From Thermococcus aggregans (GTDB taxonomy: Archaea > Methanobacteriota_B > Thermococci > Thermococcales > Thermococcaceae): a stretch of DNA of 64,000 bases. The stretch covers positions 1,116,001-1,180,000 of the forward strand of contig NZ_CP099582.1 in the NCBI RefSeq assembly GCF_024022995.1, in the 5' to 3' direction. This document shows positions 1 through 64,000 of the stretch, one piece after another. How positions within the stretch are numbered: position 1 is the first letter of the stretch; every line of letters begins with the position of its first letter. Position numbers and translations under genes: made by a program. Under the pieces are notes generated by a model. That model was not told the DNA's origin. It did not search any database and saw nothing but the letters and a program-made list of their open reading frames with translations.

Positions 1-18
1 ATATTCTTGGTGGTAGTG

Positions 19-501
19 GTGAAATTGTTAGTGCTAGATTTGGATGGCACATTATGGGATCATCAAGATGCTTCTCGGCTTGTTCCTCCATTTCAGAGGA
101 ATGGAAATGAGATAATCGATGCATACGGAAATAAGCTAAGATTATTTGATGGTGTGTTGGAGTTTCTGGAATGGGCAAAGGACAGGTTTATTTTGAGCAT
201 AGCAAGCTGGAACGTTAAGGAACTTGTGAGGCCAATTCTGGAGGAGTTTGGTATTTGGGAATATTTCCTCTTTCCAAAAATAGAATATCACCCAAACAAA
301 GCAGATATGATACTTCGAACGTTGAAGCAGCTTAAAAGTGCAGGATATGAAGTGTCGGAAATTATTTATGTCGATGATAGAACAATTCACCTTGGAGATA
401 TAAAAAAGAGGATTCCAAATCTCAGATTTATACACATGTGGGTTGATGTAAAGAGCTTTGAGGAGCTTAGAGAGCTCTTAGAAGATTGTGAGGTGATATA
501 A
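19..501 (+). CDS. HAD-superfamily phosphatase, magnesium-dependent phosphatase-1 type
   Basis: The protein (about 160 residues) opens with the HAD motif I DLDGT, where the two Asp would be nucleophile and general acid. Later it has an ASWN segment in the motif II region and YVDDR as the acidic motif IV, with no large cap domain. This pattern and length fit the MDP-1 branch, small Mg-dependent phosphatases acting on sugar or protein phosphates; the substrate is not evident. The reading frame is open from position 7 through several TTG/GTG codons; I prefer the GTG at 19 because GGTGGT lies just upstream. The stop is directly followed by the ATG of the DUF366 gene, so the two are probably co-transcribed. 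The 5' end lies almost at the window edge. Confidence 0.85.
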   Translation: MKLLVLDLDGTLWDHQDASRLVPPFQRNGNEIIDAYGNKLRLFDGVLEFLEWAKDRFILSIASWNVKELVRPILEEFGIWEYFLFPKIEYHPNKADMILRTLKQLKSAGYEVSEIIYVDDRTIHLGDIKKRIPNLRFIHMWVDVKSFEELRELLEDCEVI

Positions 502-1068
502 ATGGAACTTTTGGTTATAGGAGATAGAAGGATAGACTACGACGGCTCGGCAATAAAAAGCCACTGGGCTTACAGAAACTTTGGGATTCTGGGAAATTCC
601 ATAGTGGTTTTTAGAGGCAGATGTGACGTAAAAATTGAAGAAATGATTGATATTGAAGATCTCCGGCAGAAAAAGGAAATTAAAAGCGACGACATGGTTC
701 ATTATATAGTAGAGGTTTTTGATTATCCAAGCACTCTCATGGCATCTGCTCTTCAAAAACTCTTCATAGCAAAGCTTTGTGAACTGTTGGGAGAATACAA
801 CATAAAAACTTCCAGAAAGGGAGATGACATTTACGTAAATGGCAAGAAGCTCAGCATCTCAATAGCCACGGTTTCACCAGTTAGCGTAAAAATACATATT
901 GGAATAAACGTTGAGGCAAAAGGTATCCCGAAAGGGGTCGATGCAATTGGACTTAAAGAGCTTGGAATACTTGATATTGCAGAGTTCATGGAAAAGAGCG
1001 GAAAGGCTCTAGCTGAAGAGTTCACTAAAGTGAAGAAAGACAGCCTCAAGGTGAGGTGGGCCGAATAA
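502..1068 (+). CDS. DUF366 family protein
   Basis: 188-residue soluble protein resembling the archaeal DUF366 family (N-terminal VIGDRRIDYDGSAI segment, central HYIVEVFDYPS segment). No enzymatic motif is obvious and the family has no firm function that I know of. It starts at the base after the stop of the HAD phosphatase gene and its ribosome-binding site (GAGGTGAT) lies inside that gene's end, so translation is likely coupled. It converges on the membrane protein gene on the other strand, whose stop abuts its own. Family assignment is from recall of the sequence pattern, not from a search. Confidence 0.75.
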   Translation: MELLVIGDRRIDYDGSAIKSHWAYRNFGILGNSIVVFRGRCDVKIEEMIDIEDLRQKKEIKSDDMVHYIVEVFDYPSTLMASALQKLFIAKLCELLGEYNIKTSRKGDDIYVNGKKLSISIATVSPVSVKIHIGINVEAKGIPKGVDAIGLKELGILDIAEFMEKSGKALAEEFTKVKKDSLKVRWAE

Positions 1069-1683
1069 CTAGACTACTGGATAAAGGAAAGCAGCCACTA
1101 ATGGAACCGCTAAATTGTCGTCGAGAAATTTCTGGTATTCTGCGAGGGTTAATATCCCACTCCATATCAGTTTTATTGCAAAGGACTTTTCCGGAAGAAC
1201 TGAAGATGCTATTAAAAAGGCTGTCAAAAAGTATCCTAGACTACCGCTCCAGTGTTTTTTAAGTTTCACGTTGTATCCATTTTTCCTGAAGTAATAAAAC
1301 CTCAAAATACCAGTAATGCCATCACTTATTGCCATAACTAGCAATACCGCAGTGGCATACTCTTTTGGGAGAAAAGCAACTACGAAGGAAGCAGAAAGGG
1401 CAAAGAATACCTCCCCGTAATTTCTATTTATTTGGTACCAGGGGAGTTCCTCTCTCTTTAGATGGGGTATTAATTGAGCCAACGCAAAGGCAAAAGCAGC
1501 TGGAGCGAAGACCTCCCTTGGAATTTTTTCAGTATAGTAAAGTATTATTGCGGGTGTAATGCTGAAGTGGATTATCTTTCTATTAACCCAAGCGTATTCC
1601 TCTCCGAGCATTTTTGTAAATCCTATCGCAATTATGATAATCCCGGCTGCAATGCCGGCATAGGGTAACCATGTAGGGAACAT
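1069..1683 (-). CDS. Integral membrane lipid kinase-like protein (dolichol/phytol kinase family)
   Basis: About 204 residues with some six hydrophobic segments. Visible motifs resemble the SEC59/phytol kinase family: RKIIHF after the first membrane segment, SDGITGILRF in the middle and KHWSGSLGYF later, comparable to the RK-x-x-H, GD-x-x-A and K-x-W-x-G-T/S segments of CTP-dependent polyprenol kinases. It would phosphorylate a membrane prenol for glycan or lipid synthesis; substrate is inference. The frame is open from 1695 through a TTG, but GGTGA lies 5 nt before the ATG at 1683, which I take as start. It stands alone on the minus strand and converges with the DUF366 gene. Confidence 0.7.
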   Translation of the reverse strand: MFPTWLPYAGIAAGIIIIAIGFTKMLGEEYAWVNRKIIHFSITPAIILYYTEKIPREVFAPAAFAFALAQLIPHLKREELPWYQINRNYGEVFFALSASFVVAFLPKEYATAVLLVMAISDGITGILRFYYFRKNGYNVKLKKHWSGSLGYFLTAFLIASSVLPEKSFAIKLIWSGILTLAEYQKFLDDNLAVPLVAAFLYPVV

Positions 1684-1779
1684 TGATTTCACCAAGGATT
1701 AAATATTGAATGGGGCTAAATATACTTTTTTGTCCGAACCTTGTAAAATAATGTTAAAGACTTTTGGCCTTTCAGCTAG

Positions 1780-1795
1780 CCAAAGCTTAAAAAGT
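1780..1795 (+). promoter_or_regulatory. BRE/TATA promoter of lysyl-tRNA synthetase gene
   Basis: CCAAAGCTTAAAAAG matches an archaeal BRE (purine-rich) followed by a TATA box. It lies about 32 nt before the ATG at 1827, a spacing that leaves a short leader holding the GGGTGGGGATG ribosome-binding region. Confidence 0.55.
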
Positions 1796-1826
1796 GTTTC
1801 TCATACTTACCTGCGGGTGGGGATGA

Positions 1827-3407
1827 ATGGTTCATTGGGCTGATTATATGGCTGAAAAAATCATCAAAGAGAGAGGAGAGAAAGAAGAGTATGTGGTGGA
1901 AAGCGGAATAACGCCGAGTGGTTACGTTCATATAGGGAACTTTAGGGAGCTTTTTACGGCTTATATTGTCGGACACGCGTTGAGAGATAAAGGAAAGAAG
2001 GTTAGGCATATTCACATGTGGGATGATTACGATCGTTTCAGAAAGGTGCCAAAAAACGTCCCCAAGGAATGGAGCGAATACTTAACGATGCCCGTTAGTG
2101 AGGTTCCAGATCCGTGGGAATGCCACAACAGCTATGCAGATCATTTCATGAACCTCTTTGAAGAAGAAGTTGAAAAGCTCGGGATTGAGGTTGATTTCCT
2201 TAGGGCAAGCAAACTCTACAAAAGCGGGGAATATGCAAATGAGATTAGACTAGCTCTTGAAAAAAGAAAGGAAATAATGGAAATTTTAAACAAGTTTAGG
2301 GATACGGCAAAACAGCCTCATTTGCCTAATGAGTGGCAACCAGTACAGATTTACTGCCCAAACTGTAGGAAAGAAGCTGATTTTGTGGAGTGGGATGGAG
2401 AGTGGAAGGTTAAGTACAAATGCCCCCATTGTGAAAGCGAGGGAATAGTGGATATAAGAGAGGGCAACGTAAAGCTTCGCTGGCGTGTTGATTGGCCAAT
2501 GAGATGGGCACACTTTAAGGTGGATTTTGAGCCAGCGGGCAAGGACCATCTCGCTGCAGGGGGTTCCTACGACACCGGAAAGGAGATCGTGGAGAAAATC
2601 TTTGGATGGAAGGCACCAATGACGCTTATGTACGAGTTTGTTGGTATAAAAGGTCAGAAGGGCAAGATGAGTGGCAGTAAAGGGAACGTTATTCTCCTAA
2701 GCGATCTCTACGAAGTTCTTGAGCCTGGTGTTATCAGGTTCATCTACGCAAGGCATAGACCGAATAAAGAGATCAAGATTGATTTGGGTTTGGGCTTGTT
2801 GAATCTCTATGACGAATTTGATAGGGTTGAGAGGCTGTACTTTGGCCTAGAGGGGGCTAAAAATCCCGAAGAGGCTGAAGAGCTTAAGAGGACCTATGAA
2901 CTTTCGATGCCCTCTATACCAAACCGTTTGGCGGCTCAGGCTCCCTTTAGGTTTCTTGTAGTCCTTGTTCAAATGCCTCATTTAAATGAAGAAAGAATAG
3001 TGGAAATACTTAAAGAACAGGGTCATGTTCCAGCTCAGCTAAATGATGAAGATTTGAATAGAATTAGGCTCAGAATACTCCTTGCCAAGAACTGGGTCGA
3101 AAAATACGCTCCCGATGATGTCAAATTTGAGATTCAGGAAAAAGTCCCATCAATTGAGGTGAGTGAAGGGATAAAAGATGCTCTCATGGAAGTTGCGGAG
3201 TGGCTTGAGAGCAGAGAAAAATTCACCGTCGATGAGTTCAATTCGGTTATATTCAATGCTGCCAAAAAGAGAAACATCCCGAGCAAGAAGTACTTTAAGG
3301 TTCTCTACAACCTCTTCATAGGGAAAGACAGGGGACCGAGACTCGCTCCATTTCTAGCTTCACTCGACAGGGAATTCGTCATAAAGAGGCTTAGGCTTGA
3401 GGGCTGA
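1827..3407 (+). CDS. lysS: Lysine--tRNA ligase, class I
   Basis: 526 residues, the usual length for archaeal class I LysRS. N-terminal [11 protein letters not shown] carries the HIGH-type signature, and [10 protein letters not shown] is the KMSKS loop. Two CxxC pairs in the middle (CPNC and CPHC) form a probable zinc knuckle. The enzyme charges tRNA-Lys. Class I rather than class II LysRS is normal for Thermococcales and other euryarchaea. The start ATG is preceded by GGGTGGGGATGA. The gene is monocistronic, with its own promoter upstream and a convergent methyltransferase gene three bases downstream. Confidence 0.97.
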
Positions 3408-3410
3408 TTT

Positions 3411-4094
3411 TTATTTTTTATACACATTCAGGTAGGATACCTCGTCGAGCTTAACGCTTTCTATAGGGATGAAATACAGTTTTGCAAGCAATTCTACGGC
3501 AGTTTTTCCCCATATTACAAACCTCACCCTGAAAGAATCTCTCTCACTTTTATACTCTATTAGGGCGGTTTTTTCTTCTTCGTCAATCGTCACCTTGCTT
3601 ATCCAGTACTCTTCGCCAACTATGGTTCCCATTCGGATTCTTGGAAGAAGTCCCCTCATGTCCACGAAATTCATCAAAAACACCCCATCCTTTTTAAGTA
3701 CTCTTTTAACTTCTTTAAAAACTTCACTTAGGTCTTTGGGCAAAAAGTGGACGGTTGTGTTTCCGAGAAAGAGAACGTAATCAAAAGTTTCATCTTCAAA
3801 GGATAGCTCTCTTGCATCTCCCACTATAAATTTTACCTTGGAATTCTTTTCTTCCGCGTATTCTGTGGCTTTTTTAATCATCTCTTCATCTATATCAAGC
3901 CCCATGACCTCAAAGCCATGATCCTCAAGAAGGAAGGAAAACCCTCCGACGCCGCATGCTAAGTCCAAGACCTTTCCTTTTCGCTTCATAAACCTGAGCA
4001 AATGAGGCTTAAGCTCCTCTATTCTTCTCTGGTATTCTTTTGAGTATATATCGGTGTAAGCCTTAAATGCGCGGTAATACTCTTTAAAGCCCAT
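3411..4094 (-). CDS. Class I SAM-dependent methyltransferase
   Basis: 227 residues with a classical Rossmann methyltransferase core: VLDLACGVGGF (motif I, SAM binding) near residue 43, GLDIDEEMI (motif II), VGDARELSF (adenine-contacting segment), FDYVLFLG (motif IV) and the LKKDGVFLMNF segment (motif VI). The N-terminal region (EYYRAFKAYTDIYSKEYQRR) is charged and helical. The substrate cannot be read from the sequence; small-molecule or tRNA modification are both possible. It converges with lysS and is divergent from the orphan iorB gene across an 80-nt gap. Confidence 0.88.
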   Translation of the reverse strand: MGFKEYYRAFKAYTDIYSKEYQRRIEELKPHLLRFMKRKGKVLDLACGVGGFSFLLEDHGFEVMGLDIDEEMIKKATEYAEEKNSKVKFIVGDARELSFEDETFDYVLFLGNTTVHFLPKDLSEVFKEVKRVLKKDGVFLMNFVDMRGLLPRIRMGTIVGEEYWISKVTIDEEEKTALIEYKSERDSFRVRFVIWGKTAVELLAKLYFIPIESVKLDEVSYLNVYKK

Positions 4095-4174
4095 GTTAGA
4101 GAATGATGTGGATTACCAAATAAACCTTCCGCCAGATTTTTAACCCTTCCATGTTAATTTTATTGGTGGTGATT

Positions 4175-4756
4175 ATGGAGTTCAACTTAATAATAACGGG
4201 AGTCGGGGGACAGGGAGGACTTACACTTTCAAGAATTATCGGGAATGCTGCAATGAAAGAGGGATATAACGTTAGGATAGGGGAAACTCTGGGAATGAGT
4301 CAGCGCTATGGTAGTGTACTCAGCTATCTTAGGTTTGGGGAAGAAGTTTACTCCCCGCTCATTGAAGAAGGCAATGCTGATCTGATGCTCGCCCTCGAAC
4401 CGGCTGAAGCGCTGAGAAATGCGAGATTCCTAAGCGGCAAAAGTTATGCTATAATAAATGCTTACCCAATTCATACGGCTACAACCCTGGTTGGAAAGGA
4501 GAAATATCCAAGCCTTGAGGAAATACGCAATGCTCTTTCAAAAATATGCACCGTTGAAATGGAGAACTTCCAAGAGGAAGCAGATAAAATAAACTCCCGT
4601 ACTCTGGGAGTGCTTATGCTGGGGTTTGCTTATGGGAAAGGTTTGATCCCATTGAAGAAGGAGAGCATCTTAAATGGAATTCAAGAGACATTAAAACCGA
4701 AACTCTGGGAGATTAACATCAAAGCCCTTGAAAGAGGAATAGAGCTTGCCAAATAG
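4175..4756 (+). CDS. Orphan indolepyruvate:ferredoxin oxidoreductase beta-like subunit
   Basis: About 193 residues, homologous end to end with the IorB encoded at 27049-27657: shared [11 protein letters not shown] at the N-terminus, the GMSQRYGSV segment, RFGE, and an LAxEPxEALR segment. These are gamma-type domains of 2-oxoacid:ferredoxin oxidoreductases. Here no alpha subunit gene is adjacent, so the partner is unknown; it may pair with the distant IorA or another oxidoreductase. The frame opens at 4151, but GGTGGTGATT directly precedes the ATG at 4175, which gives the natural N-terminus MEFNLI. A DtxR-like regulator gene follows 73 nt downstream with its own promoter. Confidence 0.85.
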   Translation: MEFNLIITGVGGQGGLTLSRIIGNAAMKEGYNVRIGETLGMSQRYGSVLSYLRFGEEVYSPLIEEGNADLMLALEPAEALRNARFLSGKSYAIINAYPIHTATTLVGKEKYPSLEEIRNALSKICTVEMENFQEEADKINSRTLGVLMLGFAYGKGLIPLKKESILNGIQETLKPKLWEINIKALERGIELAK

Positions 4757-4778
4757 CCTCTTTTTATTATTCTTAGTG

Positions 4779-4815
4779 TGACCAAAAAGCACTTAAATTA
4801 TTTAGGTCAAACTAA
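4779..4815 (+). promoter_or_regulatory. Promoter and candidate operator of the DtxR-like regulator gene
   Basis: AAAAAGCACTTAAATTA is a BRE/TATA element. It is flanked by an inverted pair, TGACC at 4779-4783 and GGTCA at 4805-4809, and overlaps TTAG-N6-CTAA at 4802-4815. DtxR-type repressors bind dyad sites with TTAGG-like half-sites, so autoregulation is plausible. Assignment is by inspection only. Confidence 0.45.
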
Positions 4816-4829
4816 TTCAGGTGAGGTTT

Positions 4830-5309
4830 GTGGAGATAACTAAGAGAGAGGAAGAGTATCTCGAGACTATGTACATACTCCAAAAAAACAAGGGGGTAAT
4901 CAGAGTAAAGGACATCTCAAAAAAGCTGGGTGTTAGGCCTCCGAGTGTAGTAGATGCCTTAAAAAAGTTGAGTGAAAAAGGGCTGATAAAATATGAGAAG
5001 TACGATAGGATTCTTTTAACTGAAAAGGGGCTTAAAATAGCTAAAGAGACTTACCAGAAGCACGTACTCTTGATGAAATTTTTCACCGAGATCCTTGGAG
5101 TTCCCCCTGAAATAGCGGAGGAAGATGCGTGTCAGTTCGAGCATTATGTTCACGAGATTACGGCTGAGAGAATGAAAGAATTCGCCCAGTACATACAAGA
5201 ACACTGTCCATATGTTCTCAAGCAGTTTCTTAAAGAACACATAGAAAAAGAAGAAGCAAAAGGCTCAGAGGAGTCCTCCCAAGTAAGCAAAGTAGCCAAT
5301 GAAGATTAA
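4830..5309 (+). CDS. DtxR/MntR-family metal-dependent transcriptional regulator
   Basis: 159 residues. The N-terminal winged helix (EEYLETMYILQKNKGVIRV, then SKKLGVRPPSVVDALKKLSEKGLI as recognition helix, then YDRILLTEKG wing) and the following dimerisation helices with candidate metal ligands (EEDACQFEHYVHEIT, ERMKEFAQYI) match DtxR/MntR regulators, which respond to Fe(II) or Mn(II). The acidic, Lys-rich C-terminal tail lacks the SH3-like domain of long DtxR proteins. A GTG at 4821 is in frame, but AGGTGAGG overlaps it, so the GTG at 4830 is the better start. The last 45 bases overlap the 3' end of the convergent permease gene. Confidence 0.88.
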   Translation: MEITKREEEYLETMYILQKNKGVIRVKDISKKLGVRPPSVVDALKKLSEKGLIKYEKYDRILLTEKGLKIAKETYQKHVLLMKFFTEILGVPPEIAEEDACQFEHYVHEITAERMKEFAQYIQEHCPYVLKQFLKEHIEKEEAKGSEESSQVSKVANED

Positions 5310-6602
5310 TGCTAGCACGTACATTAGTGGGTGCACTTCTTTTCCTCTTCCGCTGAGCAGCTTTATTATTGTGTAGCTTATGAAGCCCATTCCTATTCCA
5401 TTCGCTATTGAATATGTGTATGGGATGGTGATAAGCACTAGGAATGCTGGGATTGCCTCACTTGGGTCATCAAAGTCAACTTCCCTTATTGCGCCGAGCA
5501 TGTAGTAACCCACTATAACCAAGGCAGGTGCAGTGGCAAACGCTGGGATGGCTTGTGCGACTGGTGCTATGAACAATCCTATTGCGAGGAACAGCAAACC
5601 TGTTACCAAAGCAGTCATTCCGGTTCTTCCACCCTCTTCAATTCCCGCGGCGCTTTCTATATACGTGGTTACCGTTGATGTTCCAAGAAGTGCTCCGAGG
5701 GTTGTGCCTATTGCATCTGTCAAGAGGACTTTCTCTGCATCTGGTACTTTGCCGTCTTTTGTTAGGAATCCTGCTTTGGCACTTAGCCCCGTCACCGTTC
5801 CAAGGGTGTCGAAGAAGTCAACCATGAAGAACGCAAATACAACACCTATAGCTCCAACGTTGAGTAACCCTTGAAGGTCGAGCTTTAGGAAGGTGTAGCT
5901 TATGTCCGGGCGTGAAAATATGTGCTCTGGCCAAGGGGCGGCTCCACTTATCCAACCTAAAATGCTTGTGGTGAGGATTGAAATCAATAGAGCACCCTTC
6001 ACCCTGAGACTTATGAGGACTGCTGCCAAGAAGAGGCCAAATAGGAATAACACGCCAGCTTTTGTAGCAAGCGCTGAGGCATTAAACCCTGTGAGTTTAA
6101 GTGCTCCATTCTCATTAACGACTGCTGTTAGAAGGCCAACATCGTTGAGTCCTATAAGTGTCAAGAAAAGCCCTATTCCAGCCCCAACGGCATATTTCTG
6201 GCTTAGTGGGATTGCATGGATTATTGCGCTTCTAACCTTGGTGACTGTGAGCAGTATGAAAAGTATTCCCTCAACGAAAACTGCTGCAAGGGCTACTCTC
6301 CAGTCGTAGCCCATTCCGAGCACGACGCTGTAGGCAAAGTATGCATTCAGCCCCATTCCTGGAGCCAATGCGAAGGGCTTTTTGGCGTAAATTCCCATTA
6401 TTATGGTGGAAATCCCAGCTGCAAGTGCTGTTACTGCCACAAGTGAGTTGAAGGCTTCTTTTCCCATTGCATCACTGAGGATTGCGGGGTTTACGAAGAG
6501 AATGTATGCCATCGTCATGAAAGTGGTTATTCCCGCGAGTATTTCGGTCCTCATATCGGTTTTGTACTTCTCAAACTCGAAATATTTCTCAAGAGCCTCC
6601 AT
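5265..6602 (-). CDS. NCS2-family purine permease (AzgA/PbuG-like)
   Basis: About 445 residues with 12-14 hydrophobic segments. The N-terminus has TEILAGITTFMTMAYILFVNPAIL and the GMGLNAYFAY motif typical of the AzgA-like branch of NCS2 nucleobase:cation symporters that take up adenine, guanine or hypoxanthine; LGTSTVTTYIESAAGI is the second signature. Sited in the cytoplasmic membrane. An ATG nine codons upstream is in frame, but TCAGAGGTGAGAGAG precedes the ATG at 6602. It converges with the DtxR-like gene and overlaps it by 45 bases; upstream, a 133-nt gap is shared with the divergent malic enzyme gene. Confidence 0.92.
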   Translation of the reverse strand: MEALEKYFEFEKYKTDMRTEILAGITTFMTMAYILFVNPAILSDAMGKEAFNSLVAVTALAAGISTIIMGIYAKKPFALAPGMGLNAYFAYSVVLGMGYDWRVALAAVFVEGILFILLTVTKVRSAIIHAIPLSQKYAVGAGIGLFLTLIGLNDVGLLTAVVNENGALKLTGFNASALATKAGVLFLFGLFLAAVLISLRVKGALLISILTTSILGWISGAAPWPEHIFSRPDISYTFLKLDLQGLLNVGAIGVVFAFFMVDFFDTLGTVTGLSAKAGFLTKDGKVPDAEKVLLTDAIGTTLGALLGTSTVTTYIESAAGIEEGGRTGMTALVTGLLFLAIGLFIAPVAQAIPAFATAPALVIVGYYMLGAIREVDFDDPSEAIPAFLVLITIPYTYSIANGIGMGFISYTIIKLLSGRGKEVHPLMYVLALIFIGYFAYLGGLL

Positions 6603-6735
6603 CTCTCTCACCTCTGATTGATACAAAAGTGGTAAAACTATTGGGTATATTTAAATATTTTGAACACAAAAATGTTAAAGCAAGATATGCAAAGAGTTTA
6701 ATTGGAAGAACCCTCAAAAGATAGGGGATGGACTC

Positions 6736-8040
6736 ATGAGGATTAACGAAGAACAAAGGACAAACCTTGCAAGGGATGCGCTTGAATACCACCGGAATAA
6801 TTTTCCCGGAAATGGGAAAATAGAAGTCATCCCAAAGGTTAAGATCGAGGATTTCTATGACTTAAGTTTGGCCTACACTCCAGGTGTCGCTGAACCTTGT
6901 AAGGCTATAGCAAACGGCGAAAGTTACGAAGAATACACCGTTATCCCTAACACTGTGGCCGTAGTTACGGACGGCTCTGCGGTGCTTGGGCTCGGGGACA
7001 TAGGAGTTTTAGCCGGAATGCCCGTGATGGAAGGTAAATGCGTCCTATTCAAGGCATTGGCTGGAGTGGATGCTTTTCCTATACTCATTGACAGCAAGGA
7101 CGTAGAGGACATCGTAAGAACAGTTAAGCTGATTTCAAAGGGCTTTGGGGGCATAAATCTGGAAGACATCTCCGCACCAAGATGCTTTGAAATTGAGGAG
7201 AGGCTTAAGAATGAGCTTGATATCCCGGTTTTTCATGACGACCAGCACGGCACGGCTGTTGTAACTCTTGCTGGCTTAATGAACGCACTCAAGCTTGTTG
7301 GAAAGAGCTTCAAAGACATAAAAATCGCCATAAGTGGTGCTGGTGCTGCGGGAATCGCTATAGCGAAGCTTTTGCATCATGTCGGGGTTAGAGAGATAGT
7401 TATGGTTGATAGAAAGGGGATAATCCACGAAGGCAGAGAGGATTTAAATCCCTACAAAAGGGAAGTTGCCAAGTTTAACATCCACAATATAGAAGGAGAC
7501 CTCTCAAAGGCACTTGAAGGAGCCGACGTTTTCATAGGTGTAAGCGCTGGCAACATCGTTACGGAGGATATGATTAAAAAGATGGCAGATGATGCCATAG
7601 TCTTTGCAATGGCGAATCCTATTCCAGAGATAATGCCTGAAAAGGCCAAAAAAGCTGGGGCAAGAATAGTCGCAACAGGTAGGAGCGACTATCCAAATCA
7701 AATCAACAACGTTTTGGGCTTTCCCGGAATTTTTAGAGGGGCTTTAGACGTTAGAGCAAGGGAAATAACCTTAACCATGAACATAGCGGCTGCTAAAGCG
7801 ATAGCAGAGTGTGTAAGTGATGAAGAGCTATCTGAAGACTACATAATTCCCACTCCCTTGCATCCTGATGTGTACCCAAAAGAAGCGAGGGCAGTTGCGG
7901 AGCAAGCTATAAAGGATGGGATCGCAAGAAGGAAAATCAGCGGAGAATGGGTGGAAGAGCATACAGTAAAGCTAAGGGAGTTCTACCAGCGTTATATTGC
8001 CCCGATAAATAGGGAAAGAAAAAAGCTAAACTTCCTTTAG
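6736..8040 (+). CDS. NAD(P)-dependent malic enzyme
   Basis: 434 residues, the usual length of short prokaryotic malic enzymes. It carries YTPGVAEPC near residue 41 (catalytic Tyr), VVTDGSAVLGLGDIG, an IDSKDVEDI segment with the catalytic Lys, FHDDQHGTAVV with metal-binding Asp residues, and the Rossmann motif SGAGAAGIA. It decarboxylates malate to pyruvate, reducing NAD(P), and in Thermococcales links C4 acids and pyruvate, potentially feeding NADPH and gluconeogenesis together with the PEP carboxykinase at 34049. The 3' end overlaps the convergent diphthine synthase gene by 15 bases. Confidence 0.96.
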   Translation: MRINEEQRTNLARDALEYHRNNFPGNGKIEVIPKVKIEDFYDLSLAYTPGVAEPCKAIANGESYEEYTVIPNTVAVVTDGSAVLGLGDIGVLAGMPVMEGKCVLFKALAGVDAFPILIDSKDVEDIVRTVKLISKGFGGINLEDISAPRCFEIEERLKNELDIPVFHDDQHGTAVVTLAGLMNALKLVGKSFKDIKIAISGAGAAGIAIAKLLHHVGVREIVMVDRKGIIHEGREDLNPYKREVAKFNIHNIEGDLSKALEGADVFIGVSAGNIVTEDMIKKMADDAIVFAMANPIPEIMPEKAKKAGARIVATGRSDYPNQINNVLGFPGIFRGALDVRAREITLTMNIAAAKAIAECVSDEELSEDYIIPTPLHPDVYPKEARAVAEQAIKDGIARRKISGEWVEEHTVKLREFYQRYIAPINRERKKLNFL

Positions 8041-8820
8041 TATCTCCTCGGGAGCATTGGCAAAGGCTACCAGGTATTCCGCCTCTACTATGTGTAGCCT
8101 TCCGGGCACTATTAGAACATGCGGCTGCTTTCCAAAGTCCTCCTTTATCATATCTTTTACGTAACCGGCTTTGATCGTCGGATTTAGGGAGCCTGCTCTT
8201 GCGAGGACCACAACTAGGGTATCTTTGGTAAAGACTCCCTCTTTTTTCTTTTCCTCTACTTGAAGGAGGATCTCCATTGCCTCATTAGCAGTCATGTACT
8301 TTCCTTGGTCTGCCTTAATGTCCAGGAAAAGGAGCGTATGAAGGCCGCGTTCTTTGTTTTCTTTGATCGTGTCGTAGTGGCTTGTGGGGAACCAATTTTT
8401 CTCTGGGCAAGCGACTGTTGCACTCTTTCCGAACTTATAGATTTGAAGCCCCGTTATAGCAACGGCCGAATATATGGATGGTGCATGTATAACGTAGCTC
8501 TCTATTCCCATTTGCTTTGCCCTTATTCTTAGATCCGCGTGAGTAGTTGCCACCATTGGGTCTCCAGCGGTTAGAAAAGCCACATCTTTGGTTTTTGCTT
8601 CACTCAGGACTATCTTCTCAAAGTTCAGTTCAACGTCTTCTCTGTTTAGGAGCGTTATTGGTTTTCCTATCAGCTTCTCTATTTTCTCTATGTTTGTACC
8701 AGCTAGGAGAGACGTGTAGAACTCTGCAAACACCAAATCACACTTTCTCGCTATTTCCAGTCCTTTAAGGGTGATGTCCTTTTCATCGTAAAGTCCGAGC
8801 CCTATGAAATATATCACCAT
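8026..8820 (-). CDS. dphB: Diphthine synthase
   Basis: 264 residues. MVIYFIGLGLYDEKDIT at the N-terminus and LTAGDPMVATTH are hallmarks of the precorrin-type SAM methyltransferase fold of Dph5/DphB, which methylates the modified histidine of elongation factor 2 on the way to diphthamide. A GTG three codons upstream is in frame, but it forms part of the ribosome-binding site GGGGTGA, which precedes the ATG at 8820. It overlaps the malic enzyme gene tail to tail by 15 bases and is divergent from bpsA. Confidence 0.96.
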   Translation of the reverse strand: MVIYFIGLGLYDEKDITLKGLEIARKCDLVFAEFYTSLLAGTNIEKIEKLIGKPITLLNREDVELNFEKIVLSEAKTKDVAFLTAGDPMVATTHADLRIRAKQMGIESYVIHAPSIYSAVAITGLQIYKFGKSATVACPEKNWFPTSHYDTIKENKERGLHTLLFLDIKADQGKYMTANEAMEILLQVEEKKKEGVFTKDTLVVVLARAGSLNPTIKAGYVKDMIKEDFGKQPHVLIVPGRLHIVEAEYLVAFANAPEEILKEV

Positions 8821-8938
8821 TTTCTTCACCCCTTTTTCTAAGGAATTGAAGGCTAAAAACCTATTCCAAAAACTTTAAAATAGCTTTTTATGAACTTTTT
8901 CCGACGGTTTTAATTAAAAGCTAGTGGAGGGAGTGAAG

Positions 8939-9991
8939 ATGAAAGCGATTGTTGAGAGAGTTAGAGAGAAAACCCCGATACCAGTTTATGAGAGAACAAT
9001 TGAAAACGTGTTAAGTGCTATCCTTGCGAGCAAGGATCCTTGGAGGATAGTAGACCTTAGCGAAGAGCCACTTCCCCTCGTAGTTGCGGTGGTTGAAGCA
9101 CTTCACGAGTTAGGTTATGTGGAGTTCAAAGACGGGATACTCCTTACTCAGAAAGGGAAGGAGCTCGTGGAGAAGTATGGAATCGGAAAGAGAGAGGACT
9201 ACACCTGTAAACACTGCCAAGGAAAAACCGTTGAGCTCAATGCTTTTAGCGATCTCCTTGAGGAGTTTAAAGAAATTGTCAAAAACAGGCCCCAGCCAAA
9301 GCATGAGTTTGATCAGGCTTATGTAACTCCAGAAACAACAGTTGCAAGAGTTGCCCTGATGCACACTAGGGGAGACCTCGAGAACAAGGAAGTTTTTGTT
9401 CTGGGAGATGACGATTTAACGAGCATTGCTTTAATGCTTTCAGGCCTTCCAAAGAGGATTGCTGTTCTTGATATTGACGAGAGGCTTGTTAAGTTCATCG
9501 AGAAGACTGCCGAGGAAATTGGTTACAACAACGTGGAGATATTCACCTTTGACCTTAGGAAGCCCTTGCCAGACTACGCCCTAAGGAAGTTCGATACCTT
9601 CATCACTGATCCTCCCGAGACAGTCGATGCAGTTAGGGCTTTCGTTGGAAGAGGAATTGCAACCCTCAAAGGGCCTGGTTGTGCAGGTTACTTTGGAATC
9701 ACGAGAAGAGAAAGCTCAATTGACAAGTGGCACCAGATAGAGAAGCTCCTCATAACGGAGTTCAACGTGGTCATAACAGATATAATAAGGAACTTCAATG
9801 AGTACGTCAACTGGGGATATATGGAGGAAACAAGGGCTTGGAGGCTTCTACCAGTAAAGACCATGCCCACATACAACTGGTATAAGAGCTACATGTTTAG
9901 AATTCAAACCATTGAAGGCTCTAAAGGTTATGAAGAGGAAATCACAGTTGGTCAAGAACTTTATGACGACGAGGAAAGTTCAACTACCTGA
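8939..9991 (+). CDS. bpsA: N4-bis(aminopropyl)spermidine synthase (branched-chain polyamine synthase)
   Basis: 350 residues, close to the length of Thermococcus BpsA. An N-terminal winged-helix-like domain (about 1-85) is followed by a CKHC pair, then the aminopropyltransferase Rossmann domain with VLGDDDLTS (around residues 153-162; the Asp-rich loop is catalytic in the family) and TDPPET (around 222). It transfers aminopropyl groups from decarboxylated SAM to spermidine giving quaternary branched polyamines, which in Thermococcus are needed for growth at the highest temperatures. GGAGGGAGTG lies before the ATG at 8939, five codons into the open frame. It stands alone, divergent from dphB. 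Confidence 0.95.
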   Translation: MKAIVERVREKTPIPVYERTIENVLSAILASKDPWRIVDLSEEPLPLVVAVVEALHELGYVEFKDGILLTQKGKELVEKYGIGKREDYTCKHCQGKTVELNAFSDLLEEFKEIVKNRPQPKHEFDQAYVTPETTVARVALMHTRGDLENKEVFVLGDDDLTSIALMLSGLPKRIAVLDIDERLVKFIEKTAEEIGYNNVEIFTFDLRKPLPDYALRKFDTFITDPPETVDAVRAFVGRGIATLKGPGCAGYFGITRRESSIDKWHQIEKLLITEFNVVITDIIRNFNEYVNWGYMEETRAWRLLPVKTMPTYNWYKSYMFRIQTIEGSKGYEEEITVGQELYDDEESSTT

Positions 9992-10062
9992 CTCTTTTTC
10001 CATATTTTTGTTCCATAAGGTTTAAATTTGTTGTTTAGAAAGCTTTTTTCAGGTGAGGAAAA

Positions 10063-10380
10063 GTGAGTGAAAACCCCAAGATCACAAAGGAAATGGTTCT
10101 CGAAAAGCTCAAGGAGGTAATTGACCCGGAAATTGGAATAGACGTTGTTAACCTGGGGCTTATATATGAGCTCAAAGTAAATCCCGACAACACGGTTTAC
10201 GTTAAGATGACCATGACGACTCCGGGCTGTCCTCTCACTATGTGGCTTCTTCAAGCTGTAGAGCAAAAGATTCTGGAAATCCCAGGAGTTAAAGATGCGG
10301 AAATAGAGCTCACATTTGATCCTCCTTGGACTCCTGATAGAATAAGCGAAGAGGTCAAGAAAAAGCTGGGAATAATTTGA
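10063..10380 (+). CDS. MIP18/DUF59-family Fe-S cluster assembly protein
   Basis: 105 residues forming a single DUF59 domain: LKEVIDPEIGIDVVNLGLIY near the N-terminus and the MTTPGCPL segment with the single conserved Cys, then LTFDPPWTPDRIS. These proteins (PaaD/SufT/MIP18 type) help mature iron-sulfur proteins in the cytosol. The start is a GTG preceded by AGGTGAGG. A ferredoxin gene follows about 200 nt downstream with its own promoter, so the two share theme but probably not a transcript. Confidence 0.93.
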   Translation: MSENPKITKEMVLEKLKEVIDPEIGIDVVNLGLIYELKVNPDNTVYVKMTMTTPGCPLTMWLLQAVEQKILEIPGVKDAEIELTFDPPWTPDRISEEVKKKLGII

Positions 10381-10534
10381 GGACTTTTTCCGATTTTATG
10401 TCCTTTTTAAAGTATATCTCATTGAGGCTCTTCTGCGGGTTGCATGGAAGTTAAAGTTGATTTCTCCGCTCATTTTCTCTCTCGTTTTCTTCCCTGTTTT
10501 CTTTTTCTCCCTAATGTGGGGTAACCTTTAGTTT

Positions 10535-10552
10535 GGAAAAGGTTTTTAAACC
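10535..10552 (+). promoter_or_regulatory. Strong BRE/TATA promoter of the ferredoxin gene
   Basis: GGAAAAGGTTTTTAAACC combines a GAAAAGG-type BRE with a TTTTTAAA TATA box about 45 nt before the ATG at 10595. The near-ideal match suggests strong expression, as expected for the main electron carrier. Confidence 0.65.
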
Positions 10553-10573
10553 TAGGCTTCCCTCTATCTTTGA

Positions 10574-10774
<201 letters not shown>

Positions 10775-10871
10775 ATTCTTTTCCCTTTTTATTACTCTTC
10801 TTGGCTTTTCTGTGTCTTCTTGGGAAGAAAAGTTATTAGAAAAAGCTAAAGCTAAAAGAAAAAATAAGAAG

Positions 10872-12044
10872 TTAATCTAATGTCAGCCCAAACTTTTTCG
10901 CCTGTTCAAGCACGTATTCCCTGATCTCTCTGGCTTTTGGAAGTTCCGCGACTATTTCTCCATTTTCGATGAGCGGTCTAAGGAGTGGTTCAACTTTTGC
11001 CCCACAGACTGGGCATTTTTCGAGCTTTTTCTCTGCTGGAACTCTGTGGTAGTGTCCGTTTTCACACCTGTACACCTGTTTTCTTCCGCTAAGCTTTCCT
11101 CTCTTTGTTAGCGGCTTTCCTTCGACTTCAACTATGTCAAGGGAGAAGTCTATTGGTTTTGCACTTGCTATGCTTCCTCCAACACCAAAGGCATCCGCTA
11201 CGTCTGCAAGTTCTTGAAGGCTTTCTTCGTCCAGTCCACCGCTTAAAAATATCTTAACGTGCTCGTAGCCTCTCAAATCCAGTTCCCATCTTACTTCCTC
11301 TACTATGCGTCTAAAGTTCCCTCTTCTTGAACTCGGTGTGTCAAGTCTTACCGCGGCCAGCCTTTCTCCTAACGCTTCAGCCGCCATTAAAGCCTCTAAC
11401 TTCTCATCGCAAAGGGTATCAACGAGCGCTACCCTTGGCACATCTTCTGGCATAACCTCGTCGAAGTATTTCCATGCCTTTACCTGATCACCAATCGTTA
11501 GGATTAACGCGTGAGGCATTGTCCCAACTGGCTTTTCTCCGATCATCTCGGCTCCTAAAACGCCGCTAACTCCATCGCAGCCCCCTATGAATGCTGAGCG
11601 GTCAATCATAGGAGCTATTGCGGGGTGCATGTGCCTTATACCAAAGGAGTAAACTGGCTTGAACTTTGCCGCTATTTTGACTCTAAGTGCGGCTGTTGCT
11701 ATTCCGCTTGCTTGACTCAGCATTCCGAGAAGTGCAGTTTCAAAGATTCCGAATTCTTTGTAGTAGCCTTCAATCTGCATTACGGGCTCATATGGGTGGA
11801 ATATTGTCCCCTCGGGCATAGAGTAAACGTTTACTGGATGTCCTTCTAAGAGCTTTGCGACTTCTTCAACTCCCGCTAAAACTCCCCATTTCCAGCCTTT
11901 TGGAAGGGAAGTTGTGGAGATATCGGCAAAGACTTTCTTGTGGATTCCTTTTTCCTCAAGTATCTTTTTGGTTCTGATGAAATAAACATCAGTGGTCTTT
12001 CCGGCTTTTATCTCATCCTCATGGGCTATGTAAAAATCTCTCAT
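10872..12044 (-). CDS. pncB: Nicotinate phosphoribosyltransferase
   Basis: 390 residues. The segments FADISTTSLP, YSFGIRHMHPAIAPMIDR, GTMPHALIL, ALVDTLCDEK, AVRLDTPSSRRG and IFLSGGLDEE match the archaeal branch of NAPRTase, which makes nicotinate mononucleotide from nicotinate and PRPP in NAD salvage. Near residues 325-350 a zinc-ribbon-like insert (CENGHYH then CPVCG) precedes the C-terminus, as in other archaeal members. The in-frame GTG three codons upstream overlaps the GAGGTGAAG ribosome-binding site, so the ATG at 12044 is chosen. Upstream, 60 nt away, is the PTPS-like gene on the same strand. Confidence 0.94.
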   Translation of the reverse strand: MRDFYIAHEDEIKAGKTTDVYFIRTKKILEEKGIHKKVFADISTTSLPKGWKWGVLAGVEEVAKLLEGHPVNVYSMPEGTIFHPYEPVMQIEGYYKEFGIFETALLGMLSQASGIATAALRVKIAAKFKPVYSFGIRHMHPAIAPMIDRSAFIGGCDGVSGVLGAEMIGEKPVGTMPHALILTIGDQVKAWKYFDEVMPEDVPRVALVDTLCDEKLEALMAAEALGERLAAVRLDTPSSRRGNFRRIVEEVRWELDLRGYEHVKIFLSGGLDEESLQELADVADAFGVGGSIASAKPIDFSLDIVEVEGKPLTKRGKLSGRKQVYRCENGHYHRVPAEKKLEKCPVCGAKVEPLLRPLIENGEIVAELPKAREIREYVLEQAKKFGLTLD

Positions 12045-12104
12045 TTTCTTCACCTCTTATCTTACTACATTATTTCCATCAAATTTTAGCTTTTTGGTAG
12101 AGTG

Positions 12105-12452
12105 TTAGAACTCAAATTCAACACCGTTATCATCTCCTTCCCACAGAACAATTTTATGCAGCCTAATCCCTTGGGGCAAGCCTTTCTTAACTTGTTCCGC
12201 AATCCATAGGGCAATGTTCTCTGTTGTAGGGTTCTCGAAGATTTTGTTTAGATTTTTATGTCTTAACGGAGCAATAGCATTGTCTAATATCTTCCTAAGT
12301 TCCAAAAAATCCATTATGTATCCTTCCTTTACTTCTCCTTCAATGAAAATTTCGCCTCTGAAAGTGTGTCCGTGAATCTCTTCAAGTTCCCCGTTTATCT
12401 TTACCGCATGGGCGGCATCGAAAGTGAACTTTTCCCTAATCCTAGCTTTCAT
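12105..12452 (-). CDS. 6-pyruvoyl-tetrahydropterin synthase/QueD-family protein
   Basis: 115 residues with the family's zinc-binding histidines: FDAAHAV (first His) and IHGHTF (second and third), plus PTTENIALW near the C-terminus. The catalytic Cys of QueD/PTPS is absent; in its place the loop before HGH reads NGELEEI with Glu residues, as in PTPS variants that act in folate-type pterin synthesis rather than in queuosine or biopterin synthesis. Thermococcales are known to use such a variant to make 6-hydroxymethyl-dihydropterin; that specific role is inference here. Lies just upstream of pncB on the same strand. Confidence 0.88.
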   Translation of the reverse strand: MKARIREKFTFDAAHAVKINGELEEIHGHTFRGEIFIEGEVKEGYIMDFLELRKILDNAIAPLRHKNLNKIFENPTTENIALWIAEQVKKGLPQGIRLHKIVLWEGDDNGVEFEF

Positions 12453-12757
12453 ACTCTCACCAAAAGCATTTCGGGGTTTGATAGTTAAAACACTTTGGTG
12501 ATGGTATGGGTTGTGGGGTTGAAGTTCCAGCTCAGAGGGTTTTGGATAGTGTCTAGTAATTTACGTTGATATGGGACTTTTGCAAGTTTTTAGAGATTAA
12601 AGAGAAGTCTTTTTGCGATTAGAGCATCCGAGATAGTATCGGCAAGTGATTATGCAATAGAAGACATATTCTTGTGTAGCGAAAATAACTCACCGTAATA
12701 TTTAAAATTGGCGAGAACTTATAAAGGGCAGCAGGTTAGTTCTTGGAGGTGGTAAAG
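12453..12757. other. Intergenic region with metG promoter and possible coding relic
   Basis: About 300 bases between the divergent PTPS-like and metG genes. Near metG, GTAATATTTAAAATTGG (around 12693-12709) is a likely TATA region, and GGAGGTGGT at 12745-12753 is the metG ribosome-binding site. The stretch 12525-12692 read on the plus strand gives a coding-like sequence interrupted by two stops, suggesting a decayed gene or element end, but I cannot name it. Confidence 0.35.
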
Positions 12758-14959
12758 ATGAGATTCACTGTAACCTCTGCGTTGCCTTATGCTAACGGAC
12801 CCATCCATGCGGGACATCTGGCTGGAGCTTACCTGCCAGCAGACATATTCGTACGCTATCTGAGGCTAAAAGGAGAAGACGTTATTTTCATATGTGGAAC
12901 TGATGAACACGGAACCCCAATAACTTTCAGAGCTTTAAAGGAAGGTAGAAGCCCAAGGGAGATAGTGGACTACTACCATGAGCACATCAAAACGACCTTC
13001 GAAAGGGCAAAAATAAGCTTCGACTATTTTGGAAGAACAGAACTTCCCGTTCACTACAGATTAAGCCAAGAGTTCTTCTTAAAGGCTCTTGAGAACGGGC
13101 ATCTTGTTAAAAAGGTGGAAAAGCAGGCTTATTGTGAGCATGACAAGATGTTCTTACCGGATAGATACGTTATCGGTACCTGTCCTTATTGTGGTGCTGA
13201 AGATCAAAGAGGAGACCAATGTGAAGTCTGTGGTCATCCCCTTACTCCAGAGAAGCTTATTAATCCAAGGTGTAACATCTGTGGAAATCCAATAACATTC
13301 AAAGATTCAGCCCATTACTACATAAAAATGCAGGACTTCCAAGAGAAGCTTAAGGAATGGGTTCTAAGTCAGAAACACTGGAAGCCAAATGTCAGAAACA
13401 CCGTCTTGGGCTGGATTGAGGAGGGACTTGAGGAGAGGGCAATAACGAGAGACCTCAACTGGGGAATTCCAGTGCCCCTTGAGGATGAGGATGTCAAAGG
13501 AAAAGTCCTCTACGTCTGGTTTGAGGCTCCGATAGGCTACATCTCGATAACCATTGAGTACTTTAAGAGGCTTGGAAAAGAGGAGGAGTGGAAAAAATAC
13601 TGGCTTAAGGGCTATGATGGCGAGACTAGGATTATTCACTTTATCGGAAAGGACAACGTTCCGTTCCATGCCATATTCTGGCCAGCATTCTTGATGGCTT
13701 ATGGCAAGTACAAAGACGAGAAAGGGGAGTTTGAGTGGCTTCTGCCCTATGATATTCCGGCAAACGAATACCTAAACTTGGAGGGTAGAAAGTTTTCAAC
13801 GAGCAGAAACTGGGCTATATGGGTACATGAGTTCCTCGATGCATTTCCAGCGGACTACTTGAGGTACTATCTAACTGCCATAATGCCCGAGACGAGGGAC
13901 AGCGACTTCAGTTTTGAAGACTTCAAGAAGAAGATAAACGAGGAGCTTGTAAACAACCTTGGAAACTTCGTGCACAGGGCGCTGACCTTTGTTAACAGGT
14001 ATTTCGATGGAAAAGTCCCAGAGATAGGGGAACTCGACGAGCTCGATAAGAGAGCATTCGAGGAGATAGAGAAAGCTTTTGCAGAAGTTGGCGAGTTAAT
14101 ATCAAAATACCAGTTCAAAGAGGCTCTCAAGAGGGTAATGGCACTCGCAATATTTGGCAATCAGTATTTCGATTACCAGAAGCCCTGGAAAACTGCTAAA
14201 ACCGACAAAGTTAGGACTGGAACAACAGTGAACATATCCCTCCAAATCGTCAAGGCTTTGGGAATTCTCCTTGAGCCATTCCTCCCAGATGCGAGCGAAA
14301 AGATATGGCACCTCTTGAACCTTGAAGAAGTCAAGAAATGGAAGTTTGAGCCCCTTAAGACAGGACACAAAGTTAGAAAGGCGGAGATCCTCTTTAGGAA
14401 GGTTAGCGATGAGGATATCATAGCCTACATAGTGAAGTACATAGCCAAAGGCAACCCCGAAAGTGCCAGAATCCTGCTTGCCAAGTATTACAAGGTGGAA
14501 GATGTTGTTAAGGTGGCCAAAGAGAGGCTTGGGGAGGAAGCGGAGGTAATATTGAGGAAGATTTATGGAGAAAAAGTAAAAATAAAGGAAGAAAAAGTAA
14601 AGAAACCGGAAAAAAGAAAGGAGGATGTGAAAATGAGCTACGTGAAATTTGATGAATTTGCCAAACTTGATATAAGAATTGGAAAAATAATAAGCGTTGA
14701 GGACCACCCAAATGCCGACAGGCTTTATGTTGTTAAAGTTGACCTTGGAGACGAGGTTAGGCAGCTTGTGGCAGGTTTGAAGGCATACTACAAAAAAGAA
14801 GAGCTCCTCAACAAGTACGTTGCTGTTATTACAAACCTAGAGCCAAAGAAGCTTCGCGGCGTTGAAAGCCAGGGAATGCTCTTGGCGGCAGATGATGGAG
14901 AAACTGTTGCTCTGCTAACACCAGAGAGAGAAGTAAAATTAGGGGCAAAGGTTCGCTGA
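12758..14959 (+). CDS. metG: Methionine--tRNA ligase with fused C-terminal tRNA-binding domain
   Basis: 733 residues. N-terminal PYANGPIHAGH is the HIGH motif; two zinc knuckles follow (CPYCG/CEVCG and CNICG with an earlier Cys); GRKFSTSRNWAIW holds the KMSKS-type loop. A helical anticodon-binding domain leads to a Lys/Glu-rich linker (about residues 600-625), then a Trbp111/EMAPII-like OB-fold domain starting at SYVKFDEFAKLDIRIGKI. The enzyme charges tRNA-Met for initiation and elongation. GGAGGTGGT before the ATG at 12758 decides the start. An internal ATG at 14633, in frame and behind AAAGGAGGATGTG, could give the tRNA-binding domain alone. Confidence 0.97.
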   Translation: MRFTVTSALPYANGPIHAGHLAGAYLPADIFVRYLRLKGEDVIFICGTDEHGTPITFRALKEGRSPREIVDYYHEHIKTTFERAKISFDYFGRTELPVHYRLSQEFFLKALENGHLVKKVEKQAYCEHDKMFLPDRYVIGTCPYCGAEDQRGDQCEVCGHPLTPEKLINPRCNICGNPITFKDSAHYYIKMQDFQEKLKEWVLSQKHWKPNVRNTVLGWIEEGLEERAITRDLNWGIPVPLEDEDVKGKVLYVWFEAPIGYISITIEYFKRLGKEEEWKKYWLKGYDGETRIIHFIGKDNVPFHAIFWPAFLMAYGKYKDEKGEFEWLLPYDIPANEYLNLEGRKFSTSRNWAIWVHEFLDAFPADYLRYYLTAIMPETRDSDFSFEDFKKKINEELVNNLGNFVHRALTFVNRYFDGKVPEIGELDELDKRAFEEIEKAFAEVGELISKYQFKEALKRVMALAIFGNQYFDYQKPWKTAKTDKVRTGTTVNISLQIVKALGILLEPFLPDASEKIWHLLNLEEVKKWKFEPLKTGHKVRKAEILFRKVSDEDIIAYIVKYIAKGNPESARILLAKYYKVEDVVKVAKERLGEEAEVILRKIYGEKVKIKEEKVKKPEKRKEDVKMSYVKFDEFAKLDIRIGKIISVEDHPNADRLYVVKVDLGDEVRQLVAGLKAYYKKEELLNKYVAVITNLEPKKLRGVESQGMLLAADDGETVALLTPEREVKLGAKVR
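14617..14635 (+). promoter_or_regulatory. Internal ribosome-binding site inside metG
   Basis: AAAGGAGGATGTGAAAATG lies inside metG exactly at the boundary between catalytic and tRNA-binding parts. The GGAGG core is 8 bases from an ATG that is in frame with metG (codon 626). It may be a leftover of two once separate genes or a working internal start. Lys/Glu-rich coding sequence (AAG GAG GAT) can make such a site by chance. Confidence 0.4.
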
Positions 14960-15045
14960 GGTTCCCTTCCTTAAATTTTTCTCCTTATTGATTATTCTAA
15001 GTTGGTTGTTTTTCGGGGGGTTGAACATCTCTAAGCTCTTAAGGG

Positions 15046-15780
15046 CTAAATCAACATTTTAATTCCGATTAAAACGAGCATAAAAGCAAATCCGCGTTTT
15101 AACTTCTCTGAATGCAGAGTGTGAGCGCTTCTTGCCCCCAAATATGCTCCTATTATAAGTCCCGGAGCTAAAAGAAGTGCCGTTTCTATGTTTACATTTT
15201 CAGCTTTAAAATGTCCATAAGTTCCAGCGAGGGCAGTGAAAAAGAGCGCTACGCTGGATGTCCCGATGGAATATCTAACGGGTATATTAACTAGGACGTG
15301 GAAAAGGGGAACGTTTAGGATTCCTCCGCTTATCCCAAGCAGACCGGACAGAAAGCCTGAAATCACACCCACTATGGGGACGTTTTTGTAGTTTATTTTG
15401 ATATTTTCTTCGTGATGTGACTTTGAAGGGCTTGTAGTCATCTTATATGCCAGATAAAACAAAAGAATTGTGAAAATACCTCTTAAAAAGGCCTCATTTA
15501 GAAACGTTGCTACGTGCGCCCCAATTAACGCGGCTGGTATTGAAAACGCCTCTTTAATTGCCACGACTTTAAAAAGAACTTTTCCTCTCTTGATGTGTGT
15601 ATAAGCGGAAGCAAAAGAGCTAATCACTATGCAGGCAAGGCTCGTGCCTATTGCGGTATGAATAGGCAATCCTATAAATGTAAGCGTTGGCACTATCAGG
15701 AATCCGCCACCTACCCCAAAAAGGCCAGCTATTGTCCCTATTGCAACTCCAAGAGCGAAATCAAAGAGATAACTAATCAT
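15046..15780 (-). CDS. TauE/SafE-family membrane exporter (first of tandem pair)
   Basis: 244 residues, about eight hydrophobic segments in two homologous halves. Each half has the family's glycine-rich motif: IAGLFGVGGGFLIVPTL near the N-terminus and LSGLLGISGGILNVPLF in the middle. TauE/SafE proteins are thought to export sulfite, sulfoacetate or related anions from the cytoplasm. It is related to the next gene upstream (15845-16609) with the same two motifs, so they arose by duplication. The start ATG has no clear ribosome-binding site. The 64-nt spacing allows co-transcription with its paralogue. Confidence 0.9.
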   Translation of the reverse strand: MISYLFDFALGVAIGTIAGLFGVGGGFLIVPTLTFIGLPIHTAIGTSLACIVISSFASAYTHIKRGKVLFKVVAIKEAFSIPAALIGAHVATFLNEAFLRGIFTILLFYLAYKMTTSPSKSHHEENIKINYKNVPIVGVISGFLSGLLGISGGILNVPLFHVLVNIPVRYSIGTSSVALFFTALAGTYGHFKAENVNIETALLLAPGLIIGAYLGARSAHTLHSEKLKRGFAFMLVLIGIKMLI

Positions 15781-15844
15781 GGAAAGAGTTCACAAAATCA
15801 CTTTAAATTTTTTCCGGATAAACTCAGAGATAAAAAATAAAAAC

Positions 15845-16609
15845 TCAGGGAACAGGATATCCAAGCCCCTTGAGGATCATCCTGATTGCTAAGAATGCCA
15901 TCACAACCGCGAAAGCTTTTGTTAGATTACTGGCTTTAGTCCTTTTTGCTATCCTTGCTCCCAGCTGGGCACCGACTATCAGGCCTGGCACGAGTAGGGC
16001 CAGCCACTCAACTTCAACGTTGCCGAGCATGTAGTGTTTTAAGGCCCCGCTCGTAGCTGTGAACACTATTGCAAAGCTCGAAGTTGCCACGGCGTAGTGG
16101 ATTGGTAACCCCATATAAGTCAGAAACGGTACGTTTATTGCCCCACCGCCTATGCCGAGCAAGCCACTTGCTATCCCCGCTATAAACCCTCCTAGAGGTA
16201 CTATCTTGTAGTTCAGCTTTATTTGGCTTAGATCAACTTCATGCGGTTCTTTGCTCTTCTTGCGGTAGAGCCTTATAGCAACTAGGAACAAAACTACACC
16301 GAAGATTACTTTTAGTTGGCTTGCACTTATGTAACTTGTCATCCATGCACCTATGTAAGCTCCTATAATGGCAGTGCTTGCCAAAAGCAGACCTGCCTTG
16401 TAGTGTATCCTCCTTTGTCTGTGGTAGGCTATGGCAGAGCTCAGTGAAGTGAATACAACCGCAGCACTTGAGGTTCCAACCGCGTGATGTATCTCGACCC
16501 CTAAGAGATTCAACGTAGGCACTATCAAAAATCCTCCTCCCAGGCCAAAGAGAGCAGCTAAGATTCCTATGAAAACCCCAACGGCAAAGTACCCAACGTA
16601 TTTAAGCAA
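15845..16609 (-). CDS. TauE/SafE-family membrane exporter (second of tandem pair)
   Basis: About 254 residues from a TTG start. It carries LAALFGLGGGFLIVPTLNLLG in the first half and ASGLLGIGGGAINVPFL in the second, and a positively charged loop (YRKKSKEPHE) between halves. Anion or sulfur-compound export is the family role; substrate unknown. The open frame extends upstream to 16642 inside the M42 peptidase gene, but GGAGGTGATC lies just before the TTG at 16609, so I choose this start. It follows the peptidase gene by 13 bases and very likely shares its transcript. Confidence 0.9.
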   Translation of the reverse strand: MLKYVGYFAVGVFIGILAALFGLGGGFLIVPTLNLLGVEIHHAVGTSSAAVVFTSLSSAIAYHRQRRIHYKAGLLLASTAIIGAYIGAWMTSYISASQLKVIFGVVLFLVAIRLYRKKSKEPHEVDLSQIKLNYKIVPLGGFIAGIASGLLGIGGGAINVPFLTYMGLPIHYAVATSSFAIVFTATSGALKHYMLGNVEVEWLALLVPGLIVGAQLGARIAKRTKASNLTKAFAVVMAFLAIRMILKGLGYPVP

Positions 16610-16622
16610 AGGATCACCTCCA

Positions 16623-17621
16623 TTATTCAAGCTCAAACACAAGGGCTTCGATTAGTTTTATTAATGCTTTGAGGTCATCTATATGGAGCATTTCCGTTTC
16701 GCTGTGGAGGTATTTTATGGGAACGCTTAGAGCTAAGGTCTGGCTCTTGTTCTCAAAAACAGATGCATCGGTTCCTCCGCCAGTAACTCCAACTTGGATT
16801 GGAATCTTGTTCTTTTTCGCTATCTCAAGAGTTTTTTTCGCTAATGCGGGAGTGTATATTGCGGAATTATCCACAGCTCTTATCACGGCGCCCTTTCCAA
16901 GCCTCACATCCCCCGTAAGGAAGGAGCAGCATGCAAACGAATCCACGGCTATAGCGTATTTCGGTGAATATGTGTTTGCAAGGAACTTGGATCCTTTAAG
17001 CCCTATTTCCTCCTGAACTGTGAAGGCAAAAATGTACTTTCCTTCCAAGTCGTGGTCAACGAGGTTCTTTATGGCCTCTACAAGAGCTACAACGCCGAAC
17101 CTGTCGTCTAAAGAGCGTGTTGCAATGTATTTGTTGTTTAAGACGCTAAAATGCTTTTTAAATACAGCAAAGTCCAAAACTTTTACACCCATTTCTTCAG
17201 CTTCTTCCTTCGACTCCGCCCCGATGTCTATTTCAAGGCTGTGCCACGGCACTGTGTCGAATTTCCTTTCAAGATTGAGGTGCACGGGAGTAACTCCTAT
17301 GACTCCATCCAGTTCTCCCTTTTCGGTTATTACCTTTACGTGCCTTCCCAAAAGAAGCCTGTCGTCTATTCCTCCTACTTTTCTAAACTTTAATTTTCCG
17401 TTTTCTGTTATCCCCGTTATTAAAAGCCCAATTTCGTCCATATGTGCCATGAAAATTGCTTTCTCCTCACCCTCTCCAAGTTCCACAATTAGGTTTCCAA
17501 TTGTATCAACTCTGTAGCCGGCGTAATCTTTTATCCACTCGATAATCTTTTCCCTTACCTTATCCTCATAACCCGAAATACCGGGGAGTTGAGTTATCTC
17601 TTTAAGCTCTTCAACAATCAT
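16623..17621 (-). CDS. M42-family metallo-aminopeptidase (TET-like)
   Basis: About 332 residues. Metal-binding residues of the M42 family are visible: MAHMDEIG near residue 63 (first His), RSLDDRFG (bridging Asp), VQEEIGLKGS (Glu pair with catalytic base), AVDSFA (Asp) and KYLHSETEM (His). TET peptidases form large dodecamers that trim peptides in the cytosol, matching peptide-based growth. GGTGG lies five bases before the ATG at 17621; the in-frame GTG three codons upstream belongs to that site. Two TauE-type exporter genes follow on the same strand. Confidence 0.94.
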   Translation of the reverse strand: MIVEELKEITQLPGISGYEDKVREKIIEWIKDYAGYRVDTIGNLIVELGEGEEKAIFMAHMDEIGLLITGITENGKLKFRKVGGIDDRLLLGRHVKVITEKGELDGVIGVTPVHLNLERKFDTVPWHSLEIDIGAESKEEAEEMGVKVLDFAVFKKHFSVLNNKYIATRSLDDRFGVVALVEAIKNLVDHDLEGKYIFAFTVQEEIGLKGSKFLANTYSPKYAIAVDSFACCSFLTGDVRLGKGAVIRAVDNSAIYTPALAKKTLEIAKKNKIPIQVGVTGGGTDASVFENKSQTLALSVPIKYLHSETEMLHIDDLKALIKLIEALVFELE

Positions 17622-17715
17622 CGTTTCCACCGAAAATAGATGGAAGCAAACTACTTAAGGTTTTTTGATAGCGTTAAGATTTGCATCTTAACGGGCTTTC
17701 AATTTTTGTCGGCTA

Positions 17716-17762
17716 AACTTTAAAAACCCCGGGAGAATTATTTATAAAGGGTTTTTAAACCC
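17716..17762 (+). promoter_or_regulatory. Promoter region of the TBP gene with inverted repeat
   Basis: TAAACTTTAAAAACC (17714-17728) fits a BRE/TATA element. A second AT-rich match, TATTTATAAAGG (17739-17750), lies closer to the gene. GGGTTTTTAAACCC at 17749-17762 has GGGTTT/AAACCC arms and would fall near the transcription start of the first promoter, either an operator or leader hairpin. The ribosome-binding site GGAGGTG is at 17770-17775. Confidence 0.45.
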
Positions 17763-17782
17763 AGCTTAAGGAGGTGCAAAAC

Positions 17783-18349
17783 TTGGTTGACTTGAGTAAT
17801 GTTGAGCTTAAGATAGAGAATATTGTGGCCTCGGTGGATCTTTTTGCTTCATTGGATCTTGAGAAGGTCATAGAGATATGTCCCCATTCTAAGTACAATC
17901 CAGAGGAATTTCCAGGGATAATATGCCGCTTTGATGAGCCAAAGGTAGCTCTTCTTGTGTTCAGCTCCGGTAAACTTGTGGTTACTGGGGCAAAAAGTGT
18001 TGAAGATATCAAAGCAGCGGTTTCGAAGCTTGTTGAAATGCTGTCAAAGATTGGGACTAAGTTCACAAGGGAGCCCGAGATAGATATCCAAAATATGGTC
18101 TTTAGCGGCGATCTTAAGATGGAGTTTAACCTCGATGCCGTCGCTCTTGTGTTGCCCAACTGTGAGTATGAGCCAGAACAGTTCCCCGGTGTTATTTATC
18201 GTGTTAAAGAGCCAAGGGCAGTTATACTCCTTTTCAGCTCTGGAAAAATTGTGTGCAGTGGAGCAAAGAGCGAACAGGATGCGTGGGAAGCCGTTAAAAA
18301 GCTCCTCCACGAGCTCGAGAAATACGGCCTCATCGAGGAAGATGCTTAG
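17783..18349 (+). CDS. tbp: TATA-box-binding protein (TBP)
   Basis: 188 residues in two direct repeats of about 90 residues. Each has the TBP signature: [18 protein letters not shown] and [18 protein letters not shown], followed by EFPGIICRF or QFPGVIYRV and a F-SSGK-V-(T/C)SGAKS segment. TBP recognises the TATA box and with TFB recruits RNA polymerase. The frame extends nine bases upstream, but GGAGGTG is placed right for the TTG at 17783, giving a protein starting VDLSN as in related TBPs. The C-terminus ends LIEEDA, without the longer Glu run that I recall in Pyrococcus TBP. Confidence 0.97.
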
Positions 18350-18365
18350 TTCTTCTTTAACTTTT

Positions 18366-18614
18366 CTGGAGAGCTTTACAAAGCTTTAGAAGGCAGAATT
18401 TGCCACGAAAGCTTTCGAGTTGGGTCTAGCCGAAGAGGATTCCAACCTCTTCAACATATACGAAAGTCAATACTCTATTGTCCTAAAGATTCTCCGCAAA
18501 TTGGGCATGATTTACAAGAAGGAGGGCTTTTATTACACCAGCCCACACTTTAAAAACGCCCTTGAGTCAATTGGGCGATTATGGAAGGATTGGAGGGCTG
18601 GATTAGTTGACTAG
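18366..18614 (+). pseudogene. Broken or frameshifted small ORF downstream of TBP
   Basis: An open frame from the TTG at 18420 to 18614 encodes a plausible C-terminal piece (LFNIYESQYSIVLKILRKLG, then FYYTSPHFKNALESIGRLWKDWR), reminiscent of a winged-helix-like fold, but it lacks a ribosome-binding site. Upstream, a different frame gives SGELYKALEGRICHESF, which would join it with a frameshift near 18405. I read this as a decayed or frameshifted gene rather than a working one. It lies between TBP and a VapBC-like pair, at the edge of an accessory-looking stretch. Family unknown. Confidence 0.4.
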
Positions 18615-18617
18615 AAG

Positions 18618-19058
18618 CTAACACATCTTTCTCAATTCTTCTTTCAGGAATTCTATTGGTTTGAGTATCTTAGCTCGATGATCCTTAAGTTGTAAGGTTT
18701 TCTCCTTATCCCTTAAATTCAGTAAGTCCTCATCCCATGTTAGAATTATATGGGCTTTTGCTTCATATGCAATGTCGAGCCATTTGTTGTCGTCCTCATC
18801 ACGACAGAGGTTAAAGTGTTCTTTTGGCTCAATTACCTCTGTCCCATAAAGAAAATTCGCAAGCACTTGCAGCCAATTTTCGCCCAGCTTTTCTTCCTCT
18901 TCGAGAAGTGCAATCTTAATTTGAAGCTCCTCTAAGGCTTCCTGACTGGTATAATTGATAAAGACTTTTTTGTCGAGAAGGTCTACGAGCAGGGCTGCTA
19001 GCCCTTTTGGTTTTATCATGGCAGCTAGGACAACATTGGTGTCCATAACAAGCTTCAT
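18618..19058 (-). CDS. PIN-domain toxin (VapC-like ribonuclease)
   Basis: 146 residues from the ATG at 19058. The PIN fold's acidic residues are visible: MDTNVVL near the N-terminus (first Asp), an SQEALEEL segment (Glu), DEDDNKWLDIAYEA (Asp) and TWDEDLL (last Asp). VapC toxins cleave tRNA or rRNA until bound by their antitoxin. The ATG overlaps the stop of the upstream antitoxin gene as ATGA, so translation is coupled. The longer upstream frame would run through the antitoxin and is not used. Confidence 0.85.
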   Translation of the reverse strand: MKLVMDTNVVLAAMIKPKGLAALLVDLLDKKVFINYTSQEALEELQIKIALLEEEEKLGENWLQVLANFLYGTEVIEPKEHFNLCRDEDDNKWLDIAYEAKAHIILTWDEDLLNLRDKEKTLQLKDHRAKILKPIEFLKEELRKMC

Positions 19059-19378
19059 TTCTTTGCACCCTTGAGCTCCTTCCACCTTTTGTCGATTTCC
19101 TCTAGAATGTCCTTGACTTCTGGCCATTCATCTTCGATCTCTCCGCTAAGGAGCTTTTGAAGAGCCTGCTTCGACCTTGCTCTGGCCTCTTCTGGCGTGA
19201 TTGTTTTTGCTTTTTCTCTTGCCTTTTCCATCATTATCTGTCCAAGAGTCAATGTTACAGCATATTTGATGAAGTCTGACCTGCTTTTGAACTCTCCTTC
19301 TTTTATGAGTTCATCTATTTTCTTGATTAGGTATTTTGGAAGTCTCACCGAGACTGGATGCTCAACAACCTGAGCCAT
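19055..19378 (-). CDS. Ribbon-helix-helix antitoxin (VapB-like)
   Basis: 107 residues. The N-terminus (HPVSVRLPKYLIKKIDELI, then GEFKSRSDFIKYAV) is a ribbon-helix-helix DNA-binding domain: one beta strand and two helices. The charged C-terminal part (EEARARSKQALQKLLSGEIEDEW) probably wraps the toxin. GGTGA lies six bases before the ATG at 19378. It would neutralise the adjacent PIN toxin and repress its own promoter. Confidence 0.85.
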   Translation of the reverse strand: MAQVVEHPVSVRLPKYLIKKIDELIKEGEFKSRSDFIKYAVTLTLGQIMMEKAREKAKTITPEEARARSKQALQKLLSGEIEDEWPEVKDILEEIDKRWKELKGAKK

Positions 19379-19390
19379 AAATCTCACCAA

Positions 19391-19424
19391 ATACTATTGT
19401 ATTACAATTGTATTTAAACCTTGC
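19391..19424 (-). promoter_or_regulatory. Promoter/operator of the VapBC-like pair
   Basis: On the minus strand, TTTAAATAC serves as TATA. On the plus strand, ATTGTATT occurs twice as a direct repeat (around 19397 and 19406), with ACAATTGT as a perfect small palindrome between. Such paired AT-rich boxes are typical ribbon-helix-helix operators, so autorepression by the antitoxin is likely. Confidence 0.45.
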
Positions 19425-19565
19425 GAAGGACATGGCATTTGATTGAAAAAGGCCGCGACATAGTGTTGATAATGTATGGATCTCACTCAGCGTAGTTAGT
19501 TCTCCGTAGTTGGTTCTTCAAGTACAGATACTAGAGGACACCTTCAGGTTTTGGGCGAAGCGCAT

Positions 19566-19914
19566 TTACCACTCTTCAAACTCGACACCATCAAAAATCC
19601 CCTCCCTTCCCCTTTCTTCACTCGGTTCATGCGCCCCACTTCCACAGGATTGTCCTGTCGAACCTTGTATCCACTTCGACCGGCTTGTAGCCGGCGTTTA
19701 CCTCCATATGATTAATTTCCTCAAAAGTTTCCCTGCTAACTTCATATACTTCAACCTTTAGCCTTCTTTTGCCTTTGACTGCATAGGGGAGAACGTCAAC
19801 GTAAAGGTCGTAACCCTCGATCCACTCCTCACCGAGGAATTTGCCATCTCTTAAATAACCATGCAGCGGTTTACCCTTCCTAAGAGTGCTGTAAACTGCA
19901 ATCTTCATCACCAT
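19566..19914 (-). CDS. GGCT/AIG2-like fold protein, probably frameshifted near its C-terminus
   Basis: The intact frame covers 19627-19914 (95 residues): AVYSTLRKGKPLHGYL at the N-terminus is the Y-GTLR motif of the gamma-glutamylcyclotransferase/AIG2-like family, and a conserved acidic loop (EEINHMEVNAGY) follows. It stops after WKWGA. In the next frame the sequence runs on as EPSEERGREGIFDGVEFEEW to a stop at 19566, like the C-terminal extension known in related Pyrococcus proteins. Removing one G from the GGGG run near 19631-19634 would join them. I read this as a recent frameshift or a sequence error. The function is likely a small cyclotransferase, but unproven. Starts at 19914 or 19908. 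Confidence 0.7.
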
Positions 19915-20059
19915 CCCTCACAATCGTCATTTACCTTCTCTCCTTAAACTTTCCAGCTTTCTCCATTTTGACTTTCTTCACTTGGGGGCTGCTAGTCATT
20001 TATCTTCGTTCTTGACCTTTTTAGAGCACCAGACTCAATTAGGACAAAAAAATTAAAAA

Positions 20060-22927
20060 TCAGCTGAAGCTCGCAAAGCCTATCTCATACAGCTGGCGGA
20101 GCATGCGTAGAACTTTCTTGGCAGTGTGCTTGAAGAGGAACTTATCCTTTTCGGTTTCCCAGTTTTTGAGAATTTCAATGACCTCCTTTCTTCCAAGTTC
20201 TTGGACGTTGATTCCTGCATTCTCTGAAAGGCAAAGCTCCAAAACCACCTTTAGGGGCTCTTCAAGCTTCTTTCTGTTCCCGTGGAACTTGGGAAGGACT
20301 TTCATGAGCAGTGCTAGGTCAAAAATTTCATCATCGCTTTCGAATTCAACTATCCCCTTATCCCAGCTTTCTTTGGCGTTCTTGAAAAACAAAGCAATCT
20401 CGTCAACAACACGATAGCCGAAGTGCAGGTCATAGGGTTCAAGAGCTTTGTTGAGTTGGTTGAGGATTTCCCAGTACTTTCCGTTTTCGGCATTTTTGAG
20501 CCTTTCGAGGGCTTTTTCTATATCCCCTTTCTCTTGGCTATCCTTTTCTCTCTTGTAAACTGCAAGGAACTTTCCATTTCTCCTCAGGTCGTCCAGGACT
20601 TTTCTTCTTAGCTCCTCACGTTCCCCTTCAGATAACTTAGTTTCCTCTGGGGGATAGTTTTCTAAGTCAACATCGTGGAATTCTATCGTAAAAGCTCTAT
20701 CGAGAACCTTCGGGCTGAATGAGTATGTGGTCTCATCAATGTTCACAGTTCCGATTATGTAGAGGTTTGGCGGAAGCTTAAGCTCTTTGGGTATGCCTTG
20801 GAATGTCTCAACGGCATCATTGTCGTGGAGTTTTATGCTCTCCTTTGTGAAGCCACTTTCATCTCTTCCGCTCTCAAGGACGCTGAGGAAGTCGGCGAAG
20901 TAGTACTCAACGTGGGCGAGGTTCATCTCGTCAAGGATGATGAAGTAGGGCATTGCATTTTCTCTGTTTTGCTCATAGTCTTCTTTGGCCCTCAATATGA
21001 ACTCCAAGAGGGAAGTCTTGTGGTATTCTCCAGTTAGTGGATTGTAATAGCCTAGCAGTGGTTTGGAATCCCTCCAGTCCGGGCGGACGGAGAGGAAGAT
21101 ATGGTTGCTAATTTCGGGTGTGCAGTCTTCTGGAGCTTTTACTAGTGCATAGCCGTTTTGCATCCTTGAGGCATCTCGAGGGCTTAATTCTCGATTTTTG
21201 GCAATATCTCTGAATTTTGAAATCTCAGAACCACACTCGATAACCTTCCAAACTTTGAAGAAAATCTCGTGTTCGTTTATATACTTTTCAACGGTTTCAT
21301 CGCTATACACTGTTTCAACCCACTTAGTCGCCGATTTCCATTCTTTCGGTAAGTTTTCTTTATCTGTCCAGACATCACTAACGATAATACCGTAGGGGAC
21401 TTTTTGGTAGAACTTATCGTTTGGATCGCTATCATAGAGCCAAAAAATAAACGGGGGCTTGATATCCTTTGCCTTTCCTGCAGGTTTCCAGCCATAAACT
21501 GCAAACTTATGTCTTTTGATTATATCTTGTAACGCTTTAATTTCTCTCTCAGCTTTTGTGTTTTTGCCTGATGCTGACATCAACTGCGGCATTTCTAGTA
21601 TTTCAACAAATTTCTGCACTATTTTTGTCTTTCCTGTTCCAGTGAGGCCGGAGAGGATCACGAAGCCCTTAGTTTTTAGAGCGGTGTAGAACTGGGCAAT
21701 GAGGTGTTCTGGGTACAGGTAGCCTTCTGATTTTAAATACTTTGATAATGGTATGTGCTGATTTTGGTCATGCGCTTTTCCACCATGTTCTAATGAAATA
21801 CCGAGCTCCTCCAGAACTCTAGGGCTAATCTCGGTTAAGTAAACTCCTTGAAGCCTTGCAGGGTGCGGAAGACCTTTGACTTCAGTGTACCGGTGCGTTT
21901 TATCTAATTCTTTAAAGTCTTCGAGCCTAACTAAGTAGAATTTTCCAGTCAAGGACTTTTTAAACCAGTCCTCAGCAAATTTTGAATACTTTTCAGTCCA
22001 GATGCCCTCTTCAGTGAATATCTTGATTATTTCTTCTTTGGAAACTTCTTTAACTTCTTCTTTCACTTTGGAATATCCCACTAGTTCTCCATTGACGTCG
22101 TGCAGTATAATATCTCCTGGTTTTAGTAGTCCCATTTTTCCTTCACGACCATTCCAATATTTTTGATCAGCTGGAGACCAAAGAAACCTGCCTACGTGGT
22201 TTTCTTCATAGAGCTTTCCGGGAGGTTTTGTAATCTCCAAATAATAGCCTTTATTTTGTGTAGTTTTTTGATTTCCTGTAATTTCCTGGTCTCTAGAAAA
22301 TTTGCTCATATAAAAAGCAGCCTCAAAGGCTGTTTTAATATCAATCTCTGGTTTGATTTGGTTTATTTTTTTCAAAAATTCTAGATAATCAGATATGTGT
22401 TTTCTCCAGCCCCCTCCATAAACAAGTTGAATGCCTGTTGTCCTTCTTATTATTTCACGGAATTCTCTACTTTGAACATTTCCATGTATTGGCATGAATA
22501 TGTTGGGATTTACTATCGAAGCCCAAGTGCTTATTATCGAAAGCCCTACTTCAGCTTCAGGTATTTTTATGGCTCCTATCTTTGCTTCTAAAGTTTTTAC
22601 TGTACTATCATCCAACTTATTCACTGTTGCTGCAGTTGTGAGGAACTCCCTGAAGTTCCTATCAGTCAGCACTGTGTTCAATATGTTGATTTTCATAGAG
22701 TTGCTGTAGTAACCTGGCCCGTGGACGTAATAGAGCATCTTTCGAATCGCTGGAGGCAGTTGTTCAAGTAAATTAACAATTTCATTAGTTTTAGGAGTTT
22801 CTTCTAACAAAAGTCTAGTTATTGCCCTAAATACCTTAAAAGTCTCTGACTCATATTGTTCCCATTCATGCGAATATTTCTTTTTCAATTCTAGAAGGAT
22901 TTCCTTCAGGGGTTTTTCAGTTTTCAT
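20060..22927 (-). CDS. mcrB: McrB-like AAA+ GTPase with N-terminal reader domain
   Basis: 955 residues. The C-terminal half is the McrB-type AAA+ motor: Walker A GLTGTGKT near residue 427, Walker B FIILDEMNLAH near 660, and the GTP-type signature GTVNIDETT near 724. Upstream (about 220-390) is a compact domain with WSPADQKYWNG and MGLLKPGDIILH followed by a FYLVRLEDF segment, suggestive of an EVE/YTH/PUA-like modified-base reader. The first 200 residues are helical and unassigned. With McrC it would restrict DNA carrying modified bases. GGAGGTGAGATATC precedes the ATG; the gene overlaps mcrC by 11 bases. No methyltransferase gene is adjacent, as expected for a type IV system. Confidence 0.9.
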   Translation of the reverse strand: MKTEKPLKEILLELKKKYSHEWEQYESETFKVFRAITRLLLEETPKTNEIVNLLEQLPPAIRKMLYYVHGPGYYSNSMKINILNTVLTDRNFREFLTTAATVNKLDDSTVKTLEAKIGAIKIPEAEVGLSIISTWASIVNPNIFMPIHGNVQSREFREIIRRTTGIQLVYGGGWRKHISDYLEFLKKINQIKPEIDIKTAFEAAFYMSKFSRDQEITGNQKTTQNKGYYLEITKPPGKLYEENHVGRFLWSPADQKYWNGREGKMGLLKPGDIILHDVNGELVGYSKVKEEVKEVSKEEIIKIFTEEGIWTEKYSKFAEDWFKKSLTGKFYLVRLEDFKELDKTHRYTEVKGLPHPARLQGVYLTEISPRVLEELGISLEHGGKAHDQNQHIPLSKYLKSEGYLYPEHLIAQFYTALKTKGFVILSGLTGTGKTKIVQKFVEILEMPQLMSASGKNTKAEREIKALQDIIKRHKFAVYGWKPAGKAKDIKPPFIFWLYDSDPNDKFYQKVPYGIIVSDVWTDKENLPKEWKSATKWVETVYSDETVEKYINEHEIFFKVWKVIECGSEISKFRDIAKNRELSPRDASRMQNGYALVKAPEDCTPEISNHIFLSVRPDWRDSKPLLGYYNPLTGEYHKTSLLEFILRAKEDYEQNRENAMPYFIILDEMNLAHVEYYFADFLSVLESGRDESGFTKESIKLHDNDAVETFQGIPKELKLPPNLYIIGTVNIDETTYSFSPKVLDRAFTIEFHDVDLENYPPEETKLSEGEREELRRKVLDDLRRNGKFLAVYKREKDSQEKGDIEKALERLKNAENGKYWEILNQLNKALEPYDLHFGYRVVDEIALFFKNAKESWDKGIVEFESDDEIFDLALLMKVLPKFHGNRKKLEEPLKVVLELCLSENAGINVQELGRKEVIEILKNWETEKDKFLFKHTAKKVLRMLRQLYEIGFASFS

Positions 22928-24572
22928 GATATCTCACCTCCGGTACAAAACTTAGATATCCAACACCACTACGATTCCCAATCAAAATGCTCTCCAAATT
23001 CAATTCTTCAACCTTCCCCCTCTTAACATCAAAAAACACGCTCCTCTGGCCGGGGTAAAGCACTACGGCAAACCTAGCATTTAGAGCATCTTTGTAAGTG
23101 TGCATCTTGTAGATGTCCTCAAGCTTTGCCCATGTTTGAAGGCTGGGTTCTTTTTCCATTTTCCTATCCTCTTCCGCGAACTTATTAGCATCAACTACAT
23201 CAAGCTTGAACTTCGCATCAAAAACCCCAACAAGCTCCTCATTTTTAAAAAGAGAAAAATCTGGCCTCAATGAAACCGAATAACCACGCTTTTTTTGATT
23301 GTAGTATAGCTTCCAACCGTTGCCAAACTCGGCGTAAACTTTCTCTCTCCCGTCGCTCTTGTGGAGTTCCCCCGTTGGCTCAATTATTATCTTTAAGTCC
23401 TTCTGCTCCCATATCTCTCCAAGTTCCTCCACAAGCTTGAAGAAGCACCAATACTCGTATAGCGTAGCAATGTCCTTATTCTCAATAGCTTTCTGGAGCT
23501 CTCCGAAGAATGGAACATAAACTGTGAACTCCCTGTAGAGTTCAAGCAGATCGCGATAGCCGTCACCCTTAAGAAGTGTCTGGGAAGTGTATGGAAACAT
23601 CTCCATCTCACCAATTTCACTCCAAATGGGGTCGCTTCCTATGAATTCAAGCTCTTCGAGAAGACCTTTAATAGGCTCAATATCAGCCTTAAAATTCCTA
23701 AAAGCTTCAAGCACGCGCTCGCCCCACTCAATCAGCAGATTAAGGAAGTATTTGGCAAAGCGGTTTTCTGGAGTGTCAAAGCTCTCGTATTTTTGGAAGC
23801 TGAGAACTTTAGTGGGGGCATAACCATTGAGGCGTTTTGCCATTAAAACACCTTCGCCGGCTGGGGCTAAATACTCAGGATTCTGGACGATGGAAACCAA
23901 TGTCTCAGGGGTTATCTCATCCACTTCGTCTGGCCTTAGCCATTCTTCTTCAACCACCAGCTTACGTTTGATTTTTCTTAGCACAGTTTCGAAAGCCTCT
24001 ATAATGCGCTCTTTGTTGGAGCGTAAGTAGTGGTAGGCGAAGAATTCATTCATGGGTTCATCGCTTTCTTCGACAGTAAATGCAGTGGGGGATTTTATTG
24101 AGAAATTAAGTTGGGAGGAGGTACGGGTTATGTCGTCCGTTAAGGTTTGACATAGGATATTGAATCTTTCAATTAGTTTTTCTACAGCTTTTTCCCTCTC
24201 TTTGGTATCTTCTATTTTGCTGAGGTCTATAACTTTCCAATATTCGGGGGCAATTTTTCCAAACTTCTCGGAAAGCACAATAAGGGGAAATTCGCGCCTT
24301 TTTCCATGCGAATCTTCAATAATCAGCCTTGACTTTCCGATGTAGTTTTTGAAGGTGAAGGTAAAAGTGTTCTTGTTAATGCTACTTCTTTGAATGTCCT
24401 CCAGTCCGGGAATAATGACTTTAGCTCCATTGGCATCTATCTCGTAGGTCTTCCACTCGAAGAGTACTATCTCGCCACTTTCTCGTAGAAAAGCCCAACA
24501 GCTACCCTCAACACTTCCCAGCTGAAATGGAAGGTTTAGATTTCTTTCTTCATTTTTCTTCTCAATGCACAT
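22917..24572 (-). CDS. mcrC: McrC-like nuclease subunit with DUF2357-type N-terminus
   Basis: About 551 residues. The central FDTPENRFAKYFL segment is typical of DUF2357/McrC-like proteins. Near residues 440-465 RPDFSLF and VGVFDAKFKL form the PD-(D/E)xK nuclease motif, where the D and the D-A-K triad would bind metal. It is the endonuclease partner of McrB. The frame is open from a TTG at 24581, but ATG at 24572 is more likely though its ribosome-binding site is weak. mcrC precedes mcrB in transcription, the reverse of the E. coli order. Confidence 0.85.
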   Translation of the reverse strand: MCIEKKNEERNLNLPFQLGSVEGSCWAFLRESGEIVLFEWKTYEIDANGAKVIIPGLEDIQRSSINKNTFTFTFKNYIGKSRLIIEDSHGKRREFPLIVLSEKFGKIAPEYWKVIDLSKIEDTKEREKAVEKLIERFNILCQTLTDDITRTSSQLNFSIKSPTAFTVEESDEPMNEFFAYHYLRSNKERIIEAFETVLRKIKRKLVVEEEWLRPDEVDEITPETLVSIVQNPEYLAPAGEGVLMAKRLNGYAPTKVLSFQKYESFDTPENRFAKYFLNLLIEWGERVLEAFRNFKADIEPIKGLLEELEFIGSDPIWSEIGEMEMFPYTSQTLLKGDGYRDLLELYREFTVYVPFFGELQKAIENKDIATLYEYWCFFKLVEELGEIWEQKDLKIIIEPTGELHKSDGREKVYAEFGNGWKLYYNQKKRGYSVSLRPDFSLFKNEELVGVFDAKFKLDVVDANKFAEEDRKMEKEPSLQTWAKLEDIYKMHTYKDALNARFAVVLYPGQRSVFFDVKRGKVEELNLESILIGNRSGVGYLSFVPEVRYHEN

Positions 24573-24613
24573 AATAACCAATGAACTGCACCAAAAGTTA
24601 CTAAGCCCCAGAG

Positions 24614-24712
24614 TTAATAAGCATTTCGGAAAAGAAAGGCATCAAAGCCCCCATATTTCTTTTCCAACTTCCTCCAACGTTTTCCGTGTTCTTCACCAAT
24701 TAGGAATTGCAA
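24614..24712 (-). pseudogene. Possible gene relic upstream of mcrC
   Basis: In the 300-base gap between mcrC and the ABC exporter, the minus strand encodes a coding-like tail (GEEHGKRWRKLEKKYGGFDA, then FLFRNAY and stop). Just upstream another frame gives QERLYGYEINKDSIAIPNW and a stop. Together they look like remains of a gene broken by a frameshift. No ribosome-binding site or good start is present, and I do not recognise the family. The rest of the gap holds only the ABC exporter promoter. Confidence 0.35.
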
Positions 24713-24837
24713 TACTATCTTTGTTTATTTCATACCCGTAGAGTCTCTCTTGGACTTTTGCAGAATATCAAGGGACATGGGTCAAAACGTCAATAATAGG
24801 TATTTTCTATTTTTTATAAAGACAAAAGACAATCTTT

Positions 24838-24856
24838 AAATACCTACCAAGTATTT
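24838..24856 (+). promoter_or_regulatory. TATA box inside a palindromic operator, ABC-2 exporter
   Basis: AAATAC (24838-24843) and GTATTT (24851-24856) form a perfect inverted repeat with a 7-base spacer. The left arm is part of the likely TATA element CTTTAAATACC. A repressor bound here would block TBP, so drug- or stress-responsive control of the exporter is plausible. Confidence 0.5.
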
Positions 24857-24874
24857 AGAACACTAGGTGCATTT

Positions 24875-25771
24875 ATGCTGGCCATTAAGATCAAAAATCT
24901 AACGAAAAGTTACGGGAGTTTTTTAGCATTGAAAGGGATAAACCTAGAAATTGAAGAAGGTGAAATATTTGCCCTTCTTGGACCCAATGGCGCTGGCAAA
25001 ACAACACTCATAAGGATTCTTGCGGAGGGCCTGAAGTTTGATGGTGGGGAGATTGAGGTATTTGGGAAAAAGCTGAGTAAGAAAACAGCACGTTTAATAG
25101 GTTATGTTCCTCAGGAAAGTATTTCTTATGATCTGCTGACCGTTGAGGAAAACCTTGGCTTTTACGCGGATCTCTACGATGCACCTAAAGAAAGGATCAA
25201 ACAACTCATTGAACGCTTTGATCTGCCAGCCAAAAAGAAGGCTAAAGAGTTGAGTGGAGGATTTAAGCGGCGCTTAAACTTAGCTATCTCACTTTTATAT
25301 GAGCCCAAAATCCTGATTTTGGATGAGCCTTCAACGGGTCTGGATGTTCCGTCAAGAAGACAGCTCTGGGAGCTCATAAAAGGCTTTAAGGCCGAGGGCA
25401 AAACAATACTCCTCGCCACACATTACATGGAAGAGGCCGAGGCACTAGCTGACAGGATAGCGATAATGAACGAAGGAAGAGTCGTGGCTGTTGGTACAGC
25501 GGATGAACTGAAAGCCCTAATAGGAGAGGAAAGCGTTATTCAGGTAGAGGGTATTCTAAAAGGAGTCGAAGGGATTAGAGAGGTATTCCCAAGGCTTATT
25601 GAGAAAAGCGGGACTCTCAGGATTCATGTAAGGAATTCAAAGGAAGCTTTACCGAAGATTGTTGAGCTTTTAATATCTGCCGGAAGCGAGATAAAGGCCA
25701 TTAAGGTAGAGGAGCCGACTCTGGAAGATGTCTTTTTAAAACTAACAGGGAGGGCTTTGGATGAAGTTTAG
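24875..25771 (+). CDS. ABC-2 type transporter, ATP-binding protein
   Basis: 298 residues. Walker A GPNGAGKTT near residue 39, the signature loop LSGGFKRRLNLA, Walker B ILILDEPSTGLD and the switch His in LLATHYMEEAEALADRI. The C-terminal extension (about 215-298) is typical of exporters of the drug or lipid type (DrrA/CcmA-like). It overlaps the permease gene by 11 bases, so the pair forms an export system in the membrane. AGGTGC lies five bases before the ATG. Confidence 0.95.
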   Translation: MLAIKIKNLTKSYGSFLALKGINLEIEEGEIFALLGPNGAGKTTLIRILAEGLKFDGGEIEVFGKKLSKKTARLIGYVPQESISYDLLTVEENLGFYADLYDAPKERIKQLIERFDLPAKKKAKELSGGFKRRLNLAISLLYEPKILILDEPSTGLDVPSRRQLWELIKGFKAEGKTILLATHYMEEAEALADRIAIMNEGRVVAVGTADELKALIGEESVIQVEGILKGVEGIREVFPRLIEKSGTLRIHVRNSKEALPKIVELLISAGSEIKAIKVEEPTLEDVFLKLTGRALDEV

Positions 25772-26999
25772 GGTCATTAAGGGTATAATTCTAAAGGATT
25801 TAAAAGAGCTCCGTGGGGAAAAGATGGCTCTCTTTTGGATATTCATATTTCCACTCATGTGGATTACCCTATTTGGAACAATGTGGGGCGGTGAGAGCCC
25901 ACCGATTACTGTGGACGTTGGAGTTGTTTACACAAACGAAAGTGCTCCATTTACAGCCTATGATATAGTTGAGATAATGAGAAACGTAACACTTGAGGAG
26001 ACAAACCTCTTTAACGTACTTGAGTTTAAAGACGAGAGCAGTGCCCTTGAAGCCCTCAAAAACGGAAAGATAGATGCCGTTGTAGTTTTTCCTAAAGGGT
26101 TTGGGACAAACCTCACGAGCGGTAAGCAGGCGAGAGTTTACCTATACTTTGATAAGAGTGATCCTCAGGACTACCAAATAGTGAGCGGCGTTGTTAAGGG
26201 CTTTTTTGGAGAGATGGAAAAGGAAATGAGGCGCAGAAACCTTGAGATGCAGCTCGAATATATGGAGTCCTACCTTCCAAAATGGGTCATTGCAGAGTAT
26301 AATCTCACCACAGAGATGATCAGGGAGTACATGCTCGCGGGTGCTGAGCCTATTGTGGTAGAGGAGAAAGAGGTGGAAGGCAAAACAGCAACGCCGATAC
26401 AGTTCTATGTAACGAGTTTTATAGGGATTCAATTCCTCTTTGCCACGATGCTTACCATAGGAGCCGGCACGTTGGAAGAAATTGAGAAGGGCACGCTCAG
26501 AAGAATAGTTGCTTCACCTGCCACCGCATGGGATTTCCTGATGGGTAAAATGCTCTCCACGTTTTTGGTTATAATGATCAGCATAATCGTGGGGCTGGCC
26601 TATGCTAAATTCGTGTTTGGCGAAACCATAGTGCCAAGTGCTCTTGGCTGGCTCATAATATTCATAGCTTCGCTTTTTTCTATGAGCCTTGGCTTAGCGA
26701 TCGCAATGGGGACTAGGAGCATAAGATCTACAACAGCGGTGGTGAATTTTATATCAATGCCATTACTCTTTTTGGCTGGCATAGTTGTTCCAGAAAGTGC
26801 CCTTCCAAAATGGGCGAGGCCTATAGCAAATTACTTCCCTCTTGGCAGGGCTTTAAAGGATTTCCGCCTCTTGGAGATTTATCACAGGCCTGCAAGTGAG
26901 ATAGCACCTGATATCCTGTGGCTAGGTTTAGCAACACTTGCTACCCTAATAATCGCAGTAGTGCTTTATAACTGGGCAGTCAAGAGATTAGAAGTCTAG
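25761..26999 (+). CDS. ABC-2 type transporter, permease
   Basis: 412 residues. One N-terminal membrane segment (FWIFIFPLMWITLFGTMW), a long extracytoplasmic region (about 45-215), then five or six membrane segments, including LEEIEKGTLRRIVASPATAW, the cytoplasmic helix conserved in ABC-2 permeases, and SMPLLFLAGIVVPESALP. This is the ABC2_membrane_3 layout of drug, bacteriocin or lipid exporters. Substrate unknown. It overlaps its ATPase gene by 11 bases and ends just before the convergent ior operon. Confidence 0.93.
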   Translation: MKFRVIKGIILKDLKELRGEKMALFWIFIFPLMWITLFGTMWGGESPPITVDVGVVYTNESAPFTAYDIVEIMRNVTLEETNLFNVLEFKDESSALEALKNGKIDAVVVFPKGFGTNLTSGKQARVYLYFDKSDPQDYQIVSGVVKGFFGEMEKEMRRRNLEMQLEYMESYLPKWVIAEYNLTTEMIREYMLAGAEPIVVEEKEVEGKTATPIQFYVTSFIGIQFLFATMLTIGAGTLEEIEKGTLRRIVASPATAWDFLMGKMLSTFLVIMISIIVGLAYAKFVFGETIVPSALGWLIIFIASLFSMSLGLAIAMGTRSIRSTTAVVNFISMPLLFLAGIVVPESALPKWARPIANYFPLGRALKDFRLLEIYHRPASEIAPDILWLGLATLATLIIAVVLYNWAVKRLEV

Positions 27000-27048
27000 T
27001 TTGATTGTTTTGGGAGCACAAATGAAATACAAAATATAAAGAAAGAGC

Positions 27049-27657
27049 CTAAAGCCCCAGAATCTCTTTTGCAGCCTTTATTCCAAGGTCAAAGGCCTTC
27101 ATGTTTATGTCTACGGCTTTAGGTGGAACGCTGAGCTTTATGACTTCTCTAACGTGCTCTGCATCAAGTGGGAACTCTGGAACCTGGGTTAATGCTCCAA
27201 TAAGAACTGTGTTTGTTGTAACGACGTGACCCGCTTCGAGAGCAAGTTTCTCGGCGTTAAAGCCTATCCACTTGGCCTTGAAGTCCTCCTCGACAATTCT
27301 TTTGATGTCCTCTATCTTGGGGTAGCTGGCTTTACCCATTGAAACTTGGACTGGAACAATGGGCTTTGTGTTTACTACGACCATTCCGCCCTCTTTGAGG
27401 TAGTTGATGTATCTCAAAGCTTCTACGGGTTCAAAGGCAAGAATGACATCGCCTTTTCCTTCTGGCACCATTGAGCCGTAAACGTTCTCACCAAAGCGCA
27501 CATAACTTATAACACTTCCAAATCTCTGGCTCATTCCGTGTACTTCACCAAGCCTTACCTTGTATCCCGCCCTTAAGGCGGCCCAGCCAAGTATGTTTGC
27601 TGCTGTCAAAACTCCCTGTCCGCCTACTCCGGTAATGACTATGTTATACTCCTTCAT
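27049..27657 (-). CDS. iorB: Indolepyruvate:ferredoxin oxidoreductase, beta subunit
   Basis: 202 residues with [18 protein letters not shown] at the N-terminus, [17 protein letters not shown] and [11 protein letters not shown]. This gamma-type domain completes the IorAB enzyme that oxidatively decarboxylates aryl pyruvates from Trp, Phe and Tyr to aryl acetyl-CoA, reducing ferredoxin. Its ATG overlaps the iorA stop as ATGA, so it is the third gene of an acdA-iorA-iorB operon. Confidence 0.96.
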
Positions 27658-29594
27658 TGCTCTCCCTCCTTTACTTGTTCAAAAGCTCCAAATGGACAAA
27701 CTTGCGCACATCCTCCACATCCCCAGCACATTGTGGGCTCAACCCTTGCCTGCTTCTTCTCTTCGTCCCAGTAAATCGCTGGACAGCCGTAGGTGTTGAT
27801 GCACACTCTACATCCGGTACACTTCTCTTCGTTTACTTGGTATATTGGCCACTTCTCGCCTTTTCTTCTCATCTGTCCTATTCTGTAGAGTGCACATGGT
27901 TGCCTTGCGACGACGACGCTGACTCCTTCAACCTCAAGGGCCTTCTTTATGGTCTCGTAAGTTGTCTTGATGTCATATGGGTCAACGACTGCAACAAAGT
28001 CGGCGCCCATGGCCTTTGCAACCTCCTCAATGGGTATCCTCTTACCCATGCCGTGTGGTGTCTCTCCGGTGCTTGGATTTGGTTGGTCGCCGGTCATTGC
28101 CGTCACGAGGTTGTCGAGAACGACTACCAGGATGTTGGAGCGGTTGTAGATTGCATTGGCCAAGGCTGGAAGTCCTGTGTGGTAGAACGTCGAATCACCG
28201 ATTGTGGCAACTATTACCTGCTTTTCTGGGTTTTGTTGTTCTTCACTTAGGCTTCCATTGTGAGCTATGCTCAATCCATGGGCTATTCCAATCGAAGCTC
28301 CCATTGCTACGGTGGTATCAACTGTTTGAAGCGGTGGAAGTAGTCCAAGGGTGTAACAGCCTATGTCGCTTGGGTAGATTGCTTTTCCTTTTGTGGCTTT
28401 CTTTATTGCGTAGAAGCTGTTTCTGTGCGGGCAGGCTGGACAGAGTGATGGGGGTCTTGGGGGTAGGAGAGCCTTAACTTTTTCGTACTTTGTATCAAGC
28501 TCTTCGAAGTTTATGGGCGTACTAACTCCAAGGAACTTTGCTATCGCGGTTACGGCTCTTCTTGTTGTCATCTCGTAAACTCTGGGCACAAGGTCTTTTC
28601 CATGGATTGGGATCGTGATTCCTTTGTCGTAGGCCCAAGTTTTTACCTGCTCTTCAACAACTGGCTCAAGTTCCTCCACGATGAGTACCTTCTCAAGCCC
28701 TTTGAAGAACTTCTCCAGCAATCCGTATGGAACTGGGAACGGTGTTCCGAGTTTGAGGATCTTTACGTCCTCAATTCCGAGCCAGGCAAGGGCCTCCTTT
28801 ACATAGGCGTAGCTTAATCCTGGAGCAATGATACCAACCTTAGCATCTTCTTTACCTTCGATCCAGTTGAACGGGCAGTTGTTAAGTTCTTCCCTTATCT
28901 TCTCAATCTTCTCGAGGACTATGGGGTGGAATTTTCTCGCGTTTGCGGGAACATCAACGAACCTGCTCGGGTCTTTCTTGAATTTTCCAAACTTTCTCTT
29001 TCCTTGTTTTATTTCCTCTGGCAGTTCTCCAAGAACGACGTCACCGCGAGCGTGTGAAGTTCTCGTTGTGGTTCTCAGTATCACGAAGTGCTTGAACTTC
29101 TCGCTGAGCTCGAAGGCGTATTTGGTCATTTCCTTTGCCTCATGTGGGTCGGTTGGCTCCAGCACTGGAACGTTTGCGAACTTTGCATAAACCCTTGTGT
29201 CCTGCTCGTTCTGTGAAGACCACATGCTTGGGTCATCAGCTACCATTATGACGAATCCGCCCTCTACACCCATTCCGACGGCGCTTAAGAATGTATCAGC
29301 GGCAACGTTAAGTCCAACGTGCTTCATTGCGGTCATTGCCCTGAGACCACTCCAAGCTGCAGCTAAGGCTGTCTCAAAAGCGACCTTTTCGTTGGTGGAG
29401 TACTCCATGTAAACGCCAGCCTTCTTTGCAACAACCGCCATTGTGTCGGTAAGCTCAGAGCTTGGGGTTCCGGGATAAGCGGCGTAAACCGCTATGTTCG
29501 CTTCCAAGGCTCCTCTAGCTATTGCCTGGTTTCCTAAAAGCAAAACCTTTTCTCCAGGTTTGTCCCATAAAACGATATCACTAACTTTAGCCAT
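27654..29594 (-). CDS. iorA: Indolepyruvate:ferredoxin oxidoreductase, alpha subunit
   Basis: 646 residues. The N-terminal pyruvate-oxidoreductase-like domain includes [14 protein letters not shown]; the thiamine diphosphate domain holds [10 protein letters not shown], then DIGCYTLG and [11 protein letters not shown] with [14 protein letters not shown]; the C-terminus has two 4Fe-4S cluster motifs (CTGCRVC...CP and [12 protein letters not shown]). The open frame extends to 29636, but GAGGTGGTGTTG precedes the ATG at 29594. It follows the acyl-CoA synthetase alpha gene by 10 bases. Cytosolic; electrons go to ferredoxin. Confidence 0.97.
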
Positions 29595-29604
29595 CAACAC
29601 CACC

Positions 29605-30972
29605 TCATTCTTTAATGACACCATTTGCTTTGGCAAATTCCACTAATGCGTAGGCGGCTGTGCCAACGTCTTCGGGTCTTTCATAGGTTGGAATGCCTTC
29701 CTTTTCGAGGAGTTCCTTAGCTTTCTCGCTAACATATCCTGCCATAAAGAGTGCTAAAACGGGTTTTCCGTTGTTTACTTCTTTCACAGCTCTAATTACT
29801 CCTTCCGCGTGCTCTGTAGGACTCATTCCCGCAAATGTTGGCACAACACAAATAGCTATGAGCATATCAACGTTTTCATCCTCTAAAAGGAGCTTTGCCG
29901 TCTTGTAGTATTCTTCTCCTCTTGCACTTGCTATCATGTCGACTGGGTTTTTAACTGCGGCCATTGGAGGCAAGAAGGAGCGAAGTTTTTCCATGGTTTC
30001 TTCTTTTAGATTTGCTAGCTTTAATCCTCTCTTGTCTAGTTCATCTGCCGTTAGAACTCCAGGGCCGCCTGCATTGGTCATTATTGCTACTCTCTTTCCT
30101 TTTGGTAGTGGTTGGGTAAAAGCCCTTGCCATGCTCAGCATTTCATCTATGGTCTCTGCTACCAAAATTCCGCTCTGTTTAAATGCGGCTTCATAAATCG
30201 CGTAGCTTCCGGCCAGAGAACCAGTGTGAGATGAAGCTGCTCTTGCACCGCTTTCGCTCTTTCCAGCCTTTAGGGCTATTATTGGCTTTTTCTTGCTGGC
30301 CTTCTTTGCAACTTCCATGAATCTTCTTCCGTCTTTTATGCCCTCTATGTACAGGGCTATGGCTTTGCTGTTTTCATCATCAGCTAGATACTCCATTAAA
30401 TCTGCAAAGTCCACATCGCTCATGTTTCCGACGCTTATGAACTTTGAAAAGCCTATGTCTTCTTTGATGGTCTTGTAAACTATTCCCGCTCCAAGGGCAC
30501 CGCTTTGTGATACGAAGGCAACGCTGCCTTTCTTGGCTTTCATTATAAACGTCGCGTTGAGGTTGCTGTGGGTGTCCATTATGCCTACACAGTTTGGTCC
30601 TATGATTCTCATTCCGTACTTGTGGGCTATTTCAACGAGCTCTCTTTCTTCCTTCTTTCCTTCTTCGCCAGTTTCGCCAAAGCCTGCTGTTATTATTACG
30701 ACTCCCTTTACTCCTTTTTCTCCACATTCGATAAGTGACTGCTTGACGAACTTCTTGGGAACAACTATAACGGCTAAATCCACTTCGTCTGGGATGTCCT
30801 TGACGCTCTTGTACGCTTTAACTCCCTGAACAACTTCGTCTTTTATGTTTACTGGATATACCTTTCCTCCGTATTCTTTGAGGTTCTTGAAGACTTCGTA
30901 GCCGAGCTTCAAGGGGTCGTTGGACGCTCCCAAGACCGCAACACTTCTTGGAGTGAAGAAATAATCGAGCAT
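29605..30972 (-). CDS. Acyl-CoA synthetase (ADP-forming), alpha subunit, likely the aryl-acid (II) form
   Basis: 455 residues. CoA-binding Rossmann domain at the N-terminus (FFTPRSVAVLGASNDPLKLG), succinyl-CoA-ligase-like domain with SHTGSLAGSY, where the His is phosphorylated, and NAGGPGVLTADEL in the C-terminal part. It makes ATP from acyl-CoA, ADP and phosphate with a separate beta subunit not found in this window. Its place upstream of iorAB suggests the ACS II isoform that handles aryl acetyl-CoA, as in Pyrococcus. The frame is open to 31041, but GGTGATTGTAAAA places the start at 30972. Confidence 0.93.
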   Translation of the reverse strand: MLDYFFTPRSVAVLGASNDPLKLGYEVFKNLKEYGGKVYPVNIKDEVVQGVKAYKSVKDIPDEVDLAVIVVPKKFVKQSLIECGEKGVKGVVIITAGFGETGEEGKKEERELVEIAHKYGMRIIGPNCVGIMDTHSNLNATFIMKAKKGSVAFVSQSGALGAGIVYKTIKEDIGFSKFISVGNMSDVDFADLMEYLADDENSKAIALYIEGIKDGRRFMEVAKKASKKKPIIALKAGKSESGARAASSHTGSLAGSYAIYEAAFKQSGILVAETIDEMLSMARAFTQPLPKGKRVAIMTNAGGPGVLTADELDKRGLKLANLKEETMEKLRSFLPPMAAVKNPVDMIASARGEEYYKTAKLLLEDENVDMLIAICVVPTFAGMSPTEHAEGVIRAVKEVNNGKPVLALFMAGYVSEKAKELLEKEGIPTYERPEDVGTAAYALVEFAKANGVIKE

Positions 30973-31129
30973 TTTTACAATCACCGAGTTGCATATCGGT
31001 AAAAGTCTATATAAGCTTTCCGAGAAAGTGCAGTTAGGCAATTTTGGTCATAGAAAAGCACAAATTAAGCCTTGATGAGCATAAAACGACACGAATGAAT
31101 TATCACTATAAGGATATGTATAATGGTAA

Positions 31130-31188
31130 AACCTCAGCTAACCCTCTTGTCATCACCCTATCAGAGTGGCTAACGCTCGTCATCGGCT
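31130..31188 (-). ncRNA. C/D box sRNA (minus strand)
   Basis: On the minus strand, box C ATGACGA (31183-31177, one mismatch to RTGATGA), a 12-base guide, box D' CTGA (31164-31161), 4-base spacer, perfect box C' GTGATGA (31156-31150), a second 12-base guide, and box D CTGA (31137-31134). This 12/4/12 geometry is the archaeal dual-guide C/D sRNA that directs 2'-O-methylation with fibrillarin, Nop5 and L7Ae. Ends are approximate. Targets were not identified. Confidence 0.75.
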
Positions 31189-31219
31189 AATGATTTTTAA
31201 AGAAAAGGAGTTAAAAGGT

Positions 31220-31278
31220 TTGGGATGATGTGCGTTTACCGGTCTGATAGGGTGATGAGATCGGCACTGTCTGACCTT
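31220..31278 (+). ncRNA. C/D box sRNA (plus strand)
   Basis: Box C ATGATGT (31225-31231, one mismatch), 12-base guide, box D' CTGA (31244-31247), spacer TAGG, perfect box C' GTGATGA (31252-31258), 12-base guide, box D CTGA (31271-31274). It is a close relative of the minus-strand sRNA beside it: the D'-spacer-C' core is identical and part of the first guide is similar. A TATA-like ATTTTTAAAG lies at 31192-31201. Its 3' end touches the stop of tmk on the other strand. Ends are approximate. Confidence 0.8.
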
Positions 31279-31906
31279 ATTTCCTTTTCTCAAAGAGCTC
31301 GTGTTCAACTAAAGCTACGATATCCTTGTGGATGTCCTCAATGGGAGCTAGGGCGTTTATAATTCTTATTTCTTCAAACCTCTCGGCAAGCTTTAAGTAG
31401 TTCTCCCTAACCTTTTTCTGAAGCTCCACGATTTTATCAAACTCTGACTTGATACTCCTACCGTTTATGCGCTTTATGCTCTCTTTAACGGGCAGGTCGA
31501 GAAGTATCACAAGGTCTGCTCTTGGGGCGAAGGCATTTAGGTTAATAAGCCACTCCAGATCAAGACCCCTTGCCCATTGATAAGCTAGGGATGAGTAAAA
31601 ATACCTGTCCGAAATTACGACCTTTCCAGCTTTTAACGAAGGTTCTATGAGCTTCTTAACGTGCTCGGCTCTATCTGCGGCAAAGAGTAGAGCTTCGGCT
31701 TCTCTGCTTATTCGTGCACCATCTATTATTCCTTCTTTTCCTCCCGTTAGTACAAGTCTTCTTATTAACTTCCCAAAAGCTGTGTCTGTTGGTTCTTTAG
31801 TGAGAACAACATCATACCCCTTATTTTCAAACCATTTCGCGAGCATTCTAGCTTGAGTTGATTTTCCCGCTCCATCAATGCCTTCTAAGACAATAAACAT
31901 TCCCAT
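31277..31906 (-). CDS. tmk: Thymidylate kinase
   Basis: 209 residues. P-loop [10 protein letters not shown] near residue 9, [10 protein letters not shown] with the DRY-like motif in [14 protein letters not shown], and a lid segment near [12 protein letters not shown]. It phosphorylates dTMP to dTDP. GGAGGTGTATCA precedes the ATG. The next gene upstream on the same strand lies 71 nt away. The 3' end touches the plus-strand C/D sRNA. Confidence 0.96.
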
Positions 31907-31977
31907 TGATACACCTCCAGAGTTGCGACTTACTTGGGCTTTCTCTTTTTATGGTTTGTGTTCGCTTAGAGTTAAGC

Positions 31978-32685
31978 TTAGAGTGTCTTCTTCATGTAGT
32001 CTAAAAGCTTCCACATACTTCCAAACTCTTTCTCTTCTCCTCCTTTGTGGAACTCCACATATCCATTTGGTTTGAAGCGAAGTCCAAATGCGTAGTTTCC
32101 TTTTTTGAGCTTTTGCAGGTAAACCTCCTTGGGTTTTGGAGGCAAATAGCTTGTCATCATATCGTTGAGAAGCTCAACTTCAAACCCAAAGTGTTCGTTC
32201 AGCCTGGGGAAGAACAGCACTGCTGGGGTGTTCATACAGTCCACCAATGCGGTTCCCTCTATCTTAAAGTTGTAGTGTTTGAAAATATCCTGCAGAAAGT
32301 CATCCAGAGCATTGGGATAATAAATCGTAGCACCTATATCGTTGGGATGAGCCTCTATAAACTTCCTGCTTTCAAGTACGGTCTTTATTTCGTCAGGATC
32401 CAGCCCGCTGACCTCTACTCTTACTCCGTTGTGATAGTAAACGTACACAAGAGGAAGGCCTTTCTTGTGGGCAAAATCTTTGAGAGCTATCAGCGGGATA
32501 AGTCTAACGTCCATAGTTGCGACTCCGGTGCTCACAATGCCCACCACAAGTGCTCTCTTTCCATACCTTGAGATTGCTCTTCCATCTCGTCCGACAATTA
32601 TGGTATCCTGTCCTACAGTCCCTATGGCTCTACCGAGCAGAGCAAGCTCTTCTGGATTGAATTCTTCGGATCTGTAAATTTCCAT
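31978..32685 (-). CDS. Truncated phosphohexomutase-like protein without catalytic serine
   Basis: About 235 residues against about 450 for full phosphomannomutases. The N-terminus (GRAIGTVGQDTIIVGRDGRA) is that of the first alpha-D-phosphohexomutase domain. In place of the TASHNP loop with the phosphorylated Ser it reads VYYHNGVRVEVSG. Later segments resemble domain II, but sugar-binding and C-terminal domains are missing. It overlaps the ribosome-binding region of its neighbour: the nucleotidyltransferase stop (TGA, 32698-32696) is followed by GGTGATT and the ATG at 32685 or 32688. It may regulate or bind the partner enzyme rather than catalyse. Also possible: a genuine family of short mutase-like proteins. 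Confidence 0.65.
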   Translation of the reverse strand: MEIYRSEEFNPEELALLGRAIGTVGQDTIIVGRDGRAISRYGKRALVVGIVSTGVATMDVRLIPLIALKDFAHKKGLPLVYVYYHNGVRVEVSGLDPDEIKTVLESRKFIEAHPNDIGATIYYPNALDDFLQDIFKHYNFKIEGTALVDCMNTPAVLFFPRLNEHFGFEVELLNDMMTSYLPPKPKEVYLQKLKKGNYAFGLRFKPNGYVEFHKGGEEKEFGSMWKLLDYMKKTL

Positions 32686-32695
32686 CATAATCACC

Positions 32696-33781
32696 TCAAT
32701 CAGGGAGTATTATACTTTCTTTTCCAATTCTTGATTCGGTCCAGATTTTTACATTTGCTCCAATCTTCGTGAAGTCCTCAATCACGGAGTTGTCTCCTAT
32801 AACACTACCGCTTTCAATAACGACGCCCTTTCCGATGTAAACGTTCTCTCCAATTATTGCTTCGTAAATCTCTGCTCCTTCCTCAATAGTTACATTGGAG
32901 AATATTACCGAACGTTCTATTTTAACATTTCTGCTTATTTTAACATTATCGCCCAGTACTGCGAATCCCCTTATCGTGGGATTCCTGATTTGACATCTTC
33001 TACCGCTGTAAAGGGAGCCCCCATATTCCAGATTTCCCTTGAGAGTCTCTGTTCTTAATTGCGGAAGCTTTAGTCTCCCTGCAAACACGTCCGCAGTTGC
33101 CTGAAGATAGCTTGATGGTCTCCCTACATCGTTCCAGTATTCTTTAAACGGAAAACCGTAGATGGGTAAGTTTTCCTCTATCATTTTGGGAAACAGATTT
33201 CTGGAGAAATCAAAGTTCTCTCCTTTGGGCACTAAGTCGAAAGCTTCTGGTTCAAAAACATAAATCCCTGCATTTACAAGGTTGCTAAACGCTTCTTCTG
33301 GCTTTGGTTTTTCTTTGAACCTTACTATCCTGTTATCGGAATCCAAAATCGCTATTCCATACTGCGTTGGGTCTTTAACTTCAGAGAGAGCTATCGTGGC
33401 CAGGGCTTTCTTTTTCTTGTGGTACTCATAGAGGGCTCTAATGTCTAAATTCGTGAGAATGTCGCTTGAGGCGACTATAAAAGTGTCCTCTATTTTGTCA
33501 ACAACTTTTTTTGTTGCCCCTGCGGTCCCGAGCTTTATATTTTCCCCGTTTGAATAGTGTATCTCGACACCAAACTCACTTCCATCCCCAAAGTACTCAA
33601 TGATTTTTTCTTTGAGGTACCCAACGAGCACAAATATCTCATCTACTCCAGCGTCTACCAAGGTGTTGACTATGTACTCCATCATGGGTTTGTTGAAAAA
33701 TGGAATCATGGGTTTGGGACGGTAGACGGTTAGAGGAAGCAATCTTGTGCCTTTTCCGCCCCCTAGAATCACTGCCTGCAT
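32696..33781 (-). CDS. Sugar-phosphate nucleotidyltransferase with left-handed beta-helix
   Basis: 361 residues. Nucleotidyltransferase domain (about 1-235): GGGKGTRLLPLT near the N-terminus, RPKPMIPFFNKPM, ASSDILTNLD (metal-binding Asp) and YWNDVGRPSSYL. The C-terminal third has hexapeptide repeats (VKISRNVKIERSVIFSNVTI, then further IGENVYIGKGVVIESG turns). This fits mannose-1-phosphate guanylyltransferase or related NDP-sugar synthases. The gene leads a two-gene operon with the mutase-like protein; in some bacteria the two parts are one fused protein. Confidence 0.9.
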   Translation of the reverse strand: MQAVILGGGKGTRLLPLTVYRPKPMIPFFNKPMMEYIVNTLVDAGVDEIFVLVGYLKEKIIEYFGDGSEFGVEIHYSNGENIKLGTAGATKKVVDKIEDTFIVASSDILTNLDIRALYEYHKKKKALATIALSEVKDPTQYGIAILDSDNRIVRFKEKPKPEEAFSNLVNAGIYVFEPEAFDLVPKGENFDFSRNLFPKMIEENLPIYGFPFKEYWNDVGRPSSYLQATADVFAGRLKLPQLRTETLKGNLEYGGSLYSGRRCQIRNPTIRGFAVLGDNVKISRNVKIERSVIFSNVTIEEGAEIYEAIIGENVYIGKGVVIESGSVIGDNSVIEDFTKIGANVKIWTESRIGKESIILPD

Positions 33782-33999
33782 ATAACTGCCACCATAAAGT
33801 CTAGGATTTCTCAGTTAATATAATTTATGGTTTTGTTTTTGTTCACATGGGACATTTCTTATTGGGGACTTCTGGTTAACATTTCATATTCTTTGCAATT
33901 CTCTTAAACTCTTATTTGGGGCTTAAGGCGTTGAGAGTGCACCTTAATTTCAAATCCCTCTCAATTTTTGATTTTCTGTCCTTGTAGCATGTTTCACGT

Positions 34000-34018
34000 A
34001 AAAGAAACGTTTTTAATT
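34000..34018 (+). promoter_or_regulatory. Promoter of the PEP carboxykinase gene
   Basis: AAAAGAAACGTTTTTAATTC gives a purine-rich BRE and a TTTTTAAT TATA box about 35 nt before the ATG at 34049. GGTGATATAA is the ribosome-binding region. I searched the gap for the TATCAC-N5-GTGATA glycolytic-regulator motif and did not see it. Confidence 0.5.
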
Positions 34019-34048
34019 CTTCGTTGTTAGGGTTCTATGGTGATATAA

Positions 34049-35917
34049 ATGGATCCTTTGGAGTACCTCAAAAATAGGCTTGAGCCAGAGCAGTTTGAGA
34101 AAATTAGGGCAATTGACAACCCTGAACTCCATGAATTTTTGGCAAAGTACATTGATCTTTTGAATCCTGCAAAGGTTTTTGTTTGCACAGATTCAAAGGA
34201 AGACGAAGACTATGTAAGAAGGAAAGCCATCGAATATGGGGAAGAGAAGCCACTTGCAATGGAGGGACATACTGTCCACTACGACGGCTATTATGACCAA
34301 GCCAGGGACAAGGCGAGAACTAAAATTTTAGTTCCCAAAGGAGTTGAGGTTCCATTCGTAAATACTATGGACAGAGAAGAGGGCCTTAGAGAGATTCATG
34401 AAATTATGAAGGACATAGCAAAGGGCAAAGAGCTGTTTGTGTGCTTCTTCGTTCTTGGACCCAAGAATTCTATTTTCACGATCCCTGCCGTTCAGCTTAC
34501 TGATTCCGCTTACGTTGCTCACAGCGAGTTCATACTTTACAGAAAGGGTTACGAGGAGTTTAAGCGGTTGGGAAGAGAGGCAAAATTCCTGAAGTTCGTG
34601 CATTCCGCAGGTGAGCTTGATGAGAGGAAGACAAGCAAAAACATAGACAAGAGAAGGATTTACATTGACCTTGAGGGGGAAACCGTTTACTCTGCAAACA
34701 CCCAATACGGCGGCAACACAATAGGGCTCAAAAAGCTTGCCTTTAGGCTTACGATTAGAAGGGCTGTCCAAGAAGGGTGGCTAAGTGAGCACATGTTCCT
34801 TATGCGTGTTAATGGGCCAAACGGCAGGAAAACTTACTTTACTGGGGCTTATCCCTCAATGTGCGGTAAAACCTCAACTGCGATGATTCCGTGGGAGAAC
34901 ATAGTGGGTGATGATTTAACGTTCATAGTTGACATGAAAGGAGAAGCAAGAGGAGCAAACGTTGAGAAGGGTGTTTTCGGAATAATTCAGGGAGTTAATC
35001 CGGAGGATGACCCAATAATTTGGCAGGTTCTTCACTCACCGAACGAGATAATCTTCTCAAATGTGCTCGTTAAAGACGGAAAACCCTACTGGAATGACAT
35101 GGGAATTCCAATTCCAGACGAAGGAGAAAACCACAGCGGAAAGTGGTGGAAAGGAAAGAAAGATGCAGAAGGCAATGAAATCCCACCGAGCCACAAAAAT
35201 GCCCGCTTTACCGTTAGCCTTGAGGCTTTCCCAAATGCTGATTTAGAAGCTTTAGAAGCCCCATGTGGTGTTAGGATTGGCGGCATGATATTTGGGGGCC
35301 GCGATAAGGACACTTGGCCTCCGGTTAGAGAGGCGTTTGACTGGGCACACGGAGTAGTTACCATGGGTGCGGCATTGGAAAGCGAAACCACAGCAGCAAC
35401 GCTTGGCAAAGAGGGAGTAAGGACATTTAACCCAATGGCAATTTTGGATTTCCTTAGCGTCCATATCGGGGACTACCTTAGGAACTACCTTGAATTTGAG
35501 AAAAAGCTGAGGATAAAGCCAAAGATATTTGCCGTTAACTACTTCCTTAGGGATGAAAACGGCAACTGGCTGAACCATAAGCTCGACAAGGCAGTATGGC
35601 TTAAGTGGATGGAGCTTAGAGTTCATGGCGATGTCGATGCCATAAAGACCCCGGTTGGCTACATTCCAAAATATGAAGACCTTAAGAAGCTCTTCAAGGA
35701 GGTTCTTAACAAGGACTACAGCAGAGAGGATTACGAAAAGCAGTTTACCATTAGGGTTCCAGAATTTTTAGCTAAGATAGAGAGGATTGAAAAGATTTAT
35801 AGGGATGTTGGCAATATCCCTGAAGAGCTCTTTAAGATTTTAGAGGGAGAAAAGCAAAGACTCCTTGAAGCAAGAGAAAAATATGGTGATTATATATCAC
35901 CATTCCAGTTTGAGTGA
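34049..35917 (+). CDS. pckG: Phosphoenolpyruvate carboxykinase (GTP)
   Basis: 622 residues, typical for GTP-type enzymes. AYPSMCGKTSTAMIPW near residue 270 is the kinase-1a P-loop with the reactive Cys; DDLTFIVDMKGEARG is kinase 2; GMIFGGRDKDT and AATLGKEGVRTFNPMAILDF are nucleotide-binding segments. It interconverts oxaloacetate and PEP, connecting C4 acids to gluconeogenesis. Near the end, ATGGTGAT-TATAT-ATCACCAT (35883-35903) forms a strong inverted repeat inside the coding sequence. Confidence 0.97.
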   Translation: MDPLEYLKNRLEPEQFEKIRAIDNPELHEFLAKYIDLLNPAKVFVCTDSKEDEDYVRRKAIEYGEEKPLAMEGHTVHYDGYYDQARDKARTKILVPKGVEVPFVNTMDREEGLREIHEIMKDIAKGKELFVCFFVLGPKNSIFTIPAVQLTDSAYVAHSEFILYRKGYEEFKRLGREAKFLKFVHSAGELDERKTSKNIDKRRIYIDLEGETVYSANTQYGGNTIGLKKLAFRLTIRRAVQEGWLSEHMFLMRVNGPNGRKTYFTGAYPSMCGKTSTAMIPWENIVGDDLTFIVDMKGEARGANVEKGVFGIIQGVNPEDDPIIWQVLHSPNEIIFSNVLVKDGKPYWNDMGIPIPDEGENHSGKWWKGKKDAEGNEIPPSHKNARFTVSLEAFPNADLEALEAPCGVRIGGMIFGGRDKDTWPPVREAFDWAHGVVTMGAALESETTAATLGKEGVRTFNPMAILDFLSVHIGDYLRNYLEFEKKLRIKPKIFAVNYFLRDENGNWLNHKLDKAVWLKWMELRVHGDVDAIKTPVGYIPKYEDLKKLFKEVLNKDYSREDYEKQFTIRVPEFLAKIERIEKIYRDVGNIPEELFKILEGEKQRLLEAREKYGDYISPFQFE

Positions 35918-36055
35918 GGTCTTTTTCTTTTATCACTCTATTTTTACGAGCTTTTTCATAAGTTGAGGTCACCATAACCTTTTTATAGGATTTTTTGGAG
36001 ATTTATTCGGAGAGCAAAACAATAGCGGAGGGAGCAGAGATGAGGGGGGATGAAT

Positions 36056-37240
36056 ATGAAAAACCTCCAAGTAGTTCTTGGAAGGGAGCTTTCAGAGAAA
36101 TTCAGAGAAGCATTAGTAGCAATTCCGGCTATTATAGCCTGTCTGGTTATGGACTTCTTTGCTGGGGCGTTTTTGGGGAGGTTTTTTGAGAAAATTATGT
36201 TGAGCTATCCCGTTATATTCGTAATTCTCCCGGGTCTTATGGGGTTGAGGGGCAATATTTTTGGTGCAATGGCTTCTCGTTTTACAACGATGCTTCATCT
36301 CGGTGAGATGGAACCAAAGCTGAGAGATAAGAATGTTGTGAAAAACATTTTCTTGAGTATTCTACTATCTCTTCTTCCAGCGATTGTGTTGTGGACTGTA
36401 GGAGTTTTTAAGATGGGAAACGTTATATCCGGTTTAATAGTGCTTTTAATAGTGCTAACTTCTACTATTTTCGTCAGCCTAATAATGGGTTATGCAACTG
36501 CACTTGCCACGGTATTTCCTTTTAAGAAAGGTATTGACCCGGACACAGTGGCAGCACCTCTGGTAACTTCCGCTGGAGATCTCGTCACGATGCCTTTTTT
36601 GCTGTTTTTTATCCTTCTTTATGAAGATGTTCCTCATATTTTTGATGGTTTAGTAGTTTTGGCGTTTTTGCTTTTGCTGGTTATGCTCCTTAAAATAAAG
36701 TTTGAAAGTGAAGATAGGCAGATGATTAGAGAGATTCTGGGAATTATTGGGGTTTTAGCATTACTATCGAGCATCTCGGGAGGACTGCTCGAATCATACA
36801 GTGAAGTCATTTATGCATCTGTTGCATTCAGCGTTATGTACCCTGCAATACTTGGTACCGCTGGAAGCTATGGATCAATTATTGGAGCAAAAACCTCAAC
36901 GAAGCTCCACCTTGGAGAAATAGAGGGCCTTCTTAACAGAGACTCCATTCTGGATATTTTTGTATATTTCCTGACCAGCTTTGTTATAGCCATTCTAATG
37001 AACTTAATGGCAATTGGCGTGGTAAAGCTAAGCTTAGGTAAGGCTGTGGGAATTATCTATCCGTTTATCTTTCTTTACCCCTTGTTGGTTTTGGTTAATA
37101 TGTTTTTGGGATATTTCCTTGCGATAGCCTTTGATAGGCTTGGCTTAGACCCAGATAATGTCACAGTTCCGACGATAACAACTTTGGCCGACATCTTTTC
37201 AACACTATTCACCGTTGGCGTTGCCCATCTAATTGTTTAG
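36056..37240 (+). CDS. SLC41/MgtE-C-type divalent cation transporter, two-repeat
   Basis: 394 residues, about ten membrane segments in two homologous halves. Each has the pore motif: LPGLMGLRGNIFGAMASRFT and LGTAGSYGSIIGAKTSTKLH, both followed by LHLGE; then PDTVAAPLVTSAGD and PDNVTVPTITTLAD, the acidic cation-binding segments. The fold is that of the membrane domain of MgtE or eukaryotic SLC41, but there is no CBS or N domain. GGGGGGATGAAT precedes the ATG at 36056, an earlier ATG at 36050 being less well spaced. It is followed by two PhoU/TrkA-C proteins in one operon. Confidence 0.88.
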   Translation: MKNLQVVLGRELSEKFREALVAIPAIIACLVMDFFAGAFLGRFFEKIMLSYPVIFVILPGLMGLRGNIFGAMASRFTTMLHLGEMEPKLRDKNVVKNIFLSILLSLLPAIVLWTVGVFKMGNVISGLIVLLIVLTSTIFVSLIMGYATALATVFPFKKGIDPDTVAAPLVTSAGDLVTMPFLLFFILLYEDVPHIFDGLVVLAFLLLLVMLLKIKFESEDRQMIREILGIIGVLALLSSISGGLLESYSEVIYASVAFSVMYPAILGTAGSYGSIIGAKTSTKLHLGEIEGLLNRDSILDIFVYFLTSFVIAILMNLMAIGVVKLSLGKAVGIIYPFIFLYPLLVLVNMFLGYFLAIAFDRLGLDPDNVTVPTITTLADIFSTLFTVGVAHLIV

Positions 37241-37299
37241 TCTAAGAAAAAACCTTAAAAGAAAACGGTGGATGAGATAAAAATGGGAGGATAGGAGGA

Positions 37300-37917
37300 A
37301 TGGAAGAGTTTGAAGAGTTTGAGTACCAACCCAAAAGCGTTAAGGAAATTTTCATAGAGATGAAAAACATTGTGGAACTCATGGTTGACCTTGCTTATAC
37401 GGCAATTCTCTTCGGAGACAAGGAAATAGCCGAAGAAGTACTAGATCTTGAGGAGAGAATGGATTTGCTTAACTACCACCTAATGACCCATGCTGTTTTG
37501 GCAGCAAGGAGCCCAAAAGAGGCGGAGCAGATAACCTCCCTTCTCCAGATGGCAAACTCCATAGAGGACATCTCAAACGCCGCTGGAGACCTTGCAAAAA
37601 TGGTTCTTGAAGGGGTTGAACTTCATCCGGTGATTACAGAGGCAATTATGGAAAGTGAGGAGGTAATAACAAAAATCCCCGTATCTGGCGATTCGGTTAT
37701 TGTGGGAAAAACACTTGGGGAGCTTGATCTAGCCACGAATACCGGTGTTTGGATAATAGCCGTCAAGAGGGGCAAGAGGTGGATTTTTGCTCCGGATAAA
37801 GACTTCAAGATAAAGCCGGGAGATATTTTGATTGGAAGGGGAACTCATACTTCCGTTGAACACCTTAAAGAAATCGCCAGAGGGGCTATCAGGGTGGTTG
37901 GTGATGAAAGAGCTTGA
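37300..37917 (+). CDS. PhoU-like plus TrkA-C domain regulator (first)
   Basis: 205 residues. The N-terminal half is a PhoU-like helical domain (VKEIFIEMKNIVELMVDLAY, EEVLDLEERMDLLNYHLMTH). The C-terminal half is a TrkA-C/RCK-C domain (DSVIVGKTLGELDLATNTGV then KPGDILIGRG), which binds small ligands. Such proteins usually gate ion transporters. Sited just after the SLC41-like gene, it probably senses a ligand for that transporter. It overlaps its paralogue by 14 bases. Confidence 0.85.
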   Translation: MEEFEEFEYQPKSVKEIFIEMKNIVELMVDLAYTAILFGDKEIAEEVLDLEERMDLLNYHLMTHAVLAARSPKEAEQITSLLQMANSIEDISNAAGDLAKMVLEGVELHPVITEAIMESEEVITKIPVSGDSVIVGKTLGELDLATNTGVWIIAVKRGKRWIFAPDKDFKIKPGDILIGRGTHTSVEHLKEIARGAIRVVGDERA

Positions 37918-38497
37918 AGAGATAAAGGATTGTCTCATAGAAATGAAAAACCTCTCTTCCCTTATGGTCGACCTTGCCTTCTCCTCTGTCATGTACAATA
38001 GCGAAGACATAGCTGATGAAGTATACCTTCTTGAAGAAAAGATGGACGAGCTCACGTTAAAAGTTAAGAAACTTGCCCTGAGAGCAGCTAAACATGAAGA
38101 AAACCCTGAAAAGCTTCTCAGTATAATTGAAATGGCAACAATAAATGAGCAGATAAGCGATTCCGCTTATGAGATAGCCGACATTGTTCTTAGAGATGTT
38201 GAGCCCCACCCCATAATAAGGAAAATAATGCACGACGTTGAGGAAGAAATAGGGCGCATAAAGGTGAACAAGGGATCAATACTTATAGGGCAGTCTTTAA
38301 AACAGCTCAAGCTTCCGACAAAAGTGGGTGTAAGGTTGATTGCAATAAAGAGGAACGGAAGGTACATCTACAACCCCTCTAAGGACGAGAAAATTAAAGA
38401 GGGGGACATATTGATAGCCGTAGGCTCAGGAATTGACCGTCTGAGGGAACTCTCCAACGAAAAAGGTGAGGAAGGGGAATTTATAGAGGAGGAATAA
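37904..38497 (+). CDS. PhoU-like plus TrkA-C domain regulator (second)
   Basis: 197 residues from the ATG at 37904, inside the end of the first paralogue behind GGTTGGTG. Same layout: PhoU-like helices (EEIKDCLIEMKNLSSLMVDL, DEVYLLEEKMDEL), then TrkA-C domain (GSILIGQSLKQLKLPTKVGV, KEGDILIAVGSG). The acidic tail EEGEFIEEE is unlike the first. The two paralogues likely form a heteromeric sensor for the upstream transporter. Confidence 0.85.
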   Translation: MKELEEIKDCLIEMKNLSSLMVDLAFSSVMYNSEDIADEVYLLEEKMDELTLKVKKLALRAAKHEENPEKLLSIIEMATINEQISDSAYEIADIVLRDVEPHPIIRKIMHDVEEEIGRIKVNKGSILIGQSLKQLKLPTKVGVRLIAIKRNGRYIYNPSKDEKIKEGDILIAVGSGIDRLRELSNEKGEEGEFIEEE

Positions 38498-38547
38498 TTA
38501 TAAACCCTTCCAGTTATTTCTTTTGGAAAGAAAATGGAGGCTTTGAC

Positions 38548-39018
38548 ATGAAAGTAGAAGGATTTGTGGCAAGTTTAAAAAACGCTGAAAGTATTGAGGA
38601 GCTTTTTAATATCCTTGAGGAAAAGGGTGCGCCCCTTGTAGAGCTTGATGACCAGAAGATCCTTGTGGTTGTTGAAGGGGACTTTGAGGGGAAGCCATTT
38701 TGGACTGAAATAAACGGTAAAAAGGCCAACTTTGCCCTTGGAGATGCGATGTTAAACTCCGCGAGTTTCCCCTTTAAGTGCAAGAAGCCCTACACCGGTG
38801 GAAACGCTATCTTTGTGAACTTTGAGAACATAGAAAGTGACGAATTCCTAGTTGCTTACAGGTCAGACGATACCACAAGGGCATTTCACGTAAAAGATTC
38901 CAATGTTGAGAAGATCGATGAAAAGAAATATGAAGAGCTTATTCCCAAGATGGGGGAGTTCAAAGTTAAGGGCTTCTCCGAAGAGCAGATGGACATGATG
39001 GGTGCTTTCTTTGGTTAA
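38548..39018 (+). CDS. Conserved-looking hypothetical protein
   Basis: 156 residues, soluble and acidic; I do not recognise the family. Two helices at the N-terminus (FVASLKNAESIEELFNILEE) are followed by beta-rich sequence (ILVVVEGDFEGKPFWTEING) and a KCKKPYTGGNAIFVNF segment. The C-terminus ends in EEQMDMMGAFFG. GGAGG lies before the ATG. It follows the regulator pair by 50 bases and may belong to the same transcript. It overlaps the metallophosphoesterase gene on the other strand by 4 bases. Confidence 0.8.
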   Translation: MKVEGFVASLKNAESIEELFNILEEKGAPLVELDDQKILVVVEGDFEGKPFWTEINGKKANFALGDAMLNSASFPFKCKKPYTGGNAIFVNFENIESDEFLVAYRSDDTTRAFHVKDSNVEKIDEKKYEELIPKMGEFKVKGFSEEQMDMMGAFFG

Positions 39019-40526
39019 GCCCATGGCACTTTTGTTTTTATTTTCCATATTCCAAGAAGCTTTCTTGATCCCCAGGTTGCCTGTATTTCAAACGCCGCTA
39101 TCATGTCTTCATAGACATCTATTAAATTAAAGGAGTTTCCAAATGGGTTTCTATGGAGCTCCCAGCTTATTGATCCAGCGTTTATTATGGGTGTTTCTTC
39201 AACTTTTATCCCAAGCGTGTTGCCCCCGTGCCCGGTTAAGACTAAATTCGCTTTTTCGTCGGTTAGTATCTTCAATACGTTGCCCCCATCTTCCAAGAAC
39301 CCTATCTCCCTGCTCTTGGGTATCGGTATTATGTTGTGGTGCATTATAACAACCCTAAACTTTTCTTCGTGTTCCCTTAAGTGTTTCCTTAAAATCCTCT
39401 GGCCTATTCTTCCTACAACGCCTATCGGGGTTTCATATTGTGCTGAAATTATTGGTATAAACACAAAATCGCCGAGTTCTACAATATCTGGCTCCCCAAA
39501 ATACTCATTGAAAAGATCGTAGCCAAGGTAGGTAATATCGTTGTGGCCAGGCACTATAATCTTTTTCGGCTTAATCTTTTCCCAGAATTCATAGGCTTTT
39601 GCATAATATCTCTCAGTTCCAACATCTACTATATCTCCACAGTGTATAACTAAGTCTGGCCTATACTTCTCGTTAATAGCCTTAATCGCATTTTCCAAAA
39701 CCCTCTCTCTAAAGTAAACCCTATCCGATACATTGCTCTCGCTCATCTGAACTATTCTCAGCAATCTCTTTTTCTTTGGGACGAAGATTCTTTGCTTTCT
39801 GGTTTTAAAGTCTCTCTGGATTACCTCTCCTGTAACTCGCTTTATGCTCACTGAAATCTTTCCATCGTTTTTAATTTTGATTATGTTGTAGCTGTTCACA
39901 TCGCCTTTTCTTGTTTTCCTGCACGAAGTACAACCCGCATTTGCCACAACGAGGCTCTCAACTTTGTAGACGTTGGGAACATGCTTGTGTCCGCAGATGT
40001 AAAGGGTGACATCGTGCTTTAGAAGTAAGTCCAGAACGTCCCCTGCATTAAATAAGACGTTCCTCTCTCTTCCCGTATCGGGGAGGGGAATTAGATGATG
40101 ATGGGCAGCAACAATCTTGAATTTTTTGTGCGAATATTCCTCAAGCTTTTCTTTGAGCCATTTAAACTTGTATCCACCTATTCTTCCATCGCTTAAGTCC
40201 GGGATTGTTGAATCAACCCATATGATAACGAGATCTCCTTTTTCGTAAACCCCATTTAGAGGCCCTATGTATTTCTCAAAGAGCTCGTAGCCCACGTTCC
40301 TTGCATCGTGGTTTCCGGGGACGACTATTAGAGGTTTCTTGATCTTTTTTAGTTCATAGCTTGCCCTCTCGTACTCTTCCCTCAGTCCCTCGTTTGTTAC
40401 ATCTCCAGTATGAATAACTATGTCATAATCAAGTGTGTTGATTTCGTTGGCTATTAAGTCGTAGGCGTATCCCTTGTAAGCCTCCCCACTGGTTATGTGC
40501 GTGTCGCTTATGTGGGCTATCTTCAT
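39015..40526 (-). CDS. Tandem-duplicated metallophosphoesterase
   Basis: 503 residues in two homologous halves. The first (1-250) has complete calcineurin-like motifs: HISDTH, HTGDVTNEG, PGNHDARN, AAHHHL and CGHKHVP, all needed for two metals. The second (about 258-503) keeps HCGDIVDVG, MHHNIIP and LTGHGGN, but the first motif is degenerate (MSESNV) and GNHD reads GHND. So only the first half may be active. Near residues 200-205 a CTSC pair is present. It is the last gene of the cDPG operon, six bases after the CBS protein, which suggests a phosphate ester linked to that pathway as substrate (inference). Confidence 0.9.
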   Translation of the reverse strand: MKIAHISDTHITSGEAYKGYAYDLIANEINTLDYDIVIHTGDVTNEGLREEYERASYELKKIKKPLIVVPGNHDARNVGYELFEKYIGPLNGVYEKGDLVIIWVDSTIPDLSDGRIGGYKFKWLKEKLEEYSHKKFKIVAAHHHLIPLPDTGRERNVLFNAGDVLDLLLKHDVTLYICGHKHVPNVYKVESLVVANAGCTSCRKTRKGDVNSYNIIKIKNDGKISVSIKRVTGEVIQRDFKTRKQRIFVPKKKRLLRIVQMSESNVSDRVYFRERVLENAIKAINEKYRPDLVIHCGDIVDVGTERYYAKAYEFWEKIKPKKIIVPGHNDITYLGYDLFNEYFGEPDIVELGDFVFIPIISAQYETPIGVVGRIGQRILRKHLREHEEKFRVVIMHHNIIPIPKSREIGFLEDGGNVLKILTDEKANLVLTGHGGNTLGIKVEETPIINAGSISWELHRNPFGNSFNLIDVYEDMIAAFEIQATWGSRKLLGIWKIKTKVPWA

Positions 40527-40532
40527 AGTTTC

Positions 40533-40943
40533 TCACTCCGCCGCTATTGAAGTTTCCAGCTTTCTTCTACTTGCCTCAAGCAGATCACTTAGCGTAAAGA
40601 TTCCGACAACTTTTTCTCCTTCTCTAACCAGCATGTGCTTTATTCTTTTTGCCGCCATAATCTTCAGAACTTCCTTTAGAGGGGTATTTGTATCTACAGT
40701 AATGAGTTCTTTTGTCATAATCTCCTTTACGGGGGTCGTATAGGGCAAGCCGGGGACGATAACCCTTCTAATAACATCGCTTTTTGTGAAGAAACCCACT
40801 ACGTTGTCTTTTTCGTCAATAACCACGAGAGAACCGATGTCAAACTCCACCATAACCTTACAGGCCTCTTGAACGGTATCGTTGGGTCTTACGCCTATGA
40901 GCTTCTTCGTCATATAAACTTTAATGGGGGCGTTTTCATCCAT
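40533..40943 (-). CDS. CBS-domain pair protein
   Basis: 136 residues made of two CBS domains: the first from VYMTKKLIGVRPNDTVQEAC to VGFFTKSDVI, the second from EIMTKELITVDTNTPLKEVL to VGIFTLSDLL. CBS pairs bind adenine nucleotides or SAM and report energy state. GGTGAGTCCC precedes the ATG at 40943. Between the 2-phosphoglycerate kinase and the phosphoesterase, it may regulate one of them. Confidence 0.92.
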   Translation of the reverse strand: MDENAPIKVYMTKKLIGVRPNDTVQEACKVMVEFDIGSLVVIDEKDNVVGFFTKSDVIRRVIVPGLPYTTPVKEIMTKELITVDTNTPLKEVLKIMAAKRIKHMLVREGEKVVGIFTLSDLLEASRRKLETSIAAE

Positions 40944-41005
40944 GGGACTCACCATAAGAAGCTCTCAAACACTAGTTAGCCTAGGAAAATAAAAGAGTTT
41001 TGTCA

Positions 41006-41905
41006 TTAAATTGAAAGCTTGATACCTTTTTCCTTAAGCCGTTTTGGTATTTCCTCCATAAGATGGCTCATTATAGCGTTTATAGATTTTTCAAGCTCCA
41101 CATTTTCTATAATCGGAATTCCGTATTCTTTCGCTTTCTCTATTAGATAATCCTGGATGCGCAGTATGTTGTCGATGTTCTTCACGTAGTACTCGGCGGG
41201 TCTAAGGCTGTATCGAGCCCTTTCATGAAATCTCGCTTCAAGCGACTCGCTGTTTTTCACGGTTATCAAGTACATAAAGCTCCTGTCATTCAAATTTACA
41301 TAGCCCGGAACAAGGTGTATGCCCTCTATTATTGTATTGAAACCCTCCTTATATGAACGCTCTACGACGGCGTTCACTCCCACTGTTACATATCTAACTT
41401 GGCTCTCAAATCCATATATGAGCGGATCTACATCTTTTGGTAGGTTTCTGAGTTCTCTCCATGCCAGGAATGAGGAGGTATGGATTGCTGGCAGTAGATC
41501 TTTGCTTATTATCTTCCTCATGACCTCTCTAACGGTGTCAGTCCCTATGACGGTTCTAATTCCAAGTCTAAAAGCTAACTCCGTTGCAAGTGTGGACTTT
41601 CCAACTCCGGTCGCTCCTCCGAGAAGGATTATCATTGGGTACTTCAGCCTTCTAAGCTCGTGCCAGAAGAGGTATTTCTTAGCGGCATCTTTAAGCCCAT
41701 GCTCCAGCAGCTTCTCATATGTTATCCTTCGAATCTCATCTTTGGTAATGACCTTTACGTTCTTTTTCTCAAGTTCCTTCACTATCTCAGCCGCTATTGA
41801 ATATGCTATTCCCACATCGACACCGGTTGATGTTATTGATCTTGTCAAGATTCCCCGCGAAAAGGGTATCTTGGTCTTCTTTTCGGGATCAACGACGATT
41901 ATCAT
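41006..41905 (-). CDS. 2-phosphoglycerate kinase
   Basis: 299 residues. An N-terminal ATP-cone-like domain (about 1-85) precedes a P-loop kinase with GGATGVGKSTLATELA, then GTDTVREVMR and TIIEGIHLVPG. This is the archaeal 2-phosphoglycerate kinase that forms 2,3-diphosphoglycerate, precursor of the cyclic thermoprotectant. Its ATG overlaps the stop of cpgS as ATGA, so the two steps are translationally coupled. Confidence 0.93.
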   Translation of the reverse strand: MIIVVDPEKKTKIPFSRGILTRSITSTGVDVGIAYSIAAEIVKELEKKNVKVITKDEIRRITYEKLLEHGLKDAAKKYLFWHELRRLKYPMIILLGGATGVGKSTLATELAFRLGIRTVIGTDTVREVMRKIISKDLLPAIHTSSFLAWRELRNLPKDVDPLIYGFESQVRYVTVGVNAVVERSYKEGFNTIIEGIHLVPGYVNLNDRSFMYLITVKNSESLEARFHERARYSLRPAEYYVKNIDNILRIQDYLIEKAKEYGIPIIENVELEKSINAIMSHLMEEIPKRLKEKGIKLSI

Positions 41906-43206
41906 TTGCCCTCACCTTTGAGCTCTCTCCCAATCCTCAAAACTGCCTCTCTTAAGTCCTTGCCGTCTATATTTATCGGTTCATTGTCTAGGTATATTAC
42001 ATCCTTTCCTGCCTTAAGGGCTTCTTTTGTGACAACATCTACGGCTGCCGCTTTTAGTTCCACTATAACAGCATCGTAGTTAGCAAAGCGCTTTAAATCT
42101 TCCCTGAGCTTTGCCCTGTTTGCTAAGTTGGAGCTCTTTCCAACTATTTCTGCTCCATAGTTATTTTCCAGATATGCTGCAGCCTTCTCAAGCCCCTCTG
42201 GCGGTGCGGTCATAACAAGGAGGGCTTTTTTGCCCTCTACTTCTCCCAGTGGTCTTGGTCTAAAGGCCGTTAAATGGATATCGGCTTCTGGGTTTATATC
42301 TCTTAGAACCCTATTGAGTTCTTCGAGCTTATCTTTACTTACCATGTCAGCCAGAGTAACAACAATTAAATCCGCTAGCCCTACCCTGAAGGGACCAAAA
42401 TAGCTCTTTATGAACTCAATCCTCTGGGTTGCTCCAACGACAGTTATGTATTTGTCCGCTTTAACTGCAGGGAAAGTCGCACCACTTCCCTCCAGTATTA
42501 CTATGTCCCCTTCAAGTTTTTCTGCAAGCTTTACTCCTTTATCAACTATGTCAAAAAAGCTGAAACCTGCCATTCCTCCTCCACATCTTCTACATCCAAT
42601 AGTTAGAACCCTAGCTGTTAGGGCGTCTTCAAAATGGTCAGAGGCTGCATGCTTTCCAGAGTCCGCAATTTTTACCAAAAACTCGGGAGTTATCTCTATC
42701 TTGTTACCCTCAATTATCTCGGGCTCTTTCGGTCCTCCTCTACCCATGGTAACAATTATGGGCTTTGCAATTTCCTTTAAAGTCCTCGCAACAAAACCAC
42801 TTACCGCTGTTTTTCCCACTCTCTTTCCAGTGCCAAGTATTGTGAGGCTTGGTTTGTTAATTTTAATCATTTCCTTTGGAGAGAACTCAAAATCAGCACC
42901 TCTGTATCTTACGCTGTGCTTTAAGAGTATTGCTGCTATTCTAAAGCGGTCTTCATAGTTCAGCACGGGCTCATCGCTGAGGTCAATAACTTCTTCAATA
43001 TCGTTCTCCCTAATAGCCCTCTCAATTTCGATAAGGTAATTCTCGCCATAATACAGCTTAACACCTATTTTTTCCTCTAATGAGTTTATATCCCCTATTT
43101 TTTCCGTACCTCCCAAGAATACCGCACAGCACACATCTCCGAGCTGTTTTATAGCCCATGCGGTTACATCAGGATAGTGCTCACCATCAATAAGCACCAT
43201 TCTCAT
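41902..43206 (-). CDS. cpgS: Cyclic 2,3-diphosphoglycerate synthetase
   Basis: 434 residues. N-terminal LIDGEHYPDVTAWAI; P-loop GTGKRVGKTAVSG near residue 126; VTMGRGGPKEPE; ILEGSGATFPAV; and RRCGGGMAGFSFFD. These match the cyclic 2,3-diphosphoglycerate synthetase of methanogens, which closes the phosphoanhydride ring using ATP. cDPG is a phosphate store and protein stabiliser in Methanothermus and Methanopyrus. First gene of a four-gene operon. GGGTGGAAAA precedes the ATG. Confidence 0.93.
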   Translation of the reverse strand: MRMVLIDGEHYPDVTAWAIKQLGDVCCAVFLGGTEKIGDINSLEEKIGVKLYYGENYLIEIERAIRENDIEEVIDLSDEPVLNYEDRFRIAAILLKHSVRYRGADFEFSPKEMIKINKPSLTILGTGKRVGKTAVSGFVARTLKEIAKPIIVTMGRGGPKEPEIIEGNKIEITPEFLVKIADSGKHAASDHFEDALTARVLTIGCRRCGGGMAGFSFFDIVDKGVKLAEKLEGDIVILEGSGATFPAVKADKYITVVGATQRIEFIKSYFGPFRVGLADLIVVTLADMVSKDKLEELNRVLRDINPEADIHLTAFRPRPLGEVEGKKALLVMTAPPEGLEKAAAYLENNYGAEIVGKSSNLANRAKLREDLKRFANYDAVIVELKAAAVDVVTKEALKAGKDVIYLDNEPINIDGKDLREAVLRIGRELKGEGK

Positions 43207-43228
43207 TTTTCCACCCTTAGAAGTTTAA

Positions 43229-43282
43229 GTTAAAGTAGGTATAAAAACCCTTCTGGGTTAAGCAAATTGACTTAACTTTAAC
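43229..43282. promoter_or_regulatory. Inverted octamers between cpgS and wtpA
   Basis: GTTAAAGT at 43229-43236 and its reverse complement ACTTTAAC at 43275-43282 lie on either side of GGTATAAAAACCC, which on the minus strand is a good TATA for cpgS. They could form an operator for the cpgS operon or a shared regulatory region. Confidence 0.35.
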
Positions 43283-43291
43283 ATAGGCATT

Positions 43292-44409
<1,118 letters not shown>

Positions 44410-44440
44410 ACTTTTTAATTTCCTTTTCAGAGGTGAGGAC

Positions 44441-45184
44441 ATGAGGGACTACGTAACATGGTTCTTCGCTCTGCTCGGCACGTTCTTTGTTCTGTACATA
44501 CTTCTTCCATTAGCTGTTATTGTGACCAAGCAACTCCTAGACTTGGAGATGTTAATAAATGCACTCCACGACGATCTCGTAATTGAGGCGCTTAAAAACT
44601 CTCTCCTCACTTCTACAGCCACGATGCTGATTTCTCTCTTTTTTGGAGTCCCACTAGGCTATGTCCTTGCGAGGAAGGACTTTAAGGGCAAAAGCTTTGT
44701 TCAGGCCGTTGTTGATGTTCCCATCGTTATTCCCCATTCCGTCGTTGGCATAATGCTCCTCACGACATTTTCCAGCAGGATTCTGGACAGCTATCTTGGG
44801 ATAATCATGGCAATGCTCTTTGTTTCTGCCCCTTTTACAATCAATGCCGCTAGGGATGGATTTCTGGCTGTGGATGAAAAGCTTGAGCATGTAGCAAGAA
44901 CGCTCGGAGCGAGCAAGCTGAAGGCGTTCTTTACGGTATCTGTTCCAATTGCAATGCCTTCTATTTTGAGCGGTGCCATAATGACGTGGGCAAGGGCGAT
45001 AAGCGAAGTTGGAGCAATCCTTATTATCGCCTACTACCCCAAAACTGCACAGGTTCTGGTGATGGAGTATTTCAACAACTACGGTTTGAGGGCTTCAAGG
45101 CCAATTTCCGTTATCTTGGTGCTGCTGAGCCTTAGCATCTTCGTTGTTTTAAGGTGGTTCGTGGGGAGGTCGAAAAATGCTTAG
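44441..45184 (+). CDS. wtpB: Tungstate/molybdate ABC transporter, permease
   Basis: 247 residues, six membrane segments. The EAA loop is visible near [20 protein letters not shown], which contacts the ATPase. AGAGGTGAGGAC precedes the ATG. The stop overlaps the wtpC start by 8 bases. Confidence 0.95.
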
Positions 45185-46211
45185 GGTTGAAAAAGTCAGC
45201 AAGGACTGGAAAGAGTTCAAGCTTAGAAATATTAGCTTTGAAGTTAAGGAGAATGAATATTTCATAATTTTGGGCCCTAGTGGTGCTGGGAAGACCCTTC
45301 TCCTTGAGATTATTGCTGGAATATTCATGCCGGATTCTGGAAGGATATTCATGGACGGGGAAGACATAACTTTTCTTCCCCCAGAAAAGAGGAATTTAGC
45401 TTATATCCCTCAGAACTATGCTCTTTTCCCTCACATGAAGGTTTATGATAACATAGCCTACGGATTAAAGCTTAGGAAGATTCCAAAAAACGAAATCGAC
45501 AGAAAGGTCAAGGAAATCGCAGAAACCCTTGAAATCTCCCACCTCTTGCATAGGAAACCGGGAACGCTGAGTGGCGGTGAGGCTCAAAGAGTGGCTATTG
45601 CAAGGGCTCTAGTATTGGAACCGAGGGTTATACTTCTCGACGAGCCATTTGCGAACTTGGATCCCCAAACGAGGGCTAAGCTTATTCAAGAGATGAAAAG
45701 ATGGAGAAAAGAACTTAACTTTACGGCTTTGCACGTGACACACTCGTTTGAAGAGGCTGTCAGCTTGGGGGATAGGGTGGGAGTAATGCTTAATGGAACG
45801 TTAATTCAAACTGGAGAAGTTAGAGAGGTTTTTTCCAAGCCTAAAAACGAGGAAGTAGCCAAGTTTCTCGGGTTTGAGAACATAATTGAGGGCGTTGCAG
45901 AGGGAAGAGTCTTAAGGGCAAATGGAATTTCAATAGAACTGCCGGTTGAGGTTAAGGGGAAGGTAAGGATCGGTATCAGGCCAGAGGACATTGTGATATC
46001 AAGCGAACCCATAAAAAGCTCTGCAAGAAATGAATTCAAGGCAAGGGTTTTGACGGTTGAAGATTTAGGCTCTCTTGTAAGGCTAACTCTTGAGGTTGGT
46101 GGAATTCAGCTTAGGGCGTTCATCACTCGTTCTTCTCTGGTAGAGATGGGAATTGAAGAGGGAAAAGATGTTTACCTGAGCTTTAAAGCAACGGCGATTC
46201 ATGTCTTCTAA
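45177..46211 (+). CDS. wtpC: Tungstate/molybdate ABC transporter, ATP-binding protein
   Basis: 344 residues. Walker [11 protein letters not shown] near residue 32, signature [15 protein letters not shown], Walker [13 protein letters not shown], switch His in [10 protein letters not shown]. The C-terminal part (about 230-344) includes [10 protein letters not shown] and a TOBE-type oxyanion-sensing domain. Completes WtpABC in one operon. GGGGAGGTCG before the ATG lies inside wtpB. Confidence 0.95.
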
Positions 46212-46317
46212 TGTATGCAGGTATGCATAAGTGCTTTTATTTGTCTTTTAACGACCTTTTCTTTACATATGGCAAGCCTTTTATATCTATGAAATCCTTT
46301 TCATAACCGGTGAGAAC

Positions 46318-47427
46318 ATGAAAAAGCTAACGTTGGCCGAAGCGAGTGCAATGCTTATAGGAACTCAAATTGGGGCGGGTGTATTGGGGTTACCATATGC
46401 GTTGAAAGACGCTGGAATCCTCGGAGTATTGGTAGTTATTGTAGCTGGATTAATGACGCTTTTGACGGCTTTGTTTGTCCTTGAAGTTGCTGCCAAAAAC
46501 CCAGGGAAAAGCCTTTCAAAACTTACCGAGGAGCATTTAGGTAAAGTAGGTGGCGCTTTAATGTTTCTCAGCATCTCCGCTTTGGCATACGGGGCTCTTA
46601 TAGCTTACATTGCTGGAAGCTCTGAGATTATACATTCCTTGACAAACATTAAGCCCGAAATCGCAGCCCTAATCTTTTGGGGTTTAATGAGCGCAATAGT
46701 TTTTATGGGTATTAAGGCTTCCGGAGAGGCTGAGTTAACTCTTTCTCTGGTCCTTCTTTTGGCTCTTGCACTCTCGATAGCCCTTGTTTTGGGCAGAATT
46801 GAGAGGGATAATTTGTTTACTTTCAACACTTCTGCGGCTTTAAATGGCTTGGGTGTAGTAATTTTTGCCTATGTAAGCCATATGGTAATCCCTGAGCTCT
46901 TTAAAGGGTTGAAAGATGTAAAAACCACAGCAAAAGCTGTTTTTATAGGTTATCTCGTCCCAATGGTCTTTTATGCGTTGTTCGTTCTTTCGTTTGTGGG
47001 AGCATTTGGCTCAAATACTCCCGAACTTGCAACAAGTGCACTTGAAAGGTTATATGGAAATCTGGGCAGAATTTTGGGTCTTGTTTTGCCCCTTGCGGCA
47101 ATATGCACGAGTTATATAGGCATAGCCCTTGCAGGAATGGACAACATAAAAGAGGTTCTGAGAGTAAATAAGGTTCATGCATGGATATTAACAGTATTTC
47201 CACCGCTGATAGTGTACTTCCTCGGCCTTAAGAGCTTTGTAAATGCCCTGTGGCTTGCCGGCACTTTTGGTGGACTGCTATATGCAGGAATACTGCCAAC
47301 TGCAATGTACCTAAAGGTAAAAAGAGAACAGAAGGGCTTCCATCTGGATGTGCCTCATTGGGTAGCTTACTTCTCTGGAGTGATTTTTTTAATGCTTTTC
47401 CTCTATTCAATTGCCTCTTTGGCGTGA
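46318..47427 (+). CDS. Amino acid permease (AAAP/APC superfamily)
   Basis: 369 residues, about eleven membrane segments. The first holds GTQIGAGVLGLPYALKDAG, the unwound substrate-binding helix of APC-fold transporters, most similar to the aromatic amino acid/serine branch. Secondary symporter in the cytoplasmic membrane; substrate not certain, but aromatic amino acids would suit the ior operon. TTTTATATC about 40 nt upstream is a likely TATA, and GGTGAGAAC the ribosome-binding site. It overlaps the next convergent gene by 25 bases. Confidence 0.88.
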   Translation: MKKLTLAEASAMLIGTQIGAGVLGLPYALKDAGILGVLVVIVAGLMTLLTALFVLEVAAKNPGKSLSKLTEEHLGKVGGALMFLSISALAYGALIAYIAGSSEIIHSLTNIKPEIAALIFWGLMSAIVFMGIKASGEAELTLSLVLLLALALSIALVLGRIERDNLFTFNTSAALNGLGVVIFAYVSHMVIPELFKGLKDVKTTAKAVFIGYLVPMVFYALFVLSFVGAFGSNTPELATSALERLYGNLGRILGLVLPLAAICTSYIGIALAGMDNIKEVLRVNKVHAWILTVFPPLIVYFLGLKSFVNALWLAGTFGGLLYAGILPTAMYLKVKREQKGFHLDVPHWVAYFSGVIFLMLFLYSIASLA

Positions 47428-47684
47428 ATTTTATATTTTACAACGTATCTCCCTTTTTCAAAGTCTTCCTCGCTTTCTAAAATCTCTACTGGCTCCACAT
47501 GCAGCCCAAACTCTATAGCTTCCCATTTTATGTCATCGAAATAGTCAAACAATCCACAGGTCTTGCAGAAGGAGCCTCTAAACTCTATTACAACCTCGTC
47601 GTTCGTTGTCTCTATTATCTCTGCCTGAGCCTTGCTTCCGTGAAGTCTGTTGAACTCTCCAACCGCTCTTTTAAGCTTCTCCAT
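47403..47684 (-). CDS. Small hypothetical protein with CxxC
   Basis: 93 residues, soluble, acidic. An EFRGSFCKTCGLFDYFDD segment carries CxxC, possibly a metal or redox site. The family is not recognised. GCGGAG lies before the ATG at 47684, two codons after another in-frame ATG. It overlaps the permease gene tail to tail by 25 bases. Confidence 0.75.
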   Translation of the reverse strand: MEKLKRAVGEFNRLHGSKAQAEIIETTNDEVVIEFRGSFCKTCGLFDYFDDIKWEAIEFGLHVEPVEILESEEDFEKGRYVVKYKIHAKEAIE

Positions 47685-47764
47685 GGACATCTCCGCTAGA
47701 GTTTAGTTTCGCATTTTTAAACGATTTTGTTCGATAATCGCATCAAAATTTTTAAGATTCTGGT

Positions 47765-50700
47765 ATGTATGATGAACGAAGGGCAATGATAAGGTTTGCA
47801 AGTAGGGAATACAGCGATGAGGAAATCTATGCAATACTCGATAAGCCTATTGGAGAGTGGTTTAGGCGCAAATTTGGGACGTTCACGCCTCCTCAGAGAT
47901 ATGCAGTTGTTGAAATCCACAAGGGGGAAAACGTCCTCATATCCTCACCAACTGGTAGTGGAAAAACTTTATCCGCTTTTCTCGCTGCTATAAACGAGCT
48001 TGTTCTTCTTGGAAAGGAGGGCAAACTTAAGGATCAAATTTACGTTCTCTATGTTTCTCCCCTAAGGGCTTTGAACAACGACATACGGAGGAACCTTGAG
48101 GAGCCTCTGAAGGAGATAAGAGAGGTATACAAGGAGTTTGGGTACGAGCTGCCAGAGATAAGGGTGGCTGTGAGGACTAGCGATACATCAAGTTATGAAA
48201 AGCAGAAGATGACAAAGAAGCCGCCCCATATTCTGATAACTACCCCGGAAAGCCTTGCCATAGCTCTCAACGCCCCTAAATTCAGCCAGAGGTTAAAGAC
48301 TGTCAAATATGTTATCATTGATGAAGTCCATGCCTTGGCTGAGAACAAGAGAGGGAGTCACCTAACCCTAAGCTTGGAAAGGCTTCAAAATCTTGCCGGG
48401 GATTTCGTTAGAATCGGCCTAAGCGCAACAATACATCCCCTTGAGGAAGTTGCCAAGTTTGTCTTCGGTTTTAATGATGACGGCACTCCACGCTCTGGGT
48501 TAATCGTTGATGTTAGCTTTGCGAAGCAGACTGAAATCAAAGTTGAGAGCGTTGTTGAAGACCTAGTCTATGCTTCGGCTGAGGAAATCAGTAAAGCTTT
48601 GTACAAACGCTTGGAGGAGCTCATAGAGCAGCATAGAACGACGCTGATATTTACAAACACAAGAAGCGGAGCTGAAAGGGTTGCATATCACCTTAAGAAG
48701 AGGTTTCCGAAATACGCGGAATTGATCGAAGCTCACCATTCAAGCCTTTCCAGAGACGTTAGGCTTGAAGTAGAGGAGAAATTGAAGAGAGGGGAGCTTA
48801 AGGCCGTTGTATGTGTCCCGGGACACATGAAGATGCTTACTTCCAAAGGGATTAAGAGAATAGACAAGCTTATCGGTAATGAGGAGATAATCGGGATTGA
48901 GGACACAAAAAGTAGCTTTGTAAGATTCAAGGGCGTTCACAAGATTAAATACAACTCTGAGGGAATAAGACTCAAAACAAAGCTTGGCTTTGAAGTTGAA
49001 GCCACAAAAGGACACAAGTTTCTCACAATAAAATATGGGAAGCCTGCTTGGATTGAAGCGGGGAAGCTCAAGCCTGGGGACTACATTGGGATTTTGCGCA
49101 GGTTGCCAAGTTTAGAAGAAGAAATTTCCATTTTTGAAATCCTTCCAGATTCCGCTTACTTACATTTGCGAGCTGAGTTTTTAGAAGAGCTAAAGAAGAA
49201 CATTCAGGCTAAATTTGGTTCGATTAAGGCCTTTGCAAGGAAACTGAATGTGAGTGAGAGCTACTTATCAAGGCAGCTTAGGGGTGAGTATTCCTTTAGA
49301 TGGTGCAAACTAAAAATGGTTCTTAATGAAGTTAACATGAGCATCGAAGAAAACGATGTTGTGAAAATAACATCCGACAAAAACACTTACGAACTGCCTA
49401 AAAGATTCACTCCTGGGATGGCTAGGCTTCTCGGCTTCTGGCTTGCCGACGGTTCATGGAAGAGCAACTCAATAACTCTTTTTTCCAGTGATTTAGAAGT
49501 GCTTAGGCGTTATGCCAAGCTTGTCAAAGAAGAGTTTGGGATTAAAGGAGTTATAAGAAGGCAAAACGAAAGCACATATGGGCTTGAAATCCCATTTAGC
49601 GTGCTCCTTCGCATCTTTAAAGGGCTTGTGGGGAACAATGGAAGGAAATCTATCGATGGAAGATTTCCAGAGATACTCTACCGCCTTCCAAAAGAGCACA
49701 AGATTCAGTTTTTATCTGGTTATTTTGATGGTGACGGATACCTTGAGATAAAAGAGGACAATCGTGTGTATTCGGCTGGCTTCGCTACCTTTAACCTAGA
49801 GTTTGCCGAAGGGATACGCAATCTTTTACTCCAGCTCGGAATCGTTGCATCTCTCAGAAGGCGGGACTACAACGAATGCTACTCATTTAAAGGCAAAAAG
49901 ATAAGAAAGGTCGGAACCTCTTACACCGTCGCAATCTTAGGTGGGGAATATCTACGAAAATTTGGAGAGCTAATAGAGCCTTGGCGTCCTGGGCTTGAAA
50001 AAATAAAAAATATTACATCTGGCGGATATTCAAATTCCGATGTAATTCCCGGAATTGGCAATCGTCTCAGGAAAATAAGGGAGAAGCTTGGCATCACGTC
50101 ATACCAGCTTCAAAAAATGGGGATGTACAATCCTATCAAAGTTGAGCTAGGAACCCGCGAAATCAGCAGGAGAAATTTAGTTAGACTGCTTGACTTTTAC
50201 GAGAGAATTGCGAGGGAGAGAAACGCTGAGGGTGTACTCTCTGAAATTGAGGAGCTCCAAAAGCTTGCAAATGGAGACATTTTCTTCGATAAAATTGAAT
50301 CTGTAGAGTCAGTTTTTATCGCGGATGCATATGGCATCTTAGACTCTAAAACAGGAAACTACGTTGTTAACGGCTTCGTCTCAAAAAACAGCTCGACGAG
50401 TCTTGAGCTCGGGATTGATATAGGTACAATAGATCTGGTTGTCCTCATCGGTTCACCAAAGAGCGTCAACAGAGCACTTCAAAGAATTGGAAGGGCAGGG
50501 CATAGGTTGCATGAGGTAAGTAGGGGGATAATTCTCGTTCTGGATAGAGACGATTTAGTGGAATGCACTGTTTTAGCCCATAATGCGAGAAATAGAAGGC
50601 TTGATAGGATTAAAATTCCCCAGAATCCACTAGACGTTCTTGTGCAGCATCTTCTTGGCATGGCCTTGGAGAGAGTCTGGGACATCAATGAGGCCTACAG

Positions 50701-51955
50701 GCTTGTTAAGAGGGCTTATCCATACCGCAATCTAAGCTTTGACGACTTCATGAGCGTTTTGCGCTATCTCGCAGGGGAATACGCCGGATTAGAAGAGAAG
50801 AAAGTCTACGCTAAGATTTGGCTCGATGAAAATGAGGGGAAGTTCGGCAAGAGAGGCAAGATGACGAGGGTGATATACTACATGAACGTTGGCACGATTC
50901 CAGACGAGGCAAAAATTGAAGTTTACACCTTGGATAGGCGCTTCATAGGGACTGTTGAAGAGGAATTTGCCGAAAGGCTAATGCCTGGAGACATATTCGT
51001 TCTTGCCGGCAGGACGTATGAGTTCAAGAAGTCAAGGGGGAACAGAATATACGTGATACCTAAAGAGGGAGCAAAGCCTACTATCCCGGCATGGTTTTCT
51101 GAAATGCTCCCCTTGAGTTTTGATCTGGCTATAGACATTCAAAGGTTTAGAAGGGAAGTCAAGAGCCTCTTAAACAACAAAAGGGCTAAAAGTTTCCTTA
51201 TGAAGAAATACCAAATTGACGAAAAAGCTGCAAAGGCTATTTTGGCCTATTTCAGAGAGCAGGAAAAATATTCCACAATTCCAGACGATGAGACTCTTTT
51301 AGTTGAGGAGGTCTTTGACGAGAAAAGGGCTAAGTACTTTTTCCACACGCTCATTGGAAGAAGGGCTAATGAAGCCCTAAGCAGGGCCTTTGCCTATGTT
51401 ATCAGCAAAAAGAAGAAAGCCAACGTTGGGATAGCAATAAGCGACAATGGATTTATGCTCATTCTCCCCAAGGAGAAGCCCCTAAACGAGGAAGAAATTA
51501 AGGCACTGTTCCAGATTGAGAACTTAAGGGAAACCTTAAAGAGGGCATTGGACAATACGGAGCTTTTAAAGAGGCGCTTTAGGCACGTTGCAAACAGAGG
51601 TCTGCTCATCCTTAGGAGATACATGGGAAGAAAGAAGAGCTTAAGCAGACAGCAGTTAAATGCACAAACTCTCTTAAGGCTTTTGGAGAAAAACTATCCC
51701 GACTTTCCGCTTTTGAAAGAAACTTACAGGGAGATAATGGAGGACAAAATGGACATAGAAAATGCAGAGCTCTTCCTGAGCTGGGTTAAAAAGGGGGAGA
51801 TAAAAGTGGTGGTAGAGCATAATGAACTGCCCTCACCTTTTGCCTTTAATCTTGAAGTGATTGGAGCAAGCGACGTTGTGCTCATGGAGGACAGAAGGGA
51901 GCTTATTAAGCAGCTGCACAGCAAAATCATGAAGCTAATAGGGGAAAAGGTTTAA
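47765..51955 (+). CDS. lhr: Lhr-type superfamily 2 DNA helicase containing an intein
   Basis: 1396 codons, of which 870 encode the helicase. Motifs: Walker A SSPTGSGKT at about 60-68, IIDEVHAL (motif II), GLSATIHP (motif III), IFTNTRSGAE (motif IV), then SSTSLELGIDIG (motif V) interrupted by an intein, and QRIGRAGHR (motif VI). The C-terminus holds the Lhr-core winged helix and extension. Lhr unwinds DNA 3' to 5' and serves in repair. The ATG at 47765 has a poor ribosome-binding site; the ATG at 47786 is an alternative. Splicing is needed for function, as the intein splits motif V. Confidence 0.95.
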   Translation: MYDERRAMIRFASREYSDEEIYAILDKPIGEWFRRKFGTFTPPQRYAVVEIHKGENVLISSPTGSGKTLSAFLAAINELVLLGKEGKLKDQIYVLYVSPLRALNNDIRRNLEEPLKEIREVYKEFGYELPEIRVAVRTSDTSSYEKQKMTKKPPHILITTPESLAIALNAPKFSQRLKTVKYVIIDEVHALAENKRGSHLTLSLERLQNLAGDFVRIGLSATIHPLEEVAKFVFGFNDDGTPRSGLIVDVSFAKQTEIKVESVVEDLVYASAEEISKALYKRLEELIEQHRTTLIFTNTRSGAERVAYHLKKRFPKYAELIEAHHSSLSRDVRLEVEEKLKRGELKAVVCVPGHMKMLTSKGIKRIDKLIGNEEIIGIEDTKSSFVRFKGVHKIKYNSEGIRLKTKLGFEVEATKGHKFLTIKYGKPAWIEAGKLKPGDYIGILRRLPSLEEEISIFEILPDSAYLHLRAEFLEELKKNIQAKFGSIKAFARKLNVSESYLSRQLRGEYSFRWCKLKMVLNEVNMSIEENDVVKITSDKNTYELPKRFTPGMARLLGFWLADGSWKSNSITLFSSDLEVLRRYAKLVKEEFGIKGVIRRQNESTYGLEIPFSVLLRIFKGLVGNNGRKSIDGRFPEILYRLPKEHKIQFLSGYFDGDGYLEIKEDNRVYSAGFATFNLEFAEGIRNLLLQLGIVASLRRRDYNECYSFKGKKIRKVGTSYTVAILGGEYLRKFGELIEPWRPGLEKIKNITSGGYSNSDVIPGIGNRLRKIREKLGITSYQLQKMGMYNPIKVELGTREISRRNLVRLLDFYERIARERNAEGVLSEIEELQKLANGDIFFDKIESVESVFIADAYGILDSKTGNYVVNGFVSKNSSTSLELGIDIGTIDLVVLIGSPKSVNRALQRIGRAGHRLHEVSRGIILVLDRDDLVECTVLAHNARNRRLDRIKIPQNPLDVLVQHLLGMALERVWDINEAYRLVKRAYPYRNLSFDDFMSVLRYLAGEYAGLEEKKVYAKIWLDENEGKFGKRGKMTRVIYYMNVGTIPDEAKIEVYTLDRRFIGTVEEEFAERLMPGDIFVLAGRTYEFKKSRGNRIYVIPKEGAKPTIPAWFSEMLPLSFDLAIDIQRFRREVKSLLNNKRAKSFLMKKYQIDEKAAKAILAYFREQEKYSTIPDDETLLVEEVFDEKRAKYFFHTLIGRRANEALSRAFAYVISKKKKANVGIAISDNGFMLILPKEKPLNEEEIKALFQIENLRETLKRALDNTELLKRRFRHVANRGLLILRRYMGRKKSLSRQQLNAQTLLRLLEKNYPDFPLLKETYREIMEDKMDIENAELFLSWVKKGEIKVVVEHNELPSPFAFNLEVIGASDVVLMEDRRELIKQLHSKIMKLIGEKV
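48812..50389 (+). mobile_element. Intein with LAGLIDADG homing endonuclease inside lhr
   Basis: 526 residues inserted at codon 350 of lhr. It starts with Cys (CVPGHMKMLTSKGIKRIDKL) and ends in NGFVSKN followed by Ser as the first extein residue. Block B appears as EATKGHKFLT, and two dodecapeptides LLGFWLADGSW and LSGYFDGDGY mark the homing endonuclease. Two helix-turn-helix-like pieces (KLNVSESYLSRQLRGEYS, KLGITSYQLQKMGMYN) flank it. The residue before the last Asn is Lys, not the usual His. Lhr inteins are known in Pyrococcus. Frame is intact, so splicing and homing are probably active. Confidence 0.93.
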
Positions 51956-51960
51956 ATACC
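51946..51960 (+). promoter_or_regulatory. Promoter of the beta-propeller protein gene
   Basis: AAAAGGTTTAAATACC at the very end of lhr is a near-perfect BRE/TATA element, about 30 nt before the GTG at 51989. The following gene therefore has its own promoter despite the short gap. Confidence 0.6.
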
Positions 51961-51988
51961 ATGTTGAGAAGTAATAAAGGGAAGTAAG

Positions 51989-53182
51989 GTGAGTAAAAAG
52001 ATACGAATTTTGCTGAACATCCTGTTTATCTTTTTAATATTCTGGACATTGAACTACTGGGAGGAAACTTCCAAAAGGGATCCTCTGCTAGATAGAATAT
52101 ATAGACTTGATCTCAGCCTTGAATGGGATGTAGATGGAATAGGGTTTCAAAATGACACCCTCGTTGTTAAGGTGACATACCATGGATTATCGAGAAACCC
52201 AAAAAATGGGAGCTTGCTTTTTATAAGGGATGGAAAGATAGTCAGAAACGTAACGTTACTGCCTTTTGATGATTTTGGAACATTTGATCTCTCAAAAGAT
52301 GTTATAGCTCTTGGAACCTACAGTATTAAGTGGCTTGATGAATCTACTTTTACTTTTTCTCCGTTTTATCTTATAGCGTATTCTCCTACGGGTTCTGAGC
52401 TCTGGAGAAAGGAGTTCAATGTAACTTCTCTAAGCACAGCCGGTGATTTAATTGTGGCAAGGGGTTACGTAAGGAACGGTAGCGTTGTTAAGGTTTTTGA
52501 CGTACGAGGAAATGAGCTCTGGGGCTTGGCTTTTGGTGAAAATGTCGCCACAAACGGAAAAACCATTGCAGTCACTGAGAAAGGCAAAATTTATCTCTTC
52601 TCAAGAGAAGGGAATCTCATAAAAACCATTGAACCGTGGAAGGGAACTGTTGGTTCTGTAGAGCTTACGGATGATGGAAGACTCGTTGTGACTTTCTATT
52701 CGAAAGAGGGGTCTTACTTGGGAGTTTATAGTGAAAATGGAAGCTTACTCTGGACGAAGAATTTCTCTCGCATAAGGGATTTTGCGATCTCTCAAAATTA
52801 TATCTTAGTGTATGATGGTGCACTGCATATACTCGATTGGTCGGGAAAAGTGCTCTGGGATAACACTCGCTATTATCCTTTGTATCCAGAAGTGGGAATA
52901 GCATTGGGGAGAATTGCGATTTCTGGGGATGAGAAGTTTATAGCCTACGGGAGTTCTGAAGTGAGCTTAGCAATAAATCCCCTCTTTGATCATGACAAAG
53001 ACGGCATTATAGACGAAGATGATCCTATCCCCTTTAACAATGGCATTTTCTATAGAGCTCTGCTGACAATTGTCGTGGGCATTGCTGCGATATGGGTAAA
53101 CAGGAGAGAACTACAAAAGAGTAGGGAAGAAGCGAGAAAAAAGTATGAAGAGATTAAAAACTCCTTAGACTCTAAACTTTAA
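51989..53182 (+). CDS. Membrane-anchored beta-propeller (PQQ-like) surface protein
   Basis: 397 residues, GTG start. One N-terminal membrane segment (ILLNILFIFLIFWTLNYW), then repeats of about 40 residues with LYxxxGxxLW-type ends (SPTGSELWRK, DVRGNELWGL, SENGSLLWTK, DWSGKVLWDN), forming a PQQ-like propeller. DHDKDGIIDEDDPIPFNN is a calcium-binding thrombospondin-type repeat. A second membrane segment (ALLTIVVGIAAIWV) and a charged tail close it. Several N-x-S/T sites suggest glycosylation outside. Ligand unknown. Confidence 0.8.
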   Translation: MSKKIRILLNILFIFLIFWTLNYWEETSKRDPLLDRIYRLDLSLEWDVDGIGFQNDTLVVKVTYHGLSRNPKNGSLLFIRDGKIVRNVTLLPFDDFGTFDLSKDVIALGTYSIKWLDESTFTFSPFYLIAYSPTGSELWRKEFNVTSLSTAGDLIVARGYVRNGSVVKVFDVRGNELWGLAFGENVATNGKTIAVTEKGKIYLFSREGNLIKTIEPWKGTVGSVELTDDGRLVVTFYSKEGSYLGVYSENGSLLWTKNFSRIRDFAISQNYILVYDGALHILDWSGKVLWDNTRYYPLYPEVGIALGRIAISGDEKFIAYGSSEVSLAINPLFDHDKDGIIDEDDPIPFNNGIFYRALLTIVVGIAAIWVNRRELQKSREEARKKYEEIKNSLDSKL

Positions 53183-55031
53183 CGTCCAGCGTCTTAGCAA
53201 CAAAAGCGAGCAGCTCCGTTAGCTCCCTAATCCGGGTTTCAGGCGAAGCTCCCATGTGGCCGCTCTTTGTTTCCACCCTTAGGTAAACCGATGCACCGAT
53301 GTCTTTGAGCCGCTTTGCGAACTTAAGTGCATGGCCCGGGTGAACCCTATCGTCGTGTAAACCTGTGTAAATGAGCGTCGGCGGATACTTTTGAGGCTTT
53401 AAGTTGTGATATGGAGAATATTTGAGTAAAAACTCTCTGTCTTTTGGGTCATCTGGATTGCCGTATTCTGGTATCCAAACGCTGCCAATGTAAAGCTTGT
53501 GGAAGCGTAGCATGTCTATAACGGGGTAGCCTATTAAAGCGACATCCATAAGGTCAGGCCTCTGTGTCAGCACGGCTGAAATCAAAAGTCCGCCGTTGCT
53601 TCTTCCCCATGCCGCAACCTTGTATCCCTCTTTTTTGAGTTTTTCAAGAACCGCCATGAAATCGTCAAACACGTTCTGCTTGTTCTCTCTCATTCCAGCC
53701 CTATGCCATTCCTCACCGTACTCGGAACCGCCACGGAGGTTTGCCATCACAAAGGTTCCGCCGCGCTTTATGAATGGGATCACATGCGGGAAGAACCTTG
53801 GCTTTAGTGCGATGTTAAATCCTCCGTATCCAAAGACCCATGCCTTTCTGTCGTCTTTCTCTCCTCTAACGATGAAGTAGTGAATCTTGGTTCCGTCTCT
53901 GGAGGTTGCAAAGTCTTCGCCGACTTTAAAGTCTCCTTCAACCTTTACTTCACTCACAACTTCGAGCTTTTCATCAAATTTATACAATCTATATGGAACT
54001 GTGAAGCTCTCGTATCTGAGCAGGGCTTTTTTGCCATCGCTGTCCAGCGGATACACCTGTCCCGGCACATCAAAAGTTATCTCATCCAATAATTCGCCAT
54101 CCAGCGTAAAGAGCTTCAGCATTGACGATGCATGAACCATGTAGCCGGCAAGTATCTTTCCGTTTACAATAATCGCCCATTCCAACGGGAACTCTTCCTC
54201 CGCTATTACCTCCTTTGCCCCTTCGCCGTCTAATGCTATGACCTTTCCAAGCCCTTTGCCCTCTCTTGTGTATATGTAAAGCTTTCCATCGACGTAGTCT
54301 ATTGGGTAGGCCGGGACTTCGCTTGAATACACTTTTTTCCATTTTTCCGGCTCTTCAAGGGGTCCAAAGTAAATGTCTGCCTTGTTCCATCCAAAGCTCA
54401 CGGTAAGCATTGCCCATTTTCCGTCGGTGCTCTTTTGGAGGTTCATGAAATAGCCTGAGACAAGCCCTTCACCAAAGATCATTTCTTCTTTTTCTTCCTT
54501 CTTAAGGAATATCCTTTCTGCTGGAGCGGGAACTCCGTCTGGTGTTTCTCCCTTCCTGTAGAAGCGGGCAAAGTAATAACCATTCTCAAGGAAGACAATG
54601 TTCCGTATTGAGGGCTTTATTTCTTCAATAATCTCTCCGCTTTCGAGGTCTATTATTCTCGTTATTCCTTCGTCGGCACCACCAATTGAGAAGGTGTAAG
54701 CTAACTTTTTGCTTTTTTTGTCTCCTATGAACCCCTGAAGAAGGACTTCATCGTTAAGCTCTTTTTCGAGTTCCTTTGAATCAACTATTACCTCCCCGCT
54801 CTCAAGGACCTTGATAGCCTGCCTTCCCCCTTCATTTACCTGTACAATTGTTCCCTTCTCGGTGATTTGAGCTCTCACAATGTTTGGAAGGTAGTAGTAT
54901 TCTCTTACCTCTTCAATAAGCTTCTCGGGTAAATCTCCGATAAACTCTCTAAAGCGTGTGTTTTCCTCTTGGACAAATTTTAGAACTCTCTCGTCCTTTA
55001 GGTTTTCCATCCAGATGTAAGGGTCTTCCAT
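53172..55031 (-). CDS. Prolyl oligopeptidase (S9)
   Basis: 619 residues, as in Pyrococcus furiosus. N-terminal DPYIWMENLKDERVLKFV and beta-propeller up to about residue 360, then the alpha/beta-hydrolase with GYGGFNI, nucleophile WGRSNGGLLIS (Ser near 477), Asp and its neighbours in HDDRVHPGHA and catalytic His in SGHMGAS. It cleaves short peptides after Pro inside the cell. GGTGATGAAC precedes the ATG at 55031. The 3' end overlaps the preceding surface protein gene by 11 bases. Confidence 0.96.
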   Translation of the reverse strand: MEDPYIWMENLKDERVLKFVQEENTRFREFIGDLPEKLIEEVREYYYLPNIVRAQITEKGTIVQVNEGGRQAIKVLESGEVIVDSKELEKELNDEVLLQGFIGDKKSKKLAYTFSIGGADEGITRIIDLESGEIIEEIKPSIRNIVFLENGYYFARFYRKGETPDGVPAPAERIFLKKEEKEEMIFGEGLVSGYFMNLQKSTDGKWAMLTVSFGWNKADIYFGPLEEPEKWKKVYSSEVPAYPIDYVDGKLYIYTREGKGLGKVIALDGEGAKEVIAEEEFPLEWAIIVNGKILAGYMVHASSMLKLFTLDGELLDEITFDVPGQVYPLDSDGKKALLRYESFTVPYRLYKFDEKLEVVSEVKVEGDFKVGEDFATSRDGTKIHYFIVRGEKDDRKAWVFGYGGFNIALKPRFFPHVIPFIKRGGTFVMANLRGGSEYGEEWHRAGMRENKQNVFDDFMAVLEKLKKEGYKVAAWGRSNGGLLISAVLTQRPDLMDVALIGYPVIDMLRFHKLYIGSVWIPEYGNPDDPKDREFLLKYSPYHNLKPQKYPPTLIYTGLHDDRVHPGHALKFAKRLKDIGASVYLRVETKSGHMGASPETRIRELTELLAFVAKTLDVKV

Positions 55032-55129
55032 GTTCATCACCTATTAGATATGGGGATTAGCGTTGTTAAATGTATCGCTACGCTCAACCTTTAAATATCT
55101 CCTCGCCTAATAATTTCTTAGGTGGTTTT

Positions 55130-57016
55130 ATGATAATTCGGGGAAAAGTGGTTGGCAGTGAAGTCCCTCGCTTTAAGCACAGATGGTTTGGGATTCTCGA
55201 AGTTGAGAGTAATGGAGAAAAGTATAAGCTCTATATGAGCGGCATTGCTCAATGGCTGATAACGGGAGATGAAGTGGAAATACACACCAAGAATAAGCCC
55301 AAAAAGGGCAATGTGCTCGACTTTGATGATTACGAACTCTATAAATTTTATGAAGGAGAGAAAATAAAGGTCTGGCCAGTTTGGGAGAAAGAATACGAAG
55401 CAAAGCGCTTTTCTCCCCTAACTGGTGAACTTCTTTACACTTATAGAATAAAGGCAAGAGAAGCAACTTATGAAAGCGATTTTGAGGCAATAGCAGAGCT
55501 CGAGCAGTACCACTACGCATCACAAAAGGAGAAAGTCGCATTATGGAGATGTGAAGAAGGGCATATATTTGAGGCAAACACAAAACAGGCTTGCCCTGTC
55601 TGCGGAAATGAAAAAGTCCATATCCTTGAGATTAAAGGTTCAACACCAGCATCACGCTTCCTAATTCTTGAACTTGAGAACAGAGAGGAATATGAACCGA
55701 GGATTCTGGCGTATGTGAGGGTTGACCCTCCGATTCCGCTGATGCACCGCCGCTTGCCCAATGGAGAGATAGAAAAGAACATAAGGGAGAAGGTTTTCCC
55801 GGAGGAGTGGTTTAAGCCCTCTTTCTGGCCAGAAAGAATTATGAAAGAACTTTACGAGGAACTGAAGAAGAAGCACAGTAAAAAGGTTGCACGCCATCTG
55901 CTGTGGGAGAAAGCAAAGTGGCAGGCTTTAAGAGAAAGCAACACCGCTGGAGCTAGGATAGCGAGGGTAGTTGTTCATCCGGATTATAGAAGTGATGGAC
56001 TTGGACAGCTCAGCGTTAAAGCTGCCCTTGACTGGATAAGTGAAAGAAGAATCCCCGAGATGAGAAAGAGAAAGCACATTGTAGAGACCATAGCACAAAT
56101 GGCGCGCTTCAATCCGTTCTTTGAGAAGGTTGGTTTCAAGTTTCTCTGGGAGACCGCAAGCGGGAGGCCCGTACTTTTCTATCCCTTAACAGATGAAGCT
56201 AAGGAATACATCGAAAGGTTCCTCAAGGAGGATCCATACGCTCCCAAGGATGGGAGACTGTGGAGGCCGAGCTACGGGAAGGTCGAGCCTTTAAAGGGGC
56301 CGATAGTCTTTAAAAACGTCAGCAAGGTTTTTGAAAGCGAACTGGATATAAAAGGCCTTCCAGAGGAGATAAAGTTCCTTTTGGAGGCTTTTGGGGTCAG
56401 ACATAGGGTAATACAGAGACCGGTCTTGAGGAATTTGAACTTCGAAATTAAGCCCGGCGAAGTAATTGCGGTAGTTGGGGCCAGCGGGGCTGGAAAAACG
56501 ACTTTAATTAGGCTTGTCCTCGGAGCTGCACTGGGTTATTGGGATGAGAAATATAGGCCCAGCAGTGGAGAAATCAAAGTGCCGGATAATGTTAGAGTTT
56601 CAGCATTGTTGCCGGGAGAGCAGGAGCCCATCTTTGGTAGCGAAAGCATTTTGGAGCACGTTTACAGGAAAATAGGGGATTTAAACGCAGCTGTCGAAGT
56701 TCTAAACCGCTCTGGGCTAAGTGATGCCGTACTTTATAGGGCAAAGTTCAGCGAGCTTTCAACGGGTCAAAAAGAGAGGGCAAAAATAGCATCCCTACTT
56801 GCAGAAAAGCCGAACCTTTTACTCATTGATGAATTTGCGGCACACCTCGATACTCTCACCGCAATGAGGGTTGCCAAGAAAGTGAGCGAAATTTTGAGAG
56901 AAGCTGGGATAACTGCTTTGATAATAACCCATAGACCAGAGGTCGTTAAGGCTTTGGACCCCGATAAAGTCCTTTTTGTTGGCTATGGAAGTGCAAAGTT
57001 AACTGATCAATTTTGA
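55130..57016 (+). CDS. Fusion of zinc ribbon, GNAT acetyltransferase-like domain and ABC ATPase
   Basis: 628 residues. A zinc ribbon near 140-165 (CEEGHIFE, CPVCGN), a GNAT-like domain with RVVVHPDYRSDGLGQ (acetyl-CoA loop) near 285-300, and an ABC ATPase from about 400: Walker A GASGAGKTTL, signature LSTGQKERAKIASL, Walker B LLLIDEFAAHLD, switch His in IITHRPE. No membrane segments. The same architecture is known as COG2401, of unknown function. The ATPase without a permease recalls RNA- or DNA-linked ABC proteins (ABCE, SMC types). GGTGGTTTT precedes the ATG at 55130, 20 codons into the open frame. Confidence 0.88.
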   Translation: MIIRGKVVGSEVPRFKHRWFGILEVESNGEKYKLYMSGIAQWLITGDEVEIHTKNKPKKGNVLDFDDYELYKFYEGEKIKVWPVWEKEYEAKRFSPLTGELLYTYRIKAREATYESDFEAIAELEQYHYASQKEKVALWRCEEGHIFEANTKQACPVCGNEKVHILEIKGSTPASRFLILELENREEYEPRILAYVRVDPPIPLMHRRLPNGEIEKNIREKVFPEEWFKPSFWPERIMKELYEELKKKHSKKVARHLLWEKAKWQALRESNTAGARIARVVVHPDYRSDGLGQLSVKAALDWISERRIPEMRKRKHIVETIAQMARFNPFFEKVGFKFLWETASGRPVLFYPLTDEAKEYIERFLKEDPYAPKDGRLWRPSYGKVEPLKGPIVFKNVSKVFESELDIKGLPEEIKFLLEAFGVRHRVIQRPVLRNLNFEIKPGEVIAVVGASGAGKTTLIRLVLGAALGYWDEKYRPSSGEIKVPDNVRVSALLPGEQEPIFGSESILEHVYRKIGDLNAAVEVLNRSGLSDAVLYRAKFSELSTGQKERAKIASLLAEKPNLLLIDEFAAHLDTLTAMRVAKKVSEILREAGITALIITHRPEVVKALDPDKVLFVGYGSAKLTDQF

Positions 57017-57067
57017 CCACATTTTTCTTTTCCTTTGACCACACTATATCTAATTGAGGTGGTGATT

Positions 57068-57739
57068 ATGATTGAAGTTGTTGAGAGAGAGTACAAATTA
57101 AGTGAAGGAACAACGCTGAAAATTGGAAACGTAAATGGCACCATAAAGATTGAGGGGTATGATGGAGATACAATAAAACTCAAAGCGGAGAAAAAATGGG
57201 GGCTTTTGGGTGCGGAACCAAAAATAAAGGTAAGAAAGGAAGGAAACATGCTTGTGATTAAAACTGAACATAAAAGGAGCTTTGGTATAAACATTGGAGA
57301 AAGTGCCGTTAACTTTGAAATCATGGTTCCTAAGGGAATAAAGATCGAGAAAGTCGGGACCGTTAATGGCTTAATAAGCATCAAAGGCGTCAGGGAAATT
57401 GGAAAGGTATCGACTGTGAACGGTAGAATATCACTTGAGAGCTGCTTTTTTGAAAAAGCTTCAACCGTAAATGGGTCTATAAAAACCGTTTTCTCAATGA
57501 TAAAAGGAGACAGCACGATTTCGACTGTAAATGGGAACATTGAAGTTTATATTCCCAGAAAGGCAGATGCGGAGATAAAAGCGAGCACTGTTAATGGAAA
57601 AATAGCCTCTGAGCTTCCGGGAGAGCTTTCAAAAACGCCTTTCCATGGGCCAAAGTCATTTGAAGCAGTTCTTGGGGAGGGGAAGTATAAGATTAAGATT
57701 TCGACTGTAAACGGGAGCATAGCTATTAAAGCACTATGA
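57068..57739 (+). CDS. DUF4097-family protein with VNG repeats
   Basis: 223 residues. Seven TVNG-type motifs at residues 22, 99, 118, 134, 154, 175 and 214, mostly in S-T-V-N-G form about 20 residues apart, predict a regular beta-solenoid. No signal peptide or membrane segment, so it may stay in the cytosol. DUF4097 proteins are linked to surface or stress functions in bacteria; role here unknown. GAGGTGGTGATT precedes the ATG at 57068. The end overlaps the CPBP protease gene by 14 bases. A long open frame on the opposite strand is a shadow of the repeats. Confidence 0.82.
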   Translation: MIEVVEREYKLSEGTTLKIGNVNGTIKIEGYDGDTIKLKAEKKWGLLGAEPKIKVRKEGNMLVIKTEHKRSFGINIGESAVNFEIMVPKGIKIEKVGTVNGLISIKGVREIGKVSTVNGRISLESCFFEKASTVNGSIKTVFSMIKGDSTISTVNGNIEVYIPRKADAEIKASTVNGKIASELPGELSKTPFHGPKSFEAVLGEGKYKIKISTVNGSIAIKAL

Positions 57740-58313
57740 GCAGATCAAAAACTACCGAACCAATCCAGTGAAGAAGGAAGCTTGGCAGAAAGCTCTTGCT
57801 CTTTAAATCAATTTTTGCAAAAACTACTCCTGCTATGAACGAGTAGGGAAGTTCCAGTGGCGGCTTGCCTACGTGAACGAGAGTGTAGGGGATGTTTTGA
57901 GCCATTATGCCAAGCCACTCGTTTTTCTTAGCAAGAGGAAAGAGAATAATTCCACGGTAAAACGCCTCATGGGCAAACATAATAACGCCAATTAAAATCT
58001 CCTTGAAGAGAAAATCTCCCCAAGAGGTGTAGGTAAATATCGGATAATAAGCCCTGAAGCTTTCCAGCCGGGATGCGTAAATGCTTACGGGAAGGGAGAG
58101 AACGAAAAGGGCAAGTGCCGAGGTATAACCCTCTTTTCTTCCTATTTTAAAACCAAGCTCGTGGGATTTGAAGCCAAGTAGATAAGCAACTGCTAGAGGT
58201 ATGAAGACGTAGAAAAGGGCATCATAAAAGGCCCACTCATAGATGTTTTTCCCGACTTTCTGGTTGAGAAATATAAGAAAGATTGAAGTCAGGTAGAGGG
58301 CTACGAGTTTCAA
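57726..58313 (-). CDS. CPBP-family intramembrane metalloprotease
   Basis: About 195 residues with five to six membrane segments. FAHEAFYRGI carries the ExxxR core of CPBP (CAAX/bacteriocin-processing) proteases, but the usual double Glu is His-Glu; the downstream His appear in TLVHVG and LLHWIGSVVFD. It would cleave membrane or prenylated peptides. A GTG follows the stop of the upstream gene directly; AGGTGT placed before the TTG at 58313 suggests this as start. It forms an operon with the unknown protein upstream. Confidence 0.8.
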   Translation of the reverse strand: MKLVALYLTSIFLIFLNQKVGKNIYEWAFYDALFYVFIPLAVAYLLGFKSHELGFKIGRKEGYTSALALFVLSLPVSIYASRLESFRAYYPIFTYTSWGDFLFKEILIGVIMFAHEAFYRGIILFPLAKKNEWLGIMAQNIPYTLVHVGKPPLELPYSFIAGVVFAKIDLKSKSFLPSFLLHWIGSVVFDLLIVL

Positions 58314-58322
58314 CTTGCACAC

Positions 58323-59222
58323 CTACAGGTATAAGGTTACGAGAGGGTTAAAAGCTTCTCTTCCTACCTGAATTCCTCCGTCTGTAAACCTAATGGCGAT
58401 ATCCAGTGGTCTAGCATAGGATATTCTTCTATTAATTCTTACTCCCACCTCATCTTGAAATGTCCCTCTGTTTATCCGTGCGAGGTTGTCATATAGAAGT
58501 GTAATGAAGTTTCTGTAGTCGTGCATCTCGTCTAAGAACTCTTTTTGCTCTGGGTTCAGCTTGGGATATATGTATCTCATAAAAAACGACTCAAACTCTG
58601 ATCTACTCTCCAGAGAGTAAGCAAACAACAGCTTGTAGAACTCTTTGTTTTTGCTGCGAAATGTGGACTCAATGTATGGCAGAGCTCTTCCAAATATTCT
58701 TGCCAATACTTTGTACTCTGATATTTTAGACTCTATTCTAAATTCTCCACCGTGTATTTCCAGTTTAATAAACTTGCTGCTTTCATATTCAAGATATATC
58801 TCCTCATAGCATATTGTAACTCCTATGGGTGGTTTTCGCATTAGCTTTAAGATTTCCTGTAGTTTTTTTGTAATATACTCTATGCTCCGTGAATTTCCAA
58901 TATACATGATGTGAGCGTTGTTAAAAGTATACTCTCCCGCGGTATCTGTATCCAGATCAAATACTATTGTTTTCTTCCAGGGGGGCATGTTGTATCTGTT
59001 AAGTACTTTTAGCTCCAGAAGCGATACTGGAACTTCCTTTTTTACGCCTCCGAAGTATTTCCTAAATACCAGAACTGGATGGTACCCCTTTGAAGGGTTA
59101 AATGGGGATATTGGCATATTAACGATCTCTCTAGAAATTTTGATCGCTGATTTTATCTTTTCCTCATACGCTTGACTGAAATGATAGATAAGATCTTTGA
59201 TAAGCACATCCTCCCGTGTCAT
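58323..59222 (-). CDS. Unknown protein upstream of the CPBP protease
   Basis: 299 residues; I do not recognise it. No signal peptide or membrane segment. It has a beta-rich middle (KTIVFDLDTDTAGEYTFNNA, then IMYIGNSRSIEYI) and a helical stretch (SEFESFFMRYIYPKLNPEQK) before a C-terminal GGIQVGREAFNPL. AAGGGAGATCC lies before the ATG at 59222. Its base composition seems a little more AT-rich than neighbours. The start of the CPBP gene follows within ten bases, so they probably work together. Confidence 0.75.
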   Translation of the reverse strand: MTREDVLIKDLIYHFSQAYEEKIKSAIKISREIVNMPISPFNPSKGYHPVLVFRKYFGGVKKEVPVSLLELKVLNRYNMPPWKKTIVFDLDTDTAGEYTFNNAHIMYIGNSRSIEYITKKLQEILKLMRKPPIGVTICYEEIYLEYESSKFIKLEIHGGEFRIESKISEYKVLARIFGRALPYIESTFRSKNKEFYKLLFAYSLESRSEFESFFMRYIYPKLNPEQKEFLDEMHDYRNFITLLYDNLARINRGTFQDEVGVRINRRISYARPLDIAIRFTDGGIQVGREAFNPLVTLYL

Positions 59223-59287
59223 GGATCTCCCTTCCACAAGTTCTAAGCCACCAATTAAAAGTTTGACTGTTTAAATAGAACTATATG

Positions 59288-59299
59288 CGAATATATTCG
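59288..59299. promoter_or_regulatory. Perfect palindrome upstream of the CPBP operon
   Basis: CGAATATATTCG is a perfect 12-base palindrome in the AT-rich gap between the FKBP gene and the unknown gene. A minus-strand TATA (TCTATTTAAAC, about 59266-59276) lies between it and the start codon. It may be a regulator site for this operon. Confidence 0.4.
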
Positions 59300-59333
59300 A
59301 AAAAGAGTATAAATTAGGATGAAGAGAAAAGGT

Positions 59334-60221
59334 TCAGTTTTGTTCTTTTTCTTCGGTTTCCTCTTTTTCTTGAGGCTCTTCCTTCACTTCTTCAGCCTTC
59401 TTGGACTCTTCTTTTGTTTCTTCGCTAGTTTCCTTTTCTTCTGACGCTTCTTCTTTTTGTTCTTCTTTCTGCTCTTCTTCGGTCTTTTCTTCGATTTCAA
59501 CTTCTTCCCTGGCCTCTGGTGGCTTCAAGAGTTCTTCAATAGTTGGCTTGAACTCAACCTTTTCGTATCCCAAGAACTTGAGGTCGCTCTCAAGAAGGAT
59601 TTCTCCCAAGATAAGGGTTCTTGGGTCTACCTGTTGCTCTCCGAAGTCTATTTTAACGTCGTTTTCGCCCACTTCGATCTGCACTTTTTCGAGGTCTATT
59701 CTTGGGATTCTGAGCTCAATTAGGGCTTTCACTTTTTCTATTGGATCCTCTATTTTTTCGACTATCTCAACCTCATAAACGACGGTTTTTCCTGCGTATG
59801 GGTGGTTAAAGTCAACCCTAACTCTACCGCTTGAGACGCTTATTACTCTACCTTTGAGCTTCCTTCCGCTCTCTGTTTCGATTTCCACGTCGAGACCGGG
59901 GAATGGGTAAATACCCTGCCTCCTGAACTGGCCGATTGTGAATGTCTTTATGAGCTTTGGATCCCTTTTTCCAAATGCCTTTTCTGGTGGAACCTCAATT
60001 GTGTATTTCTTTCCGACTTCTAAGCCTTCGAGGGCTTCATCGAGACCCTTTATTACGTGCCCGGCGCCAACCGCTATTGGAACCGGCCCGTAAATTCCAT
60101 TCTCGTTGTAGATCCCAGCTTCCTTTGCAACATCCTCATAAGTCGTGTCAAATATCTCCCCTGTTTCTTTTATCTTTCCAATGTAGTGGAGCCTTATTAC
60201 GTCTTTCTTTGCTACTTTCAT
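59334..60221 (-). CDS. Long FKBP-type peptidyl-prolyl isomerase with acidic tail
   Basis: 295 residues. The FKBP domain includes KKDVIRLHYIGKIKETGEIF, VGAGHVIKGLDEALEGLEVG and PPEKAFGKRDP with an IF-domain insertion, then a C-terminal domain (about 150-230) as in archaeal FKBP26-29 with chaperone activity. After KPPEAREEVEI there follow about 60 residues of nearly pure Glu/Lys. GGAGGT lies seven bases before the ATG at 60221; upstream codons of the frame are not used. Cytosolic folding helper. Confidence 0.93.
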   Translation of the reverse strand: MKVAKKDVIRLHYIGKIKETGEIFDTTYEDVAKEAGIYNENGIYGPVPIAVGAGHVIKGLDEALEGLEVGKKYTIEVPPEKAFGKRDPKLIKTFTIGQFRRQGIYPFPGLDVEIETESGRKLKGRVISVSSGRVRVDFNHPYAGKTVVYEVEIVEKIEDPIEKVKALIELRIPRIDLEKVQIEVGENDVKIDFGEQQVDPRTLILGEILLESDLKFLGYEKVEFKPTIEELLKPPEAREEVEIEEKTEEEQKEEQKEEASEEKETSEETKEESKKAEEVKEEPQEKEETEEKEQN

Positions 60222-60349
60222 AATCATAACCTCCCTTTTTCCTTTTTTCAAAAACTGGTTTAGATTATGGACGGGGGTTTTTAAGCTTTGCACTTGCCGG
60301 AAGCGATAATCTAATAAAAACTTTGAGGAACTCTCTTTGGGTGAATGAG

Positions 60350-61774
60350 ATGAGAGTTTATAACACTATGTCCAAGCAAAAGGAGGAATTTAAGCCCCTG
60401 AGAGATGGCGAGGTTAGAATGTACGTCTGTGGGCCAACTGTTTACGATTACACTCATTTGGGCCATGCAAGGACTTACATAGCGTTTGACGTTATTAGAA
60501 GATATCTGGAGCATAAGGGTTATACCGTTTTGATGGTAATGAACTTCACCGATATAGATGACAAGATCATTAAAAGGGCAAACGAAACCGGAGAAGACCC
60601 GAAGAAGCTGGCTGAAAAGTTTCTCCGCCTCTTCCTTGAAGATATGAAAGCCCTCAAAGTGAAGCCGGCTGATATTTATCCCAGGGTAACGGAACACATT
60701 CAAGATATAATTGAGTTTGTAAAGAAGCTTGAAGAAAAGGGCTATGCCTATGAAGGAAGCGACGGCGTTTATTTTGAAGTCAGAAAATACCAGGACTATG
60801 GAAAGCTGAGCAAGATAAATCTTGAGGAGCTTAGAAAGGGTGCCAGAGTTGAGCCCGGAGAAGGGAAGAAAAATCCAGAGGACTTTGCCTTGTGGAAGAA
60901 AGCTAAGCCCGGCGAACCTAAATGGCCTTCCCCATGGGGTGAAGGAAGACCTGGCTGGCACATAGAATGCTCCACCATGAGTACCAAGTACCTCGGTGAG
61001 CAGTTCGACATTCACGGAGGCGGAAATGACCTTATCTTCCCGCACCATGAAAATGAGATAGCCCAGACAGAGGCATGCACGGGCAAAGAATGGGTGCGCT
61101 ACTGGCTTCACACAGGTTTTGTAATGGTAAGAGGGGAGAAAATGAGCAAGAGCCTTGGAAACTTCGTTACAATCAGAGAACTCCTCCAAAAGTATTCGCC
61201 CGAGGTCATAAGGTTCTTCGTCCTCCAAAAGCACTACCGCTCTCCGTTGGATTACACTGAAGAGGGAATTCAACACGCAAAGAACAACCTTGAGAGGCTT
61301 TACAACACACTCGAAAACATAAGAATAGCCCTTGAAAAGGCAGAAACGCCGTTTAAATGGGACAAGGAGGAGTTTGAGCTTTATGAGACAATAAGGGACG
61401 CGAGAAAGAAGTTCTATGAAGCAATGGACGATGACTTTAACACGGCTGAGGCAATGAAGCCAATATTCGAGGTTGCGAATGCCGTAAACAGATACTTGGA
61501 AAGGGTCGAAAAGCCCAAGGAAAGCGTGCTTAGAAAAGCCCTTGAGTTCTTCAAGATGGTGAGTGAGGTCTTTGGTATCTTCGAGGACTACTTCAAAGAG
61601 TCCAAGGAGACAAAAGAAGAAGAGTTAATAGAGCTCCTAGTTGAAGTAAGGTCAGAGCTTAGAAAACAGAGAAACTTTGAGCTTGCAGATAGAATAAGGA
61701 GCAAGCTCAGGGAGCTTGGAATTCAGCTTGAAGACACACCTCAAGGAACGATCTGGAAAAGGATAGAGGTTTAG
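60350..61774 (+). CDS. cysS: Cysteine--tRNA ligase
   Basis: 474 residues. GPTVYDYTHLGHARTY holds the HIGH motif with a preceding Cys zinc ligand, and GEKMSKSLGNF is the KMSKS loop; ECSTMSTKYLGEQFDIHGGG supplies other zinc ligands. It charges tRNA-Cys. GGGTGAATGAG precedes the ATG at 60350, nine codons into the open frame. A 966-base opposite open frame is a shadow. Confidence 0.97.
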   Translation: MRVYNTMSKQKEEFKPLRDGEVRMYVCGPTVYDYTHLGHARTYIAFDVIRRYLEHKGYTVLMVMNFTDIDDKIIKRANETGEDPKKLAEKFLRLFLEDMKALKVKPADIYPRVTEHIQDIIEFVKKLEEKGYAYEGSDGVYFEVRKYQDYGKLSKINLEELRKGARVEPGEGKKNPEDFALWKKAKPGEPKWPSPWGEGRPGWHIECSTMSTKYLGEQFDIHGGGNDLIFPHHENEIAQTEACTGKEWVRYWLHTGFVMVRGEKMSKSLGNFVTIRELLQKYSPEVIRFFVLQKHYRSPLDYTEEGIQHAKNNLERLYNTLENIRIALEKAETPFKWDKEEFELYETIRDARKKFYEAMDDDFNTAEAMKPIFEVANAVNRYLERVEKPKESVLRKALEFFKMVSEVFGIFEDYFKESKETKEEELIELLVEVRSELRKQRNFELADRIRSKLRELGIQLEDTPQGTIWKRIEV

Positions 61775-61812
61775 CGAAGTCTGCTTCGGATAAAAAGGAA
61801 AGTAATCTCATT

Positions 61813-62067
61813 TCACTCCTTTTTCCTTTTGAACTCTGCTAAGAGCTCCTTTGCTGCCTTTACCATTTCTTCGAGGCTTGCTTTTTCGTGGGATATTCCA
61901 ATGGTTATCTTTGCGTTTGTCGTTGCGTATGAGAAATAAAGCGTATTGCCCTTGCTCTCGGCGAAAAACTGCTCTACTGTGGTCTCTTCTTCTACCCCTT
62001 CATCTCCTTCTTCTGCAGCTGTGACTTCGTTTGGCAGGTCTTCAAAGAGCATTGGTTTTGGCTTCAC
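61813..62067 (-). CDS. Small acidic hypothetical protein
   Basis: 84 residues from a GTG at 62067 behind GGTGGTGAAA. N-terminal KPKPMLFEDLP, a Glu-rich linker, then a beta-alpha part (NTLYFSYATTNAKITIGI, KASLEEMVKAAKELLAEFK). The family is not recognised. Lies between cysS (convergent) and the divergent M20 peptidase gene. Confidence 0.75.
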   Translation of the reverse strand: MKPKPMLFEDLPNEVTAAEEGDEGVEEETTVEQFFAESKGNTLYFSYATTNAKITIGISHEKASLEEMVKAAKELLAEFKRKKE

Positions 62068-62139
62068 TTTCACCACCGGCTATAGTCGGAGTGAAAATTC
62101 TTAAATATCATTTCGATGAAAATCTTAATGGTGCTGCCT

Positions 62140-63459
62140 ATGGATGTTGTCGAACTTCTCTCAGAACTGGTAAAATTTGACACAACGAACGACCCAACAA
62201 GGGGGATAAAGCCACCAAAGGAGTGTCCAAAGTTCATCTTGGATACCCTCAATTCGTGGGGGATCGATGCGCAGTTGATTGAAAAGGATGGCTACTATGC
62301 GGTCTATGGAGAAATAGGAGAAGGGAATCCAAAAATACTTTTCATGGCACATTTTGACGTTGTTCCTGTAAACAGAGATGAGTGGGAAACTGAACCTTTT
62401 GAGCTTACTATCAAGGGAAACAGAGCTTATGGAAGAGGAAGTGCCGATGATAAGGGAAACGTTGCTTCAATAATGCTAGCACTAAAAGAGCTTTCAAAAA
62501 TGAACCTTAAGGAAAAGGTTCTATTCGCATTTACCGGTGACGAAGAAATCGGTGGAGCTTTGGCAATGCACATTGCGGAGAAGCTGAAGAACGAAAATAA
62601 CCTTCCCGAGTACATGGCAAATGCAGATGGCATCGGTATGAAGCCCATAATACGCAGGAGAAAAGGGTTTGGAGTTACAATAAGCATACCTTCTGAGAAA
62701 GTAAAGCTTAGGGGAACTGTAAAGGAGAGGAAATTTAGGGTAAGTACACCAATCCTTGAGACGAGACACGCTGCTTATTTCCTTCCCGGGGTTGATACCC
62801 ATCCGATGATAGCGCTGTCACACTTTTTGAGAAACTCAAACGTTCTGGCAGTTTCTCTTGAAGGGAAATTCATTAAGGGAAACGTTGTGCCGAGTGAAGT
62901 GACCCTCAAATACCTCGAGCCCGGAGAAGGGGACGAGGTCGAAGTGGATATTGGTTTAACAAGGCTTCTAAAGACCATAGTCCCATTGGTGAGGGCACCG
63001 ATAAAAGCCGAGAAATACAGTGATTGTGGAGTCTCGATAACTCCCAACCTCTATTCATTCAGCGAGGGTAAGCACGTTTTAAGGCTTGACATAAGGGCGA
63101 TGAGCTATTCCTCTGAGGACATCGAGCGGACTCTGGAAGAAGTGATTGCCTTCAACATCCCTGAGGCAGAGCTTGCTGTGAAAAGCAACGAGAAAGCGGG
63201 GTATCTCTTCACTCATCCAGAAGACGAAATAGTAAAAGCAATGCTTGAAACGCTTGAAAAGTTTGGGGAGAAAGCGGAACCCGTAGAAGGCCCTGGAGCT
63301 GCTGACTCCAGGTTCTTCACACCGTATGGGGTTAAGGCAATAGACTTTGGTCCTAGGGGCGGCAACATTCATGGACCAAATGAATATGTTGAGTTAGATT
63401 CGCTCAAACTTCTTCCAGAAGTGTACAAAGAGGTTGCACTTAGGTTGATTGGAGGATAA
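62140..63459 (+). CDS. M20-family metallopeptidase/deacylase
   Basis: 439 residues. Metal-binding residues: MAHFDVVPVN (His), GRGSADDKGN (bridging Asp), TGDEEIGG (catalytic Glu pair), an HP segment in VDTHPMIA of the dimerisation domain, and GGNIHGPNE near the end (last His). The ArgE/DapE/ACY1 family cleaves acyl or peptide bonds; substrate unknown. ATGGTG at 62128-62133 serves as ribosome-binding site for the ATG at 62140. Confidence 0.92.
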   Translation: MDVVELLSELVKFDTTNDPTRGIKPPKECPKFILDTLNSWGIDAQLIEKDGYYAVYGEIGEGNPKILFMAHFDVVPVNRDEWETEPFELTIKGNRAYGRGSADDKGNVASIMLALKELSKMNLKEKVLFAFTGDEEIGGALAMHIAEKLKNENNLPEYMANADGIGMKPIIRRRKGFGVTISIPSEKVKLRGTVKERKFRVSTPILETRHAAYFLPGVDTHPMIALSHFLRNSNVLAVSLEGKFIKGNVVPSEVTLKYLEPGEGDEVEVDIGLTRLLKTIVPLVRAPIKAEKYSDCGVSITPNLYSFSEGKHVLRLDIRAMSYSSEDIERTLEEVIAFNIPEAELAVKSNEKAGYLFTHPEDEIVKAMLETLEKFGEKAEPVEGPGAADSRFFTPYGVKAIDFGPRGGNIHGPNEYVELDSLKLLPEVYKEVALRLIGG

Positions 63460-63475
63460 TTTTGGTTCTTTTTTT
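63460..63475 (+). terminator. T-rich terminator after the M20 gene
   Basis: TTTTGGTTCTTTTTTTC directly after the stop is a T-run typical of archaeal termination. The following gene has a separate promoter (AAAAGCTTAAATATTTC, around 63491-63507). Confidence 0.45.
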
Positions 63476-63537
63476 CTATTTCTCTTGTGGGAAAAGCTTA
63501 AATATTTCTTGAATATTAACGTCAGTAAGGGAAATCA

Positions 63538-64000
63538 ATGAAGAAGTTTCCAGCATACTTGGCTTCTTGGGACGACATAGAAAAGTGGGCTAAGGAAGGA
63601 GCTCTCAAGGTTCTTGAGGAAGGGTGGATACCAGATGTTGTTGTAGGTCTTGCAAGAGGCGGCTGGGTTGCAGCAAGGCTCTACTGTGACTATCTTGGCG
63701 TTAAAGACCTTGTAAGCATTAAGGTGGAGCACTGGGGAGTTACAGCAACGCCAGATGGGAAGGCAAGATTGAAATACGGCACCCAGTACAATTTTGAGGG
63801 CAAGAAGGTTTTGATAGTTGATGACATAGCTGACACAGGAGAAAGCTTAACTCTGGCAAAGAATTATGTTGAGAGCAAAAATCCAGGTGAAATAAAAGTT
63901 GCAACTCTTTTGACAATAAAAACCTCAAAGTTTAAGCCCGATTACTTTGGGGAGGAAATTGATTGGGCATGGATAGTCTTTCCATGGAACTTTGTTGAGG
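63538..64000 (+). CDS. Purine phosphoribosyltransferase (partial at the window end)
   Basis: The first 154 codons are in the window; no stop is reached. VVVGLARGGWVAARL near residue 35 and the PRPP motif VLIVDDIADTGESL near 90 identify a type I phosphoribosyltransferase, most like archaeal xanthine/guanine or hypoxanthine enzymes. It salvages purines brought in by transporters such as the NCS2 permease at 5265. AAGGGAAATCA precedes the ATG, and AAAAGCTTAAATATT is the likely promoter. Confidence 0.9.
   Translation, partial: MKKFPAYLASWDDIEKWAKEGALKVLEEGWIPDVVVGLARGGWVAARLYCDYLGVKDLVSIKVEHWGVTATPDGKARLKYGTQYNFEGKKVLIVDDIADTGESLTLAKNYVESKNPGEIKVATLLTIKTSKFKPDYFGEEIDWAWIVFPWNFVE

Follow-up and report, generated by a model that had tools for sequence, protein, structure and literature searches.

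We found that the McrB protein of an McrBC operon in the window (the whole stretch of 64,000 nucleotides analysed) is predicted to carry a second PUA-fold domain inside its GTPase, in addition to a YTH/EVE-type reader ahead of the motor. As established by computation from slot positions and from exchange among relatives, each of these parts has its fixed place in a conserved motor, and recombination swaps them at a single chromosomal site. We consider it quite likely that the locus encodes an McrBC-type (type IV) restriction system whose targets are chosen by the front YTH/EVE-type reader, the in-motor PUA domain and a glycosylase-like module, with such parts being exchanged. A specificity slot would be located inside an AAA+ restriction motor, where readers are exchanged on a short evolutionary time scale, and a constant motor with interchangeable readers would help in engineering enzymes for DNA modifications of choice.

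The operon, its nuclease and its motor

The operon lies on the minus strand of a 1.89-Mb genome of Thermococcales type. The genes mcrC (24572..22917) and mcrB (22927..20060) overlap by 11 nucleotides, and the first-pass annotation had given both their places and their order, mcrC then mcrB, correctly. It had also stated that no methyltransferase is nearby, and when the whole genome was searched for four methyltransferase families, all matches indeed fell outside the window. From its ATG at 24572, McrC is 551 residues long; the reading frame is open 9 nucleotides earlier, from a TTG at 24581, and ends at 22917. The ATG of mcrB is preceded by an RBS-like sequence, GGAGGTGA, and McrB is a modular protein of 955 residues.

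McrC consists of an N-terminal region, a DUF2357 finger/scaffold (E 1.8e-34 in a profile scan) and a PD-(D/E)xK nuclease (PDDEXK_7, E 1.6e-15). The nuclease motif (23211..23264, minus strand) comprises P440, D441, D455, A456 and K457 in the numbering from the TTG. These residues are invariant in 31 aligned relatives, and the PD-(D/E)xK site accordingly reads as intact.

Walker A, Walker B and the N...D signature are all present in the AAA+ motor of McrB. A motif scan located GLTGTGKT at residues 427-434 (21626..21649, minus strand) and DEMN at residues 666-669 (20921..20932, minus strand), and the signature N729-I-D731 (20735..20743, minus strand) stands within GTVNIDETT. McrB matched the PADLOC candidate PDC-M26A (E 3.3e-50), and a motor profile search of solved structures gave Thermococcus gammatolerans McrB (TgMcrB) as its only match (E 7.5e-4). 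Judged by its motifs, the motor belongs to the NxD branch and not to the NxxD branch of TgMcrB. The NxD branch was defined by Bell et al. 2024 (PMC11090510), and according to their census it had no characterised member until then; thermostable, testable proteins of the branch are now on offer.

The position next to Walker A bears on the nucleotide used. In TgMcrB, Trp223 directly after Walker A stacks on guanine and is essential, and in every homologue that the authors of that study aligned, the position is taken by Trp, Phe, Tyr or Arg (PMC7680126). The window McrB has Lys435, which is not aromatic, at this position. Lys also follows Walker A in 92 of 101 scanned NxD motors, the others having Arg (6) or Gln (3), and archaeal NxxD motors (n=14) have Trp (11), Tyr (2) or Gln (1). 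The missing stacking residue, as read from the alignments, casts doubt on GTP use by the window McrB and not on McrB homology. An acute question follows: is GTP the nucleotide of NxD McrBs in the first place, given that the residue which would stack on guanine is missing?

Putative recognition modules of McrB

Residues 1-392 of McrB were modelled with AF2 (mean pLDDT 91). When this model was used in a Foldseek search, the N-domain of Staphylothermus marinus McrB (6n0s) was matched with an E-value of 4.9e-8 and the EVE nuclease VcaM4I with 1.5e-4, followed by further EVE and YTH domains. A reader profile made from 14 relatives matched 6n0s among solved structures (E 2.5e-10) and VcaM4I weakly (0.12). 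Both profile and model point to a PUA fold of YTH/EVE type for residues 226-378 (21794..22252, minus strand), which we call module 2. The first-pass annotation had placed a reader-like domain ahead of the motor and had proposed structure prediction of residues 1-400 with comparison to EVE and YTH domains as a check; the matches to 6n0s, EVE and YTH obtained with residues 1-392 bear it out. It had also mentioned Thermococcus McrBs with YTH-like readers of 6mA. The YTH/EVE type of reader was upheld, and its nearest solved relative proved to be S. marinus 6n0s and not the T. gammatolerans domain that binds 6mA. In the weak VcaM4I alignment, in which one segment of a possible aromatic cage was compared, W250-S-P252 of the window McrB stands opposite W22-S-P24, and P24 of VcaM4I lines the pocket for the flipped base (PMC7897488). 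The window reader shares with 6n0s a PUA-like fold and a profile recognisable over the whole domain, although the similarity is weak (22% identity in the fold search) and the window McrB differs in having a helical module ahead of the reader and, within the motor, a predicted further PUA domain.

This second domain lengthens the motor considerably. Walker A and Walker B are 239 residues apart in the window McrB as compared to 81-83 residues in most relatives, and the approximately 155 extra residues (447-601; 21125..21589, minus strand) lie after the Walker A helix and before the next motor strand, hereafter site 1. Inserts are frequent in McrB GTPases and have been described as likely specificity domains (Bell et al. 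2024, PMC11090510). HMMER searches of the insert against Pfam and against PDB sequences gave nothing above chance. A PUA-type fold was predicted from sequence before modelling, and the model matches agreed: with an AF2 model of residues 436-625 (mean pLDDT 82, core above 90), the top 31 Foldseek matches in the PDB were all members of the PUA superfamily (ASCH, YTH, EVE, MJECL36, PH1033 and EOLA). The E-values are weak one by one (best 0.014), and the next unrelated fold came at an E-value of about 1. Three Trp residues of the insert (W480, W496 and W536) are invariant in ten members that are 31-64% identical to the window. A profile comparison of the insert with the N-terminal reader detected no sequence similarity, ruling out that the insert is a recent duplicate of that reader. 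Given the weak single E-values and this lack of profile similarity, any function of the insert has to be read from its fold.

Together, spacing, model and fold matches argue that residues 447-601 form a second PUA-fold domain within the GTPase. The first-pass annotation had described a McrBC locus with a putative modified-base reader, in which an EVE/YTH/PUA-like domain is followed by the GTPase motor. The McrBC-type genes and the YTH/EVE-type fold stand; the domain description was incomplete, as the second PUA-fold domain within the GTPase had been overlooked.

Module 1, residues 1-215 of McrB (22283..22927, minus strand), is helical in the model, with pLDDT mostly above 90. It had been annotated as an additional unassigned helical domain of about 200 residues; its helical nature agrees with the model, and it is not unique, being shared by dozens of McrBs of the Thermococcales, NxD and NxxD alike. 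It is present in two copies in some McrBs, and it is the sole recognised N-terminal module in others. McrBs with a tandem pair were seen at L044, L053 and L060. When the whole module 1 family was compared with an EndoIII alignment by hhalign, a P-value of 1.5e-4 was obtained (0.16 for the reversed control), with a score of 34.9 as against 20.6 or less for 17 unrelated families. One subfamily (L050), homologous to the subfamily of the window (E 3.7e-8), gave a P-value of 4.6e-5, its hairpin and its catalytic position both lining up; the window's subfamily alone gave a short helical match only, and MutY was among the Foldseek matches, weakly (E 0.2). The catalytic Asp of HhH-GPD glycosylases was not found in module 1, the residue being His in the window and Asn in the L050 subfamily. 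A sequence search of solved structures returned designed helical proteins only, which we read as an effect of composition. On balance, module 1 is probably a non-catalytic, glycosylase-like (HhH-GPD) DNA-binding module.

Exchange of parts at one chromosomal site

Of 115 genomes of the phylum, 10 have the site-1 insert, and in every case it occupies this McrB slot. Two relatives (L059 and L076) lack it and have a different insert immediately before Walker B (site 2); this one had no Pfam or PDB match and may be called EVE-like on a reading of its sequence. Unrelated inserts occupy the same first slot in 9 of 74 bacterial NxD loci, as would be expected of a specificity slot. The same-slot insert of three NxD McrBs from Myxococcales and Deltaproteobacteria (L171, L172 and L175) resembles, by eye, a B3-type DNA-binding domain.

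We counted insert states (site 1, site 2 or none) on the 30 archaeal (Thermococcales) rows of a quick tree of 57 motors, in which some bacterial branches are long, and arrived at a minimum of 7 changes of state for these 30 motors. The nearest motor to that of the window, L076, is 92% identical, has no site-1 insert and carries other readers. At the DNA level it is 96% identical over 19347-20973 and 86% identical over mcrC, and other sequence stands in place of the N-terminal segment and of the insert. Related species thus retain motor and nuclease with little change as they swap these parts. In blastn comparisons, both flanks were present and 18342-24784 was absent in two congeners (L159 and L160), which defines an island between tbp and an ABC transporter; a third congener (L158) has at the same site an McrBC with a different N-terminus. 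T. barophilus MP carries a related McrBC on a plasmid of 54 kb. Within the order, matches to the locus were obtained in 51 of 94 genomes, many of them to parts only. The site beside tbp looks like a defence hotspot, and the exchange of parts probably keeps pace with changing viral DNA modifications.

Several further genes were seen at this site and in its relatives. The island also contains a ribbon-helix-helix and PIN gene pair (18618-19390), resembling a VapBC toxin-antitoxin, and a small gamma-glutamylcyclotransferase-like (GGACT) gene (19627-19914) between this pair and mcrB. Stretches 83% identical to the former and 77% identical to the latter are present on the 54-kb T. barophilus MP plasmid, that of the gene pair being close to the plasmid's McrBC (L033). 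At the variable site, L159 has a broken histone-deacetylase-like gene, and L160 has a metallo-beta-lactamase-fold gene and a small gene. A relative of the L160 metallo-beta-lactamase-fold gene belongs to a different operon (L063:1905-8112 and L064:4947-11754), which encodes a stand-alone YTH/EVE-type reader of 155 residues, a metallo-beta-lactamase-fold protein, an NxxD-type McrB and a 459-residue protein that may be McrC. The readers of this NxxD-type McrB are modules 1 and 2 in L064 and module 2 in L063.

Mechanism, rival explanations and the mark

In McrBC biochemistry, modified DNA is chosen by a reader, a ring-shaped motor translocates, and McrC cuts. By analogy, the window McrB would form an NTP-driven ring, its reader domains would select DNA with a modified base before the ring translocates, and the PD-(D/E)xK nuclease of McrC, docked via DUF2357, would cut. 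Module 1 would act at the N-terminus as a helical module of base-flipping, glycosylase-like type. We infer that the modules cooperate and are directed at invader DNA, and the two PUA domains, as modelled, may both bind modified DNA. A further elaboration is tentative and, in our view, rather unlikely in its entirety: up to three base-reading modules (a pseudo-glycosylase, the front YTH/EVE reader and a PUA reader in the NTPase core) would be integrated, binding by the reader in the core could directly gate a nucleotide hydrolysis that is maybe not GTP-specific, and cassettes moving among the N-terminus and the two slots of the motor, at a single chromosomal site, would yield combinatorial recognition of modified viral DNA.

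It is conceivable, if somewhat improbable, that target reading falls to the N-terminal YTH-type domain by itself (with 6mA as one example, as in TgMcrB) and that the insert is structural or regulatory, contacting DNA non-specifically, McrC or a neighbouring subunit. This explanation draws on the kinship of the reader to characterised McrB N-domains and on the lack of the insert in most relatives, which indicates that it is dispensable for motor function. It does not readily account for three Trp residues kept invariant in the insert across such divergent members, nor for a fold of the modified-base-reader type; its alternation with unrelated inserts, be it in the same site of the motor or in a different one, is more in keeping with a role in specificity than with a structural one. 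RNA targeting or abortive infection, as in CoCoNuTs that share the NxD motor, appears very unlikely. Type I CoCoNuTs have YTH-like domains, and RNA is the predicted target of CoCoNuTs (PMC11090510); furthermore, the authors of 6n0s likened the N-domain to PUA-like RNA-binding proteins, as far as the title cited in PMC12707154 tells. Against this stand an intact McrC nuclease, the lack of a long coiled coil in the modelled parts (1-392 and 436-625), the lack of a HEPN partner among the scanned proteins adjoining the operon, and the reported near absence of CoCoNuTs from archaea (PMC11090510).

Defence may not be the only role of such systems. In T. kodakarensis, deletion of McrBC systems raises transformation with autonomous plasmids and also reduces growth (PMC13385129). 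These growth defects, and the glycosylase-like character of module 1, would agree with a housekeeping function in genome maintenance in which the helical module reads damage, an explanation that we regard as highly improbable. The patchy presence of the locus within the order, with many partial matches, the empty sites of congeners, the plasmid copy in T. barophilus MP and the fast exchange of readers form the pattern of defence genes. A type IV restriction system with exchangeable recognition parts remains our preferred reading.

Comparison with known systems places the locus more precisely. TgMcrBC (structures 6ut3-6ut8, with 6p0f for the N-domain) shares with the window a homologous AAA+ motor, a YTH-type N-domain and an McrC with a PD-(D/E)xK nuclease. 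It differs in having NxxD in place of NxD and, following Walker A, Trp223 in place of Lys435, and in its size: the compact TgMcrB of 613 residues has no room for an insert after Walker A. The window motor lacks the NxxD signature of TgMcrB-type 6mA-dependent McrBC, and its YTH/EVE-type reader is nearest to 6n0s. The EVE-HNH nuclease VcaM4I (structure 6yex), a reader of 5mC/5hmC, likewise has a PUA-superfamily reader with an aligned W-S-P pocket segment; unlike the window system it has an HNH nuclease and no motor, and the similarity is at fold level only. LlaJI and EVE-McrB fusions also join specificity domains of other families to McrB motors; the B3 domain of LlaJI acts on unmodified DNA together with methyltransferases, whereas a methyltransferase is absent from the window locus.

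The NxD branch, including CoCoNuTs, shares with the window the NxD motif, GTPase inserts as likely specificity domains, and YTH-like domains (PMC11090510). Membership among the CoCoNuTs was ruled out by the coiled-coil and nuclease features, though the GTPase has the NxD motif: the archaeal window system has no long coiled coil in the modelled parts, no HEPN in the scanned neighbours and no inactive nuclease. Relative to the census of the branch, the insert is here identified as a probable PUA/YTH-type domain with an exact slot and a documented exchange. Reader-McrB fusions and GTPase inserts are already known in general. As far as the searched literature shows, the PUA-fold domain predicted after Walker A, the second slot and the exchange at one site are new. 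The same holds for the interpretation of the helical module as glycosylase-like and for the loss, across the family, of the residue that stacks on guanine.

Finally, we surveyed the methyltransferases of the host for the mark that might be read. Just one clear DNA methyltransferase turned up in the genome, a large N6-adenine methyltransferase of Eco57I/MmeI type (L247; genome positions 926500-941500), probably a single-protein type II restriction-modification enzyme. Because the host has its own N6-adenine methyltransferase, indiscriminate cutting at 6mA would harm it, so a reader would need either a sequence context or another mark. Possible candidates are 6mA, 5mC/5hmC and a viral hypermodification; in the case of 6mA, the motif that the host itself methylates would have to escape cutting. 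A PF00145 search of the host genome identified no C5 DNA methyltransferase, its sole match (L080) being by eye an N6 methyltransferase of RNA type with an NPPF motif. Three N6_N4_Mtase matches (L077-L079) likewise look like RNA methyltransferases, judged from their sequences.
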